This document shows positions 1 to 64,000 of a DNA stretch of 64,000 bases, in pieces. Numbering within the stretch: position 1 is the stretch's first letter; every line of letters starts with the position of its first letter. The DNA is from Pseudoroseicyclus aestuarii. GTDB taxonomy: Bacteria; Pseudomonadota; Alphaproteobacteria; Rhodobacterales; Rhodobacteraceae. The DNA lies in contig NZ_QJTE01000003.1 of NCBI RefSeq assembly GCF_003217255.1, positions 310,001-374,000 on the forward strand, read 5' to 3'. Below the pieces are notes generated by a model. It made no database searches. It was not told the origin of the DNA and saw only the letters and a list, made by a program, of their open reading frames with translations. Both the position numbers and the translations under genes were made by a program.

Positions 1-322
1 GCCCAATATGACCTGGGAGCAAGAAAAGGTTTTCCTGATCTTCTAAGCTCTGGCACTCGACTGGCGCCAACGGGATGGGTTTCGATTCAAAAGCTGGCGC
101 CAGACCGTCACGAATGTTCTTTATGCCTTTCCCCCTATACAGTTGCTCCAATTCGTGAGCCGCAGTGAATCCCATAAACATGCCGGTCAGATTACACTGA
201 GGATCACAGTCAACCAAAAGAACCTTTTTTCCTTTCTGAGCCAGCATATATCCAAGGTTAAAAGCCGTTGTAGTCTTACTGACTCCACCCTTGTGATTGA
301 AAAGCGCAATTTGTTTAGGCAA
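1..322 (-). CDS. ParA-family ATPase, 5' portion, runs off the window
   Basis: Partial gene of 107 visible codons; the 3' end lies before position 1. The protein starts [20 protein letters not shown], a deviant Walker A box (KGGVSKTT), followed at about residues 33-45 by [12 protein letters not shown], the Walker A' region of ParA/MinD/Soj ATPases. These families form ATP-dependent dimers and move DNA or protein cargo. The start is TTG at 322-320, with an AGAAGG ribosome-binding site 8 bases upstream; no ATG lies near. Base and codon use (AAA, TTT, CTT, GAA) is much more AT-rich than the rest of the window, which suggests horizontal origin. Partner genes such as ParB are outside the window, so plasmid partition cannot be told from an island-borne orphan ParA. 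Confidence 0.88.
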
Positions 323-826
323 TTTATAGACCTTCTATAAAGCTGTGGGTTCGCATCCATACTAGGCGAGTGAAGAAAGTCGCTGACCTTGTGTAAATGA
401 GTTTCCCAATGGTATCAACATATCAAACTAAGCCACCTCAGAGCCCGCTGAAGCCGAGTCCTTCCTGCTCGTAACTATGAGATATATTCCTTCTGCGTGA
501 GTGGACGATAGGTTCACGACCGCCATATCCTCGCATTAGTTTCAATAAATCCCCTTAGTTCCAGTGTATCAAAATCCGCGGATTATTACAAATGCCCAGG
601 TCTACGTACTCGTGCCAATTCGCAAAGCAACATCACAACTAGATAAGACGCAATTTGCCTATTGCGGCCACAGTAAGGCCTAAGGCCGCGCGTCCAGATT
701 ACCTCGCTCTCGCACAGTATCGCCGTCGCCAGTCAATACTTGCCAACAAGGAAGTCGTGAATCATCGTTAAATGTAGCTTACTTCTCCGCCCGATCGGGC
801 GCTCATGTCTCGTGAACCGGATGACC
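323..826. other. AT-rich intergenic region upstream of parA
   Basis: About 500 bases with no convincing gene on either strand. The first 450 bases are of ordinary to low GC, unlike the GC-rich DNA that follows, and should contain the parA promoter reading leftwards. A perfect 14-bp palindrome (CGCCCGATCGGGCG) lies at 788-801, at the border with the GC-rich part. I saw no clear partition site, iterons or RNA gene. Confidence 0.5.
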
Positions 827-968
827 GCTTGCCGCCCTTCCGGGACCTACCTCGCGCCCGCGGCGAAGGTCGGCTTGCCGCCCTTCCGCGACCTTCGGGC
901 TAGGCGCAGCGAAGGACCGCTTTCCGCCCTTCCGCGACCTTCGGGGCGGGCCCAGCCAAGGTCCGCTC
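827..968. repeat. 46-bp tandem repeat, three units plus a partial fourth
   Basis: The word GCTT/GCTTTCCGCCCTTCCG recurs at 827, 873 and 919, and a shortened form begins at 965, giving an exact period of 46 bases. Each unit has a CCGCCCTTCCGCGACCT core followed by a variable spacer and a GAAGG-plus-ACC/TCC tail. Units 2 and 3 are closest to each other. Open frames crossing it lack ribosome-binding sites and simply reflect the high GC. Similar GC-rich, repeated intergenic sequence is familiar to me from Rhodobacterales, but I cannot name the family. Confidence 0.7.
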
Positions 969-1779
969 TCGCGGTTGGTGTGAGCCACAATAGCCAAGCG
1001 TTTTTGAGCACTCGATTCCTTGGCTTTGTAGCGCGCTACCTGCCTCTAGCGGTCCAACAGGACGAAGCGTCCGTTCGAGAGCAATCGCTTAGGGTCCGGG
1101 CCAACGCCTGCCGCAGCGATAGCTGCGCGGGGGTGTCTACTCACTAAGTAGCCCGCGCAGTTGGCGCGTGCCGCGCCTTTGTGCTCGGGCTACCCGTTCG
1201 GCAGGGGCGAGCCCCTGCACCCCGGCGCCGCTGGCGCGCCGCTCGGGAGACGCTCCGCCCTCCCGAACCCGCCAGGGGCTTTCAGCCGGACCATGGGGTG
1301 AACCGCCCCTCTGGACACCCAGGGCAGGAGGACACGCGCCGTTCTCCTGCACCTCTCGGCGTCTCCCGACGGGCTCGGGGGCGTTCCGCACTCCCCGTTC
1401 GCCATTGCGATCCCTCCCCCGGACGGATCGCGGCCATGGCTCACCCCCAGGCTCCCGGAGGATGCCGCTCCACGCTCGCGGCGGCACCCGTCCACCGGAC
1501 GGATGCTTGGCCGCCGCTCACCCTCCGAACCTCCCCCACTCCCGGGGAGATCGTTCCGCACCTCTCCCCGAGCCCCTTCGGCTCGCTTCCCTGCGGGGTC
1601 GAGAGGGACGCCCTCTCGACCCTCTCCCACCAGCGCATGGAGCAACGGCATGGCAAAGGTAGCAGGGCCAACCCCTTCCGCCGTGCGCGCGTCTCGTGAC
1701 GCGCACGGCGGAAGGTCCCGGCCGAAAGAGGTAAGGGACAGATCGCGCGCGTCGGACATTCACAATCAAGGACCCGACA
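969..1779. other. GC-rich non-coding region with several hairpins
   Basis: No credible gene: overlapping open frames occur on both strands but none has a start with a ribosome-binding site or a recognisable protein. The region is rich in short perfect inverted repeats: 1201-1218 (8-bp arms, GA loop), 1488-1502 (CCGTCC/GGACGG), 1598-1620 (10-bp arms, 3-base loop) and 1674-1715 (listed separately). This could be a structured RNA, a transfer or replication-related region, or degraded DNA at an island edge; the sequence does not decide. Confidence 0.45.
1674..1715. repeat. long inverted repeat upstream of the PemK-like gene
   Basis: CCTTCCGCCGTGCGCG at the left pairs with CGCGCACGGCGGAAGG at the right: 16-bp perfect arms around a loop of about 10 bases. 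There is no T-run, so it is not a typical intrinsic terminator. It lies 65 bases before the start of the gene at 1780 and could be an operator, an RNA structure in the leader, or a recombination remnant. Confidence 0.65.
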
Positions 1780-2319
1780 ATGCTCGACAGCACCACCACC
1801 ATTCTCGCGATGACGCCCGCGTGGCAGGACCACCTGTCGCCCGGCGATATCGTCAGCTTCCGCTTCCCGGTTCGGGAGGCCGGGCCGGGGGACAGGCTAA
1901 AGGCGCGGCCCTGCCTCGTCCTCGAGATCGAGGAGATGGCGGGACAGCGTTTCGCTCTCCTCGCCTATGGCACCAGCTCACCGCGCCGGGCCAACTGGGG
2001 CTACGAGGTGCATGCGCTGCACCATGAGGACCACGCCACCTTCGGCCTCGACCGTCCCACGCGCTTCATCGGCAAGCGGCGGCTGATGGTCTCTCTCGAC
2101 AACTCCGGCTTCGCCAGCTGCCGCGGCACCGGCTCCCCCGTTCTCGGCCAGCTGTCCGGCGGCCCGGCCGAACGGCTGCTCGTGGTGCGCGCCCGCATCC
2201 AGGCAGAGCGCGACATGGCAGCCGAGATGTTCGCGGATCGCCGGCGGCGGCGCATGGCGCCTGTCGTGGTCGAGCGGCGCAGGCCGAAGCAGATGATCCG
2301 CGCGGGAGGCGCGGCATGA
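1780..2319 (+). CDS. hypothetical protein with a PemK/MazF-like N-terminal motif
   Basis: 179 residues. The ATG is preceded by AAGGACCCGACA. The segment around residues 20-50 (LSPGDIVSFRFPV, then KARPCLVLEI) resembles the opening of PemK/MazF-type SH3-like barrels, where GD-V-V-x-F-P and RP-x-L-V-L are characteristic. The C-terminal third is arginine-rich (about residues 145-175) and may bind nucleic acid. No antitoxin-like small gene lies next to it, so a toxin role is not supported by context. It sits between hairpin-rich non-coding DNA and a recombinase remnant, fitting an accessory-island gene. It could equally be a conserved Rhodobacterales protein of unknown function. Confidence 0.6.
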   Translation: MLDSTTTILAMTPAWQDHLSPGDIVSFRFPVREAGPGDRLKARPCLVLEIEEMAGQRFALLAYGTSSPRRANWGYEVHALHHEDHATFGLDRPTRFIGKRRLMVSLDNSGFASCRGTGSPVLGQLSGGPAERLLVVRARIQAERDMAAEMFADRRRRRMAPVVVERRRPKQMIRAGGAA

Positions 2320-2427
2320 GGGGGGGGACTGGACCGTTTCCTGCTCAGCCGGCCGGCTGACCGCCCTCGTCGAACTCGCGCTCGGCCAGGCCCGGCGGAG
2401 CCGCGCCGCGATCCTCGACACCGTGCA

Positions 2428-3315
2428 ACCACGCGCAGCTACCACCCCGAGACCGGCGCCAAGCGCACCAAGCAGACGCCGACAGAGGTTGTGGAGATCG
2501 AGATCCCGCAGCTGCGGATCGTGCCGCAGGAGCTTTGGGACGCCGTGCAGGCGGAGCTGGCCCGCCGCAGCACCCGGTGCAGAGCAGCCGCCAACCCGGT
2601 CGCGGCGCGGCGCAGTCGGCATCTCTTCTCCGGCCTGCTGATCTGCGGCTGCTGCGGAAAGCCCTACGTCAAGCACAGCCGCACCAGCTTCAAATGCGGC
2701 GAAGCGCGCAAGGGCGCCTGCACCAATTACGTCGCGATCTCGCAAAAGCGGATCGAGGCCCGTGTCTTCGGTCGCCTGCGCGAGGCGTTCCTGTCGCCCG
2801 AGTCCACCGCCCGCTTCCAGGCCGCCGTCACCGCCGAGCGCGAGAAGCTCGGCGCCATCGACATCGAGGGCGAGATCACCCGGCTGGAAGGCGCGCGCGG
2901 CGAGGCTCGGTCCCGCCTCGCCGGGATCATGACCTCGATCGAGCAGGGCGCTCCCTATGCCTTGTTCAAGGCGCGGACCGAGGAACTGGACGCCGAGATC
3001 ACGGCAGTCGAGGACGGTCTCGCCAAGGCCAGGGCCCGCCTCTCCGCCCGAGATTCAGTGCAGGTCGATATCGCCCAGGTCTACGCTCGGGCCGTCGAGC
3101 GAATGGAGATGCTGCTGGGCGACCCTGACCTCGTCGAGCAAGCACGCGAGTTCCTCGCCGTGCTGATCCACCGGATCGTGCTGACTCCCGATGAAAAGGC
3201 GGCGCACGGCCTCGGGGCCGTGATCGAGGCGGACCACTGCAGCTTGCTGCCAGGCGGTGTCGGAGATGAGACCACGGCGGCGGCGGACAGGCGCATCACC
3301 AGCATTCCGTGCTGA
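2428..3315 (+). pseudogene. large serine recombinase, C-terminal remnant
   Basis: The reading frame is homologous to the C-terminal half of large serine recombinases. It has a short segment SYHPETGAKR, the linker PQLRIVPQELWDAVQAEL, then a zinc-ribbon domain (LFSGLLICGCCGKPYVKH, with a third Cys in FKCG and a fourth in GACTNY), followed by a coiled-coil region to about position 3170. The N-terminal resolvase catalytic domain with its serine nucleophile is absent: upstream sequence in this frame (2320-2430) has no homologous protein and no good start. GTG at 2491 would give 274 residues but cuts the linker. It is therefore a truncated, inactive integrase-type gene, evidence of an earlier mobile element beside the ParA end. 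Confidence 0.85.
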
Positions 3316-3502
3316 GGCGTTTCCGCTGCCGAAGGCAGCATGCGCACCGTCGCCTGCACTTGGGCGCCGTGACATGATTACTGTCGGTTCTAAGGCGGGC
3401 GACTTTCCTCCTGCCCACGCAGGCATGCAGGCCTTCAATGCACGTCGCGTGCAGGGCGGCTATGCCGGGCGAAGCTGCTGCTATTGCTGCAACCCTCGTT
3501 GA

Positions 3503-4732
3503 TCAAACGTAGTCAAAATGGCTGCGCCAAGTATCGGCCTTTCGCTGTTCACGATCGGTGTAGGTGACCACGGCCTGATCGAGATTATTGCCGGAAAGAT
3601 GGTCCATATCCTCGGCGATCTCCGCCAAGCGCATCGTATACCAGGCGGTCACGCCTCCTTCCGGAGGTGAAGTGAAGCGCGGGAAGGCGGGTGCCGTTGC
3701 TTCGCCGCGCCGCCAGAGGTTGGTGACCTCCGGTATGATCGCGAAGGCGCGCGCGAGGCCCACGCCGTCGGCGGTGCCCTCTGATATGATCTTTTCCGCT
3801 TGGTCCATGGTCTTGATCCCCCCGGTCAGAAGCAGAGGTTTTGCCGTCATGGACCGCGCGGATCGGGCGAACGAAGCAAAGTACGCACCGGATCCGCGAT
3901 GCTCCGAGGTTGCCGGTGCCCCTGGAAAGTAGGTGCCGCCGCTGATCTCGATGAGGTCGATGGAGGACTGCTCGAGTGCCGCGACGAATTTCAGGGCGTC
4001 CGTCTCGGTCAATCCGCCATCCAGCCGGTCTGTTGCGTTGATCTTGATCGCGATGGGAAAGGCCGGTCCAACGGCTGCGCGGACGGCATCGACGATCTCG
4101 AGCACAATCTGCATACGCGCCTCGATTGAGCCGCCATACGCATCCTCCCGCCGGTTGAAGAGCGGCGAGAGGAACTGGCTCAGAAGGAAGCCATGCGCCG
4201 CATGCAGCTGGACGCCCCCGAAGCCGGCAACCTGGGCAAGGCGCGCCGTGCGCGCGAACAGTGCCGGAAGGGCGGCGATCTCGTCCGCCTTCAGAGCGAC
4301 AGAGGACAGTTCCGGCAGATCCAGTGCGCTCGGCCCCTTCGGTGTCCCAATCGCCGGATCGGTCAGTGCGCCTGCATGGCCGAGCTGAAGCCAGAGCTGA
4401 CCGCCCCCCCTCATGCCCTCGCGCGCCAATCGAGCGAACCGGTTCAGGTCGGACTCGCCATCGAGCACGAGGTTTCCCGCAGCTTCCGGAAACCGCGCAT
4501 CGCCCTGAACTTCGCCGATGATGGAGACGGCCGCGCCGCCCTGAGACCATTTGCGATAGAGGGCGGCCTGGGCGTCCGTCGGATGACCGCTCCCGTCTGC
4601 CAGACGGTCGGACATCGCGGATTTCATGATGCGATTTCGAAGAACCGCGCCGCAGGGAAGGCGCAGGGGAGTGAAGAGCGGATTGCGGTCTTCGCCAGCA
4701 GAGGCGCTGGCTGCGTAGAGTGACAGAGGCAC
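3503..4732 (-). CDS. NADH:flavin oxidoreductase, Old Yellow Enzyme family
   Basis: 409 residues from GTG at 4732, chosen because AAGGAAGGAA lies just upstream; a longer frame would run through the divergent LysR start. The TIM-barrel begins LFTPLRLPCGAVLRNRIMKS. FGGVQLHAAHGFLLSQFLSP carries the His-Ala-Ala-His active-site motif, followed by NRREDAYGGS, and LLTGGIKT with GVGLARAF forms the FMN phosphate site. These FMN enzymes reduce activated C=C bonds of enones, nitro compounds or enoate esters with NAD(P)H, in the cytoplasm. The physiological substrate cannot be told. The divergent LysR regulator 100 bases away is the likely controller. Confidence 0.9.
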   Translation of the reverse strand: MPLSLYAASASAGEDRNPLFTPLRLPCGAVLRNRIMKSAMSDRLADGSGHPTDAQAALYRKWSQGGAAVSIIGEVQGDARFPEAAGNLVLDGESDLNRFARLAREGMRGGGQLWLQLGHAGALTDPAIGTPKGPSALDLPELSSVALKADEIAALPALFARTARLAQVAGFGGVQLHAAHGFLLSQFLSPLFNRREDAYGGSIEARMQIVLEIVDAVRAAVGPAFPIAIKINATDRLDGGLTETDALKFVAALEQSSIDLIEISGGTYFPGAPATSEHRGSGAYFASFARSARSMTAKPLLLTGGIKTMDQAEKIISEGTADGVGLARAFAIIPEVTNLWRRGEATAPAFPRFTSPPEGGVTAWYTMRLAEIAEDMDHLSGNNLDQAVVTYTDREQRKADTWRSHFDYV

Positions 4733-4831
4733 GGGCGATTCCTTCCTTTGTGGAACGACCGATGACTGACATGCTGATGGAAGCGTGATAATCCAGTCTA
4801 ATGGACCGGGTAACGTGAACTGAGAGAACGA
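4733..4831. promoter_or_regulatory. divergent promoter region, Old Yellow Enzyme / LysR
   Basis: The 99 bases between the two divergent starts must hold both promoters. LysR regulators usually bind such a region and control the neighbour as well as themselves. I could not fix -35/-10 boxes or a unique T-N11-A site by eye. Confidence 0.45.
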
Positions 4832-5725
4832 ATGGCGCAGGATGGTGAGCTCGACCTCTTCCACGCGATCCTCGATGCGGGAAGCTTTGCGGGTGCCGCC
4901 CGGCAGCTCGGCGTAACACCCTCTGCAGTCAGCAAGCGTATCTCGCAGATGGAAGGGCGGATCGGTGCCCCTCTCTTCGTCCGGACCACTCGCCGCATGA
5001 CGCTGACGGAGGCCGGTCGGACCTATGCCGCGGGGACGAAGGATATCCTGGCGAGATTGACTCAGGTCGAGAACGACATCGCCGAAGGCACGGGGGCGAT
5101 CCGCGGACCGATCCGCATGACGGCTTCGACCGCACTTGGGCGACGTAAGGTGCTACCCATCGTCCTCGATTTCTCGGAGAGCTATCCGGATGTGGACATC
5201 GATCTTACGCTGACCGACGCGCTCGTCGATCTGGTCGAAGACCGGTATGATCTGGCGGTGCGCAGCGCTGTCCTGCCTGACTCCAGCCTGATCGCCAGGC
5301 GGCTGGCTGACAACAGGCGGATCATCTGCGCCTCACCCGATTACGTGGAGCGACGCGGTGCGCCAACCGTGCCGGAAGACCTTTCCGGACACGCCTGCCT
5401 GACCTTGAACGTCTCGGGACCATTCAACGCTTGGAGGCTGATGGGTGACCGAGACTCTCCCACCGACTTGGGGCGTGGATTCAGTTGCAATTCACTCGAT
5501 GCCTTGCACGCCGCCTGCCTCAGGGGATTGGGCATCGCCCGACTGCCCTCTTTTCTCGTCGCCGACGATATCGTCGCAGGCCGGCTCCTGGCTTTGTTGA
5601 GCGAAGCCGAAGAGCGCAGCGACCGATCCGCAATCTCGCTTTTGCGTCCACCCAACGAAGTCGTTCCACGCCGGGTGCGCCTTCTCGTGGATGCTCTCGT
5701 AGAGGGCTTTCGTCACCACGTCTGA
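4832..5725 (+). CDS. LysR-family transcriptional regulator
   Basis: 297 residues, normal length for the family. The N-terminal winged helix-turn-helix covers about residues 5-60 (FHAILDAGSFAGAARQLGVT, then SAVSKRISQMEGRIGAPLFV). An effector-binding domain of periplasmic-binding-protein type fills residues 90-290. GAGAGAACG precedes the ATG. The sequence SAVSKRI... and the TTRRMTLTEAG segment are typical of the AaeR/DhcR-like group that controls oxidoreductases and efflux genes. It is divergent from the Old Yellow Enzyme gene and probably regulates it in response to an electrophile or related small molecule; the inducer is unknown. Confidence 0.92.
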   Translation: MAQDGELDLFHAILDAGSFAGAARQLGVTPSAVSKRISQMEGRIGAPLFVRTTRRMTLTEAGRTYAAGTKDILARLTQVENDIAEGTGAIRGPIRMTASTALGRRKVLPIVLDFSESYPDVDIDLTLTDALVDLVEDRYDLAVRSAVLPDSSLIARRLADNRRIICASPDYVERRGAPTVPEDLSGHACLTLNVSGPFNAWRLMGDRDSPTDLGRGFSCNSLDALHAACLRGLGIARLPSFLVADDIVAGRLLALLSEAEERSDRSAISLLRPPNEVVPRRVRLLVDALVEGFRHHV

Positions 5726-5855
5726 GCGGGCCGCGCGCGGCAGATTGGGCGCGGAGCGGGCCTTTGCCGCATCTGGCGTCAGTGGAGGCGTTGCCCGCCG
5801 TCAAGGTAGCTGGCAGTCGGAACCTGCCGCCGCTTCAATGCGCAAACAACGGCCG

Positions 5856-5922
5856 GGCAGGGGGCGCTGCCCCCGCCTCGGCTGCGCCGAGCCTCCCCCG
5901 GGATATTTGAATAGAGAAGAGG
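5856..5922. repeat. dispersed intergenic repeat, copy 1
   Basis: Begins with the palindrome GGGGGCGCTGCCCCC and ends with CCCCCGGGATATTTGAATAG plus AGAAGAGG. The block GGGATATTTGAA-AGAGAAGA recurs at 41684-41707 and, inverted, at 41725-41752. It lies between the LysR and the RNA methyltransferase and has no coding potential. It resembles small palindromic intergenic elements common in Rhodobacterales. Confidence 0.65.
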
Positions 5923-5962
5923 GGGGCTGGCGGCAGGGGGCGCCGGGCGCTAGGGCGCTGGG

Positions 5963-7078
5963 ATGGAGTTCGAGATTTTCCTGACCGCCCTTCCGGGGCT
6001 GGAGCCTGTTTTGGCCGAGGAGGCGCAAGCGCTGGGCCTTGGGCCCTGCCGGGTCGAGGCGGGCGGCGTGACGATCCGCGGCGGCTGGCCCGCGGTATGG
6101 CGGGCGCATCTGGGCCTGCGCACGGCCGGGCGGGTGCTGGTGCGGGTGGCGGAGTTCCGGGCCATGCATCTCGCGCAGCTCGACAAGCGGTCGCGAAAGC
6201 TGGACTGGCCGGCGCTGCTGCCGAAGGGGCGCGCGCTGAGCGTCGAGGCGACCTGCCGCCGCTCGAAGATCTACCACGACCGGGCCGCGGCCCAGCGCAT
6301 CGGGACCGCCGCGCGCGAGGCGATGGGCGCGCCGGAGAAACCCGCCGAGGGGGAGGAGCCGCTGAAGATCCTCGCCCGGATCGAGGATGACCTCGTCACC
6401 CTCAGCCTCGACGCCTCTGGCGCGCCGCTGCACCGGCGCGGGCTGAAACAGGCCGTGGGCAAGGCGCCGCTGCGCGAGACCATGGCCGCCGCCTTCCTGA
6501 TGCAGATGGGCTACGACGGCACGCAGCCGGTTCTCGATCCGATGTGCGGATCGGGCACCTTCCCGATCGAGGCGGCGGAGATCGCGGCAGGCCTGCTGCC
6601 GGGCCGGGCGCGCGATTTCGGCTTTCAGGCCTTTCCCAGCTTCGATGCCCGCGCCTTCGAGGCGCTGAAGGTGGAGATGACGCGGGCCGCGCCCGAAGTG
6701 CTGCCGGCCTTTCGCGGCTCTGACCGCGACCAGGGCGCCGTGGCCAGTGCCACGGCCAATGCCGCGCGGGCGGGGCTGGGCGAGGCCGTGCTCTTCGAGC
6801 GGAAGGCCGTGTCGGAGATCGTGCCGCCCGAGGGGCCGCCGGGTCTTGTCATGGTCAATCCGCCCTATGGTGGGCGGATCGGCAACAAGAAGATGCTCTA
6901 CGGTCTTTATGCCGCGCTGGGCGGGGTGCTGAAGGAGCGCTTTGCCGGCTGGCGGCTGGGCCTCGTCACTTCGGAGCCGGGGCTCGCGAAGGCTGTGGGG
7001 ATCCCGCTGCAGCCCGCAGGCCCCTCCGTGCCGCATGGCGGGCTGAGCGTCAGCCTCTGGCAGTCGGGCCCGCTTTAG
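5963..7078 (+). CDS. class I SAM-dependent RNA methyltransferase, RlmL-like with THUMP domain
   Basis: 371 residues. The N-terminal third (about 1-155) is a THUMP-type RNA-binding domain. The methyltransferase follows, with SAM motif I at VLDPMCGSGTFPIEAA (about 190-205) and the catalytic VNPPYGGRIG (about 297-306), the N-P-P-Y signature of base-amino methyltransferases. E. coli RlmL, which makes m2G2445 in 23S rRNA, is the closest known family member and is fused to RlmK; here only the RlmL half is present, as in most alphaproteobacteria. The gene is convergent with the ABC permease and overlaps it by four bases. The modified base is inferred from the family. Confidence 0.87.
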   Translation: MEFEIFLTALPGLEPVLAEEAQALGLGPCRVEAGGVTIRGGWPAVWRAHLGLRTAGRVLVRVAEFRAMHLAQLDKRSRKLDWPALLPKGRALSVEATCRRSKIYHDRAAAQRIGTAAREAMGAPEKPAEGEEPLKILARIEDDLVTLSLDASGAPLHRRGLKQAVGKAPLRETMAAAFLMQMGYDGTQPVLDPMCGSGTFPIEAAEIAAGLLPGRARDFGFQAFPSFDARAFEALKVEMTRAAPEVLPAFRGSDRDQGAVASATANAARAGLGEAVLFERKAVSEIVPPEGPPGLVMVNPPYGGRIGNKKMLYGLYAALGGVLKERFAGWRLGLVTSEPGLAKAVGIPLQPAGPSVPHGGLSVSLWQSGPL

Positions 7079-7836
7079 CCCGCGGGCCGCACCGCCCAGC
7101 CGGCAAAGATCCGCTCCAGCCAGACGACGCCGTAGTAGAGCAGGATCCCCAGCACGGCGAGGGCGATGAGCACCGCGAACATCAGCGGGTAGTTCGAGTT
7201 CGTTTGCCCCGAGAGGAACAGCGCCCCCAGCCCCTTGCCATGCGGGCTGACGATCTCGACGAGGTTGGTGCCGATGAAGGCAAGGGTCACGGCGACCTTT
7301 AGCGCCCCGAAGAACTCCGGCAGGGTCTTGGGCAGGGCGATCTTCCGGAAGATCGCCATCCGGCTGGCGCCGAGCGCGCGCAGGATGTCGCGATACTCCG
7401 GCTCCAGCGTCGACAGGCCGATCCCGACCGAGACGGCGATCGGGAAGAAGCTGATCAGGAAGGCCATCAGCACCGTGTTGAAATCGTGCTGCCCGATGAA
7501 AAGCAGCGCCAGCACCGGCACCAGCGTCGCCTTGGGGATCGCGTTGAAGCCGACGAGCAGCGGGTAGAGCGCGTCGTTGGCCACGCGCGAGAAGCCCATG
7601 ATCATCCCGAGGATCATGCCGCCGATCACCGCCAGCACCAGCCCCGCCACGGTCCGCCAGAGCGTCTGCCAGGCGCCGAGGAGGAAGAGATCCCAGAACC
7701 GCGCGTAGGCTGCCGGCAGGTCCGAGGGCGAGGCCATGACGTAGTTCGGCCAGCCGTTCACCTGCACCAGCGCCTCCCAGGCGAGGCAGAAGACGAGGAG
7801 GGCGAGGACGGGCACGCCGATCTGCCGCAGCATCAC
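7075..7836 (-). CDS. ABC transporter permease, NitT/TauT type
   Basis: 253 residues with about six membrane segments and the cytoplasmic EAA-loop motif LGASRMAIFRKIALPKTLPE (about residues 156-175) that docks onto the ATPase. This is the SsuC/TauC/ThiX class of binding-protein-dependent permeases. Its start overlaps the stop of the ATPase gene by four bases (ATGA), showing translational coupling; the binding-protein gene lies just upstream of that. Together the three form a complete importer for a small organic molecule such as a sulfonate, pyrimidine precursor or amine. The substrate is not shown by the permease. Confidence 0.9.
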   Translation of the reverse strand: MMLRQIGVPVLALLVFCLAWEALVQVNGWPNYVMASPSDLPAAYARFWDLFLLGAWQTLWRTVAGLVLAVIGGMILGMIMGFSRVANDALYPLLVGFNAIPKATLVPVLALLFIGQHDFNTVLMAFLISFFPIAVSVGIGLSTLEPEYRDILRALGASRMAIFRKIALPKTLPEFFGALKVAVTLAFIGTNLVEIVSPHGKGLGALFLSGQTNSNYPLMFAVLIALAVLGILLYYGVVWLERIFAGWAVRPAG

Positions 7837-8627
7837 GCGGCCTCCTGCGCTGGGCCGCGGCCCTGGGCGATGCGGATCTGGTCGCGCAGCAGGTGCAGCA
7901 TCTCGCCCGCCTTGGGCTGGTAGAGGATGTCGATCTCTCGGTCGGCGGGCAGATCGACATCGAGGACGTATTGCGTGCGCGCCGGGCGCCCCGAGAGGAC
8001 GACGACCTGATCGCCGAGGAAAACCGATTCGCGCAGGTCATGGGTGATGAGGATGGCTGTGAAGGGCTCCTGCCGGCGCAGGTCGCGCATCGTTTGCCAC
8101 AGGTCCTCGCGCGTGAAATTGTCGAGCGCGCCGAAGGGCTCGTCGAGGATCAGCACCTCGGGCCGGTGCACGATGGCGCGGCAGAGCGAGGCGCGCTGGC
8201 GCATCCCGCCAGACAGCTCCGACGGGCGCTTGTTTTCGAAGCCGGCCAGCCCGACGAGGTCGAGAAGCTCCATCGCGCGTGCGACGCGGTCCCGGCGCGG
8301 CATGCGCGGGGCAACGATCTCGAGCGGCAGGATCACGTTGTCGAGGATGCTGCGCCATTCCAGCAGGACGGGGTTCTGGAAAGCCATGCCGACTGTGCTG
8401 CGCGGGCTGGTGACCGGGCTGCCGTGCAGCCGCACCTCGCCCGCGTCGGGGCGCATCAGCCCGGCGACCAGCCGCGTCAGCGTCGATTTCCCGCAGCCCG
8501 AGGGGCCGACGACGGCGGCGAAGGCGCCCTCGGGCACCGAGAGGGTCAGCCCGTCCAGCACGGGCAGCGGGCCGGCCGGGGTCTTGTAGGCGTGGCGGAC
8601 GTCGGTGATCTCGATCAGGTCGGGCAT
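7833..8627 (-). CDS. ABC transporter ATP-binding protein, NitT/TauT type
   Basis: 264 residues with all nucleotide-binding motifs: Walker A GPSGCGKST (about 41-49), Q-loop at MAFQNPVLLEWRS, signature LSGGMRQRASLCRA (about 138-151), Walker B VLILDEPFGALD (about 159-170), and the switch His in ILITHDLRES. It energises the permease encoded immediately downstream and is the second gene of the minus-strand order binding protein, ATPase, permease. A strong hairpin in the 94-base gap after the binding-protein gene may lower its expression relative to the periplasmic component, as is common in such operons. Confidence 0.93.
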   Translation of the reverse strand: MPDLIEITDVRHAYKTPAGPLPVLDGLTLSVPEGAFAAVVGPSGCGKSTLTRLVAGLMRPDAGEVRLHGSPVTSPRSTVGMAFQNPVLLEWRSILDNVILPLEIVAPRMPRRDRVARAMELLDLVGLAGFENKRPSELSGGMRQRASLCRAIVHRPEVLILDEPFGALDNFTREDLWQTMRDLRRQEPFTAILITHDLRESVFLGDQVVVLSGRPARTQYVLDVDLPADREIDILYQPKAGEMLHLLRDQIRIAQGRGPAQEAA

Positions 8628-8656
8628 CGGGCGCTTTCGGCGGGACTGGTGACAGC

Positions 8657-8682
8657 GGGGCCGGGCCGTGAGGCCCGACCCC
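8657..8682 (-). promoter_or_regulatory. intercistronic hairpin between binding-protein and ATPase genes
   Basis: In transcript sense GGGGUCGGGCC-UCAC-GGCCCGGCCCC: an 11-bp stem with one G-U pair and a 4-base loop, no U-tract. Such stems protect the upstream mRNA from 3' decay and give more binding protein than ATPase. The role here is inference from position. Confidence 0.6.
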
Positions 8683-8721
8683 AGTGGTCGGCGGGAGCGG
8701 CGAGGGAAGGAGCCCCCGGCC

Positions 8722-9735
8722 TCACTCGCTCAGGTCAAAGCCGCCCTCGGGCAGCCAGGTCGCGTCGAAGAAGGTCGCAGCCTCGGGCGTTTCCTGAAAG
8801 TCGTAGACCGTTTCGGTCTGGGCGATCGCCTCTTCCATGCGGGCGGGGTCGATGATGCCGAAGCCGTTCTGCGCCACCCAATCCGTCAGCACGTTGTCGC
8901 GGATCGACAGCTCCAGCCGGCGCTGCTCGAGGTCGGCATCTGCGGCGGAGTTCCGCTCCAGCAGGGCCTCTATTGCGGCCTCGGGGTCGTCGATGGCATC
9001 CTGCCAGCCCTCTGCCACGGCGGCGAGGAAACCCTCGACCGCCTCGGGGTTCTCGGCCGCGAAGTCGGTGTTGACGAGGATCGCGTTGCCGTAAAGCGCG
9101 AGACCGTAGTCGGCCATGAGCATCACGGTCTGATCCTCGGGCGCCACGCCAAGACGCTCTGCGTTCAGGGTCGAGGTGAAGGAAAAGCCGGTGATCGCAT
9201 CGACCTCGCCGGCGGCCAGCATCGGCTCGCGCGTCGGGAAGCCGACGGGCTCGACGGTGATGCTGTCCATGTCGAGGCCGGTCTCGGCGGCGAAGATCGG
9301 GAACTGCGCCCAGGCGCCGTCGGGCGGCGGGGCGCCGAGGGTCGCGCCGTCGAGGTCGGCGGGTTCCTCGATGCCAAGGCTCTTGCGGCCGATCACCGCG
9401 AAGGGCGGGGCGTCGTAGATCATCATCGCCGCCACCACCGGCGCGCCGGGGTTCTGGTCGAGAAAGCGCATCAGGCTGTTCAGATCGGCGAAGCCCACCG
9501 GGTAGGCGCCTGTCGCGACCTTGGGGATCGCGTCGAGCGAGCCGGAGCCGGCGGTGATCTCGACCTCTAGGCCCGCGTCGGCGAAATGCCCGTTGTCGAT
9601 GGCCAGGAAATAGGGCGCCGCGGGCCCCTCGAAGACCCAGTCGAGCGCGAAGGGCATCGCGGTCTCCTGCGCGAGGGCCGGGCCCGCGAGGGCGGCGAGC
9701 GCGGCTGCGGCGGCAAGAGGGCGGATCAGGGTCAT
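8722..9735 (-). CDS. ABC transporter substrate-binding protein, NMT1/THI5-like
   Basis: 337 residues from ATG 9735. The first 22 residues (positive start, alanine-rich core, then PALAQE) are a Sec signal peptide, so the mature protein is periplasmic. The mature N-terminus FALDWVFEGPAAPYFLA matches the start of NMT1/THI5-like and TauA/SsuA binding proteins, which bind pyrimidines, sulfonates, nitrate or related ligands. The LDWVFEG motif and acidic pocket region differ from the classical HMP-binding proteins, so thiamine-precursor uptake is only one option. First gene of the importer operon. A longer reading frame reaching to 11124 in this phase is an artefact of high GC. Confidence 0.88.
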   Translation of the reverse strand: MTLIRPLAAAAALAALAGPALAQETAMPFALDWVFEGPAAPYFLAIDNGHFADAGLEVEITAGSGSLDAIPKVATGAYPVGFADLNSLMRFLDQNPGAPVVAAMMIYDAPPFAVIGRKSLGIEEPADLDGATLGAPPPDGAWAQFPIFAAETGLDMDSITVEPVGFPTREPMLAAGEVDAITGFSFTSTLNAERLGVAPEDQTVMLMADYGLALYGNAILVNTDFAAENPEAVEGFLAAVAEGWQDAIDDPEAAIEALLERNSAADADLEQRRLELSIRDNVLTDWVAQNGFGIIDPARMEEAIAQTETVYDFQETPEAATFFDATWLPEGGFDLSE

Positions 9736-9791
9736 GGGATCATCCTTCGGCAGATCGGTCCCGACGATCCTGCGCCCCCGCGTCTCGGCCC

Positions 9792-9831
9792 CGCCAGACC
9801 GGCACTGCGCCCAGCGGATCGCGGTCTGGCG
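9792..9831 (-). promoter_or_regulatory. hairpin in the leader of the binding-protein gene
   Basis: Perfect 10-bp inverted repeat CGCCAGACCG / CGGTCTGGCG separated by 20 bases, 57 bases before the start at 9735. It could end transcription from the HAD gene upstream, or form a leader structure controlling the importer. I compared it with the TPP riboswitch core and did not find a convincing match. Confidence 0.45.
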
Positions 9832-9866
9832 ATGCCCAAGGAGAAGGCGCTGCGGCCCGCCTGTGC

Positions 9867-10568
9867 CTAAGTGTCGTGCAGTTGGTCTTTCGCAGCGAGG
9901 AGCGGGCCCAGCCCCGCGGCCGTGGCGCCCTCCGCCAGATCCCGCGCTGCGTAATGCGCCTGCCGCAGCGCCGCCTCGCCCGGCGGCGGCATGTGCACCA
10001 CCGTCAGGCCGGCGGAATGAGCGGCCTGCGCCCCGGTGCCGCTGTCCTCGAAGGCGAGGCATCGGTCGGGCGCCACGCCCAGCAGGCGCGCGGCCTCGAG
10101 ATAGGCGTCGGGCGCGGGCTTGGCCTCTGCGATGTCGTCGACGCTGACGAGGGTCTCGATCCAGCGCCCGAGACCGGCATGGCGCAGCTTCACCTCGGCC
10201 ATGTTGCGGCGCGAGGAGGTGGCGATGGCCATCGGCAGGCCCGCGGCATGGGCCGCCTCGATCAGCGCCTGCGCGCCGCCCAGCAGCGGCAGCCCCTCGT
10301 CCTCGAGCCGGGCCTCGGTCCTCGCGTCCCAGTCGCGCAGGAAGCGCTCGCGGTCGATCTCGCGGCCAATCTCGGCCTCGACCCGGCGCATGCGCTCGGC
10401 GTCGTGAATGCCGGCCAGCGCCTCGAAGAAGCTGATCGGCAGATCGACGTCCTGATCGCGCAGGGCGGCGATGCCGGTCTCGTTGCAGAGGGTCTCGGTG
10501 TCGACGAGCGTGCCGTCGAGGTCGAAGACGATGGCATCGAAGGGTAGGGGGTCGGGGCGCTGCGGCAT
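9867..10568 (-). CDS. HAD-superfamily phosphatase (subfamily IA)
   Basis: 233 residues. Motif I is FDLDGTLVDT (Asp nucleophile and acid/base Asp, about residues 15-24), motif II ATSSRR (about 115-120), motif III Lys in AEAKPAPDAY (about 148-157), motif IV FEDSGTG (about 172-178). The helical cap lies between motifs I and II, which is the beta-phosphoglucomutase/phosphoglycolate phosphatase-like group acting on small phosphate esters. It is 131 bases upstream of the importer on the same strand and may be co-transcribed, though the hairpin at 9792-9831 stands between. Substrate unknown. Confidence 0.88.
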   Translation of the reverse strand: MPQRPDPLPFDAIVFDLDGTLVDTETLCNETGIAALRDQDVDLPISFFEALAGIHDAERMRRVEAEIGREIDRERFLRDWDARTEARLEDEGLPLLGGAQALIEAAHAAGLPMAIATSSRRNMAEVKLRHAGLGRWIETLVSVDDIAEAKPAPDAYLEAARLLGVAPDRCLAFEDSGTGAQAAHSAGLTVVHMPPPGEAALRQAHYAARDLAEGATAAGLGPLLAAKDQLHDT

Positions 10569-10598
10569 CGGATCCTCGCGGTCTGCTCGGGTCCGGGC

Positions 10599-12503
10599 CT
10601 AGCCGCGCGCCGCCCTGCTGTCGAGCGCGGGCGTGTCGAAGTGCAGCACGAAGCGCGAGAAGCCGTCGCGCCCGCCGGAGGTGGGGCACAGCCGGACCGG
10701 CGCCTCCTCCAGCCGGCTGACGGCGCCCGGGCCGCTGTCGAACCAGGCGCCGGTGCCGGGCAGGGGGGCAAAGCGCCAGACCTGGCGCGGATCGGGGCGC
10801 AGCGGCGCGGCGGCGATGTGGCGGCGCAGGATCTCGGGCAGGCGGCCGCCATCCTCGACGATCTCGCCAGAGCGCAGGGCCGGGGCCGCTGGATGCCCCG
10901 GCGCATGGCGGTGATCGTTGCTGGCGATCACCACGCGCTCCTCCGGGTCCAGCACCCGCCCGCGCCAGGAAATCGGGCCGACGCGACCGCCGGGCGAGGC
11001 GCTGGGATCGATCTCGTAGGTCAGGCCGTCGAGCACGTCGAAGCGGTAGCTCGGGCGGCTGAGATCCAGCAGCGGCTGGTCCATCCGGCCTCGGGTGATC
11101 GGCAGAAAGGCCAGCGCCGACCATTCCAGCCAGTCGCTGAGGACGCTGGCTCGCACGCAGCTGACCTTCAGCCGGTCGGCGAAGGGATACAGCTCGTGGG
11201 CGTGGCGGATCAGCAGCGGGCCGGACGGGATGTCGATGTAGTTGCCCGGCCCGGCCCGCCCGCCGGAGCGGAAGGGCGAGACGGCGACGACCAGCGGCAG
11301 CGCGGCCTCGGGCTGGCCCGTCAGCAGGTGCCGGGCGCGGTCGCGCATCGCATCGGCCAGCAGGCTGAGCGTGGCATCGGGCCCGACCAGCGCGAAGTGG
11401 CTGTGCAGGCGTGCCTCGGTTCGGCCGATCGGCGTGCGCACGAGGTTGAGGGTGCGGTGGTGGCAGCAGGCGACGCAGGCGCCGACGGCGGCGTCGATGC
11501 GGGGCAGCGCCTTGCTGGTCCCGGTCTCCGCGGCGCGACTCTCGTCGCTCTCGGCCGAAGGGATCAGCCGCGCGGCCTCTGTCCGGGTGCGCCAGCCCCG
11601 CTCCGTCATCTCCAGCACCAGGTCGAGCGCCCCGATATGAGAGCCGAAGAAGCCCGGCATCACCGCCGGCTTGCCGTGCAGCAGGCCGCGGGCGGCATCG
11701 ACGACGCCGGCGGAGCGGGCCATCGGGCCGGGGAAGGTGAGATGCGTGTGCCCCAGCAGCAGCATGTCGATTCCCTCGACGGCGGCGAGGGGGATCGCGG
11801 CGTTCTCCATCCCCGGCTGATGGGTGACCGGGCCGATGCCGCTGTGGACCAGCGCGACAACGAGGTCGGCCCCCAGCGCGCGCAGCCGCGGCACCTCCTC
11901 GCGGGCCGAGTCGACGATGTCGCGGCTGGCGATCGCATCCTCGAGCTGGTGGCGCGACCAGGCCACGCTCTGCGGCGGGGCGAACCCGACGAGCCCGATG
12001 CGCAGCGGCTGGCGGCTGCCATCGCTGGCGCGCATCTCGCGTTCGATCACCACGCTGCGGCGCAGCGGCCAGCCCGAGGAGGCGCGCGTCGGCACGAGGT
12101 TGGAGCAGATGATCGGAAACCGCGCCTGCGCCACGGTCCGCCGCAGGAAGGGCAGGCCATAGGCGAAATCGTGGTTGCCCAGCGTGGCGGCATCGTAGTC
12201 CAAAACGTTCATCGCCGCGATCATCGGATGCGCCAGCCCCGAGCCCGCATCGGCGGCGACGAGATCGGCCAGCGGATTGCCCTGCAGCATGTCGCCGGTG
12301 TCGAACAGCAGCGTGTTGGCGCGGCGCTTCCGCTCCTTGCGGATCTGCAAGGCGGTGCGGGCAAGGCCGCGATCCGAGGCCGGCCGGTCGGCGAGATAGT
12401 CATAGGGCATGACATGCCCATGCAGGTCGGTCGTCGACAGAACGCACAGCTCGATCTCGGTGCCGAGCTTGCTCGGACGCTGTGGCTCGTGCTGTAACAA
12501 CAC
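10599..12503 (-). CDS. CpdB-like 2',3'-cyclic-nucleotide phosphodiesterase/3'-nucleotidase, no signal peptide
   Basis: 634 residues from GTG 12503, preceded by GAGAGAG. The metallophosphoesterase domain (about 17-330) shows LSTTDLHGHV, FDTGDMLQGNP, ATLGNHDFAYG, ALVHSGIG and LLLGHTHLTFPG, the di-metal site signatures. The C-terminal 5'-nucleotidase domain with the substrate pocket fills about 350-600. The layout matches CpdB, which hydrolyses 2',3'-cyclic nucleotides and 3'-nucleotides in the periplasm to scavenge phosphate and nucleosides. The N-terminus is MLLQHEPQRPSKLGTEIELC, polar with no hydrophobic signal core, so this version looks cytoplasmic or relies on an unseen start. Divergent from nudC. 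Confidence 0.88.
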   Translation of the reverse strand: MLLQHEPQRPSKLGTEIELCVLSTTDLHGHVMPYDYLADRPASDRGLARTALQIRKERKRRANTLLFDTGDMLQGNPLADLVAADAGSGLAHPMIAAMNVLDYDAATLGNHDFAYGLPFLRRTVAQARFPIICSNLVPTRASSGWPLRRSVVIEREMRASDGSRQPLRIGLVGFAPPQSVAWSRHQLEDAIASRDIVDSAREEVPRLRALGADLVVALVHSGIGPVTHQPGMENAAIPLAAVEGIDMLLLGHTHLTFPGPMARSAGVVDAARGLLHGKPAVMPGFFGSHIGALDLVLEMTERGWRTRTEAARLIPSAESDESRAAETGTSKALPRIDAAVGACVACCHHRTLNLVRTPIGRTEARLHSHFALVGPDATLSLLADAMRDRARHLLTGQPEAALPLVVAVSPFRSGGRAGPGNYIDIPSGPLLIRHAHELYPFADRLKVSCVRASVLSDWLEWSALAFLPITRGRMDQPLLDLSRPSYRFDVLDGLTYEIDPSASPGGRVGPISWRGRVLDPEERVVIASNDHRHAPGHPAAPALRSGEIVEDGGRLPEILRRHIAAAPLRPDPRQVWRFAPLPGTGAWFDSGPGAVSRLEEAPVRLCPTSGGRDGFSRFVLHFDTPALDSRAARG

Positions 12504-12613
12504 TGGCTGGAACTCTCTCGCTGCGGCCTAGGCGTTCAACCATAGCGGGTAATTTTCATCCCGGAAAGGCACGTGCCGCCGGAATGTGCACTTTTTGAAA
12601 AGGAACTGCCGCG

Positions 12614-13612
12614 GTGAAACTGGCCGAGACTGTGACCTTCGGCGGCCTCGGCGAGGCCGCGCCTGCCTCCGCGCCCTGGCCGGGCCTTGCCCGCGCCGCC
12701 GAGCTGCGCGGGGACGAGGCTGCGCTGCGGGCGCTGGCGGGCCGCCCCGGGGCGCGCTGGATCGTCTTCTGGCAGGGGCGGCCACTGGTGCGGGAGGGCG
12801 GGCTGGTGCGGCTCCCGGCCGGGCACCCGGTGCTGCCCGAGGCGACGCAGGAGCTGTTCCTCGGCCTCGAGGCGGGCGAGGGGGTCTGGGCGCTGGATCT
12901 GGGCGCTTGGCAGCCGCCGGAGGGGCCTGAGGAGGCCGCCGATCCCACCCTGCGCGACGGGGCCTTGCCCGATGCCGTCCCGCATCCCGATCTGCCCGGC
13001 GCCGCCTTCACGGCGCTGCGCGCGGTGATGGCCGAGCTGGATGCCGCCGAGGCCGGGCAGGCCGCCGCGGCCAAGGCGGTGCTGGACTGGCACGTCTCGC
13101 ACCGCTTCTGCGCCCGCTGCGGTCACGAAAGCGCGGCGCGCATGGCCGGCTGGCAGCGCGACTGCCCGGCCTGCGGCACGCATCATTTCCCGCGCACCGA
13201 TCCGGTGGTCATCACCCTCGTCACCCGCGGCGACAGGGTGCTGCTGGGGCGCGGCCCGCGCTTTCCCGAGACCATGTTCTCGCTGCTCGCGGGTTTCGTC
13301 GAGCCGGGCGAGACCGTCGAGGCCGCGGTCCGGCGCGAGGTCTGGGAAGAGACGCGGGTGCAGCTGGGGCGCGTCGACTACCTCTCCAGCCAGCCCTGGC
13401 CCTTCCCGGCTAACCTGATGATCGGCTGCCACGCCGAGGCGCTGAGCGAGGAGATCACCCCCGATCCCACCGAGATCGTCGAGGCGCTCTGGGTCGACAA
13501 GGAGCGGCTGGCCCGCATCTTCGCCGGACGCGATCCGGAGATCCGGACGCCGCGGCACAGCGCGATTGCCGGCTTCCTGCTGTGGAACTGGCTGGCGGAC
13601 CGCCTAGATTGA
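12614..13612 (+). CDS. nudC: NAD(+)/NADH pyrophosphatase NudC
   Basis: 332 residues. An N-terminal variable domain is followed by a zinc ribbon (CARCG at about residue 171 and CPAC at about 189) and the Nudix box GFVEPGETVEAAVRREVWEE (about 235-254). The NADH-specific SQPWPFP signature follows at about 262-268. The enzyme splits NADH to NMNH and AMP and removes the NAD cap from 5'-NAD-RNA; it works as a dimer in the cytoplasm. Start GTG 12614 follows AAAAGGAACTGCCGCG. It is divergent from the CpdB-like gene and 22 bases ahead of the SRPBCC gene, with which it may be co-transcribed. Confidence 0.95.
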   Translation: MKLAETVTFGGLGEAAPASAPWPGLARAAELRGDEAALRALAGRPGARWIVFWQGRPLVREGGLVRLPAGHPVLPEATQELFLGLEAGEGVWALDLGAWQPPEGPEEAADPTLRDGALPDAVPHPDLPGAAFTALRAVMAELDAAEAGQAAAAKAVLDWHVSHRFCARCGHESAARMAGWQRDCPACGTHHFPRTDPVVITLVTRGDRVLLGRGPRFPETMFSLLAGFVEPGETVEAAVRREVWEETRVQLGRVDYLSSQPWPFPANLMIGCHAEALSEEITPDPTEIVEALWVDKERLARIFAGRDPEIRTPRHSAIAGFLLWNWLADRLD

Positions 13613-13634
13613 GGCGGCACGACCCGGAGAGACC

Positions 13635-14183
13635 ATGAAGTTTGCCGCCAAGACCGAGATTGCCGCCCCGCAGCAGTTCGCCTTCGACCAGCTGTCGGAT
13701 TTCGCCCGGTTCGAGGAGGCCATTCGCGCCCGAGGGGCCCAACTCCAGCGCCAGCCGGCGGAGCAGGGGCTTCTGGGCACGCGCTGGGACGGCGAGGTCG
13801 CCTTTCGCGGTCGCCATCGCGAGGTCGGCGCGGAGCTGACGCAGTGGGATCCGCCCGCCGGCTACGGCCTCTCTGTCGACAGCGGCGGCTTCGTCGGCGA
13901 TTTCGTCCTGGCGCTGCGCCCGCTCGATGCGGCCCGCTGCGCGCTGAGCGTCGAGCTGGTGCTTGAGCCGACCTCCATGTCCGCGCGGCTGATGCTGCAA
14001 TCGCTGAAGCTGGCGCGCGGCAACCTCGAGCGGCGCTTTTCCGACCGGGTTCAGGCGCAGGGGCAGGAGATCGCCGCGGCCTGGCGGGCGAAGGGCGCCC
14101 GAGGGCGGCGGCCTAGCCCCGCGCCACCTCGTAGCGGCGCTGGTCGGCGGGGAAGACGCCCATCAGCCGCAGGTGATCGGTGA
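13635..14183 (+). CDS. SRPBCC-family (START/polyketide cyclase-like) protein
   Basis: 182 residues. The opening MKFAAKTEIAAPQQFAFDQL followed by FARFEEAIRARGA is the typical first strand and helix of SRPBCC helix-grip proteins, which hold a hydrophobic ligand in a deep cavity. The domain ends near residue 150; the last 30 residues are Arg/Pro-rich and are encoded by the 71 bases that overlap the 3' end of the convergent pheA. That tail is probably a by-product of a shifted or lost stop codon. GGAGAG precedes the ATG. Ligand and role are unknown; it follows nudC on the same strand. Confidence 0.78.
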   Translation: MKFAAKTEIAAPQQFAFDQLSDFARFEEAIRARGAQLQRQPAEQGLLGTRWDGEVAFRGRHREVGAELTQWDPPAGYGLSVDSGGFVGDFVLALRPLDAARCALSVELVLEPTSMSARLMLQSLKLARGNLERRFSDRVQAQGQEIAAAWRAKGARGRRPSPAPPRSGAGRRGRRPSAAGDR

Positions 14184-14961
14184 AATAGTCCAGTTCCTCG
14201 AAGGCCAGCTGCATCGCGCGGTCGTCGGGATGGCCCTCGACCTCGGCATAGAACTGGGTTGCGGTGAAATTGCCGCCGACCATGTAGCTTTCCAGCTTGG
14301 TCATGTTGATGCCGTTGGTGGCGAAGCCGCCCATCGCCTTGAAGAGCGCGGCCGGGATGTTTCGCACGCGAAAGACGAAACTGGTCATCATCGGCCCCTT
14401 CCCGCGCCGGCGCAGGTCGAGATCGCGCGCCATCATCAGGAAACGGGTGGTATTGCGGTCGTGATCCTCGACATGGCGGGCCAGCACGTCGAGGCCGTAG
14501 ACCTGCGCCGCCAGCTCCGATCCCATCGCGCCCTCGGCCGGATCGTTCAGCGTCGCCACCTCGCGCGCGGCGGCGGCGTTGTCGGCCCATTTCAGCGTCT
14601 CGAGGCCCTGCTCGCGCAGGAAGCCGCGTGCCTGGCCGAAGAGGATATCCATCGCCCGGACCCGCCGCAGCCCGTCCAGCCGCGCGCCGCGCGGTCCGAG
14701 CACGTTGATATGCACCCGCACGAAGGCCTCGCCGGTGATGTGCAGCCCGCTTTCGGGCAGCAGCTGATGCACGTCGGCCACACGGCCATAGGTGGAATTC
14801 TCGACCGCGATCATGCCCAGCTGCGCCTCGCCGCGGCGCACCGCGTCGATCGCGTCCTCGAACGTGGGGCAGGGCAGGGGCTCCATGCCCGGCTGCGCCT
14901 CGGTGCAGGCCTGATGACCGTATGCGCCGAGCTCTCCTTGAAAGGCGATGCGGCCTGTCAC
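14113..14961 (-). CDS. pheA: prephenate dehydratase
   Basis: 282 residues. Start GTG 14961 is preferred over TTG 14988 because GGAGGAGACGGGT immediately precedes it and the protein then begins MTGRIAFQGELGAYG, the family N-terminus. The catalytic domain shows ENSTYGRVADVHQLL and NTTRFLMM (Thr-Arg-Phe catalytic motif). The C-terminal ACT domain contains KLESYMVGGNFTATQFYAEV, including the ESxP-like region that binds phenylalanine. The enzyme converts prephenate to phenylpyruvate, the committed step to phenylalanine, and is feedback-inhibited by it. No chorismate mutase domain is fused. Its 3' end overlaps the SRPBCC gene by 71 bases. Confidence 0.95.
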   Translation of the reverse strand: MTGRIAFQGELGAYGHQACTEAQPGMEPLPCPTFEDAIDAVRRGEAQLGMIAVENSTYGRVADVHQLLPESGLHITGEAFVRVHINVLGPRGARLDGLRRVRAMDILFGQARGFLREQGLETLKWADNAAAAREVATLNDPAEGAMGSELAAQVYGLDVLARHVEDHDRNTTRFLMMARDLDLRRRGKGPMMTSFVFRVRNIPAALFKAMGGFATNGINMTKLESYMVGGNFTATQFYAEVEGHPDDRAMQLAFEELDYFTDHLRLMGVFPADQRRYEVARG

Positions 14962-15077
14962 ACCCGTCTCCTCCACGTTTGATGACAAAGCGGTCGATCG
15001 GTCGCGGCTCTACACCTTGCACCCAAGGCTTGGAAGCGGATAAGAGGCTTGAAACAGGGCCTAAGAGTGACCGCGAC

Positions 15078-15608
15078 ATGTTCGACACAATGACCGGAAC
15101 CAAGCTTGTCGGCGCCGTCTGCGGTGCGCTGCTGGTGTTTCTCCTCGGTGGGTACTTCGCCGGAGAGCTCTACAGCATGGGCGGCCACCACCACCCCGGC
15201 GAAGAGGAAGAGCAGGCCTACATCATCCCCGTCGAAGAGACCGGCGGCGCCGCCGAAGAGGCCGCGCCCGAGGTTCCCTTCGAAGAGCTCTGGGCCAGCG
15301 CCGATGCCTCTGCCGGCGAAGCGGTGTTCCGCAACTGCCGCTCCTGCCACGCGCTCGAGGCGGGCGACAACCGCGTCGGCCCGACGCTTTACGACGTGGT
15401 CGGCCGGCCCGTCGACAGCGTCGAGGGCTACGCCTATTCCGGCGCCCTCGAAGAGGTCGTGGACGAATGGACGCCCGAGCACATCTTCGAGTTCCTGCAC
15501 GATCCGCGCGGCTACGCGCCCGGCACCAAGATGACCTACGCCGGCCTGCCCAGCGCCGAGGACCGGGTGAACCTGATCGCCTGGCTCGAGACGAACCCCG
15601 GCGGCTGA
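15078..15608 (+). CDS. membrane-anchored c-type cytochrome (cytochrome c-552/cy type)
   Basis: 176 residues. A single hydrophobic segment (about residues 9-28, LVGAVCGALLVFLLGGYFAG) anchors it in the inner membrane as an uncleaved signal, followed by a His-rich then acidic linker (HHHPGEEEEQ to about residue 73). The class I cytochrome domain has the haem motif CRSCH at about residue 87 and the axial Met in APGTKMTYAGL at about 150. Such cytochromes shuttle electrons from the bc1 complex to terminal oxidases or the reaction centre, like cytochrome cy (CycY/CycM) of Rhodobacter and Paracoccus. It is divergent from pheA and ends in a clear terminator. Confidence 0.92.
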   Translation: MFDTMTGTKLVGAVCGALLVFLLGGYFAGELYSMGGHHHPGEEEEQAYIIPVEETGGAAEEAAPEVPFEELWASADASAGEAVFRNCRSCHALEAGDNRVGPTLYDVVGRPVDSVEGYAYSGALEEVVDEWTPEHIFEFLHDPRGYAPGTKMTYAGLPSAEDRVNLIAWLETNPGG

Positions 15609-15637
15609 CCCCGCCCGCGGGCAAGGCTGCTTGGTTC

Positions 15638-15668
15638 GAAGGCGCCCGCGGGCGCCTTCTTTGCATTT
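15638..15668 (+). terminator. intrinsic terminator after the cytochrome c gene
   Basis: Perfect palindrome GAAGGCGCCCGCGGGCGCCT plus TC (11-bp arms), immediately followed by TTTGCATTT. It lies 30 bases after the stop. Confidence 0.8.
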
Positions 15669-15794
15669 GGTTAACCAAACGGCGCGCCTGATCCTTTCAC
15701 GCATTCGCAACTTGAACACCGGGCGCAGGCGTCGTTAGCCTGCCCGTCATCCGGTGCCCCCGGGCCCATGGCCCCCCGTGTGAAGGAACGCCTC

Positions 15795-17714
15795 ATGTCG
15801 TCTGCCGCCCGACGCGCCTGCACCCTTGCCCCCGCCCTCGCCGCGATCGGGGTCTACGCCCTCTCCTCGCAGCCTGTCCCGGCGCAGGAGGCGGACCCGG
15901 CGGCCACGCAGGCCGAAGAAGGCGGCGGCGAGGATGTCACCGTCTCCTACGGCTACACCAACTTCGGCGAGCTGCAGTATCCCGAGGACTTCGACCACCT
16001 GGCGTACGTCAATCCGGACGCGCCCAAGGGCGGCGAGATGAGCCAGTGGTCGCCCGGCGTCTTCGACAGCGTGAACCCCTATACGACCAAGGGCTCTGCC
16101 GTCGGCATCCAGACGGGCCTGATGTACGAGAGCGTGCTGAACGGCGCGGCGGACGACAACTACAGCGCCTACTGCTACATGTGCACGACGCTGGAATATC
16201 CCGCCGACCGCAGCTGGGTCGTCTTCAACCTGCGCGACGACGTGCGATTCTGGGACGGCACGCCGATGACCGCCGGGGACATCAAGTTCTCGTTCGAGCT
16301 GTTCCTCGAGCAGGGCATCCCCGAATTCCGGACCATTCGCTCCTCCTGGATCGACAGCATCGAGATCGAGGATCCGCACCGCATCCGCTTCAACTTCACC
16401 GAGGCCGCCCCGCCGCGCGACATCGTCACCTTCGCCGGGGGCATGCCCGTCTTCTCCAAGGCCTGGTTCGAGGAAAGCGGCACGCGTCTCGACGACACCA
16501 CCTTCGAGCCCTTCATGGCGACGGGCCCCTACGACATCGAGAGCCTCGATGCCGGCCGGTCCATCACCTATGGCCGCGTGGACGACTGGTGGGGCGCCGA
16601 GGACAAGTTCAACATCGGCCAGTTCAACTTCGACACCATCCGGATCGAGTATTTCGCCGATTCCACCGCCGCTTTCGAGGCCTTCAAGGCGGGCGAGTAC
16701 ACCTTCCGCTCCGAGAATTCCGAACGTCTCTGGGCCACCGGCTACGAGTTTCCGGCGGTCGAGAACGGCTGGGTCGTCACCGAGGCGCTGCCTAACGAAG
16801 GGCTGGCCTCCGCGCTGGGCTTCACCTTCAACCTCGACGAGCCGCAGTGGCAGGACATCCGCGTGCGTGAGGCCGTGGGCCTGATGTTCAATTTCGAATG
16901 GTCCAACAAGTCCCTGTTCTACGGGCTGAACACCCGCGTGAACTCCTTCTGGCAGAACTCGGACCTCGAGGCAGTGGGCACCCCTTCCGAGGGCGAGGTG
17001 GCACTGCTGCAGCCTCTGGTCGAGGAGGGGCTGCTGGACGAGAGCATCCTGACAGACGAGGCGGTGATGGCGCCGGTCTCGAGCGAGCGGGCGCTGGACC
17101 GCGCGGCCCTCAGGCGCGCCTCGGCCCTGCTGGACGAGGCGGGCTGGACAGCCGGCCCGAGCGGCGCCCGCAGCAAGGACGGCGTGCCGCTGACGCTGAC
17201 GATCCTGCAGTACAACCCCGAATACGACCGCATCGTGAATCCCTTCATCGAGAACCTCCAGCGTCTCGGCGTCGCGGCCCGGCTGGAGCGGGTCGATACC
17301 TCGCAATACGTCACACGGCGGGACGAGGGCGATTTCGGCCTTGCCAACCAGCTCTTCAGCCTGGGGCTGGAGCCCAGCACCGTTCTTTACCAGTGGTTCG
17401 GCAGCGCCACCGCCGGCGCCTCCTCGCGCAACCTGATGCGGCTGCGCAATCCGGCTGTCGACCGGCTGATCGAACCGGTCATCGCGGCCCAGACGCTGGA
17501 CGAGCTGCGCACCTCGGTGCATGCGCTCGACCGGGTTCTGCGGGCGGACAGGTTCTGGATTCCGCAGTGGTACAACGACGAATTCTGGGTCGCTTACTAC
17601 GACATGTACCGCCATCCCGAGACCCTGCCCGAGGGTGCGCTCGGCAGCCTGAGCCTGTGGTGGTACGACGAGGCGGCCGCGCAGGACCTGCGCGAGGCGG
17701 GCGCCCTGCGCTGA
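15795..17714 (+). CDS. yejA: YejA: oligopeptide/microcin C ABC transporter substrate-binding protein
   Basis: 639 residues from ATG 15795, which has GAAGGAACGCC upstream; an ATG 27 bases earlier has none. A Sec signal peptide (about 1-33, ending PVPAQE) is followed by the mature start [20 protein letters not shown], the YejA/ DppA-like SBP_bac_5 fold with [20 protein letters not shown]. It collects peptides in the periplasm; E. coli YejA imports microcin C and enterobacterial peptides. It heads an operon with yejB, yejE and yejF, separated by 1 base, overlap 1 and overlap 4. An acidic Ala/Glu/Gly linker (about 36-52) precedes the domain. Confidence 0.94.
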
Positions 17715-17715
17715 T

Positions 17716-18822
17716 ATGGCTGCCTATATCCTACGCCGCCTACTTCTGGTGATCCCGACCCTGCTCGGGATCATGGTGCTGAACTTTGCCCTGATCCAGT
17801 TCATCCCGGGCGGGCCGATCGAACAGATCATCGCCCAGATGGAAGGCGGCGGAGACGTCTTTCAGGGCATCTCGGGCGGCGGCAGCGGCCCGGTCATGGA
17901 CGACACCGGCATCGGCGCCGGCGCCGGCAGCACGGGGTCGAGCCAGTATGTCGGCGCCCGCGGCCTGCCGCCCGAGTTCATCGCCGAGCTTGAGCGGGAG
18001 TTCGGATTCGACAAGCCGCCGCTCCAGCGCTTCGGCGAGATGATGTGGAACTACCTGCGCTTCGACTTCGGCGAAAGCTGGTTCCGCTCCATCTCGGTGG
18101 TGGATCTCGTGCTGGAAAAGATGCCCGTCTCGATCTCTCTGGGGCTGTGGTCGACCCTTCTGGCCTACCTGATCTCGATCCCGCTGGGCATCCGCAAGGC
18201 GATGCGCGACGGCTCCAGCTTCGACACCTGGACCTCGGGCGCGATCATCGTCGGCTACGCGATCCCCGGCTTTCTCTTCGCGATCCTGCTGATCGTCCTG
18301 TTCGCGGGGGGCAGCTACTGGCGCATCTTCCCGCTGCGGGGGCTGACCAGCGACAACTGGGAAAGCCTGAGCCTGCTGGGCAAGATCGCGGACTACTTCT
18401 GGCACATCACGCTGCCGGTGCTGGCGAGCACGATCTCGGCCTTCGCGACGCTGACGCTGCTGACCAAGAACAGCTTTCTCGACGAGATCAAGAAGCAGTA
18501 CGTGATGACCGCCCGCGCCAAGGGGCTGACGGAGAACCGGGTGCTGTACGGCCACGTCTTCCGCAACGCGATGCTGATCGTGATCTCGGGCTTTCCGGCG
18601 CTCTTCATCGGCGTCTTCTTCGGCGGGTCGCTGATCATCGAGACGCTGTTCAGCCTCGATGGCCTCGGGCGGCTGGGCTACGAGGCGGCGTTGCAGCGCG
18701 ATTACCCGGTGGTCTTCGGCACGCTCTTCGCGTTCTCGCTGCTGGGCCTCGTGGTCGGCATCCTGACCGACCTGACCTATGTGCTGATCGATCCGCGCAT
18801 CGACTTCGAAAGGCGGGGCTGA
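17716..18822 (+). CDS. yejB: YejB: oligopeptide ABC transporter permease
   Basis: 368 residues, close to the family length. The first membrane segment (about 8-30, [20 protein letters not shown]) ends in FIPGGP, as usual for DppB-like permeases. A Gly/Ser-rich periplasmic stretch (about 47-85) separates it from the remaining five segments. The EAA loop is [20 protein letters not shown] (about 262-281), which contacts YejF. One base separates its ATG from the yejA stop, so translation is coupled. With YejE it forms the channel of the importer. Confidence 0.95.
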
Positions 18823-20084
18823 TGCGCGTCTCTCCCCTCACGCGGCGCCGCTGGCGCAACTTCCGCGGCAACCGCCGGGCCTTTGTCAGCCTGATGATCT
18901 TCGGCGTGCTCTTCGTGCTGTCGCTCTTTGCCGAGGTGCTGGCGAACGACAAGCCGCTCATGGTCTCCTACCGGGGCGAATGGCGCTTTCCGGTGCTTGA
19001 GTTCTACTCCGAGCGGGCCTTCGGGGGCGATTTCCCGACCGAGGCGGTCTATGCCGATCCCGAGGTGCAGTGCCTGATCGTCACCGGCGGGATCGAGGAC
19101 TGCTTCTACGAGCCGGACAGGATGATCGCGGCCGTCGAGCAGGGCGAGACGCCCGAGATCCTCGACGGCGATCCCGCGCAGTTCGAACCCGGCTGGATGA
19201 TCTGGCCGCCGATCCCCTATGCCTTCGACACCATCGTCGACCGGCCCGGCGTGGCCCCGGCGGCGCCGAACGTGATCGGCAGCTGGACCGACGCGGCGGG
19301 CGAGGGGCATTTCGGCCTGCTGCCCGCGGACCAGCGCGGCTACAACCTTCTGGGCACCGACGACACCAAGCGCGACGTGATGGCGCGGGTGATCTACGGC
19401 TTCCGCCTCTCGATCCTCTTCGCGCTGATCGTGACCGCCTGCGCCAGCGTGCTGGGCGTCGCGGCCGGGGCGGTTCAGGGCTACTTCGGCGGCTGGACCG
19501 ACCTGATCTTCCAGCGCTTCATCGAGGTCTGGACCGGCCTTCCGTCGATCTACGTCATCATCATCGTCTTCGCGATCTTCGACCGGGGCTTCTGGCTGCT
19601 GGTCCTACTGTCGGTGCTTTTCGGCTGGCCCGCGCTTGTCGGCGTCGTGCGGGCGGAATTCCTGCGTGCCCGCAACTTCGAATACATCCGCGCGGCAAAG
19701 GCGCTGGGCGTGTCGAACGGCACGATCATGCGGCGGCACATGCTGCCCAATGCCATGGTGGCGACGGTGACCATGCTGCCCTTCATCGTCACCGGCGCGA
19801 TCGGATCGCTGGCCGCGCTCGATTTCCTCGGCTTCGGCCTGCCCTCATCGGCCCCCTCGCTGGGCGAGCTGACGCTGCAGGCCAAGCAGAACCTGCAGGC
19901 GCCATGGCTGGGCTTCACCGCCTTCTTCACCTTCGCGATCATGCTCTCGCTGCTGGTCTTCATCTTCGAGGGGGTGCGCGACGCCTTCGACCCGCGCAAG
20001 GTCTTCACCGGCGGCACGAAGGTCCAACCCGAAAGCGAAGAGGTCGCGGCGCAGGATGCCGAGGCCGCGGCGGAGGCCCGATGA
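18822..20084 (+). CDS. yejE: YejE: oligopeptide ABC transporter permease
   Basis: 420 residues. The start ATG shares its A with the yejB TGA. Membrane segment 1 is at about 22-42; a long periplasmic loop (about 45-180) follows, containing the family landmarks KPLMVSYRGEWRFPV, GGDFPTE and WPPIPYAFDT, then the core with LLGTDDTKRDVMARVIYGFR and the EAA loop YIRAAKALGVSNGTIMRRHM. The loop is longer than in E. coli YejE, with an added stretch of about 40-60 residues including two cysteines (QCLIV and EDCFYE). The C-terminal 25 residues are Glu/Ala-rich. A longer frame starting at 18045 is a shadow of yejB. Confidence 0.94.
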   Translation: MRVSPLTRRRWRNFRGNRRAFVSLMIFGVLFVLSLFAEVLANDKPLMVSYRGEWRFPVLEFYSERAFGGDFPTEAVYADPEVQCLIVTGGIEDCFYEPDRMIAAVEQGETPEILDGDPAQFEPGWMIWPPIPYAFDTIVDRPGVAPAAPNVIGSWTDAAGEGHFGLLPADQRGYNLLGTDDTKRDVMARVIYGFRLSILFALIVTACASVLGVAAGAVQGYFGGWTDLIFQRFIEVWTGLPSIYVIIIVFAIFDRGFWLLVLLSVLFGWPALVGVVRAEFLRARNFEYIRAAKALGVSNGTIMRRHMLPNAMVATVTMLPFIVTGAIGSLAALDFLGFGLPSSAPSLGELTLQAKQNLQAPWLGFTAFFTFAIMLSLLVFIFEGVRDAFDPRKVFTGGTKVQPESEEVAAQDAEAAAEAR

Positions 20085-21664
20085 CAGACCCCATCCTCGA
20101 CGTGCGAAACCTGCGCATCGCCTTCCGGCAGGACGGCGCCCTCGTGCAGGCGGTGCGCGGCGTCAGCTTTCAGGTCGGCCGGGGCGAGACGGTGGCACTG
20201 GTGGGCGAAAGCGGCTCGGGCAAGTCGGTCACGGCGCTCTCTACCGTGCAGCTTCTGGGCGATACCGCGCAGCTGTCGGGCAGCGTGCGCTACGAGGGGC
20301 GCGAGATGGTCGGCGCGCCCGAGCGCGAGCTACGGGCCGTGCGCGGCAACGACATCAGCTTCATCTTTCAGGAGCCGATGACCTCGCTCAACCCGCTGCA
20401 CACCATCGAGCGGCAGCTGCGCGAATCGATCGAGCTGCACTCGGGCCTGCGCGGCGCCGCGGCACGGGACCGCGTCGTGTCTCTGCTGGACGAGGTCGGC
20501 ATCCGCGATCCCGAAAGCCGGCTGGCGAGCTATCCGCACCAGCTCTCGGGCGGGCAGCGGCAGCGCGTGATGATCGCCATGGCGCTGGCGAACGGGCCGG
20601 ATCTGCTGATCGCGGACGAGCCGACGACGGCGCTGGACGTGACGATCCAGGCGCAGATCCTCGAGCTGCTGGCCGATCTGAAGACGCGCGAGGGGATGAG
20701 CCTTCTGTTCATCACCCATGACCTTGGCATCGTGCGGCGCATCGCAGACCGGGTCTGCGTGATGAAGGACGGCGAGATCGTCGAGCAGGGGCCGACCGCC
20801 GAGATCTTTTCGAACCCGCAGCATCCCTACACGCAGATGCTGCTCGCCGCCGGATCGACGGGCCTGCCCGCGCCGGTGCCGGAGGGCGCGCAGACGGTGC
20901 TCGAGACGGAGGGGCTGCGCATCTGGTTCCCGGTGCAGCGCGGCCTGCTGAAGCGGACGGTCGGCCATATCAAGGCCGTGAACGACGCGACCCTCACGGT
21001 GCGAGAGGGCGAGACCGTCGGCGTCGTCGGCGAGTCGGGCTCGGGCAAGACGACGCTGGCGCTGGCGGTGATGCGGCTGGTCGGCAGCGAGGGGGCGATC
21101 CGCTTCGACGGGCGCCCCATCGAGCGGCTGGCAGAGCGGCAGTTGCGGCCCCTGCGCTCCGAGATGCAGATCGTCTTCCAGGACCCCTTCGGCAGCCTGA
21201 GCCCGCGGATGACCGTGGCCCAGATCGTGGCCGAGGGGCTGGGCGTGCACGGCGTAGAGAAGGGCCGCGACAGGCGCGAGATGGTTGCCGAGATCCTGCG
21301 CGAGGTCGGCCTCGATCCCGCATTGATGGACCGTTACCCGCACGAGTTCTCGGGGGGGCAGCGGCAGCGCATCTCCATCGCGCGGGCGCTGATCCTGCGG
21401 CCGCGCCTGATGGTGCTGGACGAGCCGACCTCGGCCCTCGATCAGACGGTGCAGGCGCAGATCGTCGACCTGCTGCGCGCCCTTCAGGAAAAGTACCGCC
21501 TCGCCTATCTCTTCATCAGCCACGATCTCGCGGTGGTGCGCGCTCTCAGCCACAAGATCATGGTGATGCGTGCGGGCGACGTGCTCGAGGCGGGGCCGGC
21601 GGCGCAGGTCTTCGACGCGCCGCAGCACGCCTATACAAGGGAGCTTCTGGCCGCCGCGGGCTGA
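20081..21664 (+). CDS. yejF: YejF: oligopeptide ABC transporter ATPase (two nucleotide-binding domains)
   Basis: 527 residues; both halves are complete. Domain 1 has GESGSGKSV (about 39-47), [15 protein letters not shown] (about 160) and [12 protein letters not shown]. Domain 2 has [14 protein letters not shown] (about 317), [15 protein letters not shown] (about 427) and [12 protein letters not shown]. It energises the YejB/YejE channel for periplasmic peptides delivered by YejA. The ATG overlaps the yejE stop (ATGA). It is the last gene of the operon and abuts the convergent flavin reductase gene with no gap. Confidence 0.95.
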
Positions 21665-22267
21665 TCAGCCGGGGCGCACCATCTCGAAGACCTCGGCGAC
21701 GCTGGCATAATCGTTGTAGCCCAGCCGCGAGAGGGGGCGGTAGCGGGTGACGTCCAGCCGCCCCTCGACCAGCGCGGCATCGTCGATATGCACGCCGACC
21801 ACCTCGCCGATGGCCATCCGGCTCGCGCCCCCCTTCAACTCGACGATCTGCAGCAGGCGGCATTCCAGCGCGGCGGGGGCGGCGGCAACGCGCGGGCAGT
21901 CGATCTCGGCGCAGTCCGCCTTCTCGAGGCCGGCCTCGGCGAACTCGTCCCGGTCGGCGGCGAAGGAGCCTGAGCTGACGTTCATCGCCTCGCGCAGCGC
22001 GTAGCCCGCGATATTGACGCAGAAGACGCCGGTGTCCTTCGCATTCGCAAGGCTGTCCTTGCCGAAATCGCGGTCGTCCTTGCCGCCGGTGGTCGAGAAC
22101 ATGACCTGCGGCGGCGTGTAGGCGACGGCGTTGAAGAAGGAATAGGGCGCGAGGTTGTCGCGACCATCCGTCCCGCGGGTCGAGATCCAGCCGATGGGGC
22201 GCGGCGCGACGATGGCGCCGAAGGGGTTGTGCGGCAGGCCGTGGCCCTCGGCCGGGCGGTAGAACAT
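21665..22267 (-). CDS. flavin reductase-like (DIM6/NTAB) domain protein
   Basis: 200 residues from ATG 22267, which has GAGGAGACG in front; a longer frame upstream lacks one. The core GAIVAPRPIGWISTRG-DGRDNLAPYSFF-AVAYTPPQV matches flavin reductase-like proteins that bind FMN in a split barrel, and DTGVFCVNI and GEVVGVHID are the later strands. Members either reduce flavin for a partner monooxygenase or use bound FMN directly. No partner monooxygenase lies next to it. It directly follows yejF on the opposite strand. Confidence 0.88.
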   Translation of the reverse strand: MFYRPAEGHGLPHNPFGAIVAPRPIGWISTRGTDGRDNLAPYSFFNAVAYTPPQVMFSTTGGKDDRDFGKDSLANAKDTGVFCVNIAGYALREAMNVSSGSFAADRDEFAEAGLEKADCAEIDCPRVAAAPAALECRLLQIVELKGGASRMAIGEVVGVHIDDAALVEGRLDVTRYRPLSRLGYNDYASVAEVFEMVRPG

Positions 22268-22391
22268 GGGCGTCTCCTCAATGCGGTCGGGTCGCAACCT
22301 AGGCCGCGCCGCCGCGCGCACCAGCCGGTGCCGGTTTGGCAAGGCGCGAGACGCGTGCTAGCACCCGGCGCGACGAAACGGGGGGCGCGTC

Positions 22392-22880
22392 GTGGCCGAA
22401 ATCCTGATCGAGACCCCGGCCGATGCGCCGGAGGTCGAGGCGCTCTATGATCTGTGCTTCGCGCCGGGGCGCACGGCGCTGTCCTCCTATCGCCTGCGCG
22501 AGGACGTGGCCCCGGTGCCCGCGCTCTGCCGCCTCGTGCGCGGGCGCATGGGCGAGGTCGCGGGCGCGATCCGCGTCTGGCCGGTGCTGGTCGGTGGCGC
22601 CGAGGCGCTGCTGCTGGGGCCCGTCGCGGTGCATCCCGTGCGGCAGGGCGAAGGGCTCGGCGCGCTGCTGATCTGGCGCACGCTCGAGGTGGCGCGCGAG
22701 CTGGGGCATCCGCGCGTCCTGCTGGTGGGGGACGAGCCCTATTACGCCCGCTTCGGCTTCGCCCGGCTCGAGGGGGTCGAGATGCCGCCCCCCACGAACC
22801 CCGACCGCGTCCTCGGCGTCGCGCTGCAGGAGGGCGCTTGGGAGGGCGTGACCGGCGCCGTTTCGCGCATCGCGCCCTGA
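22392..22880 (+). CDS. GNAT-family N-acetyltransferase (YhbS-like)
   Basis: 162 residues, GTG start after GGGGGGCGCGTC. The acetyl-CoA site is LLLGPVAVHPVRQGEGLGALLI (about 76-97) with the Q-G-E-G-L-G pyrophosphate loop, and EPYYARFGFARL (about 116-127) is the terminal strand typical of YhbS-like enzymes. The group acetylates amines or small molecules; the acceptor is unknown. It is divergent from the flavin reductase. Confidence 0.87.
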   Translation: MAEILIETPADAPEVEALYDLCFAPGRTALSSYRLREDVAPVPALCRLVRGRMGEVAGAIRVWPVLVGGAEALLLGPVAVHPVRQGEGLGALLIWRTLEVARELGHPRVLLVGDEPYYARFGFARLEGVEMPPPTNPDRVLGVALQEGAWEGVTGAVSRIAP

Positions 22881-22939
22881 CGCGCCCCGGCGCGCGCGGG
22901 GACGATTGACCCCGGGCGCCGGCGTGCCAAATCTGGGGC

Positions 22940-23749
22940 ATGCGCGCGATGAAGGAAATCAACCCCGCCACCCCGCCCGTGCCCCTGACCGCAGAGGCGC
23001 GCGCCGAGATCGCCGCCCTCGCGGACCGGCAGCGCAAGGCGGCCTCGCTTCTCATGCGGATCGTCAGCCTTGCCGGTGGGCGGGTCGAGGACGGGATGCG
23101 GATGCTGCCGAAGCCGGCGCGCAGCCGGATCGAGGCCGGCGCCCGCGCCGCCCTGACCCGCAGCTACGCCCTGGCCGAGGACAGCCGCGGCTTTTCCGCC
23201 GGCCCCTGGGGCGCGCTGACGCGGCAGGTCTCGACCGACCGGCAGCATCGGCTCGTCGCGACGGTTTCGGGTGCTTTCGGCGGCCTCGGCGGGCTGCCGA
23301 CGGCGCTGGCCGAGATCCCCGTGGCCACCACCATCATCTTCCGCGCCGTGCAGGGCGTGGCGCAGGCCAATGGCGAGGATCCGGCCTCGGAGGAGACGCG
23401 GCTGGAATGCCTGCGCGTCTTCGGCGCGGGCGGCGCCGGGCCGGATGAGGCGGGCATCGACACCAGCTTTCTGGGCGCGCGGCTCGGCCTCAGCGGGATC
23501 GCGCTGAACACGCTGATCGCCCGGGTTGCCCCGCGCTTCGCCGCCGTGCTGGGCGCGCGGCTGGCCGGGCAGGCCGTGCCGATCCTCGGCGCCGTGGCGG
23601 GGGCAGGCACGAACTGGGCCTTTACCGGCTACTACACCGAGGTCGCGCATGTGCACTTCGGCCTGCGCCGCCTCGTGCGGCACTACGGCGAAGAGGCGGT
23701 GCTGAACGAGTTTCACACCGTCCTGTCGGGCAAGACCCGGCGCGGCTAG
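22940..23749 (+). CDS. EcsC-family protein
   Basis: 269 residues. GALTRQVSTDRQHRLVATVSG and GGLPTALAEIPVATTIIFRA (about 105-130) are characteristic of EcsC-domain proteins, and AVAGAGTNWAFTGYYTEVAHVHFGLRRL (about 222-249) forms the conserved C-terminal part with hydrophobic helices. The name comes from the Bacillus ecs operon; the biochemical role is unknown and membrane association is likely. Two possible starts (22940 and 22949) differ by three residues. Convergent with ptsP across 15 bases. Confidence 0.85.
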   Translation: MRAMKEINPATPPVPLTAEARAEIAALADRQRKAASLLMRIVSLAGGRVEDGMRMLPKPARSRIEAGARAALTRSYALAEDSRGFSAGPWGALTRQVSTDRQHRLVATVSGAFGGLGGLPTALAEIPVATTIIFRAVQGVAQANGEDPASEETRLECLRVFGAGGAGPDEAGIDTSFLGARLGLSGIALNTLIARVAPRFAAVLGARLAGQAVPILGAVAGAGTNWAFTGYYTEVAHVHFGLRRLVRHYGEEAVLNEFHTVLSGKTRRG

Positions 23750-23764
23750 CCCCGCAGGCCCGGC

Positions 23765-26017
23765 CTAGATCAGCCAGCCGTTCTGCGTCAGCCAGGTCAC
23801 GACGGGCCGGCGGACCGAGGATTCGCCCGCGGCCCGCGTCTCGTCGATGACGCCCCGCACCTCGTCGAGGTTGCAGCGCCGCAGCAGGTGCTTGACCGGC
23901 CCGATCGAAGCGGGGCGCATTGACAGTGTGCGAAAGCCCAAGGCGGCGAGGGCCAGCGCCTCGACCGGGCGGCCCGCATCCTCGCCGCAGAAGCTGAGCG
24001 GCGTTCCGGCGGCCTCGCAGCGGGCGACTATCTGCGACAGCAGCGCGAGGAAGCTGGCGTCCAGCGTGTCGTAGCGCCGGCGCACGCGCTCGTTCTCGCG
24101 GTCGGCAGCGAAGAAGAACTGCTTGAGATCGTTGCCGCCGACCGAGAGAAAGTCGACCTCTTCGAAGAAGCGGTCGGGCGCGAAGGCGAGGCTGGGGGTT
24201 TCCAGCATCGCGCCGACCTCGACCGAGGCGGGAAGGGGGCGGCCAAGGATGCGCTCGCGCTCCAGCGCCTTGTCCAGCTCCTCGCGCGCGCGGGCGAACT
24301 CTCCGGCCTGCGCGATGAAGGGGAACATCACCGACAGCGGCCGCCCGCCGGCGGCGCGGATCAGCGCCTGAAGCTGCATCCGCAGCACGCCGGTCTTGTC
24401 GAGGCCGACGCGGATCGCCCGCCAGCCCATGGCCGGGTTCGGCTCGTCGTTGGGCTTCATGTAGCTCAGCACCTTGTCCGAACCGATGTCGAGCGTGCGG
24501 AAGCAGACGCGCTTGCCCTCGGCCGCGTTCATCACGCGGGCATAGAGGGCCGAAAGCTCGGCCCGCTTGGGCATCTTGTTGCGGATCAGGAACTGCAGCT
24601 CGGTGCGGAACAGGCCCACGCCCTCGGCGCCCGATCCCTGCAGCGAGGGCAGGTCGGCCATCAGCCCGGCGTTCATGTGCAGCGCGATGGTCTTGCCGCA
24701 GAGCGTCTCGGCCGGCAGCTCGCGCAGGCCGGCATAGCGCTCCATCGCGCGGGCCTGCATCGCCATCTTGTCGCGGAAGGCGGTGCGGATCTGGTCGTCG
24801 GGGCGCAGGTGCGCCACGGCCTGATCGCCGTCCACGAGGATCACGTCGCCGTTCAGCGCCTCCTGCACGACGCCCCGGGCATGGATTACCAGCGGGATCG
24901 CCCAGGCGCGGGCGACGATGGCGGCATGGCTGCCGACCGAGCCTTCCTCGAGCACGATGGCGCGCAGCGTCTTGCCGTAATCCAGCAGCTCTCCGGGGCC
25001 GATGTTGCGGGCCACAAGGACCGGGTTGTCCGGCATCTCGGCGCCGGTGTCGCGGCCCTGCCCGCTGAGGATGCGCAGGAGGCGGTTGGACAGATCGTCG
25101 AGATCGCTCAGCCGCTCGCGCAGGTAGGCGTCGTTGGACCGGGCCATGCGGGTGCGCGCGAGGCTCTGCTCCTTCTCGACCGCGGCCTCGGCCGAAAGGC
25201 CGCTGGAGATGTCCTCTTCCATCCGGCGCATCCAGCTGCGCGAATTGGCGAACATGCGGTAGGCCTCGAGGACCTGCACCTCTTCGGCGTCGACGGTCTT
25301 GGCGTTCTCGAGCATCTCGTCGACGCGGCCGCGCAGCTCCTCGGCGGCCTCGCGCAGACGCTCCAGCTCGGCCACCGGGTCCTCGGCGATGGGATTGGTC
25401 ACCACCACCCGGGGCTCGTGCAGCCAGACGCAGCCCTCGGCGGCGCCCTCCTGTCCCGTCGTGCCGCGGAAGGTGGCGGGGTTCTGGTGCCGGGCCGCCA
25501 GCGCCGCGCCCTGGTCGACGAAGGCGCCCAGCTCCGTCATCTCGGCCAGCACCATGGCCACCACCTCGAGGGCATAGACCTCGTCGGCGGTGTATTGCCG
25601 CGCGTCCTTGGACTGCACGACGAGCACGCCCATCGGCTCTCCCAGGCGCTGGATCGGGATGCCGCAGAAGCTGGAGTACCGCTCCTCGCCGGTCTCCGGC
25701 ATGTAGCGAAAGCCCTTCTCGGCGGGGGCATTGGCGGTGTTCACGACCCGCCGGCTGCGCACCGTGCGCCCCACGAGGCCCTCGCCCAGCCGCATCCGCG
25801 TCTGGTGCACCGCCTCGGGCTGCAGCCCCTCGGTGGCGCAAAGCTCCAGCGTTTCGGGGTCGCGGAACAGGTAGATGGAGCAGACCTCGGTGCGCATCTG
25901 CTCGGCGATGAGCTGCACGATCCGGTCCAGCCGCTGCTGCCCGGCGCCGCCTTCGGCCATCACCGCCCGCAGCCGCCCGAGCAGTTTCCTGCTCTCGCTT
26001 TCGGTCCGTTGTTCCAT
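23765..26017 (-). CDS. ptsP: PtsP: GAF-domain phosphoenolpyruvate-protein phosphotransferase (EI-Ntr)
   Basis: 750 residues from ATG 26017 (AAGGGG upstream); a longer frame to 26119 has no ribosome-binding site. The N-terminal GAF domain (about 10-165) binds glutamine in this family. The EI part follows: phosphohistidine region EGSVGSHAAIVARAWAIPLV (about 360), and the PEP-binding TIM barrel with GVGLFRTELQFL, FRTLDIGSDKV, MFPFIAQAGE and SVGGNDLKQF, plus the catalytic Cys in PLSFCGEDAG. It starts the nitrogen PTS, passing phosphate from PEP to NPr and EIIA-Ntr, which control potassium, nitrogen and carbon responses. No other PTS gene is in the window. Confidence 0.95.
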   Translation of the reverse strand: MEQRTESESRKLLGRLRAVMAEGGAGQQRLDRIVQLIAEQMRTEVCSIYLFRDPETLELCATEGLQPEAVHQTRMRLGEGLVGRTVRSRRVVNTANAPAEKGFRYMPETGEERYSSFCGIPIQRLGEPMGVLVVQSKDARQYTADEVYALEVVAMVLAEMTELGAFVDQGAALAARHQNPATFRGTTGQEGAAEGCVWLHEPRVVVTNPIAEDPVAELERLREAAEELRGRVDEMLENAKTVDAEEVQVLEAYRMFANSRSWMRRMEEDISSGLSAEAAVEKEQSLARTRMARSNDAYLRERLSDLDDLSNRLLRILSGQGRDTGAEMPDNPVLVARNIGPGELLDYGKTLRAIVLEEGSVGSHAAIVARAWAIPLVIHARGVVQEALNGDVILVDGDQAVAHLRPDDQIRTAFRDKMAMQARAMERYAGLRELPAETLCGKTIALHMNAGLMADLPSLQGSGAEGVGLFRTELQFLIRNKMPKRAELSALYARVMNAAEGKRVCFRTLDIGSDKVLSYMKPNDEPNPAMGWRAIRVGLDKTGVLRMQLQALIRAAGGRPLSVMFPFIAQAGEFARAREELDKALERERILGRPLPASVEVGAMLETPSLAFAPDRFFEEVDFLSVGGNDLKQFFFAADRENERVRRRYDTLDASFLALLSQIVARCEAAGTPLSFCGEDAGRPVEALALAALGFRTLSMRPASIGPVKHLLRRCNLDEVRGVIDETRAAGESSVRRPVVTWLTQNGWLI

Positions 26018-26185
26018 AGTGCCCCTTGACGCCGGCGAAATCAGGGCTCCGGCGCCTGCCGCCGCCCTGTAGAGCACATCGCCGGCCCGAGCGGAACGAC
26101 GTTTTCGCGCAGCGGTCACGCCCCTGTCACTGGAATGTTATCACAAAGGGCGAGGGTGCCCGCGACGCAAGCACGGGAGCAAGCC

Positions 26186-27718
26186 ATGACTGGTTTCGAT
26201 CAGATGAACCGCCGAGGATTCCTCAAGGGCACGACGGGCGCCCTTCTGGCCGCGCCTCTGGGCGGGCTTTATGTCCGCCAGGCGATGGCGCAGGGCCGGA
26301 TGATGCCGATCGCCTCGCCCTACGGCCCGGTCCGCCCGGTCGCCGACCGCACCACCGGCCTCGAGCTGCTGCAGCTGCCCGAGGGCTTCAGCTACCAGAG
26401 CTTCGGCTGGGCCGGCGATCCGATGGACGACGGCAACCCCACCCCCTTCGAGCATGACGGCATGGGCGTCGTCGGCAGCCGGATGGTGGATGGCGAGCAG
26501 GAGATCACCCTGATCCGCAACCACGAATCCACCGTGCGCCCGATGGCCGGGCTGATCCGGGCGCCGGGCCTTTACGACACCGCGACCCTGTCGGACGACG
26601 GCGAGACGGGTCAGGCCGCGGGCGGCACCACCACGCTGGTCTACCGCGGCGATCAGTGGGTCTCGGCCCGCCCCTCGATCGGCGGCACGATCAACAACTG
26701 CGCCGGCGGCGTCACCCCCTGGGGCACCTGGCTGACCTGCGAAGAGGACAAGGCCGATTTCACCGAAGACGGCGGCCTGCCGCATGGCTACGTCTTCGAG
26801 GTCTCGGCCGATCCCGCCGAGACGACGGGCCAGCCGATCAAGGACATGGGCCGCATGGACCACGAGGCCGTCGCCCTCGATCCCGCGACCGGCAGCCTTT
26901 ACCTGACCGAGGACGACCGCAATCAGGCCGGCCTCTACAAGTTCGTGCCGGTGAACACCGACCAGCGCTACGGCGCGCTCGCCGAGGGCGGCGCGCTCTT
27001 CATGGCGAAGGTCGTGGGCGAGGAGGGGGCCGACCTGCTCGACCCGGCGATCGGCGACAGCCACCGCATCGAATGGGTCGCGATCGAGGATCCCGATCTG
27101 CCGCCGCAGCCCTTCACCGAGGCGCCCTTCGAGGAGGGCAACATGGCCTCCGGCCCCTTCAAGCAGGGCCGCGATCTGGGTGCGCTGCGCTTCAGCCGGC
27201 TCGAGGGGATCTGGTACTCGGACACCGAGAAACTGTTCTACATCGTCGACACCTCTGCCGGCCGGGGCGAGGATGACGGCGAGCCGAATGTGATCGGCCG
27301 CGGCGAAGGCGCCGTCTGGACCTACGATCCCGCCAGCGAGACTCTGGCCTGCATCTGGAAGTCCGACAACCCGGTCGCCGGCAACAACCCCGACAACATC
27401 ACCGTCAGCCCCCGCGGCGGCGTGCTCCTGTGCGAGGACGGCGGCGGCGTCGAGGACGAGTTCGGCATGGGCGAGCGTCTGCTCGGCCTGACGCCGCAGG
27501 GCGAGACCTACGTCTTCGCCAAGAACAACATCACCCTCGACAGCGAGCGGCTGGAGCGGGCGGCCAAGAACCCGGCCTTCATCGAGGCCGGCGATCACCG
27601 CGAGAACGAATGGGCCGGCGCCACCTTCGATCCAACGGGCCGCGTCCTCTTCGTCAACATCCAGACGCCGGGCATCACCTTCGCGATCACCGGCCCCTGG
27701 GACAAGGGCATGCTCTGA
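26186..27718 (+). CDS. Tat-exported PhoX/DUF839-family protein
   Basis: 510 residues from ATG 26186 (GGGAGC upstream). The twin-arginine signal is NRRGFLKGTTGALLAAP (about residues 8-24), ending at QAMAQG, so a folded protein is exported. The mature part is PhoX-like: LLQLPEGFSYQSFGWAG, TLIRNHES, GGTTTLVY, NNCAGGVTPWGTWLTCEED, MDHEAVALDP and FVNIQTPG. PhoX enzymes are calcium/iron-dependent alkaline phosphatases that release phosphate from organic esters. The TPWGTWLTCEE cysteine and acidic residues that bind metal are present. Without a PHO box seen, phosphate control is only likely. Confidence 0.9.
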   Translation: MTGFDQMNRRGFLKGTTGALLAAPLGGLYVRQAMAQGRMMPIASPYGPVRPVADRTTGLELLQLPEGFSYQSFGWAGDPMDDGNPTPFEHDGMGVVGSRMVDGEQEITLIRNHESTVRPMAGLIRAPGLYDTATLSDDGETGQAAGGTTTLVYRGDQWVSARPSIGGTINNCAGGVTPWGTWLTCEEDKADFTEDGGLPHGYVFEVSADPAETTGQPIKDMGRMDHEAVALDPATGSLYLTEDDRNQAGLYKFVPVNTDQRYGALAEGGALFMAKVVGEEGADLLDPAIGDSHRIEWVAIEDPDLPPQPFTEAPFEEGNMASGPFKQGRDLGALRFSRLEGIWYSDTEKLFYIVDTSAGRGEDDGEPNVIGRGEGAVWTYDPASETLACIWKSDNPVAGNNPDNITVSPRGGVLLCEDGGGVEDEFGMGERLLGLTPQGETYVFAKNNITLDSERLERAAKNPAFIEAGDHRENEWAGATFDPTGRVLFVNIQTPGITFAITGPWDKGML

Positions 27719-27728
27719 TCCGGCGGGA

Positions 27729-28667
27729 TCAGTCGCGCGAGCCCTGGCGGGCGGGGTCTTCGGGCCCCGCCCGTCCCGTTCTGACATAGCGGGTCAGCGC
27801 GGCGACGAGGTGGTCGAAGACCGCCCCGACGCGGGGCAGGGCGCGCAGGTCGCGATGCGCGACCACCCAGACCGGCAGCGCCAGCGTCACCGCCCCCTCC
27901 AGCACCTCGATGAGGCGCGGATCGGCGCGCCCGACGGGCCGCTGCGCGAAGACGAGGCCCAGCCCCGCCCGCGCCATCGCCAGCTGCGCGGGGTGGTTGT
28001 CGACACGCAGGGTGATCATCTCCGCCGCGCGGGGGCCCAGAAGCTGCTCGGCCAGGGCCAGGTCCGCTGCGGACCGGTCGGGCCCGATGAGGCTGTGCTG
28101 CGCCAGATCCTCCAGCCGCTGGGGCCGGCCGCGCGCCGCGAGGTAGTCGCGGTGGCCGAAGAGGCCGATCGGGATCTCTCCGATGCGCCGCGTCACCAGC
28201 GTGTCCTGCGCCGGGGGATGCATCCGCACCGCGAGATCGGCCTCCTGCTCGGTGAGGTTGGCCTGCCGGTTCGACAGCGCCAGCTCAAGCCGCAGGCCGG
28301 GATGGCGCGCGAGCAGCGGCGGCAGCATCGCGGGCAGCACCTCGACCCCGACGAAGTCCGCCACCGACAGCCGCACCCGCCCCGCCACGAGGCCGGGCGG
28401 CGAGGCGGCGGTGCGCAGGAAGGCGTCAGAGGCATGGGCCATGGCACGGGCCGGCGCCTCGAGCGCGCGGGCCTGCGGCGTGGGCAGCAGCCCCTGCGAC
28501 GACCGGGTGAAGAGCGTGACGCCCAGCCGTGCCTCCAGCGCCGCGATCCGAGACCGCATCGTCGGCTGCGTCACCCCCAGCCGCCGCGCGGCGGCGGAGA
28601 GGCTGCCCTCCTCAAGAACCGCGAGAAAGGCCTGCTGATCGTCCCAGGAGGGGGGCATGACGCTCAT
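27729..28667 (-). CDS. LysR-family transcriptional regulator
   Basis: 312 residues. Winged helix-turn-helix at about 8-65 (FLAVLEEGSLSAAARRLGVT, then QPTMRSRIAALEARLGVTLF), followed by a LysR substrate domain. Divergent from the epimerase-like gene, which starts 91 bases away and is the probable target. The last 20 residues (RTGRAGPEDPARQGSRD) are encoded across the hairpin at 27749-27772. Confidence 0.92.
   Translation of the reverse strand: MSVMPPSWDDQQAFLAVLEEGSLSAAARRLGVTQPTMRSRIAALEARLGVTLFTRSSQGLLPTPQARALEAPARAMAHASDAFLRTAASPPGLVAGRVRLSVADFVGVEVLPAMLPPLLARHPGLRLELALSNRQANLTEQEADLAVRMHPPAQDTLVTRRIGEIPIGLFGHRDYLAARGRPQRLEDLAQHSLIGPDRSAADLALAEQLLGPRAAEMITLRVDNHPAQLAMARAGLGLVFAQRPVGRADPRLIEVLEGAVTLALPVWVVAHRDLRALPRVGAVFDHLVAALTRYVRTGRAGPEDPARQGSRD
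27749..27772. terminator. UUCG hairpin serving the convergent PhoX-like and LysR genes
   Basis: GGGCGGGGTC-TTCG-GGCCCCGCCC: a 10-bp stem (one G-U) with a UUCG tetraloop, 31 bases after the PhoX-like stop. It lies inside the last codons of the LysR gene. No T-run follows. Confidence 0.6.
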
Positions 28668-28758
28668 GCATTATTGACTAGCAGCTTGGCATCTTTGGGC
28701 AATGGTTGATGAGGTCTTGGCCCGTCATCTTCTGCTCGTGCAAGGCAAGGAGACGAGG

Positions 28759-29757
28759 ATGTACGGGCAAGAGGCGAAGACGGCACTGGTTCTGGGCGCG
28801 ACCGGCGGCATCGGCGGCGCGGTGGCCGAGGCGCTGCTGGCGCGCGGCTGGAGGGTGCGCGGCATGGCGCGGGATGCGGCGACGGCGGCACGGGGCTGGA
28901 CCGGCGCGCCGGGGATCGAGTGGGTGCAGGGCGACGCGATGCGCCGCGCCGATGTCATGGCCGCGGCGCGCGGGGCAGGGGTCATCGTCCACGCCGTGAA
29001 CCCGCCGGGCTACCGCGACTGGGACCGGCTTGTCCTGCCGATGATCGACAATACCATCGCCGCCGCCCGGGCGGGGGGGGCGCGGATCGTGCTGCCGGGG
29101 ACGGTCTACAACTACGACCCCGCGCAGGTGCCCCTGGCGCGCGAGGACAGCCCGCAGCAGCCGGCCAGCCGGAAGGGGCGGATCCGCGTCGCGCTGGAGC
29201 GGCGGCTGGAAGAGGCCTCGGGCCGCGCCCCGGTGCTGATCCTGCGGGCCGGCGATTACTGGGGCCCCGGCGCACGGTCGAGCTGGTTCTCCGCCGGGAT
29301 GATCGGCGAGGGGCGCCCGCTGCGCAGGCTGACCCTGCTGACCCGGAGCGGCGCCGGGCACAGCTGGGCCTATCTGCCCGACGTGGCCGAGACCGTCGCG
29401 CGCCTGCTGGACGCGCCGGAGCGCCTGCGCCCCTTCGAGCGGGTCGGGATGGAGGGGCTCTGGGATGAGGACGGGACGCGGATGCCCGCGCTCGTCGAGG
29501 AGGCCCTGGGCCGAAGGCTGCCCCGCAAGCGCTTTCCCTGGTGGGCGATGCGCGCCCTCGAGCCCTTCGGCGGCTTCGCGCGCGAGGCGGCAGAGCTGCG
29601 GCCGCTCTGGTCGCACCCCTTGCGCATCGACAACACGCGCCTGCGCGCGCTGTTGGGGGAAGAGCTGCGCACACCGCCGTCCGAGGCGATGCGCGCCGCC
29701 CTCGCGGCGCTGGGCCTGCTGGAGCCTGCTGGAGAGGCACCGGTCCCGGTGGGGTGA
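28759..29757 (+). CDS. NAD(P)-dependent epimerase/dehydratase-like protein
   Basis: 332 residues from ATG 28759, preceded by AAGGAGACGAGG. The Rossmann motif is LVLGATGGIGGAVAEALLARG (about 10-30). It is an atypical or extended SDR: LPGTVYNYDP and RAGDYWGPGARS replace the usual YxxxK context, and the Tyr-Lys pair is not clear. The family includes nucleotide-sugar epimerases and many NAD(P)H-binding enzymes of unknown substrate. It is divergent from a LysR regulator, which probably controls it. Confidence 0.85.
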   Translation: MYGQEAKTALVLGATGGIGGAVAEALLARGWRVRGMARDAATAARGWTGAPGIEWVQGDAMRRADVMAAARGAGVIVHAVNPPGYRDWDRLVLPMIDNTIAAARAGGARIVLPGTVYNYDPAQVPLAREDSPQQPASRKGRIRVALERRLEEASGRAPVLILRAGDYWGPGARSSWFSAGMIGEGRPLRRLTLLTRSGAGHSWAYLPDVAETVARLLDAPERLRPFERVGMEGLWDEDGTRMPALVEEALGRRLPRKRFPWWAMRALEPFGGFAREAAELRPLWSHPLRIDNTRLRALLGEELRTPPSEAMRAALAALGLLEPAGEAPVPVG

Positions 29758-29760
29758 CGC

Positions 29761-29785
29761 GGGTGGCCCGCTGAGCGGGCCACCC
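29761..29785. terminator. bidirectional hairpin between epimerase-like gene and lysC
   Basis: GGGTGGCCCG-CTGAG-CGGGCCACCC: perfect 10-bp stem, 5-base loop, between the convergent stops at 29757 and 29798. Confidence 0.7.
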
Positions 29786-29797
29786 GGGGCGCCCGTG

Positions 29798-31048
29798 TCA
29801 GACGCTTTCGGCGGCGGGCTTGTCGAGGTCGAACTCGTCGTGCAGCGCCTGCACGGCAAGTTCCATGTACTTGCGGTCGATCAGCACCGAGATCTTGATC
29901 TCGGAGGTGGTGATGACCTTGATGTTGACCCCCTCGGCCGAGAGCGCCTTGAACATCCGCGCGGCGACCCCGGCGTGGCTGCGCATGCCGATGCCGACGA
30001 CCGACACCTTGCTGACGCCCTTGTCCGCGACGGTGTCGTGAAAGCGGATCTCGCCGCGCTCCTTGGCGTCCTGCATCGCCTTCTCGGCCCGCGCGACCTG
30101 GTCGATCGGGCAGGAGAAGGTCATGTCGGTGCGCCCCTCTTCCGAGATGTTCTGCACGATCATGTCGACGTTCACCCCGGCCTCGGCCAGCGGGCCGAAG
30201 ATCGCGGCGGCGATGCCGGGCCGGTCGGCGACCGAGATCAGCGTCATCTTCGCCTCGTCGCGGCTATAGGCGACCCCGGCGACCACATTGCTTTCCATGA
30301 TATCCTCCTCGCCCACGACCAGCGTCCCGGCCTCGTCCGACTGTTCCTCGAAGCTGGAGAGCACCCGCAGCTTCACCTTGTAGCGCATCGCCAGCTCGAC
30401 CGAGCGCGTCTGCAGCACCTTGGCGCCAAGGGACGCGAGCTCCAGCATCTCCTCGAAGGCGATGCGGTCGAGCTTGCGGGCCTTTTCGCAGATCCGCGGA
30501 TCGGTCGTGTAGACGCCGTCGACGTCGGTGTAGATGTCGCAGCGCACCGCGCCGAAGGCGGCGGCAAAGGCGACGGCGGTGGTGTCAGACCCGCCGCGGC
30601 CCAGCGTGGTGATCCGCCCCTCGGGCGAGACGCCCTGAAAGCCGGCGACGACCGCGACCTGCATGCCCTGGGCGAACCGCTCCATGATGTTGTCGGTCGG
30701 GATCTCCTCGATCCGGGCGCTGGAATGGGCGGAGTTCGTCTTGAGCGGCACCTGCCAGCCCTGCCAGGAGCGGGCGGGCACCTCCATCTCCTGCAGGCGC
30801 AGGGCCATCAGCCCGGCGGTCACGTTCTCGCCCGAGGAGACGACGGCATCGTATTCGCGCGCGTCGTAGAGGGGCGAGGTCTCGTTCACCCAGCCGACCA
30901 GCTCGTTGGTCTTGCCGGACATCGCCGAGACGATGACGATCACCTGGTGCCCGCGCGCGACCTCGACGGCCACGCGTTTCGCCGCGCGCTGGATCCGGTC
31001 CAGCGTGGCGACGGAGGTGCCGCCGAATTTCATCACCAGGATCGACAT
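29798..31048 (-). CDS. lysC: aspartate kinase
   Basis: 416 residues, normal for the monofunctional enzyme. The kinase domain opens ILVMKFGGTSVATLDRIQRA and contains SSGENVTAGLMAL, TLGRGGSDTTAVAFAAA and TDVDGVYTTDPRI. Two ACT domains follow (about 265-410), with FGPLAEAGVNVDMIVQN and MRSHAGVAARMFKALSAEGV as landmarks. It phosphorylates aspartate as the first step to lysine, threonine, methionine and diaminopimelate, and is feedback-inhibited through the ACT domains. AAGGGGGATCC precedes the ATG. Its terminator on the minus strand is at 29761-29785. Confidence 0.97.
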   Translation of the reverse strand: MSILVMKFGGTSVATLDRIQRAAKRVAVEVARGHQVIVIVSAMSGKTNELVGWVNETSPLYDAREYDAVVSSGENVTAGLMALRLQEMEVPARSWQGWQVPLKTNSAHSSARIEEIPTDNIMERFAQGMQVAVVAGFQGVSPEGRITTLGRGGSDTTAVAFAAAFGAVRCDIYTDVDGVYTTDPRICEKARKLDRIAFEEMLELASLGAKVLQTRSVELAMRYKVKLRVLSSFEEQSDEAGTLVVGEEDIMESNVVAGVAYSRDEAKMTLISVADRPGIAAAIFGPLAEAGVNVDMIVQNISEEGRTDMTFSCPIDQVARAEKAMQDAKERGEIRFHDTVADKGVSKVSVVGIGMRSHAGVAARMFKALSAEGVNIKVITTSEIKISVLIDRKYMELAVQALHDEFDLDKPAAESV

Positions 31049-31149
31049 GGATCCCCCTTCTCGTCAGTCCGCCGGCGTCTTTATCGGCGCAGGTGATGTA
31101 AGGGAAGGGGGGGCGGGCCGGCCCGGGCATCGAGCCCGCGCCGGCCCGC

Positions 31150-31173
31150 GCCGCCCGCCTTCGGGCGGGCGGC
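31150..31173 (-). terminator. strong hairpin after edd
   Basis: GCCGCCCGCC-TTCG-GGCGGGCGGC (plus strand): perfect 10-bp stem with a 4-base loop, 22 bases after the edd stop at 31195. No U-run. Confidence 0.65.
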
Positions 31174-31194
31174 CGGCGGTGGAGGTGGAGCGCC

Positions 31195-32994
31195 TCAGAC
31201 GACGACCGCGGCGCCATCGGCGCTGGAGCCGACGGAGGCGCGGAAGGCGGCGAAAAGCTCGCGCCCGACGCCGCTGCCGTTGCCGGCGAGATCGGGCCGC
31301 TCGGCCACCCGGCCTGCGAGATCGGTCAGCACCTCTATCCGGCCCGAGGGCGCGTCGAGCCGCAGGATGTCGCCGTCGCGCAGCAGGCCGATGGGCCCGC
31401 CCTCTGCCGCCTCGGGGGCGACATGGATCGCGGCGGGCACCTTGCCGCTGGCGCCCGACATGCGCCCGTCGGTGACGAGGGCCACCTTCAGCCCGCGGTC
31501 CTGCAGCACGGCGAGGATCGGGGTCAGGTTGTGCAGCTCGGGCATGCCGTTGGACTTCGGCCCCTGGTAGCGCACCACGACGATGGTATCGGCGGTGAAT
31601 TCCCCGGCCTGGAAGGCGGTCTTGACCGCCCCCTGGTCGTGAAAGACGCGCACCGGCGCCTCGATCACCTGCCGGTCGGCGGCGACGGCGGAGGTCTTGA
31701 TCACCGCCCGGCCGAGGTTGCCAGAAAGCTGCTGCAGCCCGCCCGTGGGCTGGAAGGCATCGGCGGCGGGGCGCAGGATCCGCTCGTTCAGCGGCGCTTC
31801 GGGGCCGGGGCCGTAGACGACGCGGCCTTCCTTCAGGGTCGGTTCCTGCGTGTAAAGCGACAGCCCGTCGCCGGCCACGGTACGCACATCCTCGTGCAGC
31901 AGGCCCGCTTTCAGCAGATCGCCGATCATGTAGCCAAGCCCGCCCGCCGCGTGGAAGTGGTTCACGTCCGCCAGACCGTTGGGATAGACCTTGGCCATCA
32001 GCGGCACGACGGCCGAGATATTGGCGAAGTCCTCAAGATCGAGGATCACCCCCGCCGCCCGCGCCATGGCCGGCAGGTGCAGGACGAGGTTGGTCGACCC
32101 GCCCGTCGCCATCAGCCCGACGATGCCGTTCACGAAGGCCCGCTCGTCAAGGATCTCGGAGACCGGCGTATAGGCATTGCCCAGTGCCGTGATCTCGGCC
32201 GCGCGCTTCGTCGCCGCCTCGGTCAGGGCGTCGCGCAGGGGGGTGCCGGGGTTCACGAAGCTGGAGCCGGGCATGTGCAGGCCCATGAACTCCATCAGCA
32301 TCTGGTTGGAATTGGCGGTGCCGTAGAAGGTGCAGGTGCCGGGGCCGTGGTAGGAGGCCATCTCGGATTTCATCAAGGCCTCGCGCCCGACCTCTCCGGC
32401 GGCGAACTGCTGGCGCACCTTGGCCTTCTCGTCGTTCGGCAAGCCGCTGGTCATCGGCCCTGCGGGCAGGAAGATCGAGGGGATGTAGCCGAAGGTCGCC
32501 GCCGCCATGACGAGGCCCGGCACGATCTTGTCGCAGACCCCGAGGTAGAGCGCGCTGTCGTAGGTGTTGTGCGACAGGCCGACGGCAGCGGCCAGCGCGA
32601 TCACGTCGCGCGAGAAGAGCGACAGCTCCATCCCGGTCTGGCCTTGCGTCACGCCGTCGCACATCGCGGGCACGCCGCCCGCGACCTGCGCCGTGGCGCC
32701 ATTGGCGCGGGCGGCGGCGCGGATCAGCTCGGGGTAGCGCTCGTAGGGCTGATGGGCCGAGAGCATGTCGTTGTAGGCCGTGATGATGCCGATGTTTGGC
32801 GCCCGCCCCTCGGCCAGGGCCTGCTTGTCGTCGCTGGCGGCATAGGCATGGGCCTGGTTGCCGCAGGTCAGATGCGCCCGGCGCGGCCCCTCGGCGGCGG
32901 CGCGGGCCATTGTGGCCATGTACTGGCCCCGCGCCGCCTCGCTGCGGGCGCGAATACGGTCGGTGACGGCGTCGATCGTGGCGTGGAGTGTCAT
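31195..32994 (-). CDS. edd: phosphogluconate dehydratase (Entner-Doudoroff)
   Basis: 599 residues. IlvD/Edd family with cysteines for the iron-sulfur cluster in [31 protein letters not shown] and [10 protein letters not shown], and [20 protein letters not shown] confirming Edd rather than IlvD. It converts 6-phosphogluconate to KDG-6-phosphate. The ATG at 32994 follows AAGGAGCCGCC. The eda gene that normally accompanies it is not adjacent here. A perfect palindromic operator lies 50 bases upstream of the start, so sugar-responsive repression by a LacI-type regulator is likely. Confidence 0.97.
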
Positions 32995-33044
32995 GGCGGC
33001 TCCTTGCGGCTGGCGCAGTGGCGAAGCGGGAGGGATCGAGATTA

Positions 33045-33058
33045 CGTTAGCGCTAACG
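33045..33058. promoter_or_regulatory. palindromic operator, LacI-family type, upstream of edd
   Basis: Perfect 14-bp palindrome CGTTAGCGCTAACG with a central CG and TTAGCGCTAA core. This is the layout of LacI/GalR-family operators, and gluconate-type repressors use similar sites. It is 51-64 bases upstream of the edd start. The regulator is not in the window. It could also affect the divergent methyltransferase gene. Confidence 0.65.
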
Positions 33059-33173
33059 GCGCGACAGTTCCATGACCCTTACCGTAGCGTCATGCGGGCC
33101 TTCGCGCAATTCGCTGCAGCGCGGCATTTCGATAGGTCTTTCCGCCTTCATGCAGGCGGGCTACAGCGCGTGG

Positions 33174-34364
33174 ATGAGTGATTATCCCACGATCCGTCTC
33201 CTGCCCAAGGCCGAGGCCCGCGCCATCCGCCACGGCTTTCCCTGGGTCTATGCCAACGAGCTGGTGATGGACCGGCGCACCCGGGGCCTGACCCCCGGCA
33301 GCTTCGCGATCCTCGAGGACGCGGAGCGGCAGCCCATGGGCCTCGTTACCGTGAACCCCGCCAGCCGCATCGCCGCGCGGATGCTGGACCGCGATCCCGA
33401 GGCGGTGATCGACGGCGCCTGGCTGCGGGCGAAGCTGTCGCGTGCGCTGAGCTACCGCGATGCGCTTTACGATGCGCCCTTCTACCGCCTGATCCATGCC
33501 GAGGCCGATGGCCTGCCCGGCTGCATCATCGACCGCTTCGGCGATGTCGCGGTGCTGCAGCCGAATGCCGCCTGGGCCGATGCCATGGCCGATGAGATCG
33601 CCGCGGCGCTGGTCGAGCTGGCGGGCGTGGGCACGGTTATCCTGAACGGCACCGGCCGCACCCGCACGCAGGAGGGGCTGACCGAAGAGACGCGCCTGCT
33701 GCAGGGCGCGGCGCCCGAGGGGCCGATCCCGGTGCCGATGAACGGCGCGACCTACATGGCCGACGTGATGGGCGGGCAGAAGACCGGCCTCTTCTTCGAC
33801 CAGCGTCCCAACCACGCCTTCGCCGCGCGGCTGGCGCCGGGCGGGCGGGTGCTTGACGTCTTCAGCCATGTCGGCGGCTTCGCCCTTGCCGCGCTGGCCG
33901 GCGGCGCAGCCTCGGCCCTCGCGGTCGACGGCAGCGCTCCGGCGCTTGCGCTGGCCGAGCAAGGTGCCGAGTCGGGCGGCATGGCGGATCGCTTCGCCAC
34001 CCGGCGCGGCGATGCCTTCGACACGCTCGCGGCGCTGGAGGCCGAGGGCGAGCGCTTTGACCTCGTGGTCTGCGACCCGCCGGCCTTCGCGCCCTCCAAG
34101 CAGGCGCTGGACGCGGGGCTGCGCGCCTACGAGCGGATCGCACGCCTCGCCGCGCCGCTGGTCAAGGAGGGCGGGTTCCTGACGCTCTGCTCCTGCTCCC
34201 ATGCCGCCGATCTGACGCAGTTCCGCGCCGCCTGCACGCGCGGCATCGGCAAGGCCGGGCGCGCGGGGGCGATCATCCGCACCGGCTTTGCCGGGCCCGA
34301 TCATCCGGTGCTGCCGCAGCTGGCGGAAAGCGGCTACCTCAAGACGCTGACCTACCGGCTGTGA
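33174..34364 (+). CDS. class I SAM-dependent rRNA methyltransferase, RlmI-like
   Basis: 396 residues from ATG 33174. An N-terminal PUA-like domain (about 1-75, TIRLLPKAEARAIRHGFPWV) and an alpha/beta linker precede the Rossmann methyltransferase: motif I VLDVFSHVGGFALAALAG (about 222-239), motif IV DLVVCDPPAFAPSKQALD (about 296-313), then LTLCSCSHAA with the catalytic Cys region. This is the m5C methyltransferase family of RlmI (C1962 of 23S rRNA). It matches, as I recall, the RSP_2647 family of Rhodobacter sphaeroides. Its stop overlaps the GTG of the PIN-domain gene by four bases. Confidence 0.9.
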   Translation: MSDYPTIRLLPKAEARAIRHGFPWVYANELVMDRRTRGLTPGSFAILEDAERQPMGLVTVNPASRIAARMLDRDPEAVIDGAWLRAKLSRALSYRDALYDAPFYRLIHAEADGLPGCIIDRFGDVAVLQPNAAWADAMADEIAAALVELAGVGTVILNGTGRTRTQEGLTEETRLLQGAAPEGPIPVPMNGATYMADVMGGQKTGLFFDQRPNHAFAARLAPGGRVLDVFSHVGGFALAALAGGAASALAVDGSAPALALAEQGAESGGMADRFATRRGDAFDTLAALEAEGERFDLVVCDPPAFAPSKQALDAGLRAYERIARLAAPLVKEGGFLTLCSCSHAADLTQFRAACTRGIGKAGRAGAIIRTGFAGPDHPVLPQLAESGYLKTLTYRL

Positions 34365-34942
34365 GCGGCGCGCGCCGCCTGCCGGAGCGGCCGCGCCTGC
34401 TGATCGACGCCTGCGTTCTCTATCCGACGGTGATGCGCGAGGTGATCCTTGGCGCAGCCGCTGAGCGCCTCTTCGAGCCGCGCTGGTCGCCCCGCATCCT
34501 CGAGGAATGGGCCCGCGCCGCCGCCCGCCTCGGCCCCGCGGGCGAGGCAGTGGCACGGGGCGAGATCGCCGCCCTCTCGGCCCGCTGGCCCGAGGCCGCC
34601 GTCACGCCCACCGAGGCGCAGGAGCGGCGTCTCTGGCTGCCCGACCCGGCGGATATCCACGTGCTCGCTGCCGCCGTCACGGCCCATGCCGATGCCATCG
34701 TGACGGTGAACGCCAAGGATTTCCCGAAAAACCTGCTCGAGGAAGAGGGGCTGACGCGTCTCGATCCCGACGGCTGGCTGGCCGGGCTGGCACTGGCGCA
34801 TCCGCAGGAGATGACCTCCGTGGTGCAGGCGGTGCTGGAGGAGGCGCGGCGCCTTTCGGGCGAGGATTGGACCCTGCGCGCGTTGATGAAGAAGGCGCGC
34901 CTTCCGAGGCTGGGCAAGACGGTGGAGCGGCTGGCGGGCTAG
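34361..34942 (+). CDS. PIN-domain protein (RSP_2648-like)
   Basis: 193 residues. The PIN nuclease fold is visible: LLIDACVLYPTVMREVILG (first catalytic Asp, about residue 15), EEWAR (Glu, about 48), LPDPADIHVLAAAVTAHADAIVT with D-x-x-D (about 94-106) and VNAKDFPKN (last Asp). PIN proteins cut RNA, and VapC toxins belong here, but this one has a C-terminal extension of about 60 residues and no small antitoxin gene beside it. It is translationally coupled (GTGA) to the rRNA methyltransferase, which suggests an RNA-processing role. I recall the pair RSP_2647/RSP_2648 in R. sphaeroides. Confidence 0.85.
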   Translation: MSGARRLPERPRLLIDACVLYPTVMREVILGAAAERLFEPRWSPRILEEWARAAARLGPAGEAVARGEIAALSARWPEAAVTPTEAQERRLWLPDPADIHVLAAAVTAHADAIVTVNAKDFPKNLLEEEGLTRLDPDGWLAGLALAHPQEMTSVVQAVLEEARRLSGEDWTLRALMKKARLPRLGKTVERLAG

Positions 34943-35625
34943 GCCTCGAGCCACTTGCGCTCGTTCTCCTCGATCGCGGCAATGCGCTTCTCGGCCTGGG
35001 GGTGGCTCAGCAGCCAGGCCGCGCGCCCGCCGCCACCGCCGCCGGCCATCGCGTCCAGCTTGCGGAACAGCGCCTTCTGCGGCGCGGTGCCGATGCCCGA
35101 CCGGATCAGCAGGGCCGAGGCATAGGCATCGGCCTCGAACTCGTCCTGCCGCGACAACCGCGCCGAGAGCAGGGAGGTGAGGCCCGCCGCGATCCAGCCG
35201 CCGAGGCCCGGGATCAGGCGCCCCAGAACCGTCGTCAGGGCGACGCGCAGCGCATTCTGGCTGGAGAAATCGATCATCCGCCGCCGCGAATGACCCAGCG
35301 CGACATGCCCCAGCTCATGCGCGATGACGGCGGCCAGCTCCTCGGCCTTGACCTCGCCCCTGTTGTAGCGCTCGAGGAAGCCGCGCGTCAGGAAGATGCG
35401 GCCATCCGGCGCGGCGAGGCCGTTGACGACGGAAACCTCGTAGATATTGACGCGAATGCGCGGGATCTCGAGCGCGGCGGCCATCTTGCGGCACAGGGCC
35501 GCGAGGGCCGGATCGGCCAGCTCGGTCGAGCTGCTCGATAGCTCACGCCGCGTGCGCCACGCCGAAAAGTGGTACATCGCAAGGCCATAGGCGATGGCCA
35601 GAAGGATCGGCGTCAGCTTCAGCAT
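34939..35625 (-). CDS. M48-family metalloprotease
   Basis: 228 residues. N-terminal hydrophobic segment (about 3-20, KLTPILLAIAYGLAMYHFSA) acts as anchor or signal. The zinc motif is AVIAHELGHVALGHSRR (about 98-114) with third ligand region EFEADAYASALL (about 163-174). The family includes HtpX- and Oma1/BepA-like proteases that degrade damaged envelope proteins. It is shorter than HtpX (about 290 residues) and has only one clear membrane segment. Its 3' end overlaps the PIN-domain gene by four bases. Confidence 0.9.
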   Translation of the reverse strand: MLKLTPILLAIAYGLAMYHFSAWRTRRELSSSSTELADPALAALCRKMAAALEIPRIRVNIYEVSVVNGLAAPDGRIFLTRGFLERYNRGEVKAEELAAVIAHELGHVALGHSRRRMIDFSSQNALRVALTTVLGRLIPGLGGWIAAGLTSLLSARLSRQDEFEADAYASALLIRSGIGTAPQKALFRKLDAMAGGGGGGRAAWLLSHPQAEKRIAAIEENERKWLEA

Positions 35626-35789
35626 CGATTACAAGAATGGGCGCGCCGCGGCTTCGGCGCAATCGGCAAGGCTTCACGTCGTGGTGCGACGCAACAACAC
35701 TTGGCCCTTGGGCCAGACGCGGCGGAACCATGTGGCAGCCGCTGCATTGGTTCAACAGTCCAGAGGGAGGTCGCCCTAGGAGGCAGCCG

Positions 35790-35954
35790 ATGCCGTTCGA
35801 AGCACATGACAAACAGGTCCGGCAGCAAAGCTTCCGTCGCGCCTTCCCCGTCGAGGCCGATCTTCCCGACGTTTTCGAGCGCCTGCTCGGGCGGCTTGCC
35901 GAAGAGGAAGAGGCCGGCAGCAACGAGGCAGAGTGGCCGCGCAAGCAGGGTTGA
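35790..35954 (+). CDS. small hypothetical protein
   Basis: 54 residues. The ATG has a very good ribosome-binding site, TAGGAGGCAGCCG. The product is charged and acidic towards the C-terminus (RLLGRLAEEEEAGS), with no signal or membrane segment. The start position, spacing and codon use fit a real gene but no family is recognised. Confidence 0.5.
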   Translation: MPFEAHDKQVRQQSFRRAFPVEADLPDVFERLLGRLAEEEEAGSNEAEWPRKQG

Positions 35955-35974
35955 GGTCCGCCTCGGACCCTACC

Positions 35975-36139
35975 TCAGAGGTTAAGAAGAACGATCAGGA
36001 GGGCGAGGCCCAGCATGCCCAGCAGCATGCCGTGGCCGACGCCCCATTGCGCCATGTCGCGGAAATTTCCGCCGCGGCGCTTCGCGCGAAAGGCGCCGAT
36101 GGCGGCGCCGATCAGGAATGTCACCAAGGGTATGATCAT
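35975..36139 (-). CDS. small membrane protein (often named apolipoprotein acyltransferase)
   Basis: 54 residues: start MIIPLVTFLIGAAIGAFRAK, then RRGGNFRDMAQWGVGHGMLL and a second hydrophobic helix LLIVLLNL. Two membrane segments flank a short basic and Gly-rich loop with the R-R-G-G-N-x-x-D-x-x-Q-x-G pattern that I know from Rhodobacterales proteins of 50-60 residues carrying the odd label apolipoprotein acyltransferase. The sequence has nothing in common with Lnt, so that name should not be used. It lies between the small gene at 35790 and dksA. Confidence 0.75.
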   Translation of the reverse strand: MIIPLVTFLIGAAIGAFRAKRRGGNFRDMAQWGVGHGMLLGMLGLALLIVLLNL

Positions 36140-36381
36140 GGGCTGCGTCCGTTCTGGCGCGGGGGTGCCGCGTGTGCCGGGTGGGGCCTATCCCGCGCCC
36201 GGACCCATGTCCACCGGCCCCGCCGCGCGACTCGCCTTGCTTGCGCAAGCGCCCTGCCATGCACGGAAAAAGTAAGTGACACTGACCGGCCCAGCCGCTA
36301 CACGGGCGCCACAACGGGGTGTGCCGGCAAGCGGTGAGTTGGGCGAGCCGCTTCCGGCGAGTGACGCTGGAGCAGCCGATA

Positions 36382-36804
36382 ATGAAAGCCGAGATCTTCC
36401 TACCAGACGACTATCGTCCCGCAGAGGACGAGCCGTTCATGAACGACCGTCAGCTCGAGTACTTTCGCCGCAAGCTGCTGAGCTGGAAGGACGATCTTCT
36501 GTCCGACAGCCGCGACACCATCGAGGGCATGAAGGACGGCACCCGCAACATCCCCGATGTCGCCGACCGCGCCAGCGAAGAGACCGACCGGTCGCTCGAA
36601 CTGCGCACCCGCGACCGCCAGCGCAAGCTCGTCAGCAAGATCGACTCGGCCCTGCGCCGCATCGAAGAGGGCGAATACGGATATTGCGAGATCACCGGAG
36701 AGCCGATCAGCCTGCGCCGCCTCGACGCGCGCCCGATCGCGACCATGAGCCTCGAGGCGCAGGAACGTCACGAGCGGCGCGAACGCGTCCACCGCGACGA
36801 TTGA
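36382..36804 (+). CDS. dksA: DksA-type RNA polymerase-binding protein with a single-cysteine zinc-finger region
   Basis: 140 residues from ATG 36382. A long coiled coil (about 20-90, with the tip region DGTRNIPDVADRASEETDRS carrying the Asp-x-x-Asp-x-Ala pattern that acts in the secondary channel) precedes the globular part YGYCEITGEPISLRRLDARP. Canonical DksA has four zinc-binding cysteines; here only one remains (residue 102), as in the Rhodobacter sphaeroides DksA homologue. It should act with ppGpp on rRNA and amino-acid promoters. Start by homology, with GGAGC upstream. Confidence 0.92.
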   Translation: MKAEIFLPDDYRPAEDEPFMNDRQLEYFRRKLLSWKDDLLSDSRDTIEGMKDGTRNIPDVADRASEETDRSLELRTRDRQRKLVSKIDSALRRIEEGEYGYCEITGEPISLRRLDARPIATMSLEAQERHERRERVHRDD

Positions 36805-36855
36805 TCGTCTTGTCTGCCAAGGTATGCAGTCGATGACCGGATCTTCGGCCAGCGC

Positions 36856-38010
36856 ATGGCGCTGAAAACGGCAACCGTCGTCGGCGGCGGCATCGGTGGG
36901 CTGACCGTGGCCCTGTGCCTCGCCCGCAGGGGCGTGGCGGTCACGCTGCTGGAGCAGGCGCCGGTCCTGCGCGAGCTTGGGGCCGGTCTTCAGATCACCC
37001 CCAACGGTGCGCGCGTGATCCAGGCGCTGGGCCTTGGCGCCGACCTCGATGCGGTCTCGGTTCAGGGGCGGGCGGTGGTGCCGGTAGACGGTCTTACGGG
37101 GCGCAGGCTGGCGCGGTTCGACCTGACCCGGCTGCCGGGCCCGCCTTATCGCATGGCCTCGCGCCGCGGCCTCGTCGCCCTGCTGGGGAAGGCCTGCGCC
37201 GAGGCCGGCGTCGCACTGCGCACCGGCGCCCGGGTGACCGAGGCGACTGACGGGGTCCTGACGCTCGAGGGTGGCGAGAGGATCGAGGACGCGCTGGTGA
37301 TCGGGGCCGACGGGCTGCACTCGATGGTCCGGCCGGCGCTGAACGAGGCCACGTCGGCGCAGTTCGCCGGGCAGGTGGCCTGGCGCGCCGTCATCCCGGC
37401 AGAGCAGGCGCCAGAGGCGCGCATCTGGATGCTGCCGCATCGCCACGCCGTCACCTACCCGATCCCCGAGGGGCTGAATATCGTCGCGGTGGAGGAACGG
37501 TCGGCCTGGGCGCCCGAGGGCTGGAGCCATGTCGACCGGCCCGACGCGATGACGCGGGCCTTCTCCGGCGCCTGCGCCGAGCTGCAAGACCTCTTGCAGC
37601 AGGTGCGAGAGCCCATGCTCTGGGGCCTGTTCCGCCATCCGGTCGCGCGGCACTGGCACGGCCAGCGCAGCGCCATCCTCGGCGATGCCGCGCATCCGAC
37701 GCTGCCCTTCCTGGCGCAGGGCGCCAACCTCGCGCTCGAGGATGCCTGGGTCCTGGCCGAGAGCGTCACGGGATCCGAGCCATTGCTGCAGGGACTGGCG
37801 CGCTATCAGGCGCGGCGCCGTGACAGGGTGGTGCGGGCGCTTGCCGCGGCGCAGGCCAATGCGCGGAACTACCATCTGTCTGGACCGGCGCGCCGGGTCG
37901 CGCATCTGGGGCTGGCGGCGATCGACCGGGTCGCGCCGCGGGCCTATCTGCGGCGGCTGGACTGGCTTTACGCATATGACGCGACCCGCGGCGAGGACCG
38001 CGGGTCGTAG
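36856..38010 (+). CDS. FAD-dependent monooxygenase (PHBH/salicylate hydroxylase family)
   Basis: 384 residues. The FAD motif is ATVVGGGIGGLTVALCLARRG (about 6-26), the DG motif LVIGADGLHSMVR (about 148-160), and the GD motif AILGDAAHPTLPFLAQGANLALEDA (about 274-298). Such enzymes hydroxylate aromatic or quinone-like substrates with NAD(P)H and oxygen. It follows dksA by 51 bases on the same strand. UbiH-like function in ubiquinone synthesis is possible, but salicylate hydroxylase-like members are nearer. The 3' end contains a 9-bp hairpin at 37983-38006. Confidence 0.88.
   Translation: MALKTATVVGGGIGGLTVALCLARRGVAVTLLEQAPVLRELGAGLQITPNGARVIQALGLGADLDAVSVQGRAVVPVDGLTGRRLARFDLTRLPGPPYRMASRRGLVALLGKACAEAGVALRTGARVTEATDGVLTLEGGERIEDALVIGADGLHSMVRPALNEATSAQFAGQVAWRAVIPAEQAPEARIWMLPHRHAVTYPIPEGLNIVAVEERSAWAPEGWSHVDRPDAMTRAFSGACAELQDLLQQVREPMLWGLFRHPVARHWHGQRSAILGDAAHPTLPFLAQGANLALEDAWVLAESVTGSEPLLQGLARYQARRRDRVVRALAAAQANARNYHLSGPARRVAHLGLAAIDRVAPRAYLRRLDWLYAYDATRGEDRGS
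37983..38006. terminator. hairpin at the convergent ends of monooxygenase and secreted protein 1
   Basis: GACCCGCGG-CGAGGA-CCGCGGGTC: perfect 9-bp stem in the last codons of the monooxygenase gene and 30 bases beyond the stop of secreted protein 1 (minus strand). No T-run. Confidence 0.55.
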
Positions 38011-38035
38011 GATCGCTCAGCTGTGGCGGGGCGGC

Positions 38036-38368
38036 CTAGAACCGCAGCCGCACCCAGCGCTCGTCCAGCACGGTGCCGGCGGCATCGGTCAGGACCGCGC
38101 GAAAGCGGCCTTTCTCGTCCGTGGGCCAGCTGACGCGCACATCGGCGTTCAGGCCGGGCTGCACCTCGGTCGCGCCGAGGACGGTGCCGTCGGCGCGAAG
38201 CACAGCGAGGGTGCCGGCCTGATCCGCGCGGACGACCGGGAATTCGACCGAATAGTTGGTGGGCCGCTCGTAGCGGAGGCCGATCGTGCTCTCGGCGCTG
38301 GCCGGGGCGGCGATGCCGCCGGCTGTGGCAAGCGCGAGGATGGCTGCGGTCAGCAGTCTGTGGGTCAT
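38036..38368 (-). CDS. small secreted protein 1 of a three-gene paralogous array
   Basis: 110 residues from ATG 38368 (GAGGAAGAC upstream). Sec signal peptide about 1-25 ending ASA-ES. The mature part is about 85 residues, without cysteine, and shares RYE-PTN-SVEFPVV, LRADGTV-GAT-V, N-DVRVSW, VLTDA-GT and RWV-L with the two upstream copies. It is roughly half identical to them. The strand-rich pattern suggests an Ig-like beta sandwich. Function unknown; secretion is predicted, location beyond the periplasm is not. Confidence 0.75.
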   Translation of the reverse strand: MTHRLLTAAILALATAGGIAAPASAESTIGLRYERPTNYSVEFPVVRADQAGTLAVLRADGTVLGATEVQPGLNADVRVSWPTDEKGRFRAVLTDAAGTVLDERWVRLRF

Positions 38369-38434
38369 GATGTCTTCCTCTTGGGGTCGGAGGGGCAGGG
38401 TATGCCCCTTTGAGAAAGGATCAAGGTCCGCTGC

Positions 38435-38465
38435 CGCCGGGGCCACCAGATCGGTTGCCCCGGCG
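38435..38465 (-). terminator. hairpin after secreted protein 2
   Basis: Arms CGCCGGGGC and GCCCCGGCG (9 bp) around a 13-base loop whose ACC/GGT can extend the stem. It lies 10 bases beyond the stop of secreted protein 2 (minus strand) and before the start of protein 1. Confidence 0.6.
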
Positions 38466-38474
38466 CTACGGCGC

Positions 38475-38816
38475 TTAGCGGTAGAGGTTGACCCAGCGCT
38501 GGGACACTTCGGTGCCCGAGGCGTCGGTCAGCACGGCGCGCAGGCGGCCGTCCTGCTGGGCCGGCCAGCTGACGCGCACGTCGGTGTTGATGCCGGCATG
38601 GACGTCGGTGGCGCCGATGACGGTGCCGTCGGCCCGCAGCACGGTGACGGTGCCGGCTTCGGCGGCATTCACGACGGGAAATTCGACCGAGAAGTTGGTC
38701 GGCTGCTCGTAACGGGCGCCGAGCGCACCTTCGGCGGTATAGGCGCTGGCGGTGGTGGCGAGACCGGCGGTGGCGGTCAGGGCGACGAGGGCGGCGGTGA
38801 GGATACGGTTGGTCAT
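38475..38816 (-). CDS. small secreted protein 2 of the paralogous array
   Basis: 113 residues. Sec signal peptide about 1-25 (MTNRILTAALVALTATAGLA), cleavage after TTASA. The mature part begins YTAEGALGARYEQPTNFSVE and ends SQRWVNLYR. It differs from copy 3 at only about five positions (A8/T8, RADG/RGDG, D/N, H/R, A/G), so the duplication is recent. Mature protein 88 residues, no cysteine, beta-rich. GGGGAGGTCCTG-type sequence lies just upstream of the start. Confidence 0.8.
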   Translation of the reverse strand: MTNRILTAALVALTATAGLATTASAYTAEGALGARYEQPTNFSVEFPVVNAAEAGTVTVLRADGTVIGATDVHAGINTDVRVSWPAQQDGRLRAVLTDASGTEVSQRWVNLYR

Positions 38817-38879
38817 GGGGAGGTCCTGTTCGATGTGCGGGACCCGACAGGGCGCCGCGGTAGCAAGGGGAGGAGGGAG

Positions 38880-38905
38880 GCGCAGCGGAGGGAGGGCCGC
38901 TGCGC
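38880..38905 (-). terminator. hairpin after secreted protein 3
   Basis: GCGCAGCGG-AGGGAGGG-CCGCTGCGC (plus strand): perfect 9-bp stem with 8-base loop, 12 bases beyond the stop of secreted protein 3 and 64 bases before the start of copy 2. It may end or attenuate transcription within the array. Confidence 0.6.
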
Positions 38906-38916
38906 CGTCGCCGCGT

Positions 38917-39258
38917 TTAGCGGTAGAGGTTGACCCAGCGCTGGGACACTTCGGTGCCCGAGGCGTCGGTCAGGACGGCGCGGAGGCGGCCATCCTGCTG
39001 GCCCGGCCAGCTGACGCGGACGTCGGTGTTGATGCCGGCGCGGACGTTGGTGGCGCCGATGACGGTGCCGTCGCCGCGCAGGACGGTGACGGTGCCGGCC
39101 TCGGCGGCGTTCACGACGGGGAACTCGACCGAGAAGTTGGTCGGCTGCTCGTAGCGGGCGCCGAGCGCGCCTTCGGCGGTGTAGGCGCTGGCGGTGGTGG
39201 CGAGACCGGCGGTGGCGGTCAGGGCGACAAGGGCGGTGGTGAGAATGCGGTTGGTCAT
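38917..39258 (-). CDS. small secreted protein 3, first gene of the paralogous array
   Basis: 113 residues from ATG 39258; a longer frame (39372) would remove the signal peptide from the N-terminus. Sec signal 1-25, mature part nearly identical to copy 2. It heads the array and its promoter region, which carries a perfect 8+8 palindrome, is the only strongly AT-rich upstream region of the three. All copies lie on the minus strand downstream of xthA, but the hairpins between them suggest separate or attenuated transcripts. Confidence 0.8.
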   Translation of the reverse strand: MTNRILTTALVALTATAGLATTASAYTAEGALGARYEQPTNFSVEFPVVNAAEAGTVTVLRGDGTVIGATNVRAGINTDVRVSWPGQQDGRLRAVLTDASGTEVSQRWVNLYR

Positions 39259-39318
39259 GTGATCAGTCTTTCGGCAGTCGTTCGTTGCGATGAGACTGAT
39301 ATAGGCAGTGGGACGACA

Positions 39319-39335
39319 AACTGAACCGTTCAGTT
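39319..39335. promoter_or_regulatory. palindromic operator AACTGAAC-C-GTTCAGTT
   Basis: Two perfect 8-bp arms with one central base, 61 bases upstream of the first array gene. In the minus-strand sense a TTGGCA lies before it and a TATATC after, so it may sit within the promoter. TetR-family repressors often bind such sites. No TetR gene is in the window. Confidence 0.65.
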
Positions 39336-39393
39336 CGTTTTTTATTGCCAATGGTTCTGTGCAGGAATGCACTGATCCAAGGCGACGGAAGTC

Positions 39394-40176
39394 CTAGAGG
39401 TCCAGATCGATCCAGAGCGGCACATGGTCCGAGGGCTTCTCGCGCGCCCGCAGCTCGCGCTCGATCCAGGCCGAAGTGAGCCTGTCTGCTGCCTGAGGCG
39501 TCAGAAGCGCGTGGTCGATGCGGATGCCGTCGTCGCGGTTGAAGGCGCCGGCCTGGTAGTCCCAGAAAGAATAATGCCCCGGACCCTGCACCCGCGCACG
39601 AAAGGCATCGGTGTAGCCGAGGGCGAGAAGTTTGCGGAAGGCGGCGCGCGTCTCGGGCCGGAAGAGCGCGTCCTCGCGCCAGGCCTCGGGGCGCTTCGCG
39701 TCCTCGGCCATCGGGATCACGTTGAAGTCGCCGGCCAGAACCGCCGGCTGCTCCTCGGCCAGCAGCGCCTCGGCCCGGGCCTGCAGCCGCGCCATCCAGG
39801 CCAGCTTGTAGTCGTACTTGGGCCCCGGCGCGGGATTGCCGTTCGGCAGGTAGAGGCAGCACAGCCGGACCGCGCCCCTGTCGCCGATCACCGTGCCCTC
39901 GATCCAGCGGGCCTGCTCGTCCTCATCGTCGCCCGGCAGGCCGCGGCTGACATCCTCCAGCGGCAGGCGCGAGAGGATCGCCACGCCGTTGAAGCCCTTC
40001 TGCCCATGCGTCTCGACCCGGTAGCCCAGGTCCTCGAAATGCTCGCGCGGAAAGCCCTCGTCCTGGCTCTTGATCTCCTGCAGCAGCGCGACGTCCGGCT
40101 TTGCCTCGGTCAGCCAGTCGGTCACGGCCTGGATCCGGGCCTTGACGCCGTTGATGTTGAATGTCGCGATCTTCAT
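39394..40176 (-). CDS. xthA: exodeoxyribonuclease III
   Basis: 260 residues. Endonuclease/exonuclease/phosphatase fold: MKIATFNINGVKARIQAVTD, LLQEIKSQDEGFP (catalytic Glu), GFNGVAILSR, LYLPNGNP, LAGDFNVIP (Asp-x-Asn) and KPSDHVPLWIDL (catalytic Asp-His). It repairs apurinic sites and oxidised 3' ends. The start ATG 40176 is fixed by the family N-terminus; a longer frame extends upstream without support. It lies just downstream of the CNNM/CorC-type gene on the same strand. Confidence 0.95.
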   Translation of the reverse strand: MKIATFNINGVKARIQAVTDWLTEAKPDVALLQEIKSQDEGFPREHFEDLGYRVETHGQKGFNGVAILSRLPLEDVSRGLPGDDEDEQARWIEGTVIGDRGAVRLCCLYLPNGNPAPGPKYDYKLAWMARLQARAEALLAEEQPAVLAGDFNVIPMAEDAKRPEAWREDALFRPETRAAFRKLLALGYTDAFRARVQGPGHYSFWDYQAGAFNRDDGIRIDHALLTPQAADRLTSAWIERELRAREKPSDHVPLWIDLDL

Positions 40177-40246
40177 GGCCCGGGCTCCCGCTGCTTCGCG
40201 GGCCTTGTAGCAGCCCGGCGCCCTGCGGCAACGGCGTAGGCGCGGG

Positions 40247-41581
40247 TCAGCCGCGGCGCGAGGGGGCCGTGCGGCGGTCCGGCTTGCGGGGCTGCGTGCG
40301 AGTGACCAGCAGCTTGTCGATATGCATGCCGTCCATGTCGGCGACCTCGATGATCCGGCCATCGGCCTCGAAGCTCTGCCCCTCCTGCGGGATGCCGCCC
40401 AGCCGGTGGAGGACCCAGCCAGCCACCGTCTCGAAATCGCGGGCAGAGCCTTCCTCGGGGTCGAGCTCGATCCGGAAGCTCTTCGCGAACTGTTCCGCCG
40501 GCATCCAGCCGGCCACAAGGTGGCCGCCCATGTCGCGCTCGATCACCGCCGGCGCGTCCGAGCCCTCGTCGCGGAAGGTCCCGGCGATCGGCTCGAGCAC
40601 GTCCATGCCGGTGATCGCGCCGGCGAGCCTCTCGCCATCCATGACAAGGACCATATGCACCGGCGCGGTCTGCAGATCGCCGATCACCGCGAGCACGCCG
40701 GTCTCTGGGGCGACGCGCGGCGCTTCGCGGATCAACGCGCGCAGCTCCTCGGCGGAGGTGCCGGCGTCATGCGCGGTCAGCGCCGTGCGCACCGGCAGGA
40801 TCCCCAAAACTGGGCCGTCCTCGGTCTCCAGCACCGGAAGGCGGCCATGTTCGGTCCCGCGCAGCCGCTCCATCATCTGCTCGGGGCTTTGATCGAGGTA
40901 CAGCACGTCGATCTGTCCGGAGGGTGTCATCAGGTCGGCGGCGCGGCGGTCGGCGATGCCCATGACGCCGGCGATCATCACCCGCTCGGCGGTCTTCAGG
41001 ACCCCCGATCGCTCGGCCTCGGCGATGGTCATGCGGATCTCCTCGTCGGTGACGCCCTCTTCGCCCTGCTGGTTCAGCCCCAGTGCCCGTAGTACCGCGT
41101 CCTGAGAGGCATCGAGCAGCCAGACCAGCGGCGCCGCGATCCGCGCCACCCAGCGCATCGGGATCGCGATGCGGGCGGCGACTGCCTCGGGATCGCGCAG
41201 GGCGATCTGCTTGGGCACCAGCTCTCCGATGATCAGGGAAAGGTAGGTGATGACCGCGACGACCAGCGTGGTGCCCAGCGTTGGCGCCCAGTCCGCAGGC
41301 ACGCCGAGACCGGCAAGCGCGGCGCCGAGCGGGCGTCCCAGTGTGGCGCCGGAAAAGGCGCCCGAGACAACGCCGACCATGGTGATGCCGATCTGCACCG
41401 AGGAGAGAAAGCGCCCCGAATCCGCGGCAAGCTCAAGTGCGGCCTGCGCCCCGCGACTGCCATCCTCGGCCATGGCCCTCAGCCGCGAGCTGCGGGCAGA
41501 GACCACCGCCAGTTCCGACATCGCCAGCGCGCCATTCACCACGATCAGGCACAGGACGACGGTGATACTGAGTGCGAGCAC
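40247..41581 (-). CDS. CNNM/CorC (HlyC/TlyC)-family membrane protein with CBS domains
   Basis: 444 residues; GTG 41581 follows AAGGAAAGGCAGGCC. The N-terminal DUF21 region (about 1-180) has four hydrophobic segments and the motif GELVPKQIALRDPE. Two CBS domains follow (about 205-330), then a CorC/HlyC C-terminal domain (about 345-425, GWVLHRLGGIPQEGQSFEAD). CNNM/CorC proteins export magnesium and sodium or protect against excess; the old name hemolysin is misleading. A dispersed repeat lies just upstream. Confidence 0.92.
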   Translation of the reverse strand: MLALSITVVLCLIVVNGALAMSELAVVSARSSRLRAMAEDGSRGAQAALELAADSGRFLSSVQIGITMVGVVSGAFSGATLGRPLGAALAGLGVPADWAPTLGTTLVVAVITYLSLIIGELVPKQIALRDPEAVAARIAIPMRWVARIAAPLVWLLDASQDAVLRALGLNQQGEEGVTDEEIRMTIAEAERSGVLKTAERVMIAGVMGIADRRAADLMTPSGQIDVLYLDQSPEQMMERLRGTEHGRLPVLETEDGPVLGILPVRTALTAHDAGTSAEELRALIREAPRVAPETGVLAVIGDLQTAPVHMVLVMDGERLAGAITGMDVLEPIAGTFRDEGSDAPAVIERDMGGHLVAGWMPAEQFAKSFRIELDPEEGSARDFETVAGWVLHRLGGIPQEGQSFEADGRIIEVADMDGMHIDKLLVTRTQPRKPDRRTAPSRRG

Positions 41582-41667
41582 GGCCTGCCTTTCCTTCCCT
41601 GCGCATCAGGAGCCAATGCGCGCCGGCAGGCGGCTGTTCCCGCCGGCCTGCGCCGCGCGCGGGCTGC

Positions 41668-41800
41668 GGAGGGGGCCTCCGGCGGGGATATTTGAAAAGA
41701 GAAGAAGGCAGAAAGCGCATCCGCCCCTTCTTCTCTTTCGAAAATATCTCGGGGGAGGCGCCCGAAGGGCGGCGGGGGCAGAGCCCCCTCTTGGGCCTGC
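41668..41800. repeat. dispersed intergenic repeat, two inverted copies
   Basis: Left arm GCGGGGATATTTGAAAAGAG plus AAGAAGG (41682-41708) and right arm CCTTCTTCTC, TTTCGAAAATATC and TCGGGGG (41726-41755) form a large imperfect inverted repeat of about 28 bases per arm. The outer part contains GGGGGCAGAGCCCCC-like sequence (41773-41789). The same core occurs at 5856-5922. A transcript would fold into a long hairpin and could also end the erpA or CNNM/CorC messages. Confidence 0.72.
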
Positions 41801-41816
41801 CGACCACCCTGCCGCT

Positions 41817-42143
41817 TCAGATCGAGAAGCTGGTGCCGCAGCCGCAGGAGCTGGTCGCGTTCGGGTTCTCGATCACGAAGCGGGCGCCGATCAGCTCGTC
41901 GGCGAAATCGATCGTGGCATCGGCGAGAAAGGGCAGGGAGGTGGAATCGATCACCACCGCCTCGCCCTGGCCCTCCAGCACGAGGTCATCCTCGCCCCGC
42001 GCGTCCAGCGCGATCTCGTATTGAAAGCCCGAGCATCCGCCGCCCTCGACGGCGATGCGCAGTGCCTTGCCCTGGGCATGGGCGCCGATCTCGGCGAGGC
42101 GCTCCCAGGCGCGGGGGGTGACTTTGGGCGGCAGCGTCAGCAT
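41817..42143 (-). CDS. erpA: iron-sulfur cluster insertion protein ErpA/IscA type
   Basis: 108 residues from ATG 42143 (AAAGGATTGCG upstream). Cysteines C-G-C near the C-terminus (SSCGCGTSFSI) and one in EGGGCSGFQYEIA form the cluster-binding triad of A-type carriers. They pass 2Fe-2S or 4Fe-4S clusters to apoproteins. Distinction from IscA is by group habit (the dgt neighbourhood). The long frame to 43355 in this phase is a shadow. It is divergent from dgt, 93 bases away. Confidence 0.93.
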   Translation of the reverse strand: MLTLPPKVTPRAWERLAEIGAHAQGKALRIAVEGGGCSGFQYEIALDARGEDDLVLEGQGEAVVIDSTSLPFLADATIDFADELIGARFVIENPNATSSCGCGTSFSI

Positions 42144-42236
42144 CGGCGCAATCCTTTCGACCCTGGGGGTATCGGTTCGCAGCGCCCTGAAATATAGGAG
42201 CAGCGCGCGACGAGAACAACAGCGGGCAGGACAGCC

Positions 42237-43400
42237 ATGACGGCCCCCTACGCCACCGATCCAGCGGGCAGCCGCGGCCGCCTTCACCCCGAGGCGGTCA
42301 GCACCTTCCGCTCGCCCTACCAGAGGGACCGGGACCGGATCATCCATTCCTCGGCCTTTCGCCGGCTCAAGCACAAGACGCAGGTCTTCATCGAGCACGA
42401 GGGCGACTACTTCCGCACCCGCCTCACGCATTCGATCGAGGTGGCGCAGGTGGCCCGCACGATCTCGAGCGCGCTCGACCTGAACCAGGAGCTGGCGGAG
42501 GCCGTCGCCCTGGCGCATGACCTTGGCCATACGCCCTTCGGCCATACCGGCGAGGATGCGCTCAACGCGCTGCTCGCGCCCTATGGCGGCTTTGATCACA
42601 ACGCCCAGGCGATCCGCATCGTCACGTCGCTGGAGCGGCACTATGCCGGCTGGGACGGGCTGAACCTGACCTGGGAGACGCTGGAAGGCATCGCCAAGCA
42701 CAACGGCCCGGTCGGGGCGCCGCTGCCCTATGCGCTGGCGCAATACGGCGCGCTGCACGATCTGGAGCTGCAGACCCATGCCAGCGCCGAGGCGCAGGTG
42801 GCGGCCCTGTCGGACGACATCGCCTATTCGCACCACGACCTGCACGACGGGCTGCGGGCCGAGCTGTTCTCGACCGACGAGCTGGCGCAGCTGCCGGTCC
42901 TGCGCGAGACCTTCGCCGAGGTCGACCGCCTGCACCCCGACCTCGACAAGTACCGCCGCCGTCACGAGGCGCTGCGCCGCTTCTTCGGCGTTCTGGTCGA
43001 GGACGTGATCGGCGTGGCGAAGTCGACGCTGGCCGAGGTGAACCCCCGTTCGGCGCATGACGTGCGCCATGCGGGCCGGATGGTCGTCCGCTTTTCCGAC
43101 GGGCTCTGGTCGGACCTGAAACAGATCCGCGAGTTCCTGTTCCACCGCATGTACCGCGCCCCAGACGTGGTGAAGATGCGCGTGCAGGTGACGCAGGTGG
43201 TCGAGGATCTCTTCCCGCTCTACATGCGCGACCCCTCTGGCCTGCCCAAGCAATGGCGCAAGGACGTCGAAGAGGCCGAGGACGAGACCGCGCTGGCGCG
43301 GCTGGTGGGCGACTACATCGCCGGCATGACCGACCGCTTCGCGATCCAGGAACATGCGCGGCTGACAGGCTCTGATATCCGGATGCGCACCGGCGCCTGA
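42237..43400 (+). CDS. dgt: deoxyguanosinetriphosphate triphosphohydrolase-like protein
   Basis: 387 residues. HD-domain signatures: SSAFRRLKHKTQVFIEHEGD, RLTHSIEVAQVARTIS, AVALAHDLGHTPFGHTGEDA (His-Asp and the following His) and AYSHHDLHDG. Enzymes of this group hydrolyse dGTP or other dNTPs to the nucleoside and triphosphate, protecting nucleotide balance. AGGACAGCC precedes the ATG. In Rhodobacterales it commonly lies next to erpA/iscA on one side and argS on the other; here an antiporter gene separates it from argS. Confidence 0.93.
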   Translation: MTAPYATDPAGSRGRLHPEAVSTFRSPYQRDRDRIIHSSAFRRLKHKTQVFIEHEGDYFRTRLTHSIEVAQVARTISSALDLNQELAEAVALAHDLGHTPFGHTGEDALNALLAPYGGFDHNAQAIRIVTSLERHYAGWDGLNLTWETLEGIAKHNGPVGAPLPYALAQYGALHDLELQTHASAEAQVAALSDDIAYSHHDLHDGLRAELFSTDELAQLPVLRETFAEVDRLHPDLDKYRRRHEALRRFFGVLVEDVIGVAKSTLAEVNPRSAHDVRHAGRMVVRFSDGLWSDLKQIREFLFHRMYRAPDVVKMRVQVTQVVEDLFPLYMRDPSGLPKQWRKDVEEAEDETALARLVGDYIAGMTDRFAIQEHARLTGSDIRMRTGA

Positions 43401-43489
43401 GGGCCATCGCGCAGGACTTCCCTTCCATTGCTGCTGCAGTAGCCTATTTGGGGCGAAGCCTCGGCGCCGGGGACAACAAAGGATTTGGA

Positions 43490-45538
43490 ATGATTGAAGG
43501 TCTGGGCCCGGTCGCGGCTATCGCGCTCGTTGGGGCGATCGGCGTTGGCAGCCAATGGGTTGCCTGGCGCCTGCGGATGCCCGCCATCGTCCTGATGCTG
43601 GTCGCCGGTCTGGCCGTCGGGCCCTTCTCGGGCCTCTTCTCGCCCTCCGAGTCGTTCGGAGACCTCCTGTCGCCGCTGATTTCGCTGGCCGTGGCCGTGA
43701 TCCTTTTCGAGGGCGGGCTGTCGCTGAACCTCTCGAGCCTGCGGGACCGCAGCCGGGGGGTGGGGCGGCTGATCCTCGTCGGGGCGCCGCTGGGCTGGCT
43801 CCTGTCGACGCTGGCGCTGCGCTATGTCGGCGGCATGAGCTGGGAGAGCGCGACCGTCTTCGGCGGCATCCTGATCGTCACCGGCCCCACCGTGATCGCG
43901 CCGCTCCTGCGCACCGCCAAGCTCTCGAGCCGGCCTGCCGCGCTCCTGCAGTGGGAGGCGATCGTCAACGATCCGCTGGGCGCGCTGGCCGCCGTTCTCG
44001 CCTTCGAGGTGGTGCTGGTGCTGAACACCGCCGCCACGCCGATGACCGCCGTGCTCGACCTCGCGCTGGGCGTCGCCGTGGCCGTCGGCATCGGCGCCGC
44101 CGCCGCCAAGGGCATCAGCTACGCCTTCCAGAACGGGCGCACGCCCGAATACATGAAGGTGCCGATCCTCTTCGCCGCGCTTCTGGCGGTCTTCGCCGTG
44201 GCCGACAGCGTACTGCACGAAAGCGGGCTGCTGGCGGTGACCGTCATGGGCCTTGGCATCGCGAATGCAGGCCTGTCCTCCTACGACGAGCTGCGGCGGT
44301 TCAAGGAACACGCCACGGTCCTTCTGGTCTCGGGCGTCTTCATCCTGCTCGCCGCCTCGATGCAGCTGGAAAGCCTGACGACGCTGGACTGGCGTTCTCT
44401 CGCGGTGGTGCTGGTCATCATCTTCGCGGTGCGCCCGCTGACGGTGCTGACCTCGCTCTTCCGGTCGGGCGTGCCCTGGCGCGAGCAGACGCTGGTCGCG
44501 CTGACCGGGCCGCGCGGCGTGGTGCTCGTGGCCGTGGCGGGCCTCTTCGGCACGCGGCTGACCGGCCTCGGTGTCGAGGACGGCGACCGCATCGTGCCGC
44601 TGGCCTTTGCCCTCGTCGCCGCGACGGTGGTGCTGCACGGCTTCTCGCTGGCTCCGATGGCGCGCTGGCTGGGCCTGTCGGGCGCGGCGCGACCCGGGGT
44701 GCTGATCGTCGGCGGCAGCCGCTTCACCCTCGCGCTGAGCGAGGCCCTGAAGAAGGTCGAGGTGCCGGTGCTGGTGGCCGATCCCAACCACAACGCGCTG
44801 CGCGATTTCCGCACCTCGGGGCTGGCCACCTACTCGGGCGACATCCTGTCGGAATCGGCCGAGCAGTGGCTGGAGTTCGTGACCTACGACCTTGTCGTCG
44901 CGGCCACAGCGAACGACGCCTACAACACCCTCGTCGCCACCGACATGGGCCCCGAGTTCGGCCGCGACAACGTCTACCAGATCGCCCGCGAAAAGGGCGA
45001 GAGCGCGCGGCACCAGCTGTCGCGCACACTGACCGGCATCCCCTTCGGCCCGGACGAGACCTACTGGGGCCTCGAGCGGCTGATGCGCGAGGGCTGGACC
45101 ATCCGCGTCACCCGCCTGACCGAGGAATACGGCCTTGCCGAATGGCGCGAGCGGCGGCCCCATTCGCGGCTGATCGCCCGCGTCTCGCCGGGCGGCGAGG
45201 CGCGCTTCATCCGCAAGGATGACGAGGTGCGCCCCGCGCCCGGCGTGCGGCTAATCTCGCTGATCCCGCCCGAGGACTGGCAGGGCACCGGACGGTCCGA
45301 GCGCCGCGCCCAGGCCACCACCTCGGACGCCCGCTCGCCCGGCCGCGCCGCCGCCGAGACGCGCGAAGGCAAGGAGGCGCCGAAGGAGGCGCCCAAACCC
45401 GCGGATACCGCGCCCAAGGGCGAGGGTGGCCCTGCATCCCGGCCCTCGGGGGCCGAGGGCACGGGCGCTGCCGCCCCGCCGGGCGACGGGCCCGAGAACC
45501 ACAGCCCGCCGATCCCCGGCCGCCCCTCGACCGCCTGA
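43490..45538 (+). CDS. cation:proton antiporter (CPA family) with TrkA-N domain
   Basis: 682 residues from ATG 43490 (AAAGGATTTGGA in front). About twelve membrane segments occupy residues 5-400; LFEGGLSLNLSSLR, GGILIVTGPTVIAPLLR and ALTGPRGVVLVAVAGLF are antiporter motifs. A TrkA-N (RCK-like) nucleotide-binding domain follows (about 403-520, GVLIVGGSRFTLALSEAL), suggesting control by NAD(H). The last 95 residues are a low-complexity Ala/Glu/Pro/Gly tail. Ion specificity (sodium or potassium) cannot be told. Confidence 0.9.
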   Translation: MIEGLGPVAAIALVGAIGVGSQWVAWRLRMPAIVLMLVAGLAVGPFSGLFSPSESFGDLLSPLISLAVAVILFEGGLSLNLSSLRDRSRGVGRLILVGAPLGWLLSTLALRYVGGMSWESATVFGGILIVTGPTVIAPLLRTAKLSSRPAALLQWEAIVNDPLGALAAVLAFEVVLVLNTAATPMTAVLDLALGVAVAVGIGAAAAKGISYAFQNGRTPEYMKVPILFAALLAVFAVADSVLHESGLLAVTVMGLGIANAGLSSYDELRRFKEHATVLLVSGVFILLAASMQLESLTTLDWRSLAVVLVIIFAVRPLTVLTSLFRSGVPWREQTLVALTGPRGVVLVAVAGLFGTRLTGLGVEDGDRIVPLAFALVAATVVLHGFSLAPMARWLGLSGAARPGVLIVGGSRFTLALSEALKKVEVPVLVADPNHNALRDFRTSGLATYSGDILSESAEQWLEFVTYDLVVAATANDAYNTLVATDMGPEFGRDNVYQIAREKGESARHQLSRTLTGIPFGPDETYWGLERLMREGWTIRVTRLTEEYGLAEWRERRPHSRLIARVSPGGEARFIRKDDEVRPAPGVRLISLIPPEDWQGTGRSERRAQATTSDARSPGRAAAETREGKEAPKEAPKPADTAPKGEGGPASRPSGAEGTGAAAPPGDGPENHSPPIPGRPSTA

Positions 45539-45658
45539 GGCCGGGCAGGGGCCTCGGGCCGCGCCACGGCACCAGCGACGCCGGACCCCTTGGCGCCCGG
45601 CTTCGTTGACCCCGGCGCCGCGGGTGCTACAAGCCGCGAACGCTTGCCGGAGGCCCCG

Positions 45659-47401
45659 ATGAACCTGTTCGCCGATATCCGCAGCCTTGTGCTGGACAGC
45701 CTTGGCGCCATGACCGCCGAAGGCACGCTGCCCGAGGGGCTGGCCATGGCCGCCGTGACGGTCGAGCCGCCGCGCGACGCCGCCCATGGCGACATGGCCA
45801 CGAATGCCGCCATGGTGCTGGCCAAGCCCGCCGGCATGAAGCCGCGCGACATCGCCGCCGCCCTGTCGGAAAAGCTCTCCGCCGATCCGCGCATCGCCGC
45901 GGCCGAGGTCGCGGGGCCGGGCTTTCTGAACCTGCGCCTTGCGCCCTCCGTCTGGCAGGATGTCGTGCGCACCGCGCTGACGCAGCCCGGCTTCGGACGC
46001 TCGGGCCTCGGGGCGGGGCAGGCGGTCAACGTCGAGTATGTCTCGACCAATCCGACCGGGCCGGTGCATGTCGGCCATGCCCGCGGCGCCGTCTTCGGAG
46101 ACGCGCTGGCGACCTTGCTGGATTACGCCGGCTTCGAGGTCACGCGCGAGTATTACATCAACGACGGCGGCGGGCAGGTCGATGTCCTCGCCCGCTCCGC
46201 CTATGAGCGCTACCGCGAGGCCTGCGGCCGCACGCCCGAGATCGGCGAGGGCCTCTATCCCGGCGACTACCTCGTCGCGGTGGGCGAGGCGCTGAAAGAG
46301 CGTTACGGCGACAGCCTCCTCGACAAGCCCGAGGCCGAGTGGCTGGCCGATATCCGCGTCTTCGCGACCGACGCGATGATGGAGATGATCCGCGATGACC
46401 TCGCGCTGCTGGGCGTGCGGCAGGATGTCTTCTTCTCGGAGAAGTCGCTCTATTCAAGCGGCCGGATCGAGGCCGCGCTCGAGGTGCTGGACAGCAAGGG
46501 CCTGCTGTACATGGGCACGCTCGAGCCGCCGAAGGGCAAGCTGCCCGAGGATTGGGAAGCGCGCGAGCAGCTGCTGTTCCGCTCCACCGATTTCGGCGAC
46601 GACGTGGATCGCCCGGTGAAGAAGTCGGACGGCAGCTGGACCTACTTCGCCCCCGACATCGCCTATCACTACGACAAGGTGACGCGCGGCTACGCGCAGA
46701 TCATCGACGTCTTCGGCGCCGATCACGGTGGCTACGTCAAGCGGATGAAGGCCGCCGTCGCCGCGCTGGCGGGCGAGGATCTGACCTTCGACATCAAGCT
46801 GATCCAGCTGGTGAAGCTTTTCAAGAACGGCGAGCCCTTCAAGATGTCGAAGCGGGCGGGCACCTTCGTCACCCTGCGCGACCTCGTCGAGGAGGTCGGC
46901 GCCGATGCCGTCCGCTTCCACATGCTGACGCGCAAGAACGACGCGCCGCTCGACTTCGACTTCGACAAGGTGCTCGAGCAATCGCGCGAGAACCCGGTGT
47001 TCTACGTGCAATACGCCAATGCGCGCGTGGCCTCGGTGCTGCGCAAGGCCGCTGAGGCCGGCATCGCCGCCGATGACGCGACGCTCGCCGCCGCCGACCT
47101 GTCGCTGCTGGACCACGAGGCAGAGCTGACGCTGGCCCGGCGCCTGGCCGAATGGCCGCGCCTGGTGGAAATCGCCGCCCGCGGACACGAGCCGCATCGC
47201 ATCGCCTTCTACCTCTACGACCTCGCCAGCGACTTCCACGCACTGTGGAACCGCGGCAACGACGAGCAGGGCCTGCGCTTCCTGCAGGAGGGCGATGCTG
47301 CAACGTCGCAGGCCAAGATCGCCCTCGCGCGTGCCGCCGCCGTTGTCATCGCCGAGGGTCTGGGTATTCTGGGCGTGGTTCCGGTCGAGGAGATGCGCTG
47401 A
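45659..47401 (+). CDS. argS: arginine--tRNA ligase
   Basis: 580 residues from ATG 45659 (GGAGGCCCCG). Class I synthetase: N-terminal Add1 tRNA-binding domain (about 1-85), HIGH motif as [17 protein letters not shown] (about 134-150), KMSKR as [16 protein letters not shown] (about 393-408), and DALR anticodon-binding C-terminal domain. It charges tRNA-Arg. Length agrees with the family. Followed within 105 bases by the SPOR gene on the same strand. Confidence 0.97.
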
Positions 47402-47505
47402 AGCGCGCGCCGGTCGGACCTGCCGCCGCGCCCCGCGCGGGGCGGCATCGAGGCGAGGCAAGAGACCCGGCGGCCGGTACTGGCCGCCCGGGCAGCGAGG
47501 CAGTG

Positions 47506-48624
47506 ATGGCATATGCGGCTGATGCGCCCTGGGGCGCGCAGGGCCAGGACTCCTGGGCACCGGCACCCTTCGTCGAAGAGGCGGATTGGGACGAGGAGGC
47601 AGAAGAGCAGGCCGCGCAAAGCCCGGCCCGCGCCCTTCCGGCAAAGGTCATTCGCGGCATCGGGGCGCTGATCTCGGTCGCGCTGGTCATCGGCGTGGCC
47701 GTCTGGGGCTACCGGCTGATGGTCCGCGACGCGACCGGCGTGCCGGTGGTGCAGGCGATGGAAGGCCCGCTGCGCGAGGCGCCCAGCGAGCCGGGCGGCG
47801 AGATCGCCTCTCACATCGGGCTCTCGGTCAACGATGTCGCCGCCATGGGCGAGGCCGCCGGCCCCGAGGAACGGCTGATCCTCGCGCCGCAGCCCGCCGG
47901 CCTGCGGCAGGAGGATCTGCTGCTGGCCCCGGTCGCCGAGGCGGACGAGAGCCGCCCCGAGGGCGACAGCATCACCCGCGCCCTCACCGCGATGAGCCAG
48001 GGCGCCCCGCTTGCCGTGGCGCAGGTCGGCGATCCGGGTGCCGTTCAGGCCCTTGCCGACCGCCTCGCCGCCGGCGTCGTGCCGATCGAGGCGCTGTCGG
48101 ATGAGGTCGATACCGAAGTGCTCATGGCCCCCGATGCAGCGCCCGAGGGCGAGGTGGCAGCGGATGCCGGTGCCGATGACGCCGCACTCGAGGACGATCA
48201 GGCCGAGGCCCTCGATCTCGTCGCGGCCAGCGTGCCCGGCCTTGCCGTGGCGCCGCGCCCGCCGCTGCGGCCGCGCACGCTGAGGCCCGCCACCGCCGTG
48301 GCCGCGCTGACTGCGCCCGCCGCCGCCCCTGCAAGCACCGGCCCCGTCGCCCTGCAGACCGAGCCGATCCCCGCAGGCACCAGCCTCGTGCAGCTTGGCG
48401 CTTTCGACAGCCCCGAGGTGGCCGCCGCCGAATGGACCCGCCTCGGCACCCGCTTCGCCGAGCTTCTTAACGGCAAGGAGCGCGTCGTGCAGGAGGCGCT
48501 GAGCGGCGGGCGCACCTTCTTCCGGCTGCGCGCCATGGGCTTCGAGGATCTCGCCGATGCGCGGCGCTTCTGCTCGGCCCTCGTGGCCGAGGATGCCGCC
48601 TGCATCCCGGTGGTGGTGAACTAG
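47506..48624 (+). CDS. SPOR-domain protein, single membrane anchor
   Basis: 372 residues. A cytoplasmic acidic N-terminus (about 1-45), one membrane helix (about 50-70, GIGALISVALVIGVAVWGY), a long low-complexity Ala/Pro/Glu/Asp periplasmic stalk and a C-terminal SPOR domain (about 298-372, TSLVQLGAFDSPEVAAAEWT through FFRLRAMGF). SPOR domains bind denuded glycan strands at division sites. In Rhodobacterales this gene usually follows argS and precedes nagZ. Here the convergent methyltransferase gene overlaps its end by four bases instead. Confidence 0.9.
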   Translation: MAYAADAPWGAQGQDSWAPAPFVEEADWDEEAEEQAAQSPARALPAKVIRGIGALISVALVIGVAVWGYRLMVRDATGVPVVQAMEGPLREAPSEPGGEIASHIGLSVNDVAAMGEAAGPEERLILAPQPAGLRQEDLLLAPVAEADESRPEGDSITRALTAMSQGAPLAVAQVGDPGAVQALADRLAAGVVPIEALSDEVDTEVLMAPDAAPEGEVAADAGADDAALEDDQAEALDLVAASVPGLAVAPRPPLRPRTLRPATAVAALTAPAAAPASTGPVALQTEPIPAGTSLVQLGAFDSPEVAAAEWTRLGTRFAELLNGKERVVQEALSGGRTFFRLRAMGFEDLADARRFCSALVAEDAACIPVVVN

Positions 48625-49385
48625 GCCGGCCGCCGCGCCTCGAAGCGCAGGCGCACGTAATCCGCAACCCAGTTGCCGGTCTCGTCCTGCAGGACCGGCG
48701 CCAGCCGCCGCTCGCAATCGGCGATCACGCTCTCCCGAACCGTGGGCGCCAGCCCCTCCATCAGCGGCGCGCCGAAGGTCTGCAGCCAGCCGCGCAGGCC
48801 GGTGGGCAGCGGCGTCGGGCGCGGGACAAGGGCGACGTCGATCTCGGTAAAGCCCGCCCGCTCCAGCCGGTCGCGTTGCAGCGCAGGGGTCGGAAAGTCC
48901 CAGGGGTTGCCCGTCCGCGCCCCTTCGCCCGCCGCCTCGAGGCTGGCGTTCAGCGCCACCAGCACCGCCGCGACATTGCCGAAGCCGCCCTGTTCCACCA
49001 CGACCCGCCCGCCGGGGCGCAGGGCGGCGTGGATGTTGCCCAGCACCACCTCTGGCCGCCGCATCCAGTGCAGCGCCGCGTTCGAGAAGACGGCGTCGAA
49101 GGGGCCGGCCTCTACCTGATCATGCGCGTCCTGCTGCAGCACCGCGATGCCGCGCGCCCCCGCCGCCGCGGCGAGCGATGGGTCAGGCTCCAACCCCGTC
49201 ACCGTCGCGCCCGCCTCGGCGATGCGGGCGGTCAGCACCCCGTCACCGCAGCCGATATCGAGGATCGCCTCGCCGGGCTGCGGGGCCAGCCTTTCGAGCA
49301 CGGTGGTGCCCAGGGCGGGCACGAAGCCCGCGTTGGCGGCATAGCCGGCCGCATCCCAGGCCTGTCCGGCTGCGGGTCTGGTCAT
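48621..49385 (-). CDS. class I SAM-dependent methyltransferase (UbiE/Tam-like)
   Basis: 254 residues from ATG 49385 (AAGGATCGCCCG). Motif I is ILDIGCGDGVLTARIAEAG (about 44-62), followed by VTGLEPDPSL and FDAVFSNAALHWMRRPEVVL (about 103-122), typical of trans-aconitate methyltransferase-like small-molecule methyltransferases. It may methylate a carboxylate or a small metabolite. Its position between SPOR and scpA on the opposite strand breaks an otherwise common gene order, which suggests insertion or rearrangement. Confidence 0.87.
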   Translation of the reverse strand: MTRPAAGQAWDAAGYAANAGFVPALGTTVLERLAPQPGEAILDIGCGDGVLTARIAEAGATVTGLEPDPSLAAAAGARGIAVLQQDAHDQVEAGPFDAVFSNAALHWMRRPEVVLGNIHAALRPGGRVVVEQGGFGNVAAVLVALNASLEAAGEGARTGNPWDFPTPALQRDRLERAGFTEIDVALVPRPTPLPTGLRGWLQTFGAPLMEGLAPTVRESVIADCERRLAPVLQDETGNWVADYVRLRFEARRPA

Positions 49386-49515
49386 CGGGCGATCCTTCCG
49401 TCTGGTCTTTCTCGGCAGCACCCTGCCGCCAGCGCCGCCGCTTGTCGACCGCAGGCGCGCGAGGCGCTATGAGGCGGGCTTCGAGCCACCCAAGCCGCAG
49501 ACCGCAGGACAAACG

Positions 49516-50331
49516 ATGCCCCCCGCCGATCCCCCCGCAGAGCCGCCCGCCTTCGGCATCGAGGCCGAGGACGTCGCTCAGCGCCGCGCCGAGGAGGCGC
49601 TGATCGTCGACGTGGACGGCTACGAGGGCCCGCTCGACCTGCTGCTGTCGCTCTCGCGCAGCCAGAAGGTCGACCTGCGGCAGATCTCGGTCCTCGCACT
49701 GGCCGAGCAGTACCTCTCCTTCGTCGAGCGGGCGAAGCGGCTGCGGATCGAACTGGCGGCCGATTACCTTGTCATGGCGGCCTGGCTCGCCTTTCTGAAA
49801 TCGCGCCTGCTGCTGCCGCCCGATCCCACCGAAGAGGGGCCGAGCGGCGAGGAGATGGCCGCGCACCTCGCCTTCCAGCTGGAGCGTCTGGCGGCGATGC
49901 GCGACGCGGCGGCGCAGCTGATGGCGCGCGACCGGCTGGGACGCGAGCGCTTTGCCCGCGGCGCCCCGCCCGAGGTGACGCAGGCCCGCACCACGCGCTA
50001 TACCGCGACGCTGCTCGACCTGATGCAGGCCTATGCCCGGCTGCGCACGCGCGACGATTTCCGCCCCTATGTCATGGACCGAGACCGGCTGATGACGATG
50101 GAGCAGGCGCTGGAGCGGATGCGCCCGCTGATCGGTTTCGCCGGCCAATGGACCGACATCCTGACCTACCTGCCCGAGGGTTGGCACGGCGACGCGGTGC
50201 TGCGCCGCACGGCCACCGCCGCGACCTTTGCCGCCAGCCTCGAGCTGGTGAAGGAGGGCCGCGCCGAGATCCGGCAGGAGCGGGTCTTTGCCCCGATCAG
50301 CATACGCCGCAAAGGAAGGCCCGATGCCTGA
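49516..50331 (+). CDS. scpA: segregation and condensation protein A
   Basis: 271 residues. EGPLDLLLSLSRSQKVDLRQ (about 37-56), the N-terminal kleisin domain that binds SMC, and a C-terminal winged helix (about 215-265, FAASLELVKEGRAEIRQERV). With ScpB it forms the clamp of the SMC-ScpAB condensin. AGGACAAACG lies before the ATG. Overlaps scpB by eight bases, so translation is coupled. Confidence 0.95.
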   Translation: MPPADPPAEPPAFGIEAEDVAQRRAEEALIVDVDGYEGPLDLLLSLSRSQKVDLRQISVLALAEQYLSFVERAKRLRIELAADYLVMAAWLAFLKSRLLLPPDPTEEGPSGEEMAAHLAFQLERLAAMRDAAAQLMARDRLGRERFARGAPPEVTQARTTRYTATLLDLMQAYARLRTRDDFRPYVMDRDRLMTMEQALERMRPLIGFAGQWTDILTYLPEGWHGDAVLRRTATAATFAASLELVKEGRAEIRQERVFAPISIRRKGRPDA

Positions 50332-50989
50332 CGATACAGCCGAACGCAGCCTCTTCGAGGCGCCGCCCCTGGCCGAGCAGGAGCGCATGATCGAGGCGAT
50401 GCTCTTCGCCTCGGAGGCGCCGATGAGCCTGCCGCAGCTGGCGGGGCGGATGCCGCCCGGCTGCGACCCGGCCCGCGCGCTCGCCGCGCTGCGCAGCCGC
50501 TACAGGGGCCGCGGCGTGGAACTGGCACGGGTGGGAGAGGCCTGGGCCTTTCGCACCGCGCCGGACATGGCCTTCCTGATGCACCGCGAAATCGAGGAGA
50601 CGCGCAAGCTCAGCCGCGCGGCGATCGAGACGCTGGCCATCGTCGCCTACCACCAGCCCGTCACCCGCACCGAGATCGAGGAGATCCGCGGCGTCGGCAT
50701 CAACCGCGGCACGCTGGACCAGCTGATCGAGATGGGCTGGATCCGCCTCGGTCGCCGCCGCCAGACGCCGGGGCGGCCTGTGACCTTCATCGTGACCGAG
50801 GGCTTCCTCGATCATTTCGGGCTGGGCAGCGCGCGCGATCTGCCCGGCCTGAAGGAGCTTCGGGCCGCAGGCCTGCTCGACAGCCGCCCGCCACCCGAGG
50901 CCGAGGCACCCGAGGAGCAGGACGACCTTTTCGAGCAGGAGACGACCGAAGAGCCGGAGGAAGACGCCGCGCAGGGGGAAACGGATTAA
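50324..50989 (+). CDS. scpB: segregation and condensation protein B
   Basis: 221 residues from ATG 50324 (AAAGGAAGGCCCG upstream, within the end of scpA). Two winged helices: IEAMLFASEAPMSLPQLAGR and ETLAIVAYHQPVTRTEIEEI; GRPVTFIVTEGFLDHFGL closes the core. The last 45 residues are acidic. It binds ScpA and dimerises in condensin. In many Rhodobacterales tatA follows; here a diguanylate cyclase gene does. Confidence 0.95.
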   Translation: MPDDTAERSLFEAPPLAEQERMIEAMLFASEAPMSLPQLAGRMPPGCDPARALAALRSRYRGRGVELARVGEAWAFRTAPDMAFLMHREIEETRKLSRAAIETLAIVAYHQPVTRTEIEEIRGVGINRGTLDQLIEMGWIRLGRRRQTPGRPVTFIVTEGFLDHFGLGSARDLPGLKELRAAGLLDSRPPPEAEAPEEQDDLFEQETTEEPEEDAAQGETD

Positions 50990-51096
50990 CGAAATAGGCG
51001 CAGGCCGCGCCAAAACGGAAACCGTTCCTTAACCTTGCGAGGAGATGAAGAGGGGGCGGTCAGGACGGACCGCGGGCTTCGGTAAGGGGCAGCGAG

Positions 51097-52809
51097 ATGC
51101 CGCGACCAGCACCCCAGACCTCGACGGTCTCCTTTCTGCAGGATCTGCGCCGGGCCATGGCAATGGCCCATTGGCTGGAGGCGCGGCGGCCGCTCATGGC
51201 GGCTCTCGCCGGGCTGACGATTATCATCGTGGCCCTGGGCGCGGTCCTCGATATCGCCCATCTCTATCGGCCTTTGCCCGGCGCTGGCGGGACCCATCCG
51301 CTGACCCTTTTGATCGCCGCCCTGCTGGTGCTCTCTCTCCTCGGCTCCCGGCGCTCGGGCTTCACGCGGCGGCTGCGGCGGCCAAGGCTCCTGTCGATCC
51401 TGCCCGCCGGCCTGGCGCTGCTGCTGCTCGGGCTGCGGACCGCGGAGATGACGGCCGCCGCGCCGCTGGCAGTGGTGCCGGCGATGCAGGCGCTGCCGGG
51501 CTGGGCCCTGGCGCTGCTGCAGACGCAGCCGGGCTCGATGACCAGCCCCGCGGCGGTGCTGGCGCTGGCCTGCGTCGCCTTTGCCCAGGTGCTGCGGCCA
51601 CGTACGCCGCTGGGGGCGGGGCTGGTGCTGATGGCGCTGGTGGTCTGCGCCTCTGTCCTCGTCGCGCTCAGCTACGGGCTGCCGGGGTCCTTTTCCGGCC
51701 TCTCGCCGAGCACGCTGCCGATCCTCGCCCTGCTCGCCTGCGCCGCCGGGACGCGGCACCTCGACCCACTGATCCTGCGGCTGCTGCTGTCGCCCGCGGT
51801 GGCCGGGCGCCTCCTTCGCCGGCAGATGGCCCTTGGCCTCGTCGCGGTCTGGGTCAGCGGCGGCCTTCTGCTGCGGATCGAGGCGAGCGATTGGGTGCGG
51901 TGGGCGCCGCTGCTGGTGGCGGCGGCGCTCGCCTGCGTCGTGGCCGGCCTGATGTGGACCCTCGGGGTTCTGGCGCGCACCGAGACGCTGCGGCAGCGGC
52001 ACCTCGCCAGAGTCGAGCGGCTGTCGGTCACCGATGTGCTGACCGGCCTCGCGAATCGGCGCGCCACCGACCTCTTCGCGCGGCAGGCGGTGGCGCAGGC
52101 CAATCGCTCCGGCGAGGGGCTGTCGGTCATCCTGCTGGATCTCGACAGCTTCAAGGCGGTCAACGATCGCTTCGGCCATTCCGGCGGCGATGCCGTGCTG
52201 CGGCAGACGGGGCGCATGCTCGGCCGCTGGCTGCGCCGCTCGGATCTGGCCTGTCGCTGGGGCGGGGAAGAGTTCCTGCTGATCCTCTCGGGCACGCGGC
52301 TGATCGGGGCCACCGCCCTGGCAGAGCGGCTGCGCCGCATGGTCGAAGAGCAGGTGATGCTTCCCGACGGCTCGGGCTGCGTGACCGTCTCCCTCGGCTG
52401 CGCGGAACTGCTGCCCGGGGAAGAGGACCTCGATGCCGCCCTCTCGCGCGCCGACATGGCCCTCTACCGGGCCAAGGCTGCTGGGCGGAACCGGGTGGAG
52501 CCGCAGCTGCCACAGGACAGCATGGCGGTGGTTCTCCCCGGCCCCGGGGGCGGGCAGGCGGCGCGGCGGGCAGGAGCCAAGGGCGCTGGGCCGAAGGGCG
52601 CCGCGACCGAGGTGGCAGGCGTTCAGGATTCTGCGTCGAAGGAGAGCAGGATGAGGAGTGTCTCTGACGCCAAGCCGTCAGATCCCACTGCTTGGCCCAA
52701 TGCGGCGAGCGGCGTGCCCGTGGCAGGCGCGAGCCGAGCGACCGATGCCGTCACGTGGATGGCGGGCCTGGCGGCGCAGCCCGAGGCGGCCTCTCCGGAG
52801 AAGTCCTGA
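51097..52809 (+). CDS. membrane-bound diguanylate cyclase with GGDEF domain
   Basis: 570 residues; TAAGGGGCAGCGAG precedes the ATG. About seven to eight hydrophobic segments (about 35-295) form a membrane sensor of unknown ligand. The GGDEF domain spans about 310-475: SVTDVLTGLANRRATDLF, LLDLDSFKAVNDRFGHSGGD, and the catalytic GGEEF near residue 389. RRSD five residues before GGEEF is an RxxD inhibitory site, so c-di-GMP feedback is expected. A 90-residue Ala/Gly/Ser-rich tail follows. No EAL domain is fused and no partner gene is nearby. Confidence 0.92.
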   Translation: MPRPAPQTSTVSFLQDLRRAMAMAHWLEARRPLMAALAGLTIIIVALGAVLDIAHLYRPLPGAGGTHPLTLLIAALLVLSLLGSRRSGFTRRLRRPRLLSILPAGLALLLLGLRTAEMTAAAPLAVVPAMQALPGWALALLQTQPGSMTSPAAVLALACVAFAQVLRPRTPLGAGLVLMALVVCASVLVALSYGLPGSFSGLSPSTLPILALLACAAGTRHLDPLILRLLLSPAVAGRLLRRQMALGLVAVWVSGGLLLRIEASDWVRWAPLLVAAALACVVAGLMWTLGVLARTETLRQRHLARVERLSVTDVLTGLANRRATDLFARQAVAQANRSGEGLSVILLDLDSFKAVNDRFGHSGGDAVLRQTGRMLGRWLRRSDLACRWGGEEFLLILSGTRLIGATALAERLRRMVEEQVMLPDGSGCVTVSLGCAELLPGEEDLDAALSRADMALYRAKAAGRNRVEPQLPQDSMAVVLPGPGGGQAARRAGAKGAGPKGAATEVAGVQDSASKESRMRSVSDAKPSDPTAWPNAASGVPVAGASRATDAVTWMAGLAAQPEAASPEKS

Positions 52810-53020
52810 CTTCTGCATCTTACGCCTGCACCACCGCTCGCGATCGAGGCGCAACGGTCCGGCCTCGGCACCGTCAGGGCTGGCGGATGGCAGGAAGCGC
52901 GCGCTGCCACAACGCCCGTCGCGCGCGGTCGGGCAGGCGGGGATGCTGCGCGCCGGGGGCGCGGCAGGCGCTGAAGCTCGCACCGCTGCCCGGGGCCTCT
53001 CGCCGCTCCTGCTTGGCTCT

Positions 53021-54124
53021 TCAGCCCCGGAACTGCTTGGCCAGCTTCAGCCCCTGACCCTGGTAGTTCGAGGCGATGTCCCGGCCATAGAGCAGGTCCG
53101 GCGCCTCGGCCATGCGCTCGTAGACGAGGCGCCCGGTGGTCTGCCCGTGCTCGAGCGCGAAGGGCGCCTCGTGGCAGCGGACCTCAAGCACGCCGCGCGC
53201 CCCCGCGCCGCCGGCGGCGGCATGGCCGAAGCCGGGATCGAAGAAGCCGGCGTAGTGCACGCGGAACTCACCGACCATCGCGAGGTAGGGGGCCATCTCG
53301 GCCGCATGATCGGGCGGGATGCGGACCTGTTCGCGGCTGACGAGGATGTAGAAGGCGCCGGGATCGAGGATGATGCGCCCGCCGCGCGGCACGATGGGAT
53401 CCCAGTATTCCGCGGGATCGTAGGCGCCGATGCGCCCCAGGTCGATGACGCCGCTATGCGGCTTGGCCCGGTAGCCCGCGAGATCGCCCTCGCGCTGCCC
53501 CAGATCGACGGAGAAGCTCAGCCCGCCCTCGATAGTGGCAGGGCCGGAGACGAGCGGATCGGCGCGGTGAAGCGCCTCCAGAGCCGCGTCGTCCAGCACC
53601 GCCTGGCCGGCGCGAAAGCGGATCTGGTTCAGCCGCATTCCCGGCCGCACCAGCACCGAGAAGGAGCGGGGGCAGATCTCGGCCCAGAGCGGGCCGTCAT
53701 AGCCCGCGGGCAGGCGGTCGAACTCCGTCCCGCCTTCGCCGATCAGCCGCGTCAGCAGGTCAAGCCGCCCGGTCGAGCTTTTCGCATTGGCGGCGGCAGA
53801 GATGCCGGGCGGCAGGGACAGCCGCTCCTGCAGCGGCACGACGTAGACGCAGCCCTTCTCCAGAACCGCCCCGCCGTCCAGCGCGAAGCGATGCATCTCG
53901 AACTCTTCCAGCCGGTCGCTGACGCTGCGCCCGGCCCCGGCGAGGAAGGAGGCGCGCACCCGGTGCGCGACGGCGCCCAGCCGCAGATCGAGGCTGGCGG
54001 GCTGCACCTGCGCCGGCTCCACCGCCGCATCGGCCGCGATGGCGCCCGAGGCGATGAGGGCGCGGATGCTTTGGCTGGGCAGCAGGCCGCTGGGTCGGGC
54101 GGGATCGACGCTGGGATCGGTCAT
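53021..54124 (-). CDS. dcd: 2'-deoxycytidine 5'-triphosphate deaminase, double-length form
   Basis: 367 residues, about twice the usual 190 of Dcd. Both halves have the dUTPase/Dcd-like beta fold: the first with QPASLDLRLGAVAHRVRASF and AAANAKSSTGRLDLLTRLI (including the Ser-x-Arg-like catalytic region), the second with DPGAFYILVSREQVRIPPDH and GEFRVHYAGFFDPGFGHA. The enzyme converts dCTP to dUTP for thymidylate synthesis. The duplicated form is common in alphaproteobacteria. It lies just downstream of tRNA-Pro and its terminator. Confidence 0.93.
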   Translation of the reverse strand: MTDPSVDPARPSGLLPSQSIRALIASGAIAADAAVEPAQVQPASLDLRLGAVAHRVRASFLAGAGRSVSDRLEEFEMHRFALDGGAVLEKGCVYVVPLQERLSLPPGISAAANAKSSTGRLDLLTRLIGEGGTEFDRLPAGYDGPLWAEICPRSFSVLVRPGMRLNQIRFRAGQAVLDDAALEALHRADPLVSGPATIEGGLSFSVDLGQREGDLAGYRAKPHSGVIDLGRIGAYDPAEYWDPIVPRGGRIILDPGAFYILVSREQVRIPPDHAAEMAPYLAMVGEFRVHYAGFFDPGFGHAAAGGAGARGVLEVRCHEAPFALEHGQTTGRLVYERMAEAPDLLYGRDIASNYQGQGLKLAKQFRG

Positions 54125-54168
54125 GGCACCTCCGGCGCTGGGGCCGGGCGGGGCCCCGGAAACGACAA

Positions 54169-54188
54169 CGCCCGCCAAAGGGCGGGCG
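54169..54188 (-). terminator. terminator of tRNA-Pro
   Basis: In transcript sense CGCCCGCC-CTTT-GGCGGGCG then TTGTCG: a perfect 8-bp stem, 4-base loop, beginning 7 bases after the encoded CCA. Confidence 0.7.
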
Positions 54189-54194
54189 GTCTAT

Positions 54195-54271
54195 TGGTCG
54201 GGCTAGCAGGACTCGAACCTGCGACCTTCCGTCCCCCAGACGGACGCGCTACCAGGCTGCGCTATAGCCCG
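54195..54271 (-). tRNA. tRNA-Pro (anticodon GGG)
   Basis: 77 bases including an encoded CCA. Acceptor CGGGCTA pairs with TAGCCCG, followed by A and CCA. D-arm AGCGCAGCCTGGTAGCGC, anticodon stem TCCGT/ACGGA with loop CTGGGGG (anticodon GGG), and T-arm GCAGGTTCGAGTCCTGC. All stems pair. The GGG anticodon reads CCC and CCU proline codons, as suits a GC-rich genome. Directly downstream of the MerR gene on the same strand. Confidence 0.97.
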
Positions 54272-54328
54272 ACTGGTGCGGCTTCTGCCCGATCCGGCGG
54301 CGGGAGGCAAGGGGCCATCGCCAATGGA

Positions 54329-55246
54329 TCAGCGCTCTGTGCTGCCACCGGAGGGCGCCGTGACGTCACCCAGTGCGCCGCGCAGCTGACGCAGCCTCCC
54401 GGCCAGCGGGACGAGGGCCTCGGCCTGTGCCGCGAGGGCCGAGGGCTTGGCCCGGATCAACCGCGACAGAGGCCCGGGGAAGGGTGCGGCGGCATCGGGA
54501 AGCGGGGGCATCGCGGCTGGCCGCCGCTCCGACGGCGCGGCGGGCGGCATGGCCGCAACCTCGGCCGCCGGATCGCCGGAAGGACCATCCTGCGTAAGGG
54601 CCGCAGAGTCCCGCGGACGTTCATCGGCCCGGTCCGGCCCGCCCCAATCCGGCAGGGGGGCGGTCGCCTGCATGTGCGGCGGCGTGAACAGGGGGCTTCG
54701 CAAGCTCAGCTCGAGATGCTCCCTCGACTGCTCATCCAGGGGCAGAATCCTGACGACCGGTGCATCCATTTGCGTGGCTCTCGCCGGCTCGGCCGCTGCA
54801 TCCGCTACGGAAGGGGCGGCCGGCGCCTCTTCCACCGCGCCGTCCTCCGGCGACGGGAGCTCGTCCGTGGCCTCCGGCTCGGCGGCGACGGGCGGCTCGG
54901 CCGGCGGAGCGGCTTGATCCGGCGCCGGGGCGATCTGCGCACCCGCGGCCTCGGGCAGGGCCTTATCGGCGAGGTAGTCCGTCCCCTGTTCCGCGACGTG
55001 CCTGACGCCCTTCTCGCGAAGCAGTTTCTGCACGCCCTTGATGGTCATGCCCTGGTCGTGCAGCAGCGCCTTGATGCCGGCCAGAAGGACAAGGTCCTCG
55101 GGGCGGTAGTAGCGGCGCCCGCCGGCGCGCTTGACCGGGGCGACCTGCGTGAACTTCGTCTCCCAGAATCGCAGCACATGGGCCTGCGTCCCCAGGGCCT
55201 CCGCGACCTCGCTGATCGTGCGGAAGGCCTCCGCGCTCTTGGCCAT
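54329..55246 (-). CDS. MerR-family transcriptional regulator with long low-complexity tail
   Basis: 305 residues. N-terminal MerR helix-turn-helix (about 8-75: [40 protein letters not shown]) with a short helical follow-on (to about 100). The remaining 200 residues are Ala/Pro/Glu-rich with no recognised effector domain, ending in a hydrophobic-charged helix ([11 protein letters not shown]). It starts four bases after ihfA and its ribosome-binding site overlaps the ihfA end, so the two are coupled. The pairing ihfA-merR is widespread in alphaproteobacteria; the regulon is unknown. Confidence 0.9.
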
Positions 55247-55250
55247 GGGA

Positions 55251-55556
55251 TCAGCCCTTGCGATTGCCGGCGGCGACCCGGTTCTTCATCAGGTGCGACG
55301 AGCGGAAGGTCAGCACCCGGCGCGGATGGATCGGCACCTCTTCCCCGGTCTTGGGGTTGCGGCCGATCCGCGCCGCCTTGTCCCTGACGGAGAAGGTGCC
55401 GAAGGAGGAAATCTTGACCGTCTCGCCGCGCACCAGCGCGTCCGAGATGTGCCCCAGCACCGATTCGACCAGCGCCGCGCTGTCGTTGCGCGACAGGCCA
55501 ACCTCGTCGTGCACGGCTTCGGCAAGATCCAGGCGGGTCAGCGTATTTTCGGACAT
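55251..55556 (-). CDS. ihfA: integration host factor subunit alpha
   Basis: 101 residues from ATG 55556. HU/IHF fold: [60 protein letters not shown]. The [10 protein letters not shown] loop with its proline bends DNA. With IHF-beta it shapes promoters, origins and recombination sites. It lies downstream of fabH and four bases ahead of merR on the same strand. Confidence 0.96.
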
Positions 55557-55631
55557 CTCGTTCCCCTCGTCCGGTCGAAGCGATCCTAGGCGCGCGCCTG
55601 CCGCCAAGTCAAACCCATGCGCGATGCAGCC

Positions 55632-56603
55632 TTACCACCGCAGCAGGACCGAGCCCCAGGCCAGCCCGCCGCCGATCGCCTCGGTCAGCACGAGCTGGCC
55701 TTGCTTGATCTGCCCGCGCTCCACCCCGACGGACAGGGCCAGCGGGATCGAAGCGGCGGAGGTATTGCCGTGGTCCTGCACCGTGGTGACGACACGCTCC
55801 ATCCCCAGGCCCAGTTTCTTGGCCGTGGCCTGGATGATGCGGATATTGGCCTGATGCGGCACAACCCAGTCGACCGCCTCGGGGGTGACGCCGGCGCGGT
55901 CCAGCGCGACATGGGCGGTCTGGGCCAGCTTCTCGACGGCGTGGCGGAAGACCTCGCGCCCCTCCATCTTGAGCACGCCGAGGCTGCCGCTGCCGATGCC
56001 GCCATCGACGTAGAGAAGATCGCGGTAGCGCCCGTCGGAGTTCAGATCGGTCGCGAGGATGCCGCGATCCTGCGACGTGCCATCGCCCTCTGTCGCCTCG
56101 AGAACCACGGCGCCGGCGCCGTCGCCGAAAAGCACGGCGGTCGAACGGTCGGTCCAGTCGATGATGCGGCTGAAAGTCTCGGCCCCGATTACCAGAACCC
56201 GGTTGGCCTGCCCGGTGCGGATCATGCCGTCGGCATTGGCCAACGCGTAGACGTAGCCGGCGCAGACCGCCTGCACGTCGAAGGCAAAGCCCCGCTCCAT
56301 CCCCAGGGCCGCCTGCACCATGGTCGCGCAGGAGGGAAAGGTCATGTCGGGCGTGGTGGTGGCGACGATGATGGCGTCGATGTCGCCCGGTTCCATGCCG
56401 GCGCTGGCCAGGGCCTTGCGGGCGGCATGGGTGGCGAGATCGGCGGTCTTCTCGCCCTTGGCCGCGATGTGCCGCCGTTCGATCCCCGAGCGGCTGCGAA
56501 TCCACTCGTCCGAGGTCTCGAAGAGCGCCTCGAATTCGGCGTTCTCCATAACGCGCTCGGGCAGGTAGTGCCCGACGCCCCTGATCGTCGCGCGCAGCGT
56601 CAT
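55632..56603 (-). CDS. fabH: beta-ketoacyl-ACP synthase III
   Basis: 323 residues. Catalytic Cys in FAFDVQAVCAGYVYALANAD (about residue 113), His in DWVVPHQANIRII (about 250) and Asn in DHGNTSAASIPLAL (about 280). It condenses acetyl-CoA with malonyl-ACP to start fatty acid synthesis. ATG overlaps the plsX stop by four bases (ATGA). Order yceD-rpmF-plsX-fabH is a widely conserved lipid/ribosome cluster. Confidence 0.97.
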   Translation of the reverse strand: MTLRATIRGVGHYLPERVMENAEFEALFETSDEWIRSRSGIERRHIAAKGEKTADLATHAARKALASAGMEPGDIDAIIVATTTPDMTFPSCATMVQAALGMERGFAFDVQAVCAGYVYALANADGMIRTGQANRVLVIGAETFSRIIDWTDRSTAVLFGDGAGAVVLEATEGDGTSQDRGILATDLNSDGRYRDLLYVDGGIGSGSLGVLKMEGREVFRHAVEKLAQTAHVALDRAGVTPEAVDWVVPHQANIRIIQATAKKLGLGMERVVTTVQDHGNTSAASIPLALSVGVERGQIKQGQLVLTEAIGGGLAWGSVLLRW

Positions 56604-57742
56604 GACATGGACCGTATGTTCTGGCTCGCCTCGTCGCCCTGCTCGGTCTCGCGCTGGGGCGCGGCCGCGACGCGGCTGGCGAGCCGATGGGTGAAATCCG
56701 AACGGGCGAGCCGGGCCGAAAGTTTCAGCGCCGCCGCGACGCCGGTGGCATCGGCGGAGCCATGGCTTTTGACCACCGTGCCGCCGAGCCCGAGGAAGAC
56801 GCCGCCGTTGACGCGGCGCGGGTCGATCCGCTTGCGCAGCCGCTTGAGCGAGGCCATGGCCATGCCGGCAGCGATCCGGCTGAGCCAGGTCTTGCGGAAG
56901 GCCTCCTGCAGGAGGCTCGAGATCAGGCGAGAGGTGCCTTCGCCGGTCTTCAGGGCGACATTGCCGGTGAAGCCGTCGGTGACGACCACGTCGACCCGGT
57001 CCGACGGAATGTCGCCGCCCTCGACGAAGCCGATGTAGTCGAAGCCGCCCGCCTCGGCGCTGCGGCCGATCAGCTCATGCGCGACCTTCAGCTCGGCCCG
57101 GCCCTTGTGCTCTTCGGTGCCGACGTTCAGCAGGCCGACCCGCGGCCGCTCGAGGTTCAGGCCCTCGGCGGCATAGGCCGCGCCCATGACGGCATAGGTC
57201 AGCAGGTCATGCTGATCGGCCCGCACATCGGCGCCGACGTCGAGCATCAGGTTGAACCCGCCGGGATTGGTCGAGGGCCAGAGGCAGCCGATGGCCGGGC
57301 GATCGACACCCTCGGCCTTGCGCAGGCGCAGCATCGAGACCGCCATGAGCGCGCCGGTATTGCCGCAGCTGACGCAGGCGCCGGCGCGGCCGTCACGCAC
57401 GGCATCGACGGCGCCCCACATGGAGGTGTCCTTGCCGTGGCGCATGACCTGGCTGGGCTTGTCGGTCATCGACACGACGTCCGAGGCGTGGATCACCTCG
57501 AGCCGGTCGATGCCCTGCTTGTCCAGAAGCGGACGCAGCTGCGCCTCGTCCCCGAAGAGCAGGACGCGCGCGCCGGGATCCTTGGCGAGGAACTGCTTGA
57601 GCCCCTCGACGACAGGGCGGGGGCCGCTGTCGCCGCCCATCGCGTCCACTGCAATGGTCACCTCGTCGGCAGGGGCCGATGACGGACCGGACGCGCCGGC
57701 CGCGGGGCCGGTCGTCGTGCCAGTGGAGCGGGGCTGGGTCAT
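56600..57742 (-). CDS. plsX: phosphate acyltransferase PlsX
   Basis: 380 residues. AVDAMGGDSGPRPVVEGLKQ, SMWGAVDAVRDGRAGACVSC-GNTGALMA, RPAIGCLWPS and GFTGNVALKTGEGTSRL are PlsX motifs. It makes acyl-phosphate from acyl-ACP for PlsY in phospholipid synthesis. The 30-residue N-terminal extension (Thr/Gly/Ala-rich) may be non-native; a start nearer TIAVDAMGGD is possible. It lies 19 bases after rpmF. Confidence 0.96.
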   Translation of the reverse strand: MTQPRSTGTTTGPAAGASGPSSAPADEVTIAVDAMGGDSGPRPVVEGLKQFLAKDPGARVLLFGDEAQLRPLLDKQGIDRLEVIHASDVVSMTDKPSQVMRHGKDTSMWGAVDAVRDGRAGACVSCGNTGALMAVSMLRLRKAEGVDRPAIGCLWPSTNPGGFNLMLDVGADVRADQHDLLTYAVMGAAYAAEGLNLERPRVGLLNVGTEEHKGRAELKVAHELIGRSAEAGGFDYIGFVEGGDIPSDRVDVVVTDGFTGNVALKTGEGTSRLISSLLQEAFRKTWLSRIAAGMAMASLKRLRKRIDPRRVNGGVFLGLGGTVVKSHGSADATGVAAALKLSARLARSDFTHRLASRVAAAPQRETEQGDEASQNIRSMS

Positions 57743-57761
57743 GAAGGGGTCTGTCGCGGCG

Positions 57762-57968
57762 TCAGGCCGCGTCTTCGTCCAGGTCGATCTCGTTCGCCTG
57801 GGCGATCACTTCGCGGTCCGCGTAGTGCCCGCAGGAGGGGCAGACGTGGTGCGGGCGCTTGAGCTCGCCGCAGTTGGGGCATTCGTTGGGGTTCGCGCCG
57901 GTCAGGCTGTCATGGGCCCGACGATTGTTGCGGCGCGACTTGGAGATCTTGTTCTGCGGAACGGCCAT
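57762..57968 (-). CDS. rpmF: 50S ribosomal protein L32
   Basis: 68 residues. [20 protein letters not shown] start and a zinc ribbon (CPNCGE and CPSCGH) are diagnostic. Member of the yceD-rpmF-plsX-fabH cluster; a 243-base gap separates it from yceD, so it may have its own promoter as well. Confidence 0.97.
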
Positions 57969-58211
57969 GTCACAACCTCGTAAATGAAGGCCGGCACGCC
58001 GGCTCTTGGTGTCAGTATGGGCAGGATGCCCGGCGGTTCGGACACGAGGGCCCGGTATCGGATAGGCGGGTCGCCCCCCGCTGAGTCCGGCGGGACATAG
58101 GCCAAAAGCCCGGCCCTGTCGAGCAGCGATCCGTCGAAGCGCGCGAAAATAGCGGCAACGCCCGCGAACGCAAGAGACGATGTCGTGCGCGGGCCTCTCC
58201 GGCCTGCGCGA
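57969..58211. other. gap between yceD and rpmF
   Basis: No gene recognised. In the minus-strand sense it is the leader of rpmF; an imperfect GGCCGGCACGCCGGC-type inverted repeat lies at about 57988-58003. No riboswitch or RNA family could be identified by eye. Confidence 0.4.
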
Positions 58212-58766
58212 TCAGCCCTTGTCGTCCTCGCCCCCGAGCCTGTCTTTCAAGGCGGCGAGCCCGGCGAAGGGCCGCATCTTGTCTTCGGTCAGCGGCTCGG
58301 CGCCCTCTTCGGTCACCACCGTCTCGGGCAGCTCGATCCCCGGCGCGCGGGGGAAATCGGGCAGCGACAGCGACAGCGCCTCGGTCATGACGGTGCGCAG
58401 GTCGACGGCGTTCGGCAGCGGCTCGATGCTGTCGTCCTCGGGCATCTCGACCTCACCGGCCGTGGGCTCGGGTCCTGTATCCTCGAGGTAGCGGCGCAGG
58501 ACCGGCGCGTCGATCCGCGTGGTCACCGGCTCGAGCGTGACGACGCAGGCCTGCACGGCCGTGGCGCCAAGCTCGGCCTCGAGCCGCCAGTCGCGGCGGC
58601 CCGTCGGCAAGAGCTTGCCGGCGAAGCGCAGCTTCCTGATCCCCTCGATGCCAAGGTCGCGCGCGATCGCGGCGCGATCCTCGGCCTCGGGGGCAAGGTC
58701 GAAGTCGATGGGGTCGCGCTGGCCGGCGCCGGACAGGCGGATCGTGTAGAGCGGTGTGTCAGCCAT
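58212..58766 (-). CDS. YceD (DUF177) family protein
   Basis: 184 residues from ATG 58766 (AAGGGAGGCCCCAG). The segment LPTGRRDWRLEAELGATAVQ followed by ACVVTLEPVTTRIDAPVLRR is the DUF177 core, and ELPETVVTEEGAEPLTEDKM with FAGLAALKDRLGG is the typical end. In E. coli YceD is needed for normal 23S rRNA levels; the plant homologue helps 23S maturation. First gene of the rpmF-plsX-fabH order and divergent from bamE. The long frame reaching 59894 in this phase is a shadow. Confidence 0.9.
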   Translation of the reverse strand: MADTPLYTIRLSGAGQRDPIDFDLAPEAEDRAAIARDLGIEGIRKLRFAGKLLPTGRRDWRLEAELGATAVQACVVTLEPVTTRIDAPVLRRYLEDTGPEPTAGEVEMPEDDSIEPLPNAVDLRTVMTEALSLSLPDFPRAPGIELPETVVTEEGAEPLTEDKMRPFAGLAALKDRLGGEDDKG

Positions 58767-58883
58767 CTGGGGCCTCCCTTGAACAGGGGCGTTCGCGTGA
58801 TGTATCGGATCGGCAAGCGGAGGCAACCGCCGCGCGTCCCTTCGGGCGCATAAGCCGCGACCCGACAGGAAGGCCAGACCATC

Positions 58884-59363
58884 GTGCGACAGCGCTCCTT
58901 CGTCCAGCGGCGTCTTAGCCCCAGGCTGGCGCTGATCGGCGCCGCCCTCGCCCTGACCCTCGCGGGCTGCACCACGCGCTACCGCAATCACGGCTATACG
59001 CCCAGCGACGCGCAGCTGGCGCAGATCGCCGTCGGCGTCGACACCCGCGAGAGCGTGGCCGAGGCGGTGGGCACCCCCACCTCGGCGGGCGTGCTGAACG
59101 GGTCGGGCTACTACTACGTCTCGAGCCGCTTCCGTCTTTACGGCGCGCTCGAACCCCAGGAGGTTGAGCGCGAGGTGCTGGCGATCACCTTCGATCCCGC
59201 CGGCCGGGTCGAGAACATCGAGCGCTTCGGCCTCGAGGACGGGGCCGTCGTGCCGCTGTCGCGCCGGGTGACCAGCGACAACGTGCGCGACACGACGCTG
59301 ATCCGCCAGCTCGTCGGCGCGGTCGGCAACTACGATGCCGGCGCGCTGCTGGGCGAACCCTAG
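58884..59363 (+). CDS. bamE: BamE (SmpA/OmlA) outer-membrane assembly lipoprotein
   Basis: 159 residues; GTG 58884 start. Lipobox LTLAGC (about residue 29) in a signal peptide, then TRYRNHGYTPSDAQLAQIAV and GVDTRESVAEAVGTPTSAGV, the BamE N-terminal domain, and GYYYVSSRFRLYG. It is part of the Bam complex that folds outer-membrane beta barrels. It is divergent from yceD and ends two bases before the convergent msrB. Confidence 0.92.
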   Translation: MRQRSFVQRRLSPRLALIGAALALTLAGCTTRYRNHGYTPSDAQLAQIAVGVDTRESVAEAVGTPTSAGVLNGSGYYYVSSRFRLYGALEPQEVEREVLAITFDPAGRVENIERFGLEDGAVVPLSRRVTSDNVRDTTLIRQLVGAVGNYDAGALLGEP

Positions 59364-59365
59364 GG

Positions 59366-59803
59366 CTACTCGGCGGCGTCCTGCGCGGCCTCCACGCCCG
59401 GATCGCCCACCGGCGCCTCGGGGCGGAAGGTCAGCGCGACGCCGTTCAGGCAGTAGCGCAGGCCCGTCGGTGCCGGCCCGTCGTCGAAGACATGGCCCAG
59501 ATGCGCCTCGCAGCGGGCGCAATGCACCTCGGTGCGCTTCATGAAGAGGCTGCGATCGGTCTGCTCGCCCACCGCCTCGGGCGTCAGCGGCGCGTAGAAG
59601 CTGGGCCAGCCGGTGCCGCTGTCGAACTTGGTGCGGCTTTCGAAAAGGGGCTGCCCACAGGAGACGCAGGCGAAGACGCCCGGCCCCTCGGGGAAGTCGT
59701 CGTGGCTGTAGGCGCGCTCGGTGCCGTGCTTGCGGGTGACCTTGTAGGCCTCGGGCGACAGCGCCTCGCGCCATGCCTCGTCGGATTTGATGACCTTGTC
59801 CAT
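59366..59803 (-). CDS. msrB: peptide-methionine (R)-S-oxide reductase
   Basis: 145 residues. Zinc cysteines CVSCG and [15 protein letters not shown], and the catalytic Cys in [13 protein letters not shown], plus [15 protein letters not shown]. It reduces the R isomer of methionine sulfoxide. Cytoplasmic: no signal peptide. ATG 59803 faces the OlsB-like gene 70 bases away. Confidence 0.96.
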
Positions 59804-59872
59804 CGGCGTGTCCTGGTGTCAGTGTTCGGCCGTACCTAGGCTGCGGCCGGCCCTGCGCCAGAGGAGACCGAC

Positions 59873-60622
59873 ATGCCCCCGCGACCCGCGACACTGCTGG
59901 AGAAGGGCGGAGCGCGGGCCCGCTACGCGCGCGGCGGCGCCGACCTGCGGCGCGCGCAGGCGCTGCGGCAGCAGTGTTTCCACCCGGCGGCGACGGGCGG
60001 GCTGGACAGCGACGCGCATGACGCGCTGTGCCGCCACGTCCTGATCGAGGATCGGTCGGGCAGCCTGCTGGGCACCTTCCGCCTGCTGCCGCTGCCCGAT
60101 GCCGCGGGAATCGGCGACAGCTATTCGGCCCAGCACTACGACCTGACGCGGCTCGAAGGCTTCGACGGCCCGGTACTGGAGCTGGGGCGCTTCTGCATCC
60201 ACCCCGCCGCGCGCGACGCCGATGTGCTGCGCCTGGCCTGGGGCGCGCTGACGCGTGTCGTGGACGAGACGCGCAGCGGGCTGCTGTTCGGCTGCGCCTC
60301 CTTCGCTGGCACGCGGGCGGAGCGTTACCTCGATGCCTTCGCGATGCTGCGGCAGGGCCACCTCGCGCCGCCGCGCTGGACGCCGCGGGTCAAGGCGCCG
60401 CGGGTCTTTCCCTTCGCCGAGCGCTTGCAGCGCGACCCGGACCGACGGCTGGCGCTGCTGCACATGCCGCCCTTGCTGCGCAGCTACATCCAGATGGGCG
60501 GCTGGGTCAGCGATCATGCCGTGGTGGACGAGCAGATGGACACGCTGCACGTCTTCACCGGGCTCGAGATCGGGCGCATCCCGCCGGCCCGCGCGCGGGC
60601 GCTGCGGGCGGTGGCGGCCTAG
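59873..60622 (+). CDS. OlsB-like acyl-ACP N-acyltransferase (GNAT fold)
   Basis: 249 residues; AGGAGACCGAC precedes the ATG. VLELGRFCIHPAARDADVLR (about 100-119) and LLFGCASFAGTRAERYLDAF are family features of L-ornithine N(alpha)-acyltransferases (OlsB), which make lyso-ornithine lipid. The OlsA partner is not beside it. Could act on another amine. Its end overlaps the convergent reductase gene by four bases. Confidence 0.83.
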   Translation: MPPRPATLLEKGGARARYARGGADLRRAQALRQQCFHPAATGGLDSDAHDALCRHVLIEDRSGSLLGTFRLLPLPDAAGIGDSYSAQHYDLTRLEGFDGPVLELGRFCIHPAARDADVLRLAWGALTRVVDETRSGLLFGCASFAGTRAERYLDAFAMLRQGHLAPPRWTPRVKAPRVFPFAERLQRDPDRRLALLHMPPLLRSYIQMGGWVSDHAVVDEQMDTLHVFTGLEIGRIPPARARALRAVAA

Positions 60623-61587
60623 CCGGCCTCCATCGCCGCCAGCAGGTCGTCCGGCGCAAGGCTGCCGGGGGCCAGCCCCTCGCGCAGCATCCGCTGGGCG
60701 AGGGCGACCATCGCCGCATTGGCCGGGGCGGGCGCGCCATGCAGCCGGGCCAGAAGCGCGATCTCGCCGTTGAGATAAGCCGTCTCGATGGAGCCCGCGC
60801 CGCGCACGAGGCTCTGCGCCGAGGAGCTGCCGGCGCGGGAGAGCCCCTCGATCCGGCCCATCGCCATCAGCGTGTTTCGGCGCGGGTCGTCTTGGCTGTC
60901 GCGCCAGTCGATGCCGGCGGCGCGGAACACGGCCTCGCCCTCGGCGCGCAGGCGGGCGGTGATCTCTTTCGCCTCGTCCTGCGCGCCGACCGCGGCGTCC
61001 ACGATATTGCCGAGGTTCATCAGCAGCTTGCCATGCTTGCTGGCCATGACCTGCGGATCGGCGAAGGCGGGCAGGCCCGCCGCCGTCAGCCGCTCTGCGA
61101 CCAGCGTGTCCATGGCATCGGCGCCACCGGGGTAGCGCCCGATATCGAGGTAGCCGGGATGCGGCGCGCCGAAGGCGGCGACCTCGCCCGGTGTCACGTA
61201 ATCGGCCGGCAGCACCACCGTCACCCCGTGCACATTGACAAAGCGGCGCAGGGCGAGACGTTCGTTCTCGACCCCGTTCTGCAGGCAGAAGAGATGCTGG
61301 TCGCGCAGCCCCGCCGCTGCCAGCGCATCCAGTGCGGCGGCACTGTCCTGCGTCTTCATCGTCAGCAGGATCACGTCATCGTCCCGGAAGGTCACCTCAT
61401 CGGGACTGGCGGCGGTCTCTAAGCGCGCGCGCTGGTCCCCCTCGGGCCGGCGCAGCAGGAGGCCGCCCTCGCGGATCGCCTGAAGCTGCCGGCCGCGGGC
61501 GATGCCGATGACCTCTTCGCCCGCCAGCGAGAGCATCGCCGCCAATGTGCCGCCGATGGCGCCGATTCCGTAGATGACGAAGCGCAT
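60619..61587 (-). CDS. ketopantoate reductase family (ApbA/PanE) protein
   Basis: 322 residues. NADPH motif MRFVIYGIGAIGGTLAAMLS (about 1-20), LLTMKTQDSAAAL and LFCLQNGVENE (about 94-104), and the catalytic-lysine region ASKHGKLLMNLGNIVDA (about 182-198). ApbA/PanE enzymes reduce ketopantoate for pantothenate, but many paralogues have other substrates. No other pantothenate gene lies nearby. Confidence 0.87.
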   Translation of the reverse strand: MRFVIYGIGAIGGTLAAMLSLAGEEVIGIARGRQLQAIREGGLLLRRPEGDQRARLETAASPDEVTFRDDDVILLTMKTQDSAAALDALAAAGLRDQHLFCLQNGVENERLALRRFVNVHGVTVVLPADYVTPGEVAAFGAPHPGYLDIGRYPGGADAMDTLVAERLTAAGLPAFADPQVMASKHGKLLMNLGNIVDAAVGAQDEAKEITARLRAEGEAVFRAAGIDWRDSQDDPRRNTLMAMGRIEGLSRAGSSSAQSLVRGAGSIETAYLNGEIALLARLHGAPAPANAAMVALAQRMLREGLAPGSLAPDDLLAAMEAG

Positions 61588-61665
61588 GGGCCCTGCCTTT
61601 CCTGCCGCGCCGGGGCCTGTCCCGGCGCGGCGGATGCTAGCGGCGCGGCGGCTGGCCGCAAGCGG

Positions 61666-62268
61666 TCAGGCCGCGACCTTGGCGTCACGCTCTGCGGTGC
61701 GTTTCACCGCCGGACGGGCGGCGCAGCGCTCGATCCAGTCGCGGATCGCGGGATCATCCGGCGCGGACTCGGGGAACCAGAGGAAGGGGCTGCTGCACAG
61801 CAGGTCGGCGGCGCTATAGGCCTCGCCCAGCAGCCAGGGGCCGCGGGCAAGCGCCTCGGAGAGGCGCGCGATCATGGTGGCCGGGTCGCGGAAGGTCGCC
61901 CCGAGCGCCGGATGCGACAGGCCCGCGAACTGCATGACCATGACCGGCTCCATCACGCCCTGGTACCAGGACAGCCAGGACAGGTAGGCGCCGCGCCCGG
62001 GCTGGCCGGGCAGGGGGCCAAGGCCGGCCTGCGGGTACATGTCGGTGAGGTAGAGCATGATCGCGCCGCGTTCGCGCACCGTCTCGTCGTCGTCGATGAG
62101 GTAGGGCACCTTCTTCTCGGGATGCGGGTTGGCGGCGTCCGGGCTGCCGCTGCCGTCCTGCCGGGGAATCGTGACCTCGCGGATCTCGACGTCTGCTGCG
62201 CCGAGCTCGTCCAGCAGCGTCACGACGGCGGAAGAGCGGGAATTGGGGGAGTGGTAGAGGATTGGCAT
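61666..62268 (-). CDS. glutathione S-transferase family protein
   Basis: 200 residues. The second of two adjacent ATGs (62268) is chosen, as AGGAGGCG lies five bases away. Thioredoxin-fold N-terminal domain (MPILYHSPNSRSSAVVTLLD; Ser or Tyr is the likely catalytic residue) with the cis-Pro in KKVPYLIDDDE and ERGAIMLYLTDM, and an all-helical C-terminal domain with GPWLLGEAYSAADLL. Substrate unknown. Divergent from the YafY-type regulator, 71 bases apart. Confidence 0.9.
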   Translation of the reverse strand: MPILYHSPNSRSSAVVTLLDELGAADVEIREVTIPRQDGSGSPDAANPHPEKKVPYLIDDDETVRERGAIMLYLTDMYPQAGLGPLPGQPGRGAYLSWLSWYQGVMEPVMVMQFAGLSHPALGATFRDPATMIARLSEALARGPWLLGEAYSAADLLCSSPFLWFPESAPDDPAIRDWIERCAARPAVKRTAERDAKVAA

Positions 62269-62339
62269 CATCGCCTCCTGTGCTTGCGGATGGTGCCGGT
62301 CTATCCTGCCCCTGCTGACAGAATCCGGCAGGAGGAAAA

Positions 62340-63032
62340 ATGGCCCGCAGCGATCGCCTGATGCGGCTGATGGACGTGCTCCGGCGGCTGCCAGCGCCGG
62401 TGACGGCGCAGCGGCTGGCCGAGGAGACGGGCATCTCGCCGCGGCAGCTTTACCGCGACATCGCGACGCTGCGCGCGGGCGGGGCGCTGATCGATGGCGC
62501 CGCGGGGCTGGGCTATACGCTGACCGAGGATCCGGCCCTGCCGCCGCAAAGCTTCGACCGGATCGAGATCGAGGCGCTGGTGCTGGCGGTCTCGGGCCTC
62601 GGAACCCTGGGCGATCCTGTGCTGGAAAAGGCGGGGCAGGCGGCGCTGGCGCGAATCGTCGCGACACTGCCGGACCGGCAGGCGCAGCAGGCGATCCACA
62701 CGGTGATGCGCAGCTTCCGCGCCGTCGATGCGCGCCCCGAGCCGCTGGTCGATCCCGCGCTGCTGCGCGAGGCCTGCTGGGAGGAGACGGACCTGCTGAT
62801 CCACTACCGCGACCTCAAGGAGCGCGAGACCGAGCGGCTGATCTGGCCGCTCGGCCTGTCCTACGGGCCGCAGTCGCTGATGCTGCTGGCCCATTGCCGG
62901 CTGCGGATGGATTTCCGCGTCTTCCATGTCGCCCGCATGGGCTGGGCGCGCCCCGGCGGGGGCACGTTCCGGCCAAGGCGCGTGGGCCTGCTGCGCGACT
63001 ATGTCGCCGCGCGGCAGGCCGGGCTCAGGTGA
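62340..63032 (+). CDS. YafY-family HTH and WYL-domain transcriptional regulator
   Basis: 230 residues. HTH_11-type winged helix (about 5-60, LMRLMDVLRRLPAPVTAQRL then GISPRQLYRDIATLRAGGAL) and a WYL-type domain (about 138-220, LIHYRDLKERETERLIWPLG). WYL regulators bind nucleotides or other ligands and control varied stress genes. The likely target is the divergent GST gene. Overlaps the convergent hydrolase by eight bases. Confidence 0.9.
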   Translation: MARSDRLMRLMDVLRRLPAPVTAQRLAEETGISPRQLYRDIATLRAGGALIDGAAGLGYTLTEDPALPPQSFDRIEIEALVLAVSGLGTLGDPVLEKAGQAALARIVATLPDRQAQQAIHTVMRSFRAVDARPEPLVDPALLREACWEETDLLIHYRDLKERETERLIWPLGLSYGPQSLMLLAHCRLRMDFRVFHVARMGWARPGGGTFRPRRVGLLRDYVAARQAGLR

Positions 63033-64000
63033 AGTCGCGCGGGATGCGGTGCGACCAGGGGCGGCGGTAGACTTCCGTTCCGTCCTCTTTGCCCACGACC
63101 TCGCCCGACAGCAGCCACTCTTCCGCCGTGCAGGCCAGCTGCATCGAGGTGCGGGTGCGGACGTGCCAGCCGGGGCGAGAGACCTCGCAGATCCAGTCGG
63201 CGCGGCCCGTCGCGCTGTTGGGGTCGTTGGCCGTGATGCTCCAGGCCTCGTCCTGGATCACGCGGCTCGACATGCCGGTCTCGGGATGCTCGACCAGCCC
63301 GCCGTCGTTTTCGAGGTGCAGGGTCGTCACCATGCTGCTGCGATCGGTCTCGATCCAGTGGCGGGCGTGCCCCTCCTCGTGCGTGATGTGCTCCGGCAGC
63401 GGGCTCTCGTCCTCGGGCTCGGGCAGGGTGATCTCCTGCGCGCCGGCCTGCAGCGGCAGGCCGAGGCGGATCGACGACAGGTCGATGGTGACGCCGGGAT
63501 CGGTGGGGGCGGGCAGCGTGACCGGCCAGTAGGCGGTCGAGATCGCCAGCCGCAGGCTGTGCCCCGGCCGCAGGCGGTAGCCGCAGGCATCGAGGCGCAG
63601 CGTCACATCGACCATCTCGCCGCGCGGCATCGGCGCGGGGTCGGCATTGCCGTCGCGATGCGCGAGGTTCAGCACCCCGTAGGCGATGCGGTAGGCGGTG
63701 CCGTCGGGATGCACATCCACCAGCCGGGCGCAGAGGTTGGCCCAGTCGTCCTCGCAGGAGAGGCGCAGCCGCAGCTCGGGCATGCCCAGCAGGTCCAGCG
63801 GCGCCTCCTGCGGCGGGGTCTGGAAACACAGCGAGCCGCCGTCGTCGCTGCGCTGGTCACCCGACATGTCGGCGGTGGGGGCCGAGGTGAACCATTCGCC
63901 CGCCATGATGCCGGTATCGAGGGGGGAGCGCAGGTAGTGCGCGCGCGGCGCCGCATCGGCAGCCTCGCCCGTGCTCAGCGCGCCCGCGGCGTCGACGTGG
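63025..64000 (-). CDS. CocE/NonD-family hydrolase, C-terminal part, runs off the window
   Basis: About 325 codons are visible; the frame stays open upstream of the ATG at 63906 to the window edge (HYLRSPLDTGIMAGEWFTSA), so that ATG is internal. The visible part is the galactose-binding-like X-Pro dipeptidyl-peptidase C-terminal domain (ISTAYWPVTLPAPTDPGVTI and RLGLPLQAGAQEITLPEPED). The alpha/beta-hydrolase catalytic part lies outside. Such enzymes hydrolyse esters or peptides, including cocaine esterase-like members. Confidence 0.9.
   Translation of the reverse strand, partial: HVDAAGALSTGEAADAAPRAHYLRSPLDTGIMAGEWFTSAPTADMSGDQRSDDGGSLCFQTPPQEAPLDLLGMPELRLRLSCEDDWANLCARLVDVHPDGTAYRIAYGVLNLAHRDGNADPAPMPRGEMVDVTLRLDACGYRLRPGHSLRLAISTAYWPVTLPAPTDPGVTIDLSSIRLGLPLQAGAQEITLPEPEDESPLPEHITHEEGHARHWIETDRSSMVTTLHLENDGGLVEHPETGMSSRVIQDEAWSITANDPNSATGRADWICEVSRPGWHVRTRTSMQLACTAEEWLLSGEVVGKEDGTEVYRRPWSHRIPRDFT

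Follow-up and report, generated by a model that had tools for sequence, protein, structure and literature searches.

The tandem array of three short genes in Pseudoroseicyclus aestuarii encodes members of a Rhodobacteraceae family of probably Sec-exported proteins of about 110 residues, in which the mature part is predicted to be one Ig/fn3-like sandwich. Genome comparison establishes the family itself, its two conserved loci, its recurrent tandem arrays, the likeness of coding sequences set between unlike flanks, and a palindrome conserved in the promoter. The explanation we prefer, which we hold at roughly even confidence, is that the array produces a periplasmic or surface Ig-like protein that is controlled by a TetR-type repressor and amplified in copy number, with the copies kept alike by gene conversion.

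Three probably exported paralogues in tandem

The window analysed here is a stretch of 64,000 nucleotides, and all positions refer to it (Table 1). The first-pass annotation had placed three minus-strand genes for secreted-looking paralogues of about 110 residues at this site, and the open reading frames indeed encode 110, 113 and 113 residues. Signal peptides were assigned by eye; the putative AxA cleavage sites read ASA/ES.. and ASA/YT.. (slash marking the cut), and the mature parts that follow, of 85, 88 and 88 residues in copies 1, 2 and 3, contain no cysteine, as had been described. A charged N-terminus, a hydrophobic stretch and an AxA site are likewise visible by eye in most members of the short family. 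That the array is a chance run of open reading frames was considered and ruled out: because homologues and synteny are conserved, the three frames are real genes.

Below each copy is a GC-rich hairpin (z-scores of −2.4, −2.5 and −2.2), so the earlier description of a hairpin after every gene stands in that respect. All three are devoid of a U-run and a terminator scan of the array returned none, which makes any terminator role conjectural.

Table 1 Features of the array and its surroundings
Feature	Position	Strand	Remarks
Copy 1	38036..38368	-	110-aa exported-looking protein; 63% identity with copy 2
Copy 2	38475..38816	-	113-aa exported-looking protein; five residues unlike copy 3
Copy 3	38917..39258	-	113-aa exported-looking protein; promoter-proximal in the array
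GC hairpin 3′ of copy 1	37982..38007	-	Overlap with the convergent FAD-monooxygenase gene (3′ end)
GC hairpin in the copy 2/copy 1 spacer	38435..38465	-	No U-run
GC hairpin in the copy 3/copy 2 spacer	38879..38906	-	10 bp; no U-run
CTCATCGCAACG, upstream element found family-wide	39283..39294	-	11 of 12 positions match
TATATC, candidate −10 element	39298..39303	-	Visual alignment
Palindrome AACTGAACCGTTCAGTT, candidate TetR-type operator	39319..39335		77 nt upstream of copy 3 start
FAD-dependent monooxygenase (PF01494)	36856..38010	+	Convergent neighbour of the array, conserved
xth, exonuclease III (PF03372)	39394..40179	-	Upstream neighbour of the array, conserved

Predicted fold and relation to DUF7282

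In the AlphaFold2 model of copy 2, computed with 17 sequences, residues 41–111 form a six-strand Ig/fn3-like sandwich (pLDDT about 90), a prediction that bears out the β-sandwich suggested in the first-pass annotation. Its closest matches in the PDB are Ig-like domains; the best neighbour by VIA-align is the Bap BSP domain (7c7u; Z of 9.1 over 84 residues, 21% identity), with GbpA and a porphyran-binding module also among the best, where Z below 8 is background for an Ig-like fold. Ig-like folds are found in many unrelated roles. Foldseek with the predicted structure gave no match reaching E 0.001, a PDB search found nothing significant with a single sequence and a weak signal-peptide match only with a profile, and NCBIfam yielded nothing above cut-off. 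Matches to Big_6 (19.1 of 27.6 bits) and FlgD_ig (15.9 of 27 bits) are weak and lie under the Pfam cut-offs. With the Ig/fn3-like surface domains (Bap BSP, FlgD_ig, Big_6) the array protein thus shares a predicted β-sandwich and weak Pfam matches, but it is a free-standing single domain with neither anchor nor repeats.

No family had been recognised at first reading; the proteins can now be placed as short, distant relatives of DUF7282 (PF23951). The three window proteins do not match this profile up to E 10, and a central relative scores 17.1 bits against a gathering cut-off of 27 bits. Among 36 aligned members, which include three longer DUF7282-like proteins, 19 match PF23951 at E<0.01, and hhalign against the DUF7282 alignment gives probabilities of 98.2 for the short family, 96.9 for the members at locus A (see below) and 88.9 for the window copies alone. 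Common to both groups are apparent export and the core pattern GxxxGxxxVxAGxNxDVxV..AVL. The short proteins, however, end soon after the AVL strand and are missing the C-terminal YEFG...DGxPV of the 139-aa Rhodobacteraceae proteins, and they occur in tandem arrays in place of ECF-sigma neighbours. Because the window copies fall below the Pfam threshold and are without the C-terminal part, we judge from these comparisons that they are distant relatives of DUF7282 and not members. A literature search on DUF7282 and on the arrays returned no relevant paper, and the library searched contained none naming DUF7282.

Longer proteins of this type were also observed. Encoded in the trpB-pth interval of the source genome (G000:C3:450250-451174; L130:4251-5174, plus strand) is a protein of 307 aa that carries two DUF7282 domains, and genes related to it in other genera lie near rpsA, ihfB, trpF or pth-rplY. 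The DUF7282-proper genes at L080, L081, L082 and L122 adjoin putative ECF sigma/anti-sigma genes of two types.

Distribution and conserved loci

A first scan of genome contigs with a window protein as query found no match. With one relative from another genus as query, 25 of 295 Rhodobacteraceae genomes match, carrying 1–8 copies that are often in tandem; carriers in a scan with a four-row alignment include Marivivens sp., Cognatiyoonia sediminum, Alexandriicola marinus, Limimaricola pyoseonensis, Yoonia vestfoldensis and Octadecabacter algicola. A profile search reaches 67 of the 295 genomes, about two thirds of which have only longer DUF7282-type proteins, and the short form, separated from the longer one by score and frame length, is present in 22–25 of the 295. 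Among 337 genomes sampled across the class and 349 across the phylum, no match fell outside Rhodobacteraceae. Phage records and viral contigs held no relative, and the few matches on plasmids, in Ketogulonicigenium and Octadecabacter, are distant.

Mapping of copy number and neighbours, a survey that the first-pass annotation had suggested for Rhodobacterales, found recurrent tandem arrays and two conserved loci, at which most members sit. Locus A, occupied by the array described here and shared by the source genome with eight other genera, has the order dgt, erpA, array, xth, often with fmo and dksA. Locus B comprises uspA, array, nfuA and tsaB in many genera, and two further copies of the source genome are located there (C2:573.3-574.0 kb). 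Solo members lie next to recQ, inside a ribosomal protein gene cluster and near rpsA, and dapA is also a neighbour. In the tree, genes at the same locus cluster across genera (2 changes against 11.7 in shuffled data, with 0 of 500 shuffles as low), and the copies of one array are mostly grouped by genome.

Several contigs end inside short-family genes (G270 C5/C6/C8/C9, G129 C32/C36/C129, G185 C6/C11 and G334 C3). Since several arrays stop at contig ends in this way, copy numbers elsewhere are minima. The recurrent amplification across the family suits selection for dosage, and extra copies may act through such an effect.

Copy divergence and history of the array

Copies 2 and 3, said in the first-pass annotation to differ at about five of 113 residues, differ at exactly five (A8T, A62G, D71N, H73R and A86G), and at 22 of 342 nucleotides (dS 0.21, dN 0.021, dN/dS about 0.1); their third codon positions are 85% identical. 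Outside the coding region this likeness ends: over 80 nt on the upstream side and 70 nt on the downstream side, the alignments are no better than those of shuffled sequence. Copy 1, described earlier as about half identical, shares 69 of 110 residues with copy 2 (63%), or 55 of 85 in the mature part, and stands at a dS of about 0.6 from copies 2 and 3.

The first-pass annotation had read these differences as an old and a recent tandem duplication, a history that under purifying selection would need no gene conversion. Its older step holds, copy 1 being clearly the more ancient by its dS, and clean duplications with copied flanks are known in the family, at L060 and L088. The recent step is doubtful: a plain duplication of copies 2 and 3 does not sit well with flanks at the level of shuffles beside third positions that are still 85% identical. 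Nor does it fit L092, where the coding sequences are 100% identical but the flanks are not, or L086, L088 and L089 of three related uncultured species, in which upstream similarity tracks position in the array and coding similarity does not. We therefore regard plain duplication as the weaker account, with a small though appreciable chance of being correct. Because of the dS of 0.21, the dN of 0.021 and the flanks at chance, the simplest reading of the array points to gene conversion homogenising the coding region of copies 2 and 3; a duplication restricted to the coding region could also have produced flanks without similarity.

Some other arrays also look homogenised by conversion. Over 330 nt the pair in Octadecabacter algicola shows 100% identity, whereas its upstream regions agree at only 69%. 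In the Flavimaricola MAG G032 (L060:4356-6056), short genes lie 1365 bp apart on both sides of uspA and are 100% identical, flanks included, which represents either a true fresh duplication or an effect of assembly.

A conserved palindrome in the promoter

Upstream of copy 3 is AACTGAACCGTTCAGTT, a perfect 17-nt palindrome with 8-nt arms that has no second exact occurrence in the 3.44-Mb genome. No further site appears when up to two mismatches to AACTRAACNGTTYAGTT are allowed, and one other site has three; the pattern carries ~30 bits, from which about 0.003 exact sites per genome were calculated to be expected. In G147 and G163 the locus-A gene is preceded by an exact copy of the palindrome, at 88 and 91 nt respectively, and in G049 by a 15/17 site at 88 nt, so that three genera, the source genome included, have it exact and correspondingly placed. 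It is absent upstream of the locus-A genes in G042, G300, G129 and G243. The operator that the first-pass annotation had assigned to the array is thus upheld as a unique palindrome over the promoter, conserved at the same locus in other genera. A literature search on the palindrome found no relevant paper.

The candidate −10 element occurs as CCTATATCA in three of four operator-bearing locus-A promoters; a sigma-70 consensus scan found nothing and did not report TATATC. Matches to CTCATCGCAACG at 11 or more of 12 positions are present in 8 of 34 upstream regions, against 0.08 expected. Most other loci are without the palindrome and instead have a different upstream element, TTTTTCGTGAT, and regulation of the short family is accordingly not uniform. 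This element, which looks like an activator site for some regulator, lies at a near-constant 53–54 nt before CTCATCGAAACG at locus B and elsewhere (for example L050, L060, L086 and L088); as both motifs were chosen from the same sequences, the expected numbers are optimistic.

Variants of the palindrome cluster in four genera (G163, G049, G270 and G042) between a gene for an AefR-like TetR protein (TetR_N PF00440 and TetR_C_7 PF14246) and a divergent gene for a small secreted peptide. The source genome encodes an orthologue of this TetR (C2:68704-69339), 56% identical and with the same recognition helix, VSKATLYSYF. The array thus shares with AefR-like TetR operons a 17-nt palindromic site with 8-nt arms, and we infer that it is under the control of a TetR-type repressor. 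The TetR genes of the source genome and of G147, however, have no palindrome in their own upstream region, and that TetR is for this reason a candidate regulator. The divergent peptides, encoded between the TetR gene and mbfA or the place that mbfA would occupy (L163 about 2900-3110, L164, L165 and L166), form a family: they are ~60 residues long, contain two cysteines as well as an FP motif, and have 1–3 palindromes in their promoter.

Possible functions

In the mechanism we favour, an AefR-like TetR repressor would be bound at the palindrome until a signal releases it, upon which the co-directional copies would be transcribed. Extra copies would supply more of the protein, which would reside in the periplasm or at the surface and act in bulk, by binding, coating or adhesion, and not as an enzyme, while gene conversion inside the array would keep the copies alike.

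A possible alternative, to which we give about one chance in four, is a periplasmic or envelope protein that serves in the response to oxidative or iron stress. At loci A and B, erpA and nfuA, both for Fe-S carriers, are neighbours together with the genes of exonuclease III and a universal stress protein, four DUF7282-proper genes adjoin putative ECF sigma and anti-sigma genes, and the candidate TetR gene lies beside mbfA (rubrerythrin and VIT1 domains) in several genera, next to the TetR/peptide pair in three of G163, G049, G270 and G042. In Rhodobacter sphaeroides, mbfA belongs to the iron and peroxide biology that has been examined (PMC3413700). These neighbours may, however, be inherited by descent at just two independent ancestral loci, the TetR gene of the source genome is not adjacent to mbfA, and the array proteins have neither cysteine nor an obvious metal motif. 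The link to Fe-S proteins was placed among the rivals because members elsewhere adjoin genes that have no bearing on it (recQ, dapA, ribosomal protein genes or rpsA).

Slightly less probable is a carbohydrate- or surface-binding module resembling those of biofilm proteins and polysaccharide-binding domains. It draws on the structural neighbours and sub-threshold Pfam matches given above, but domains from gingipain, GH2 and complement reach similar scores in a comparison where Z below 8 is background, and the proteins carry no repeats, sorting signal or anchor. A secreted, bacteriocin-like factor of antagonism or immunity would explain why the proteins are patchily distributed (in about 8% of the Rhodobacteraceae genomes) and occur in multicopy arrays, and would agree with small size and fast divergence among genera. 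Purifying selection on copies 2 and 3, stable housekeeping neighbours, the lack of any toxin–immunity pair seen and phage records free of matches make this very improbable.

Significance

The bulk-acting, TetR-controlled protein remains our preferred reading. Three anonymous open reading frames can now be assigned to a defined family for which a fold is predicted, two ancestral loci are mapped and a regulator is proposed, along with a regulatory site that can be tested. This gives an initial way into the short DUF7282-like proteins. The array is a compact bacterial example of probable concerted evolution among adjacent protein genes, and the family explains why the assemblies of several genomes are interrupted, with near-identical copies lying at the ends of contigs. 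More tentatively, and with somewhat less confidence than in the reading above, this may be an undescribed secreted Ig-like family in gene-converted arrays that, through a TetR switch shared at locus A with a cysteine-containing secreted peptide, would take part in an envelope response of Rhodobacteraceae.
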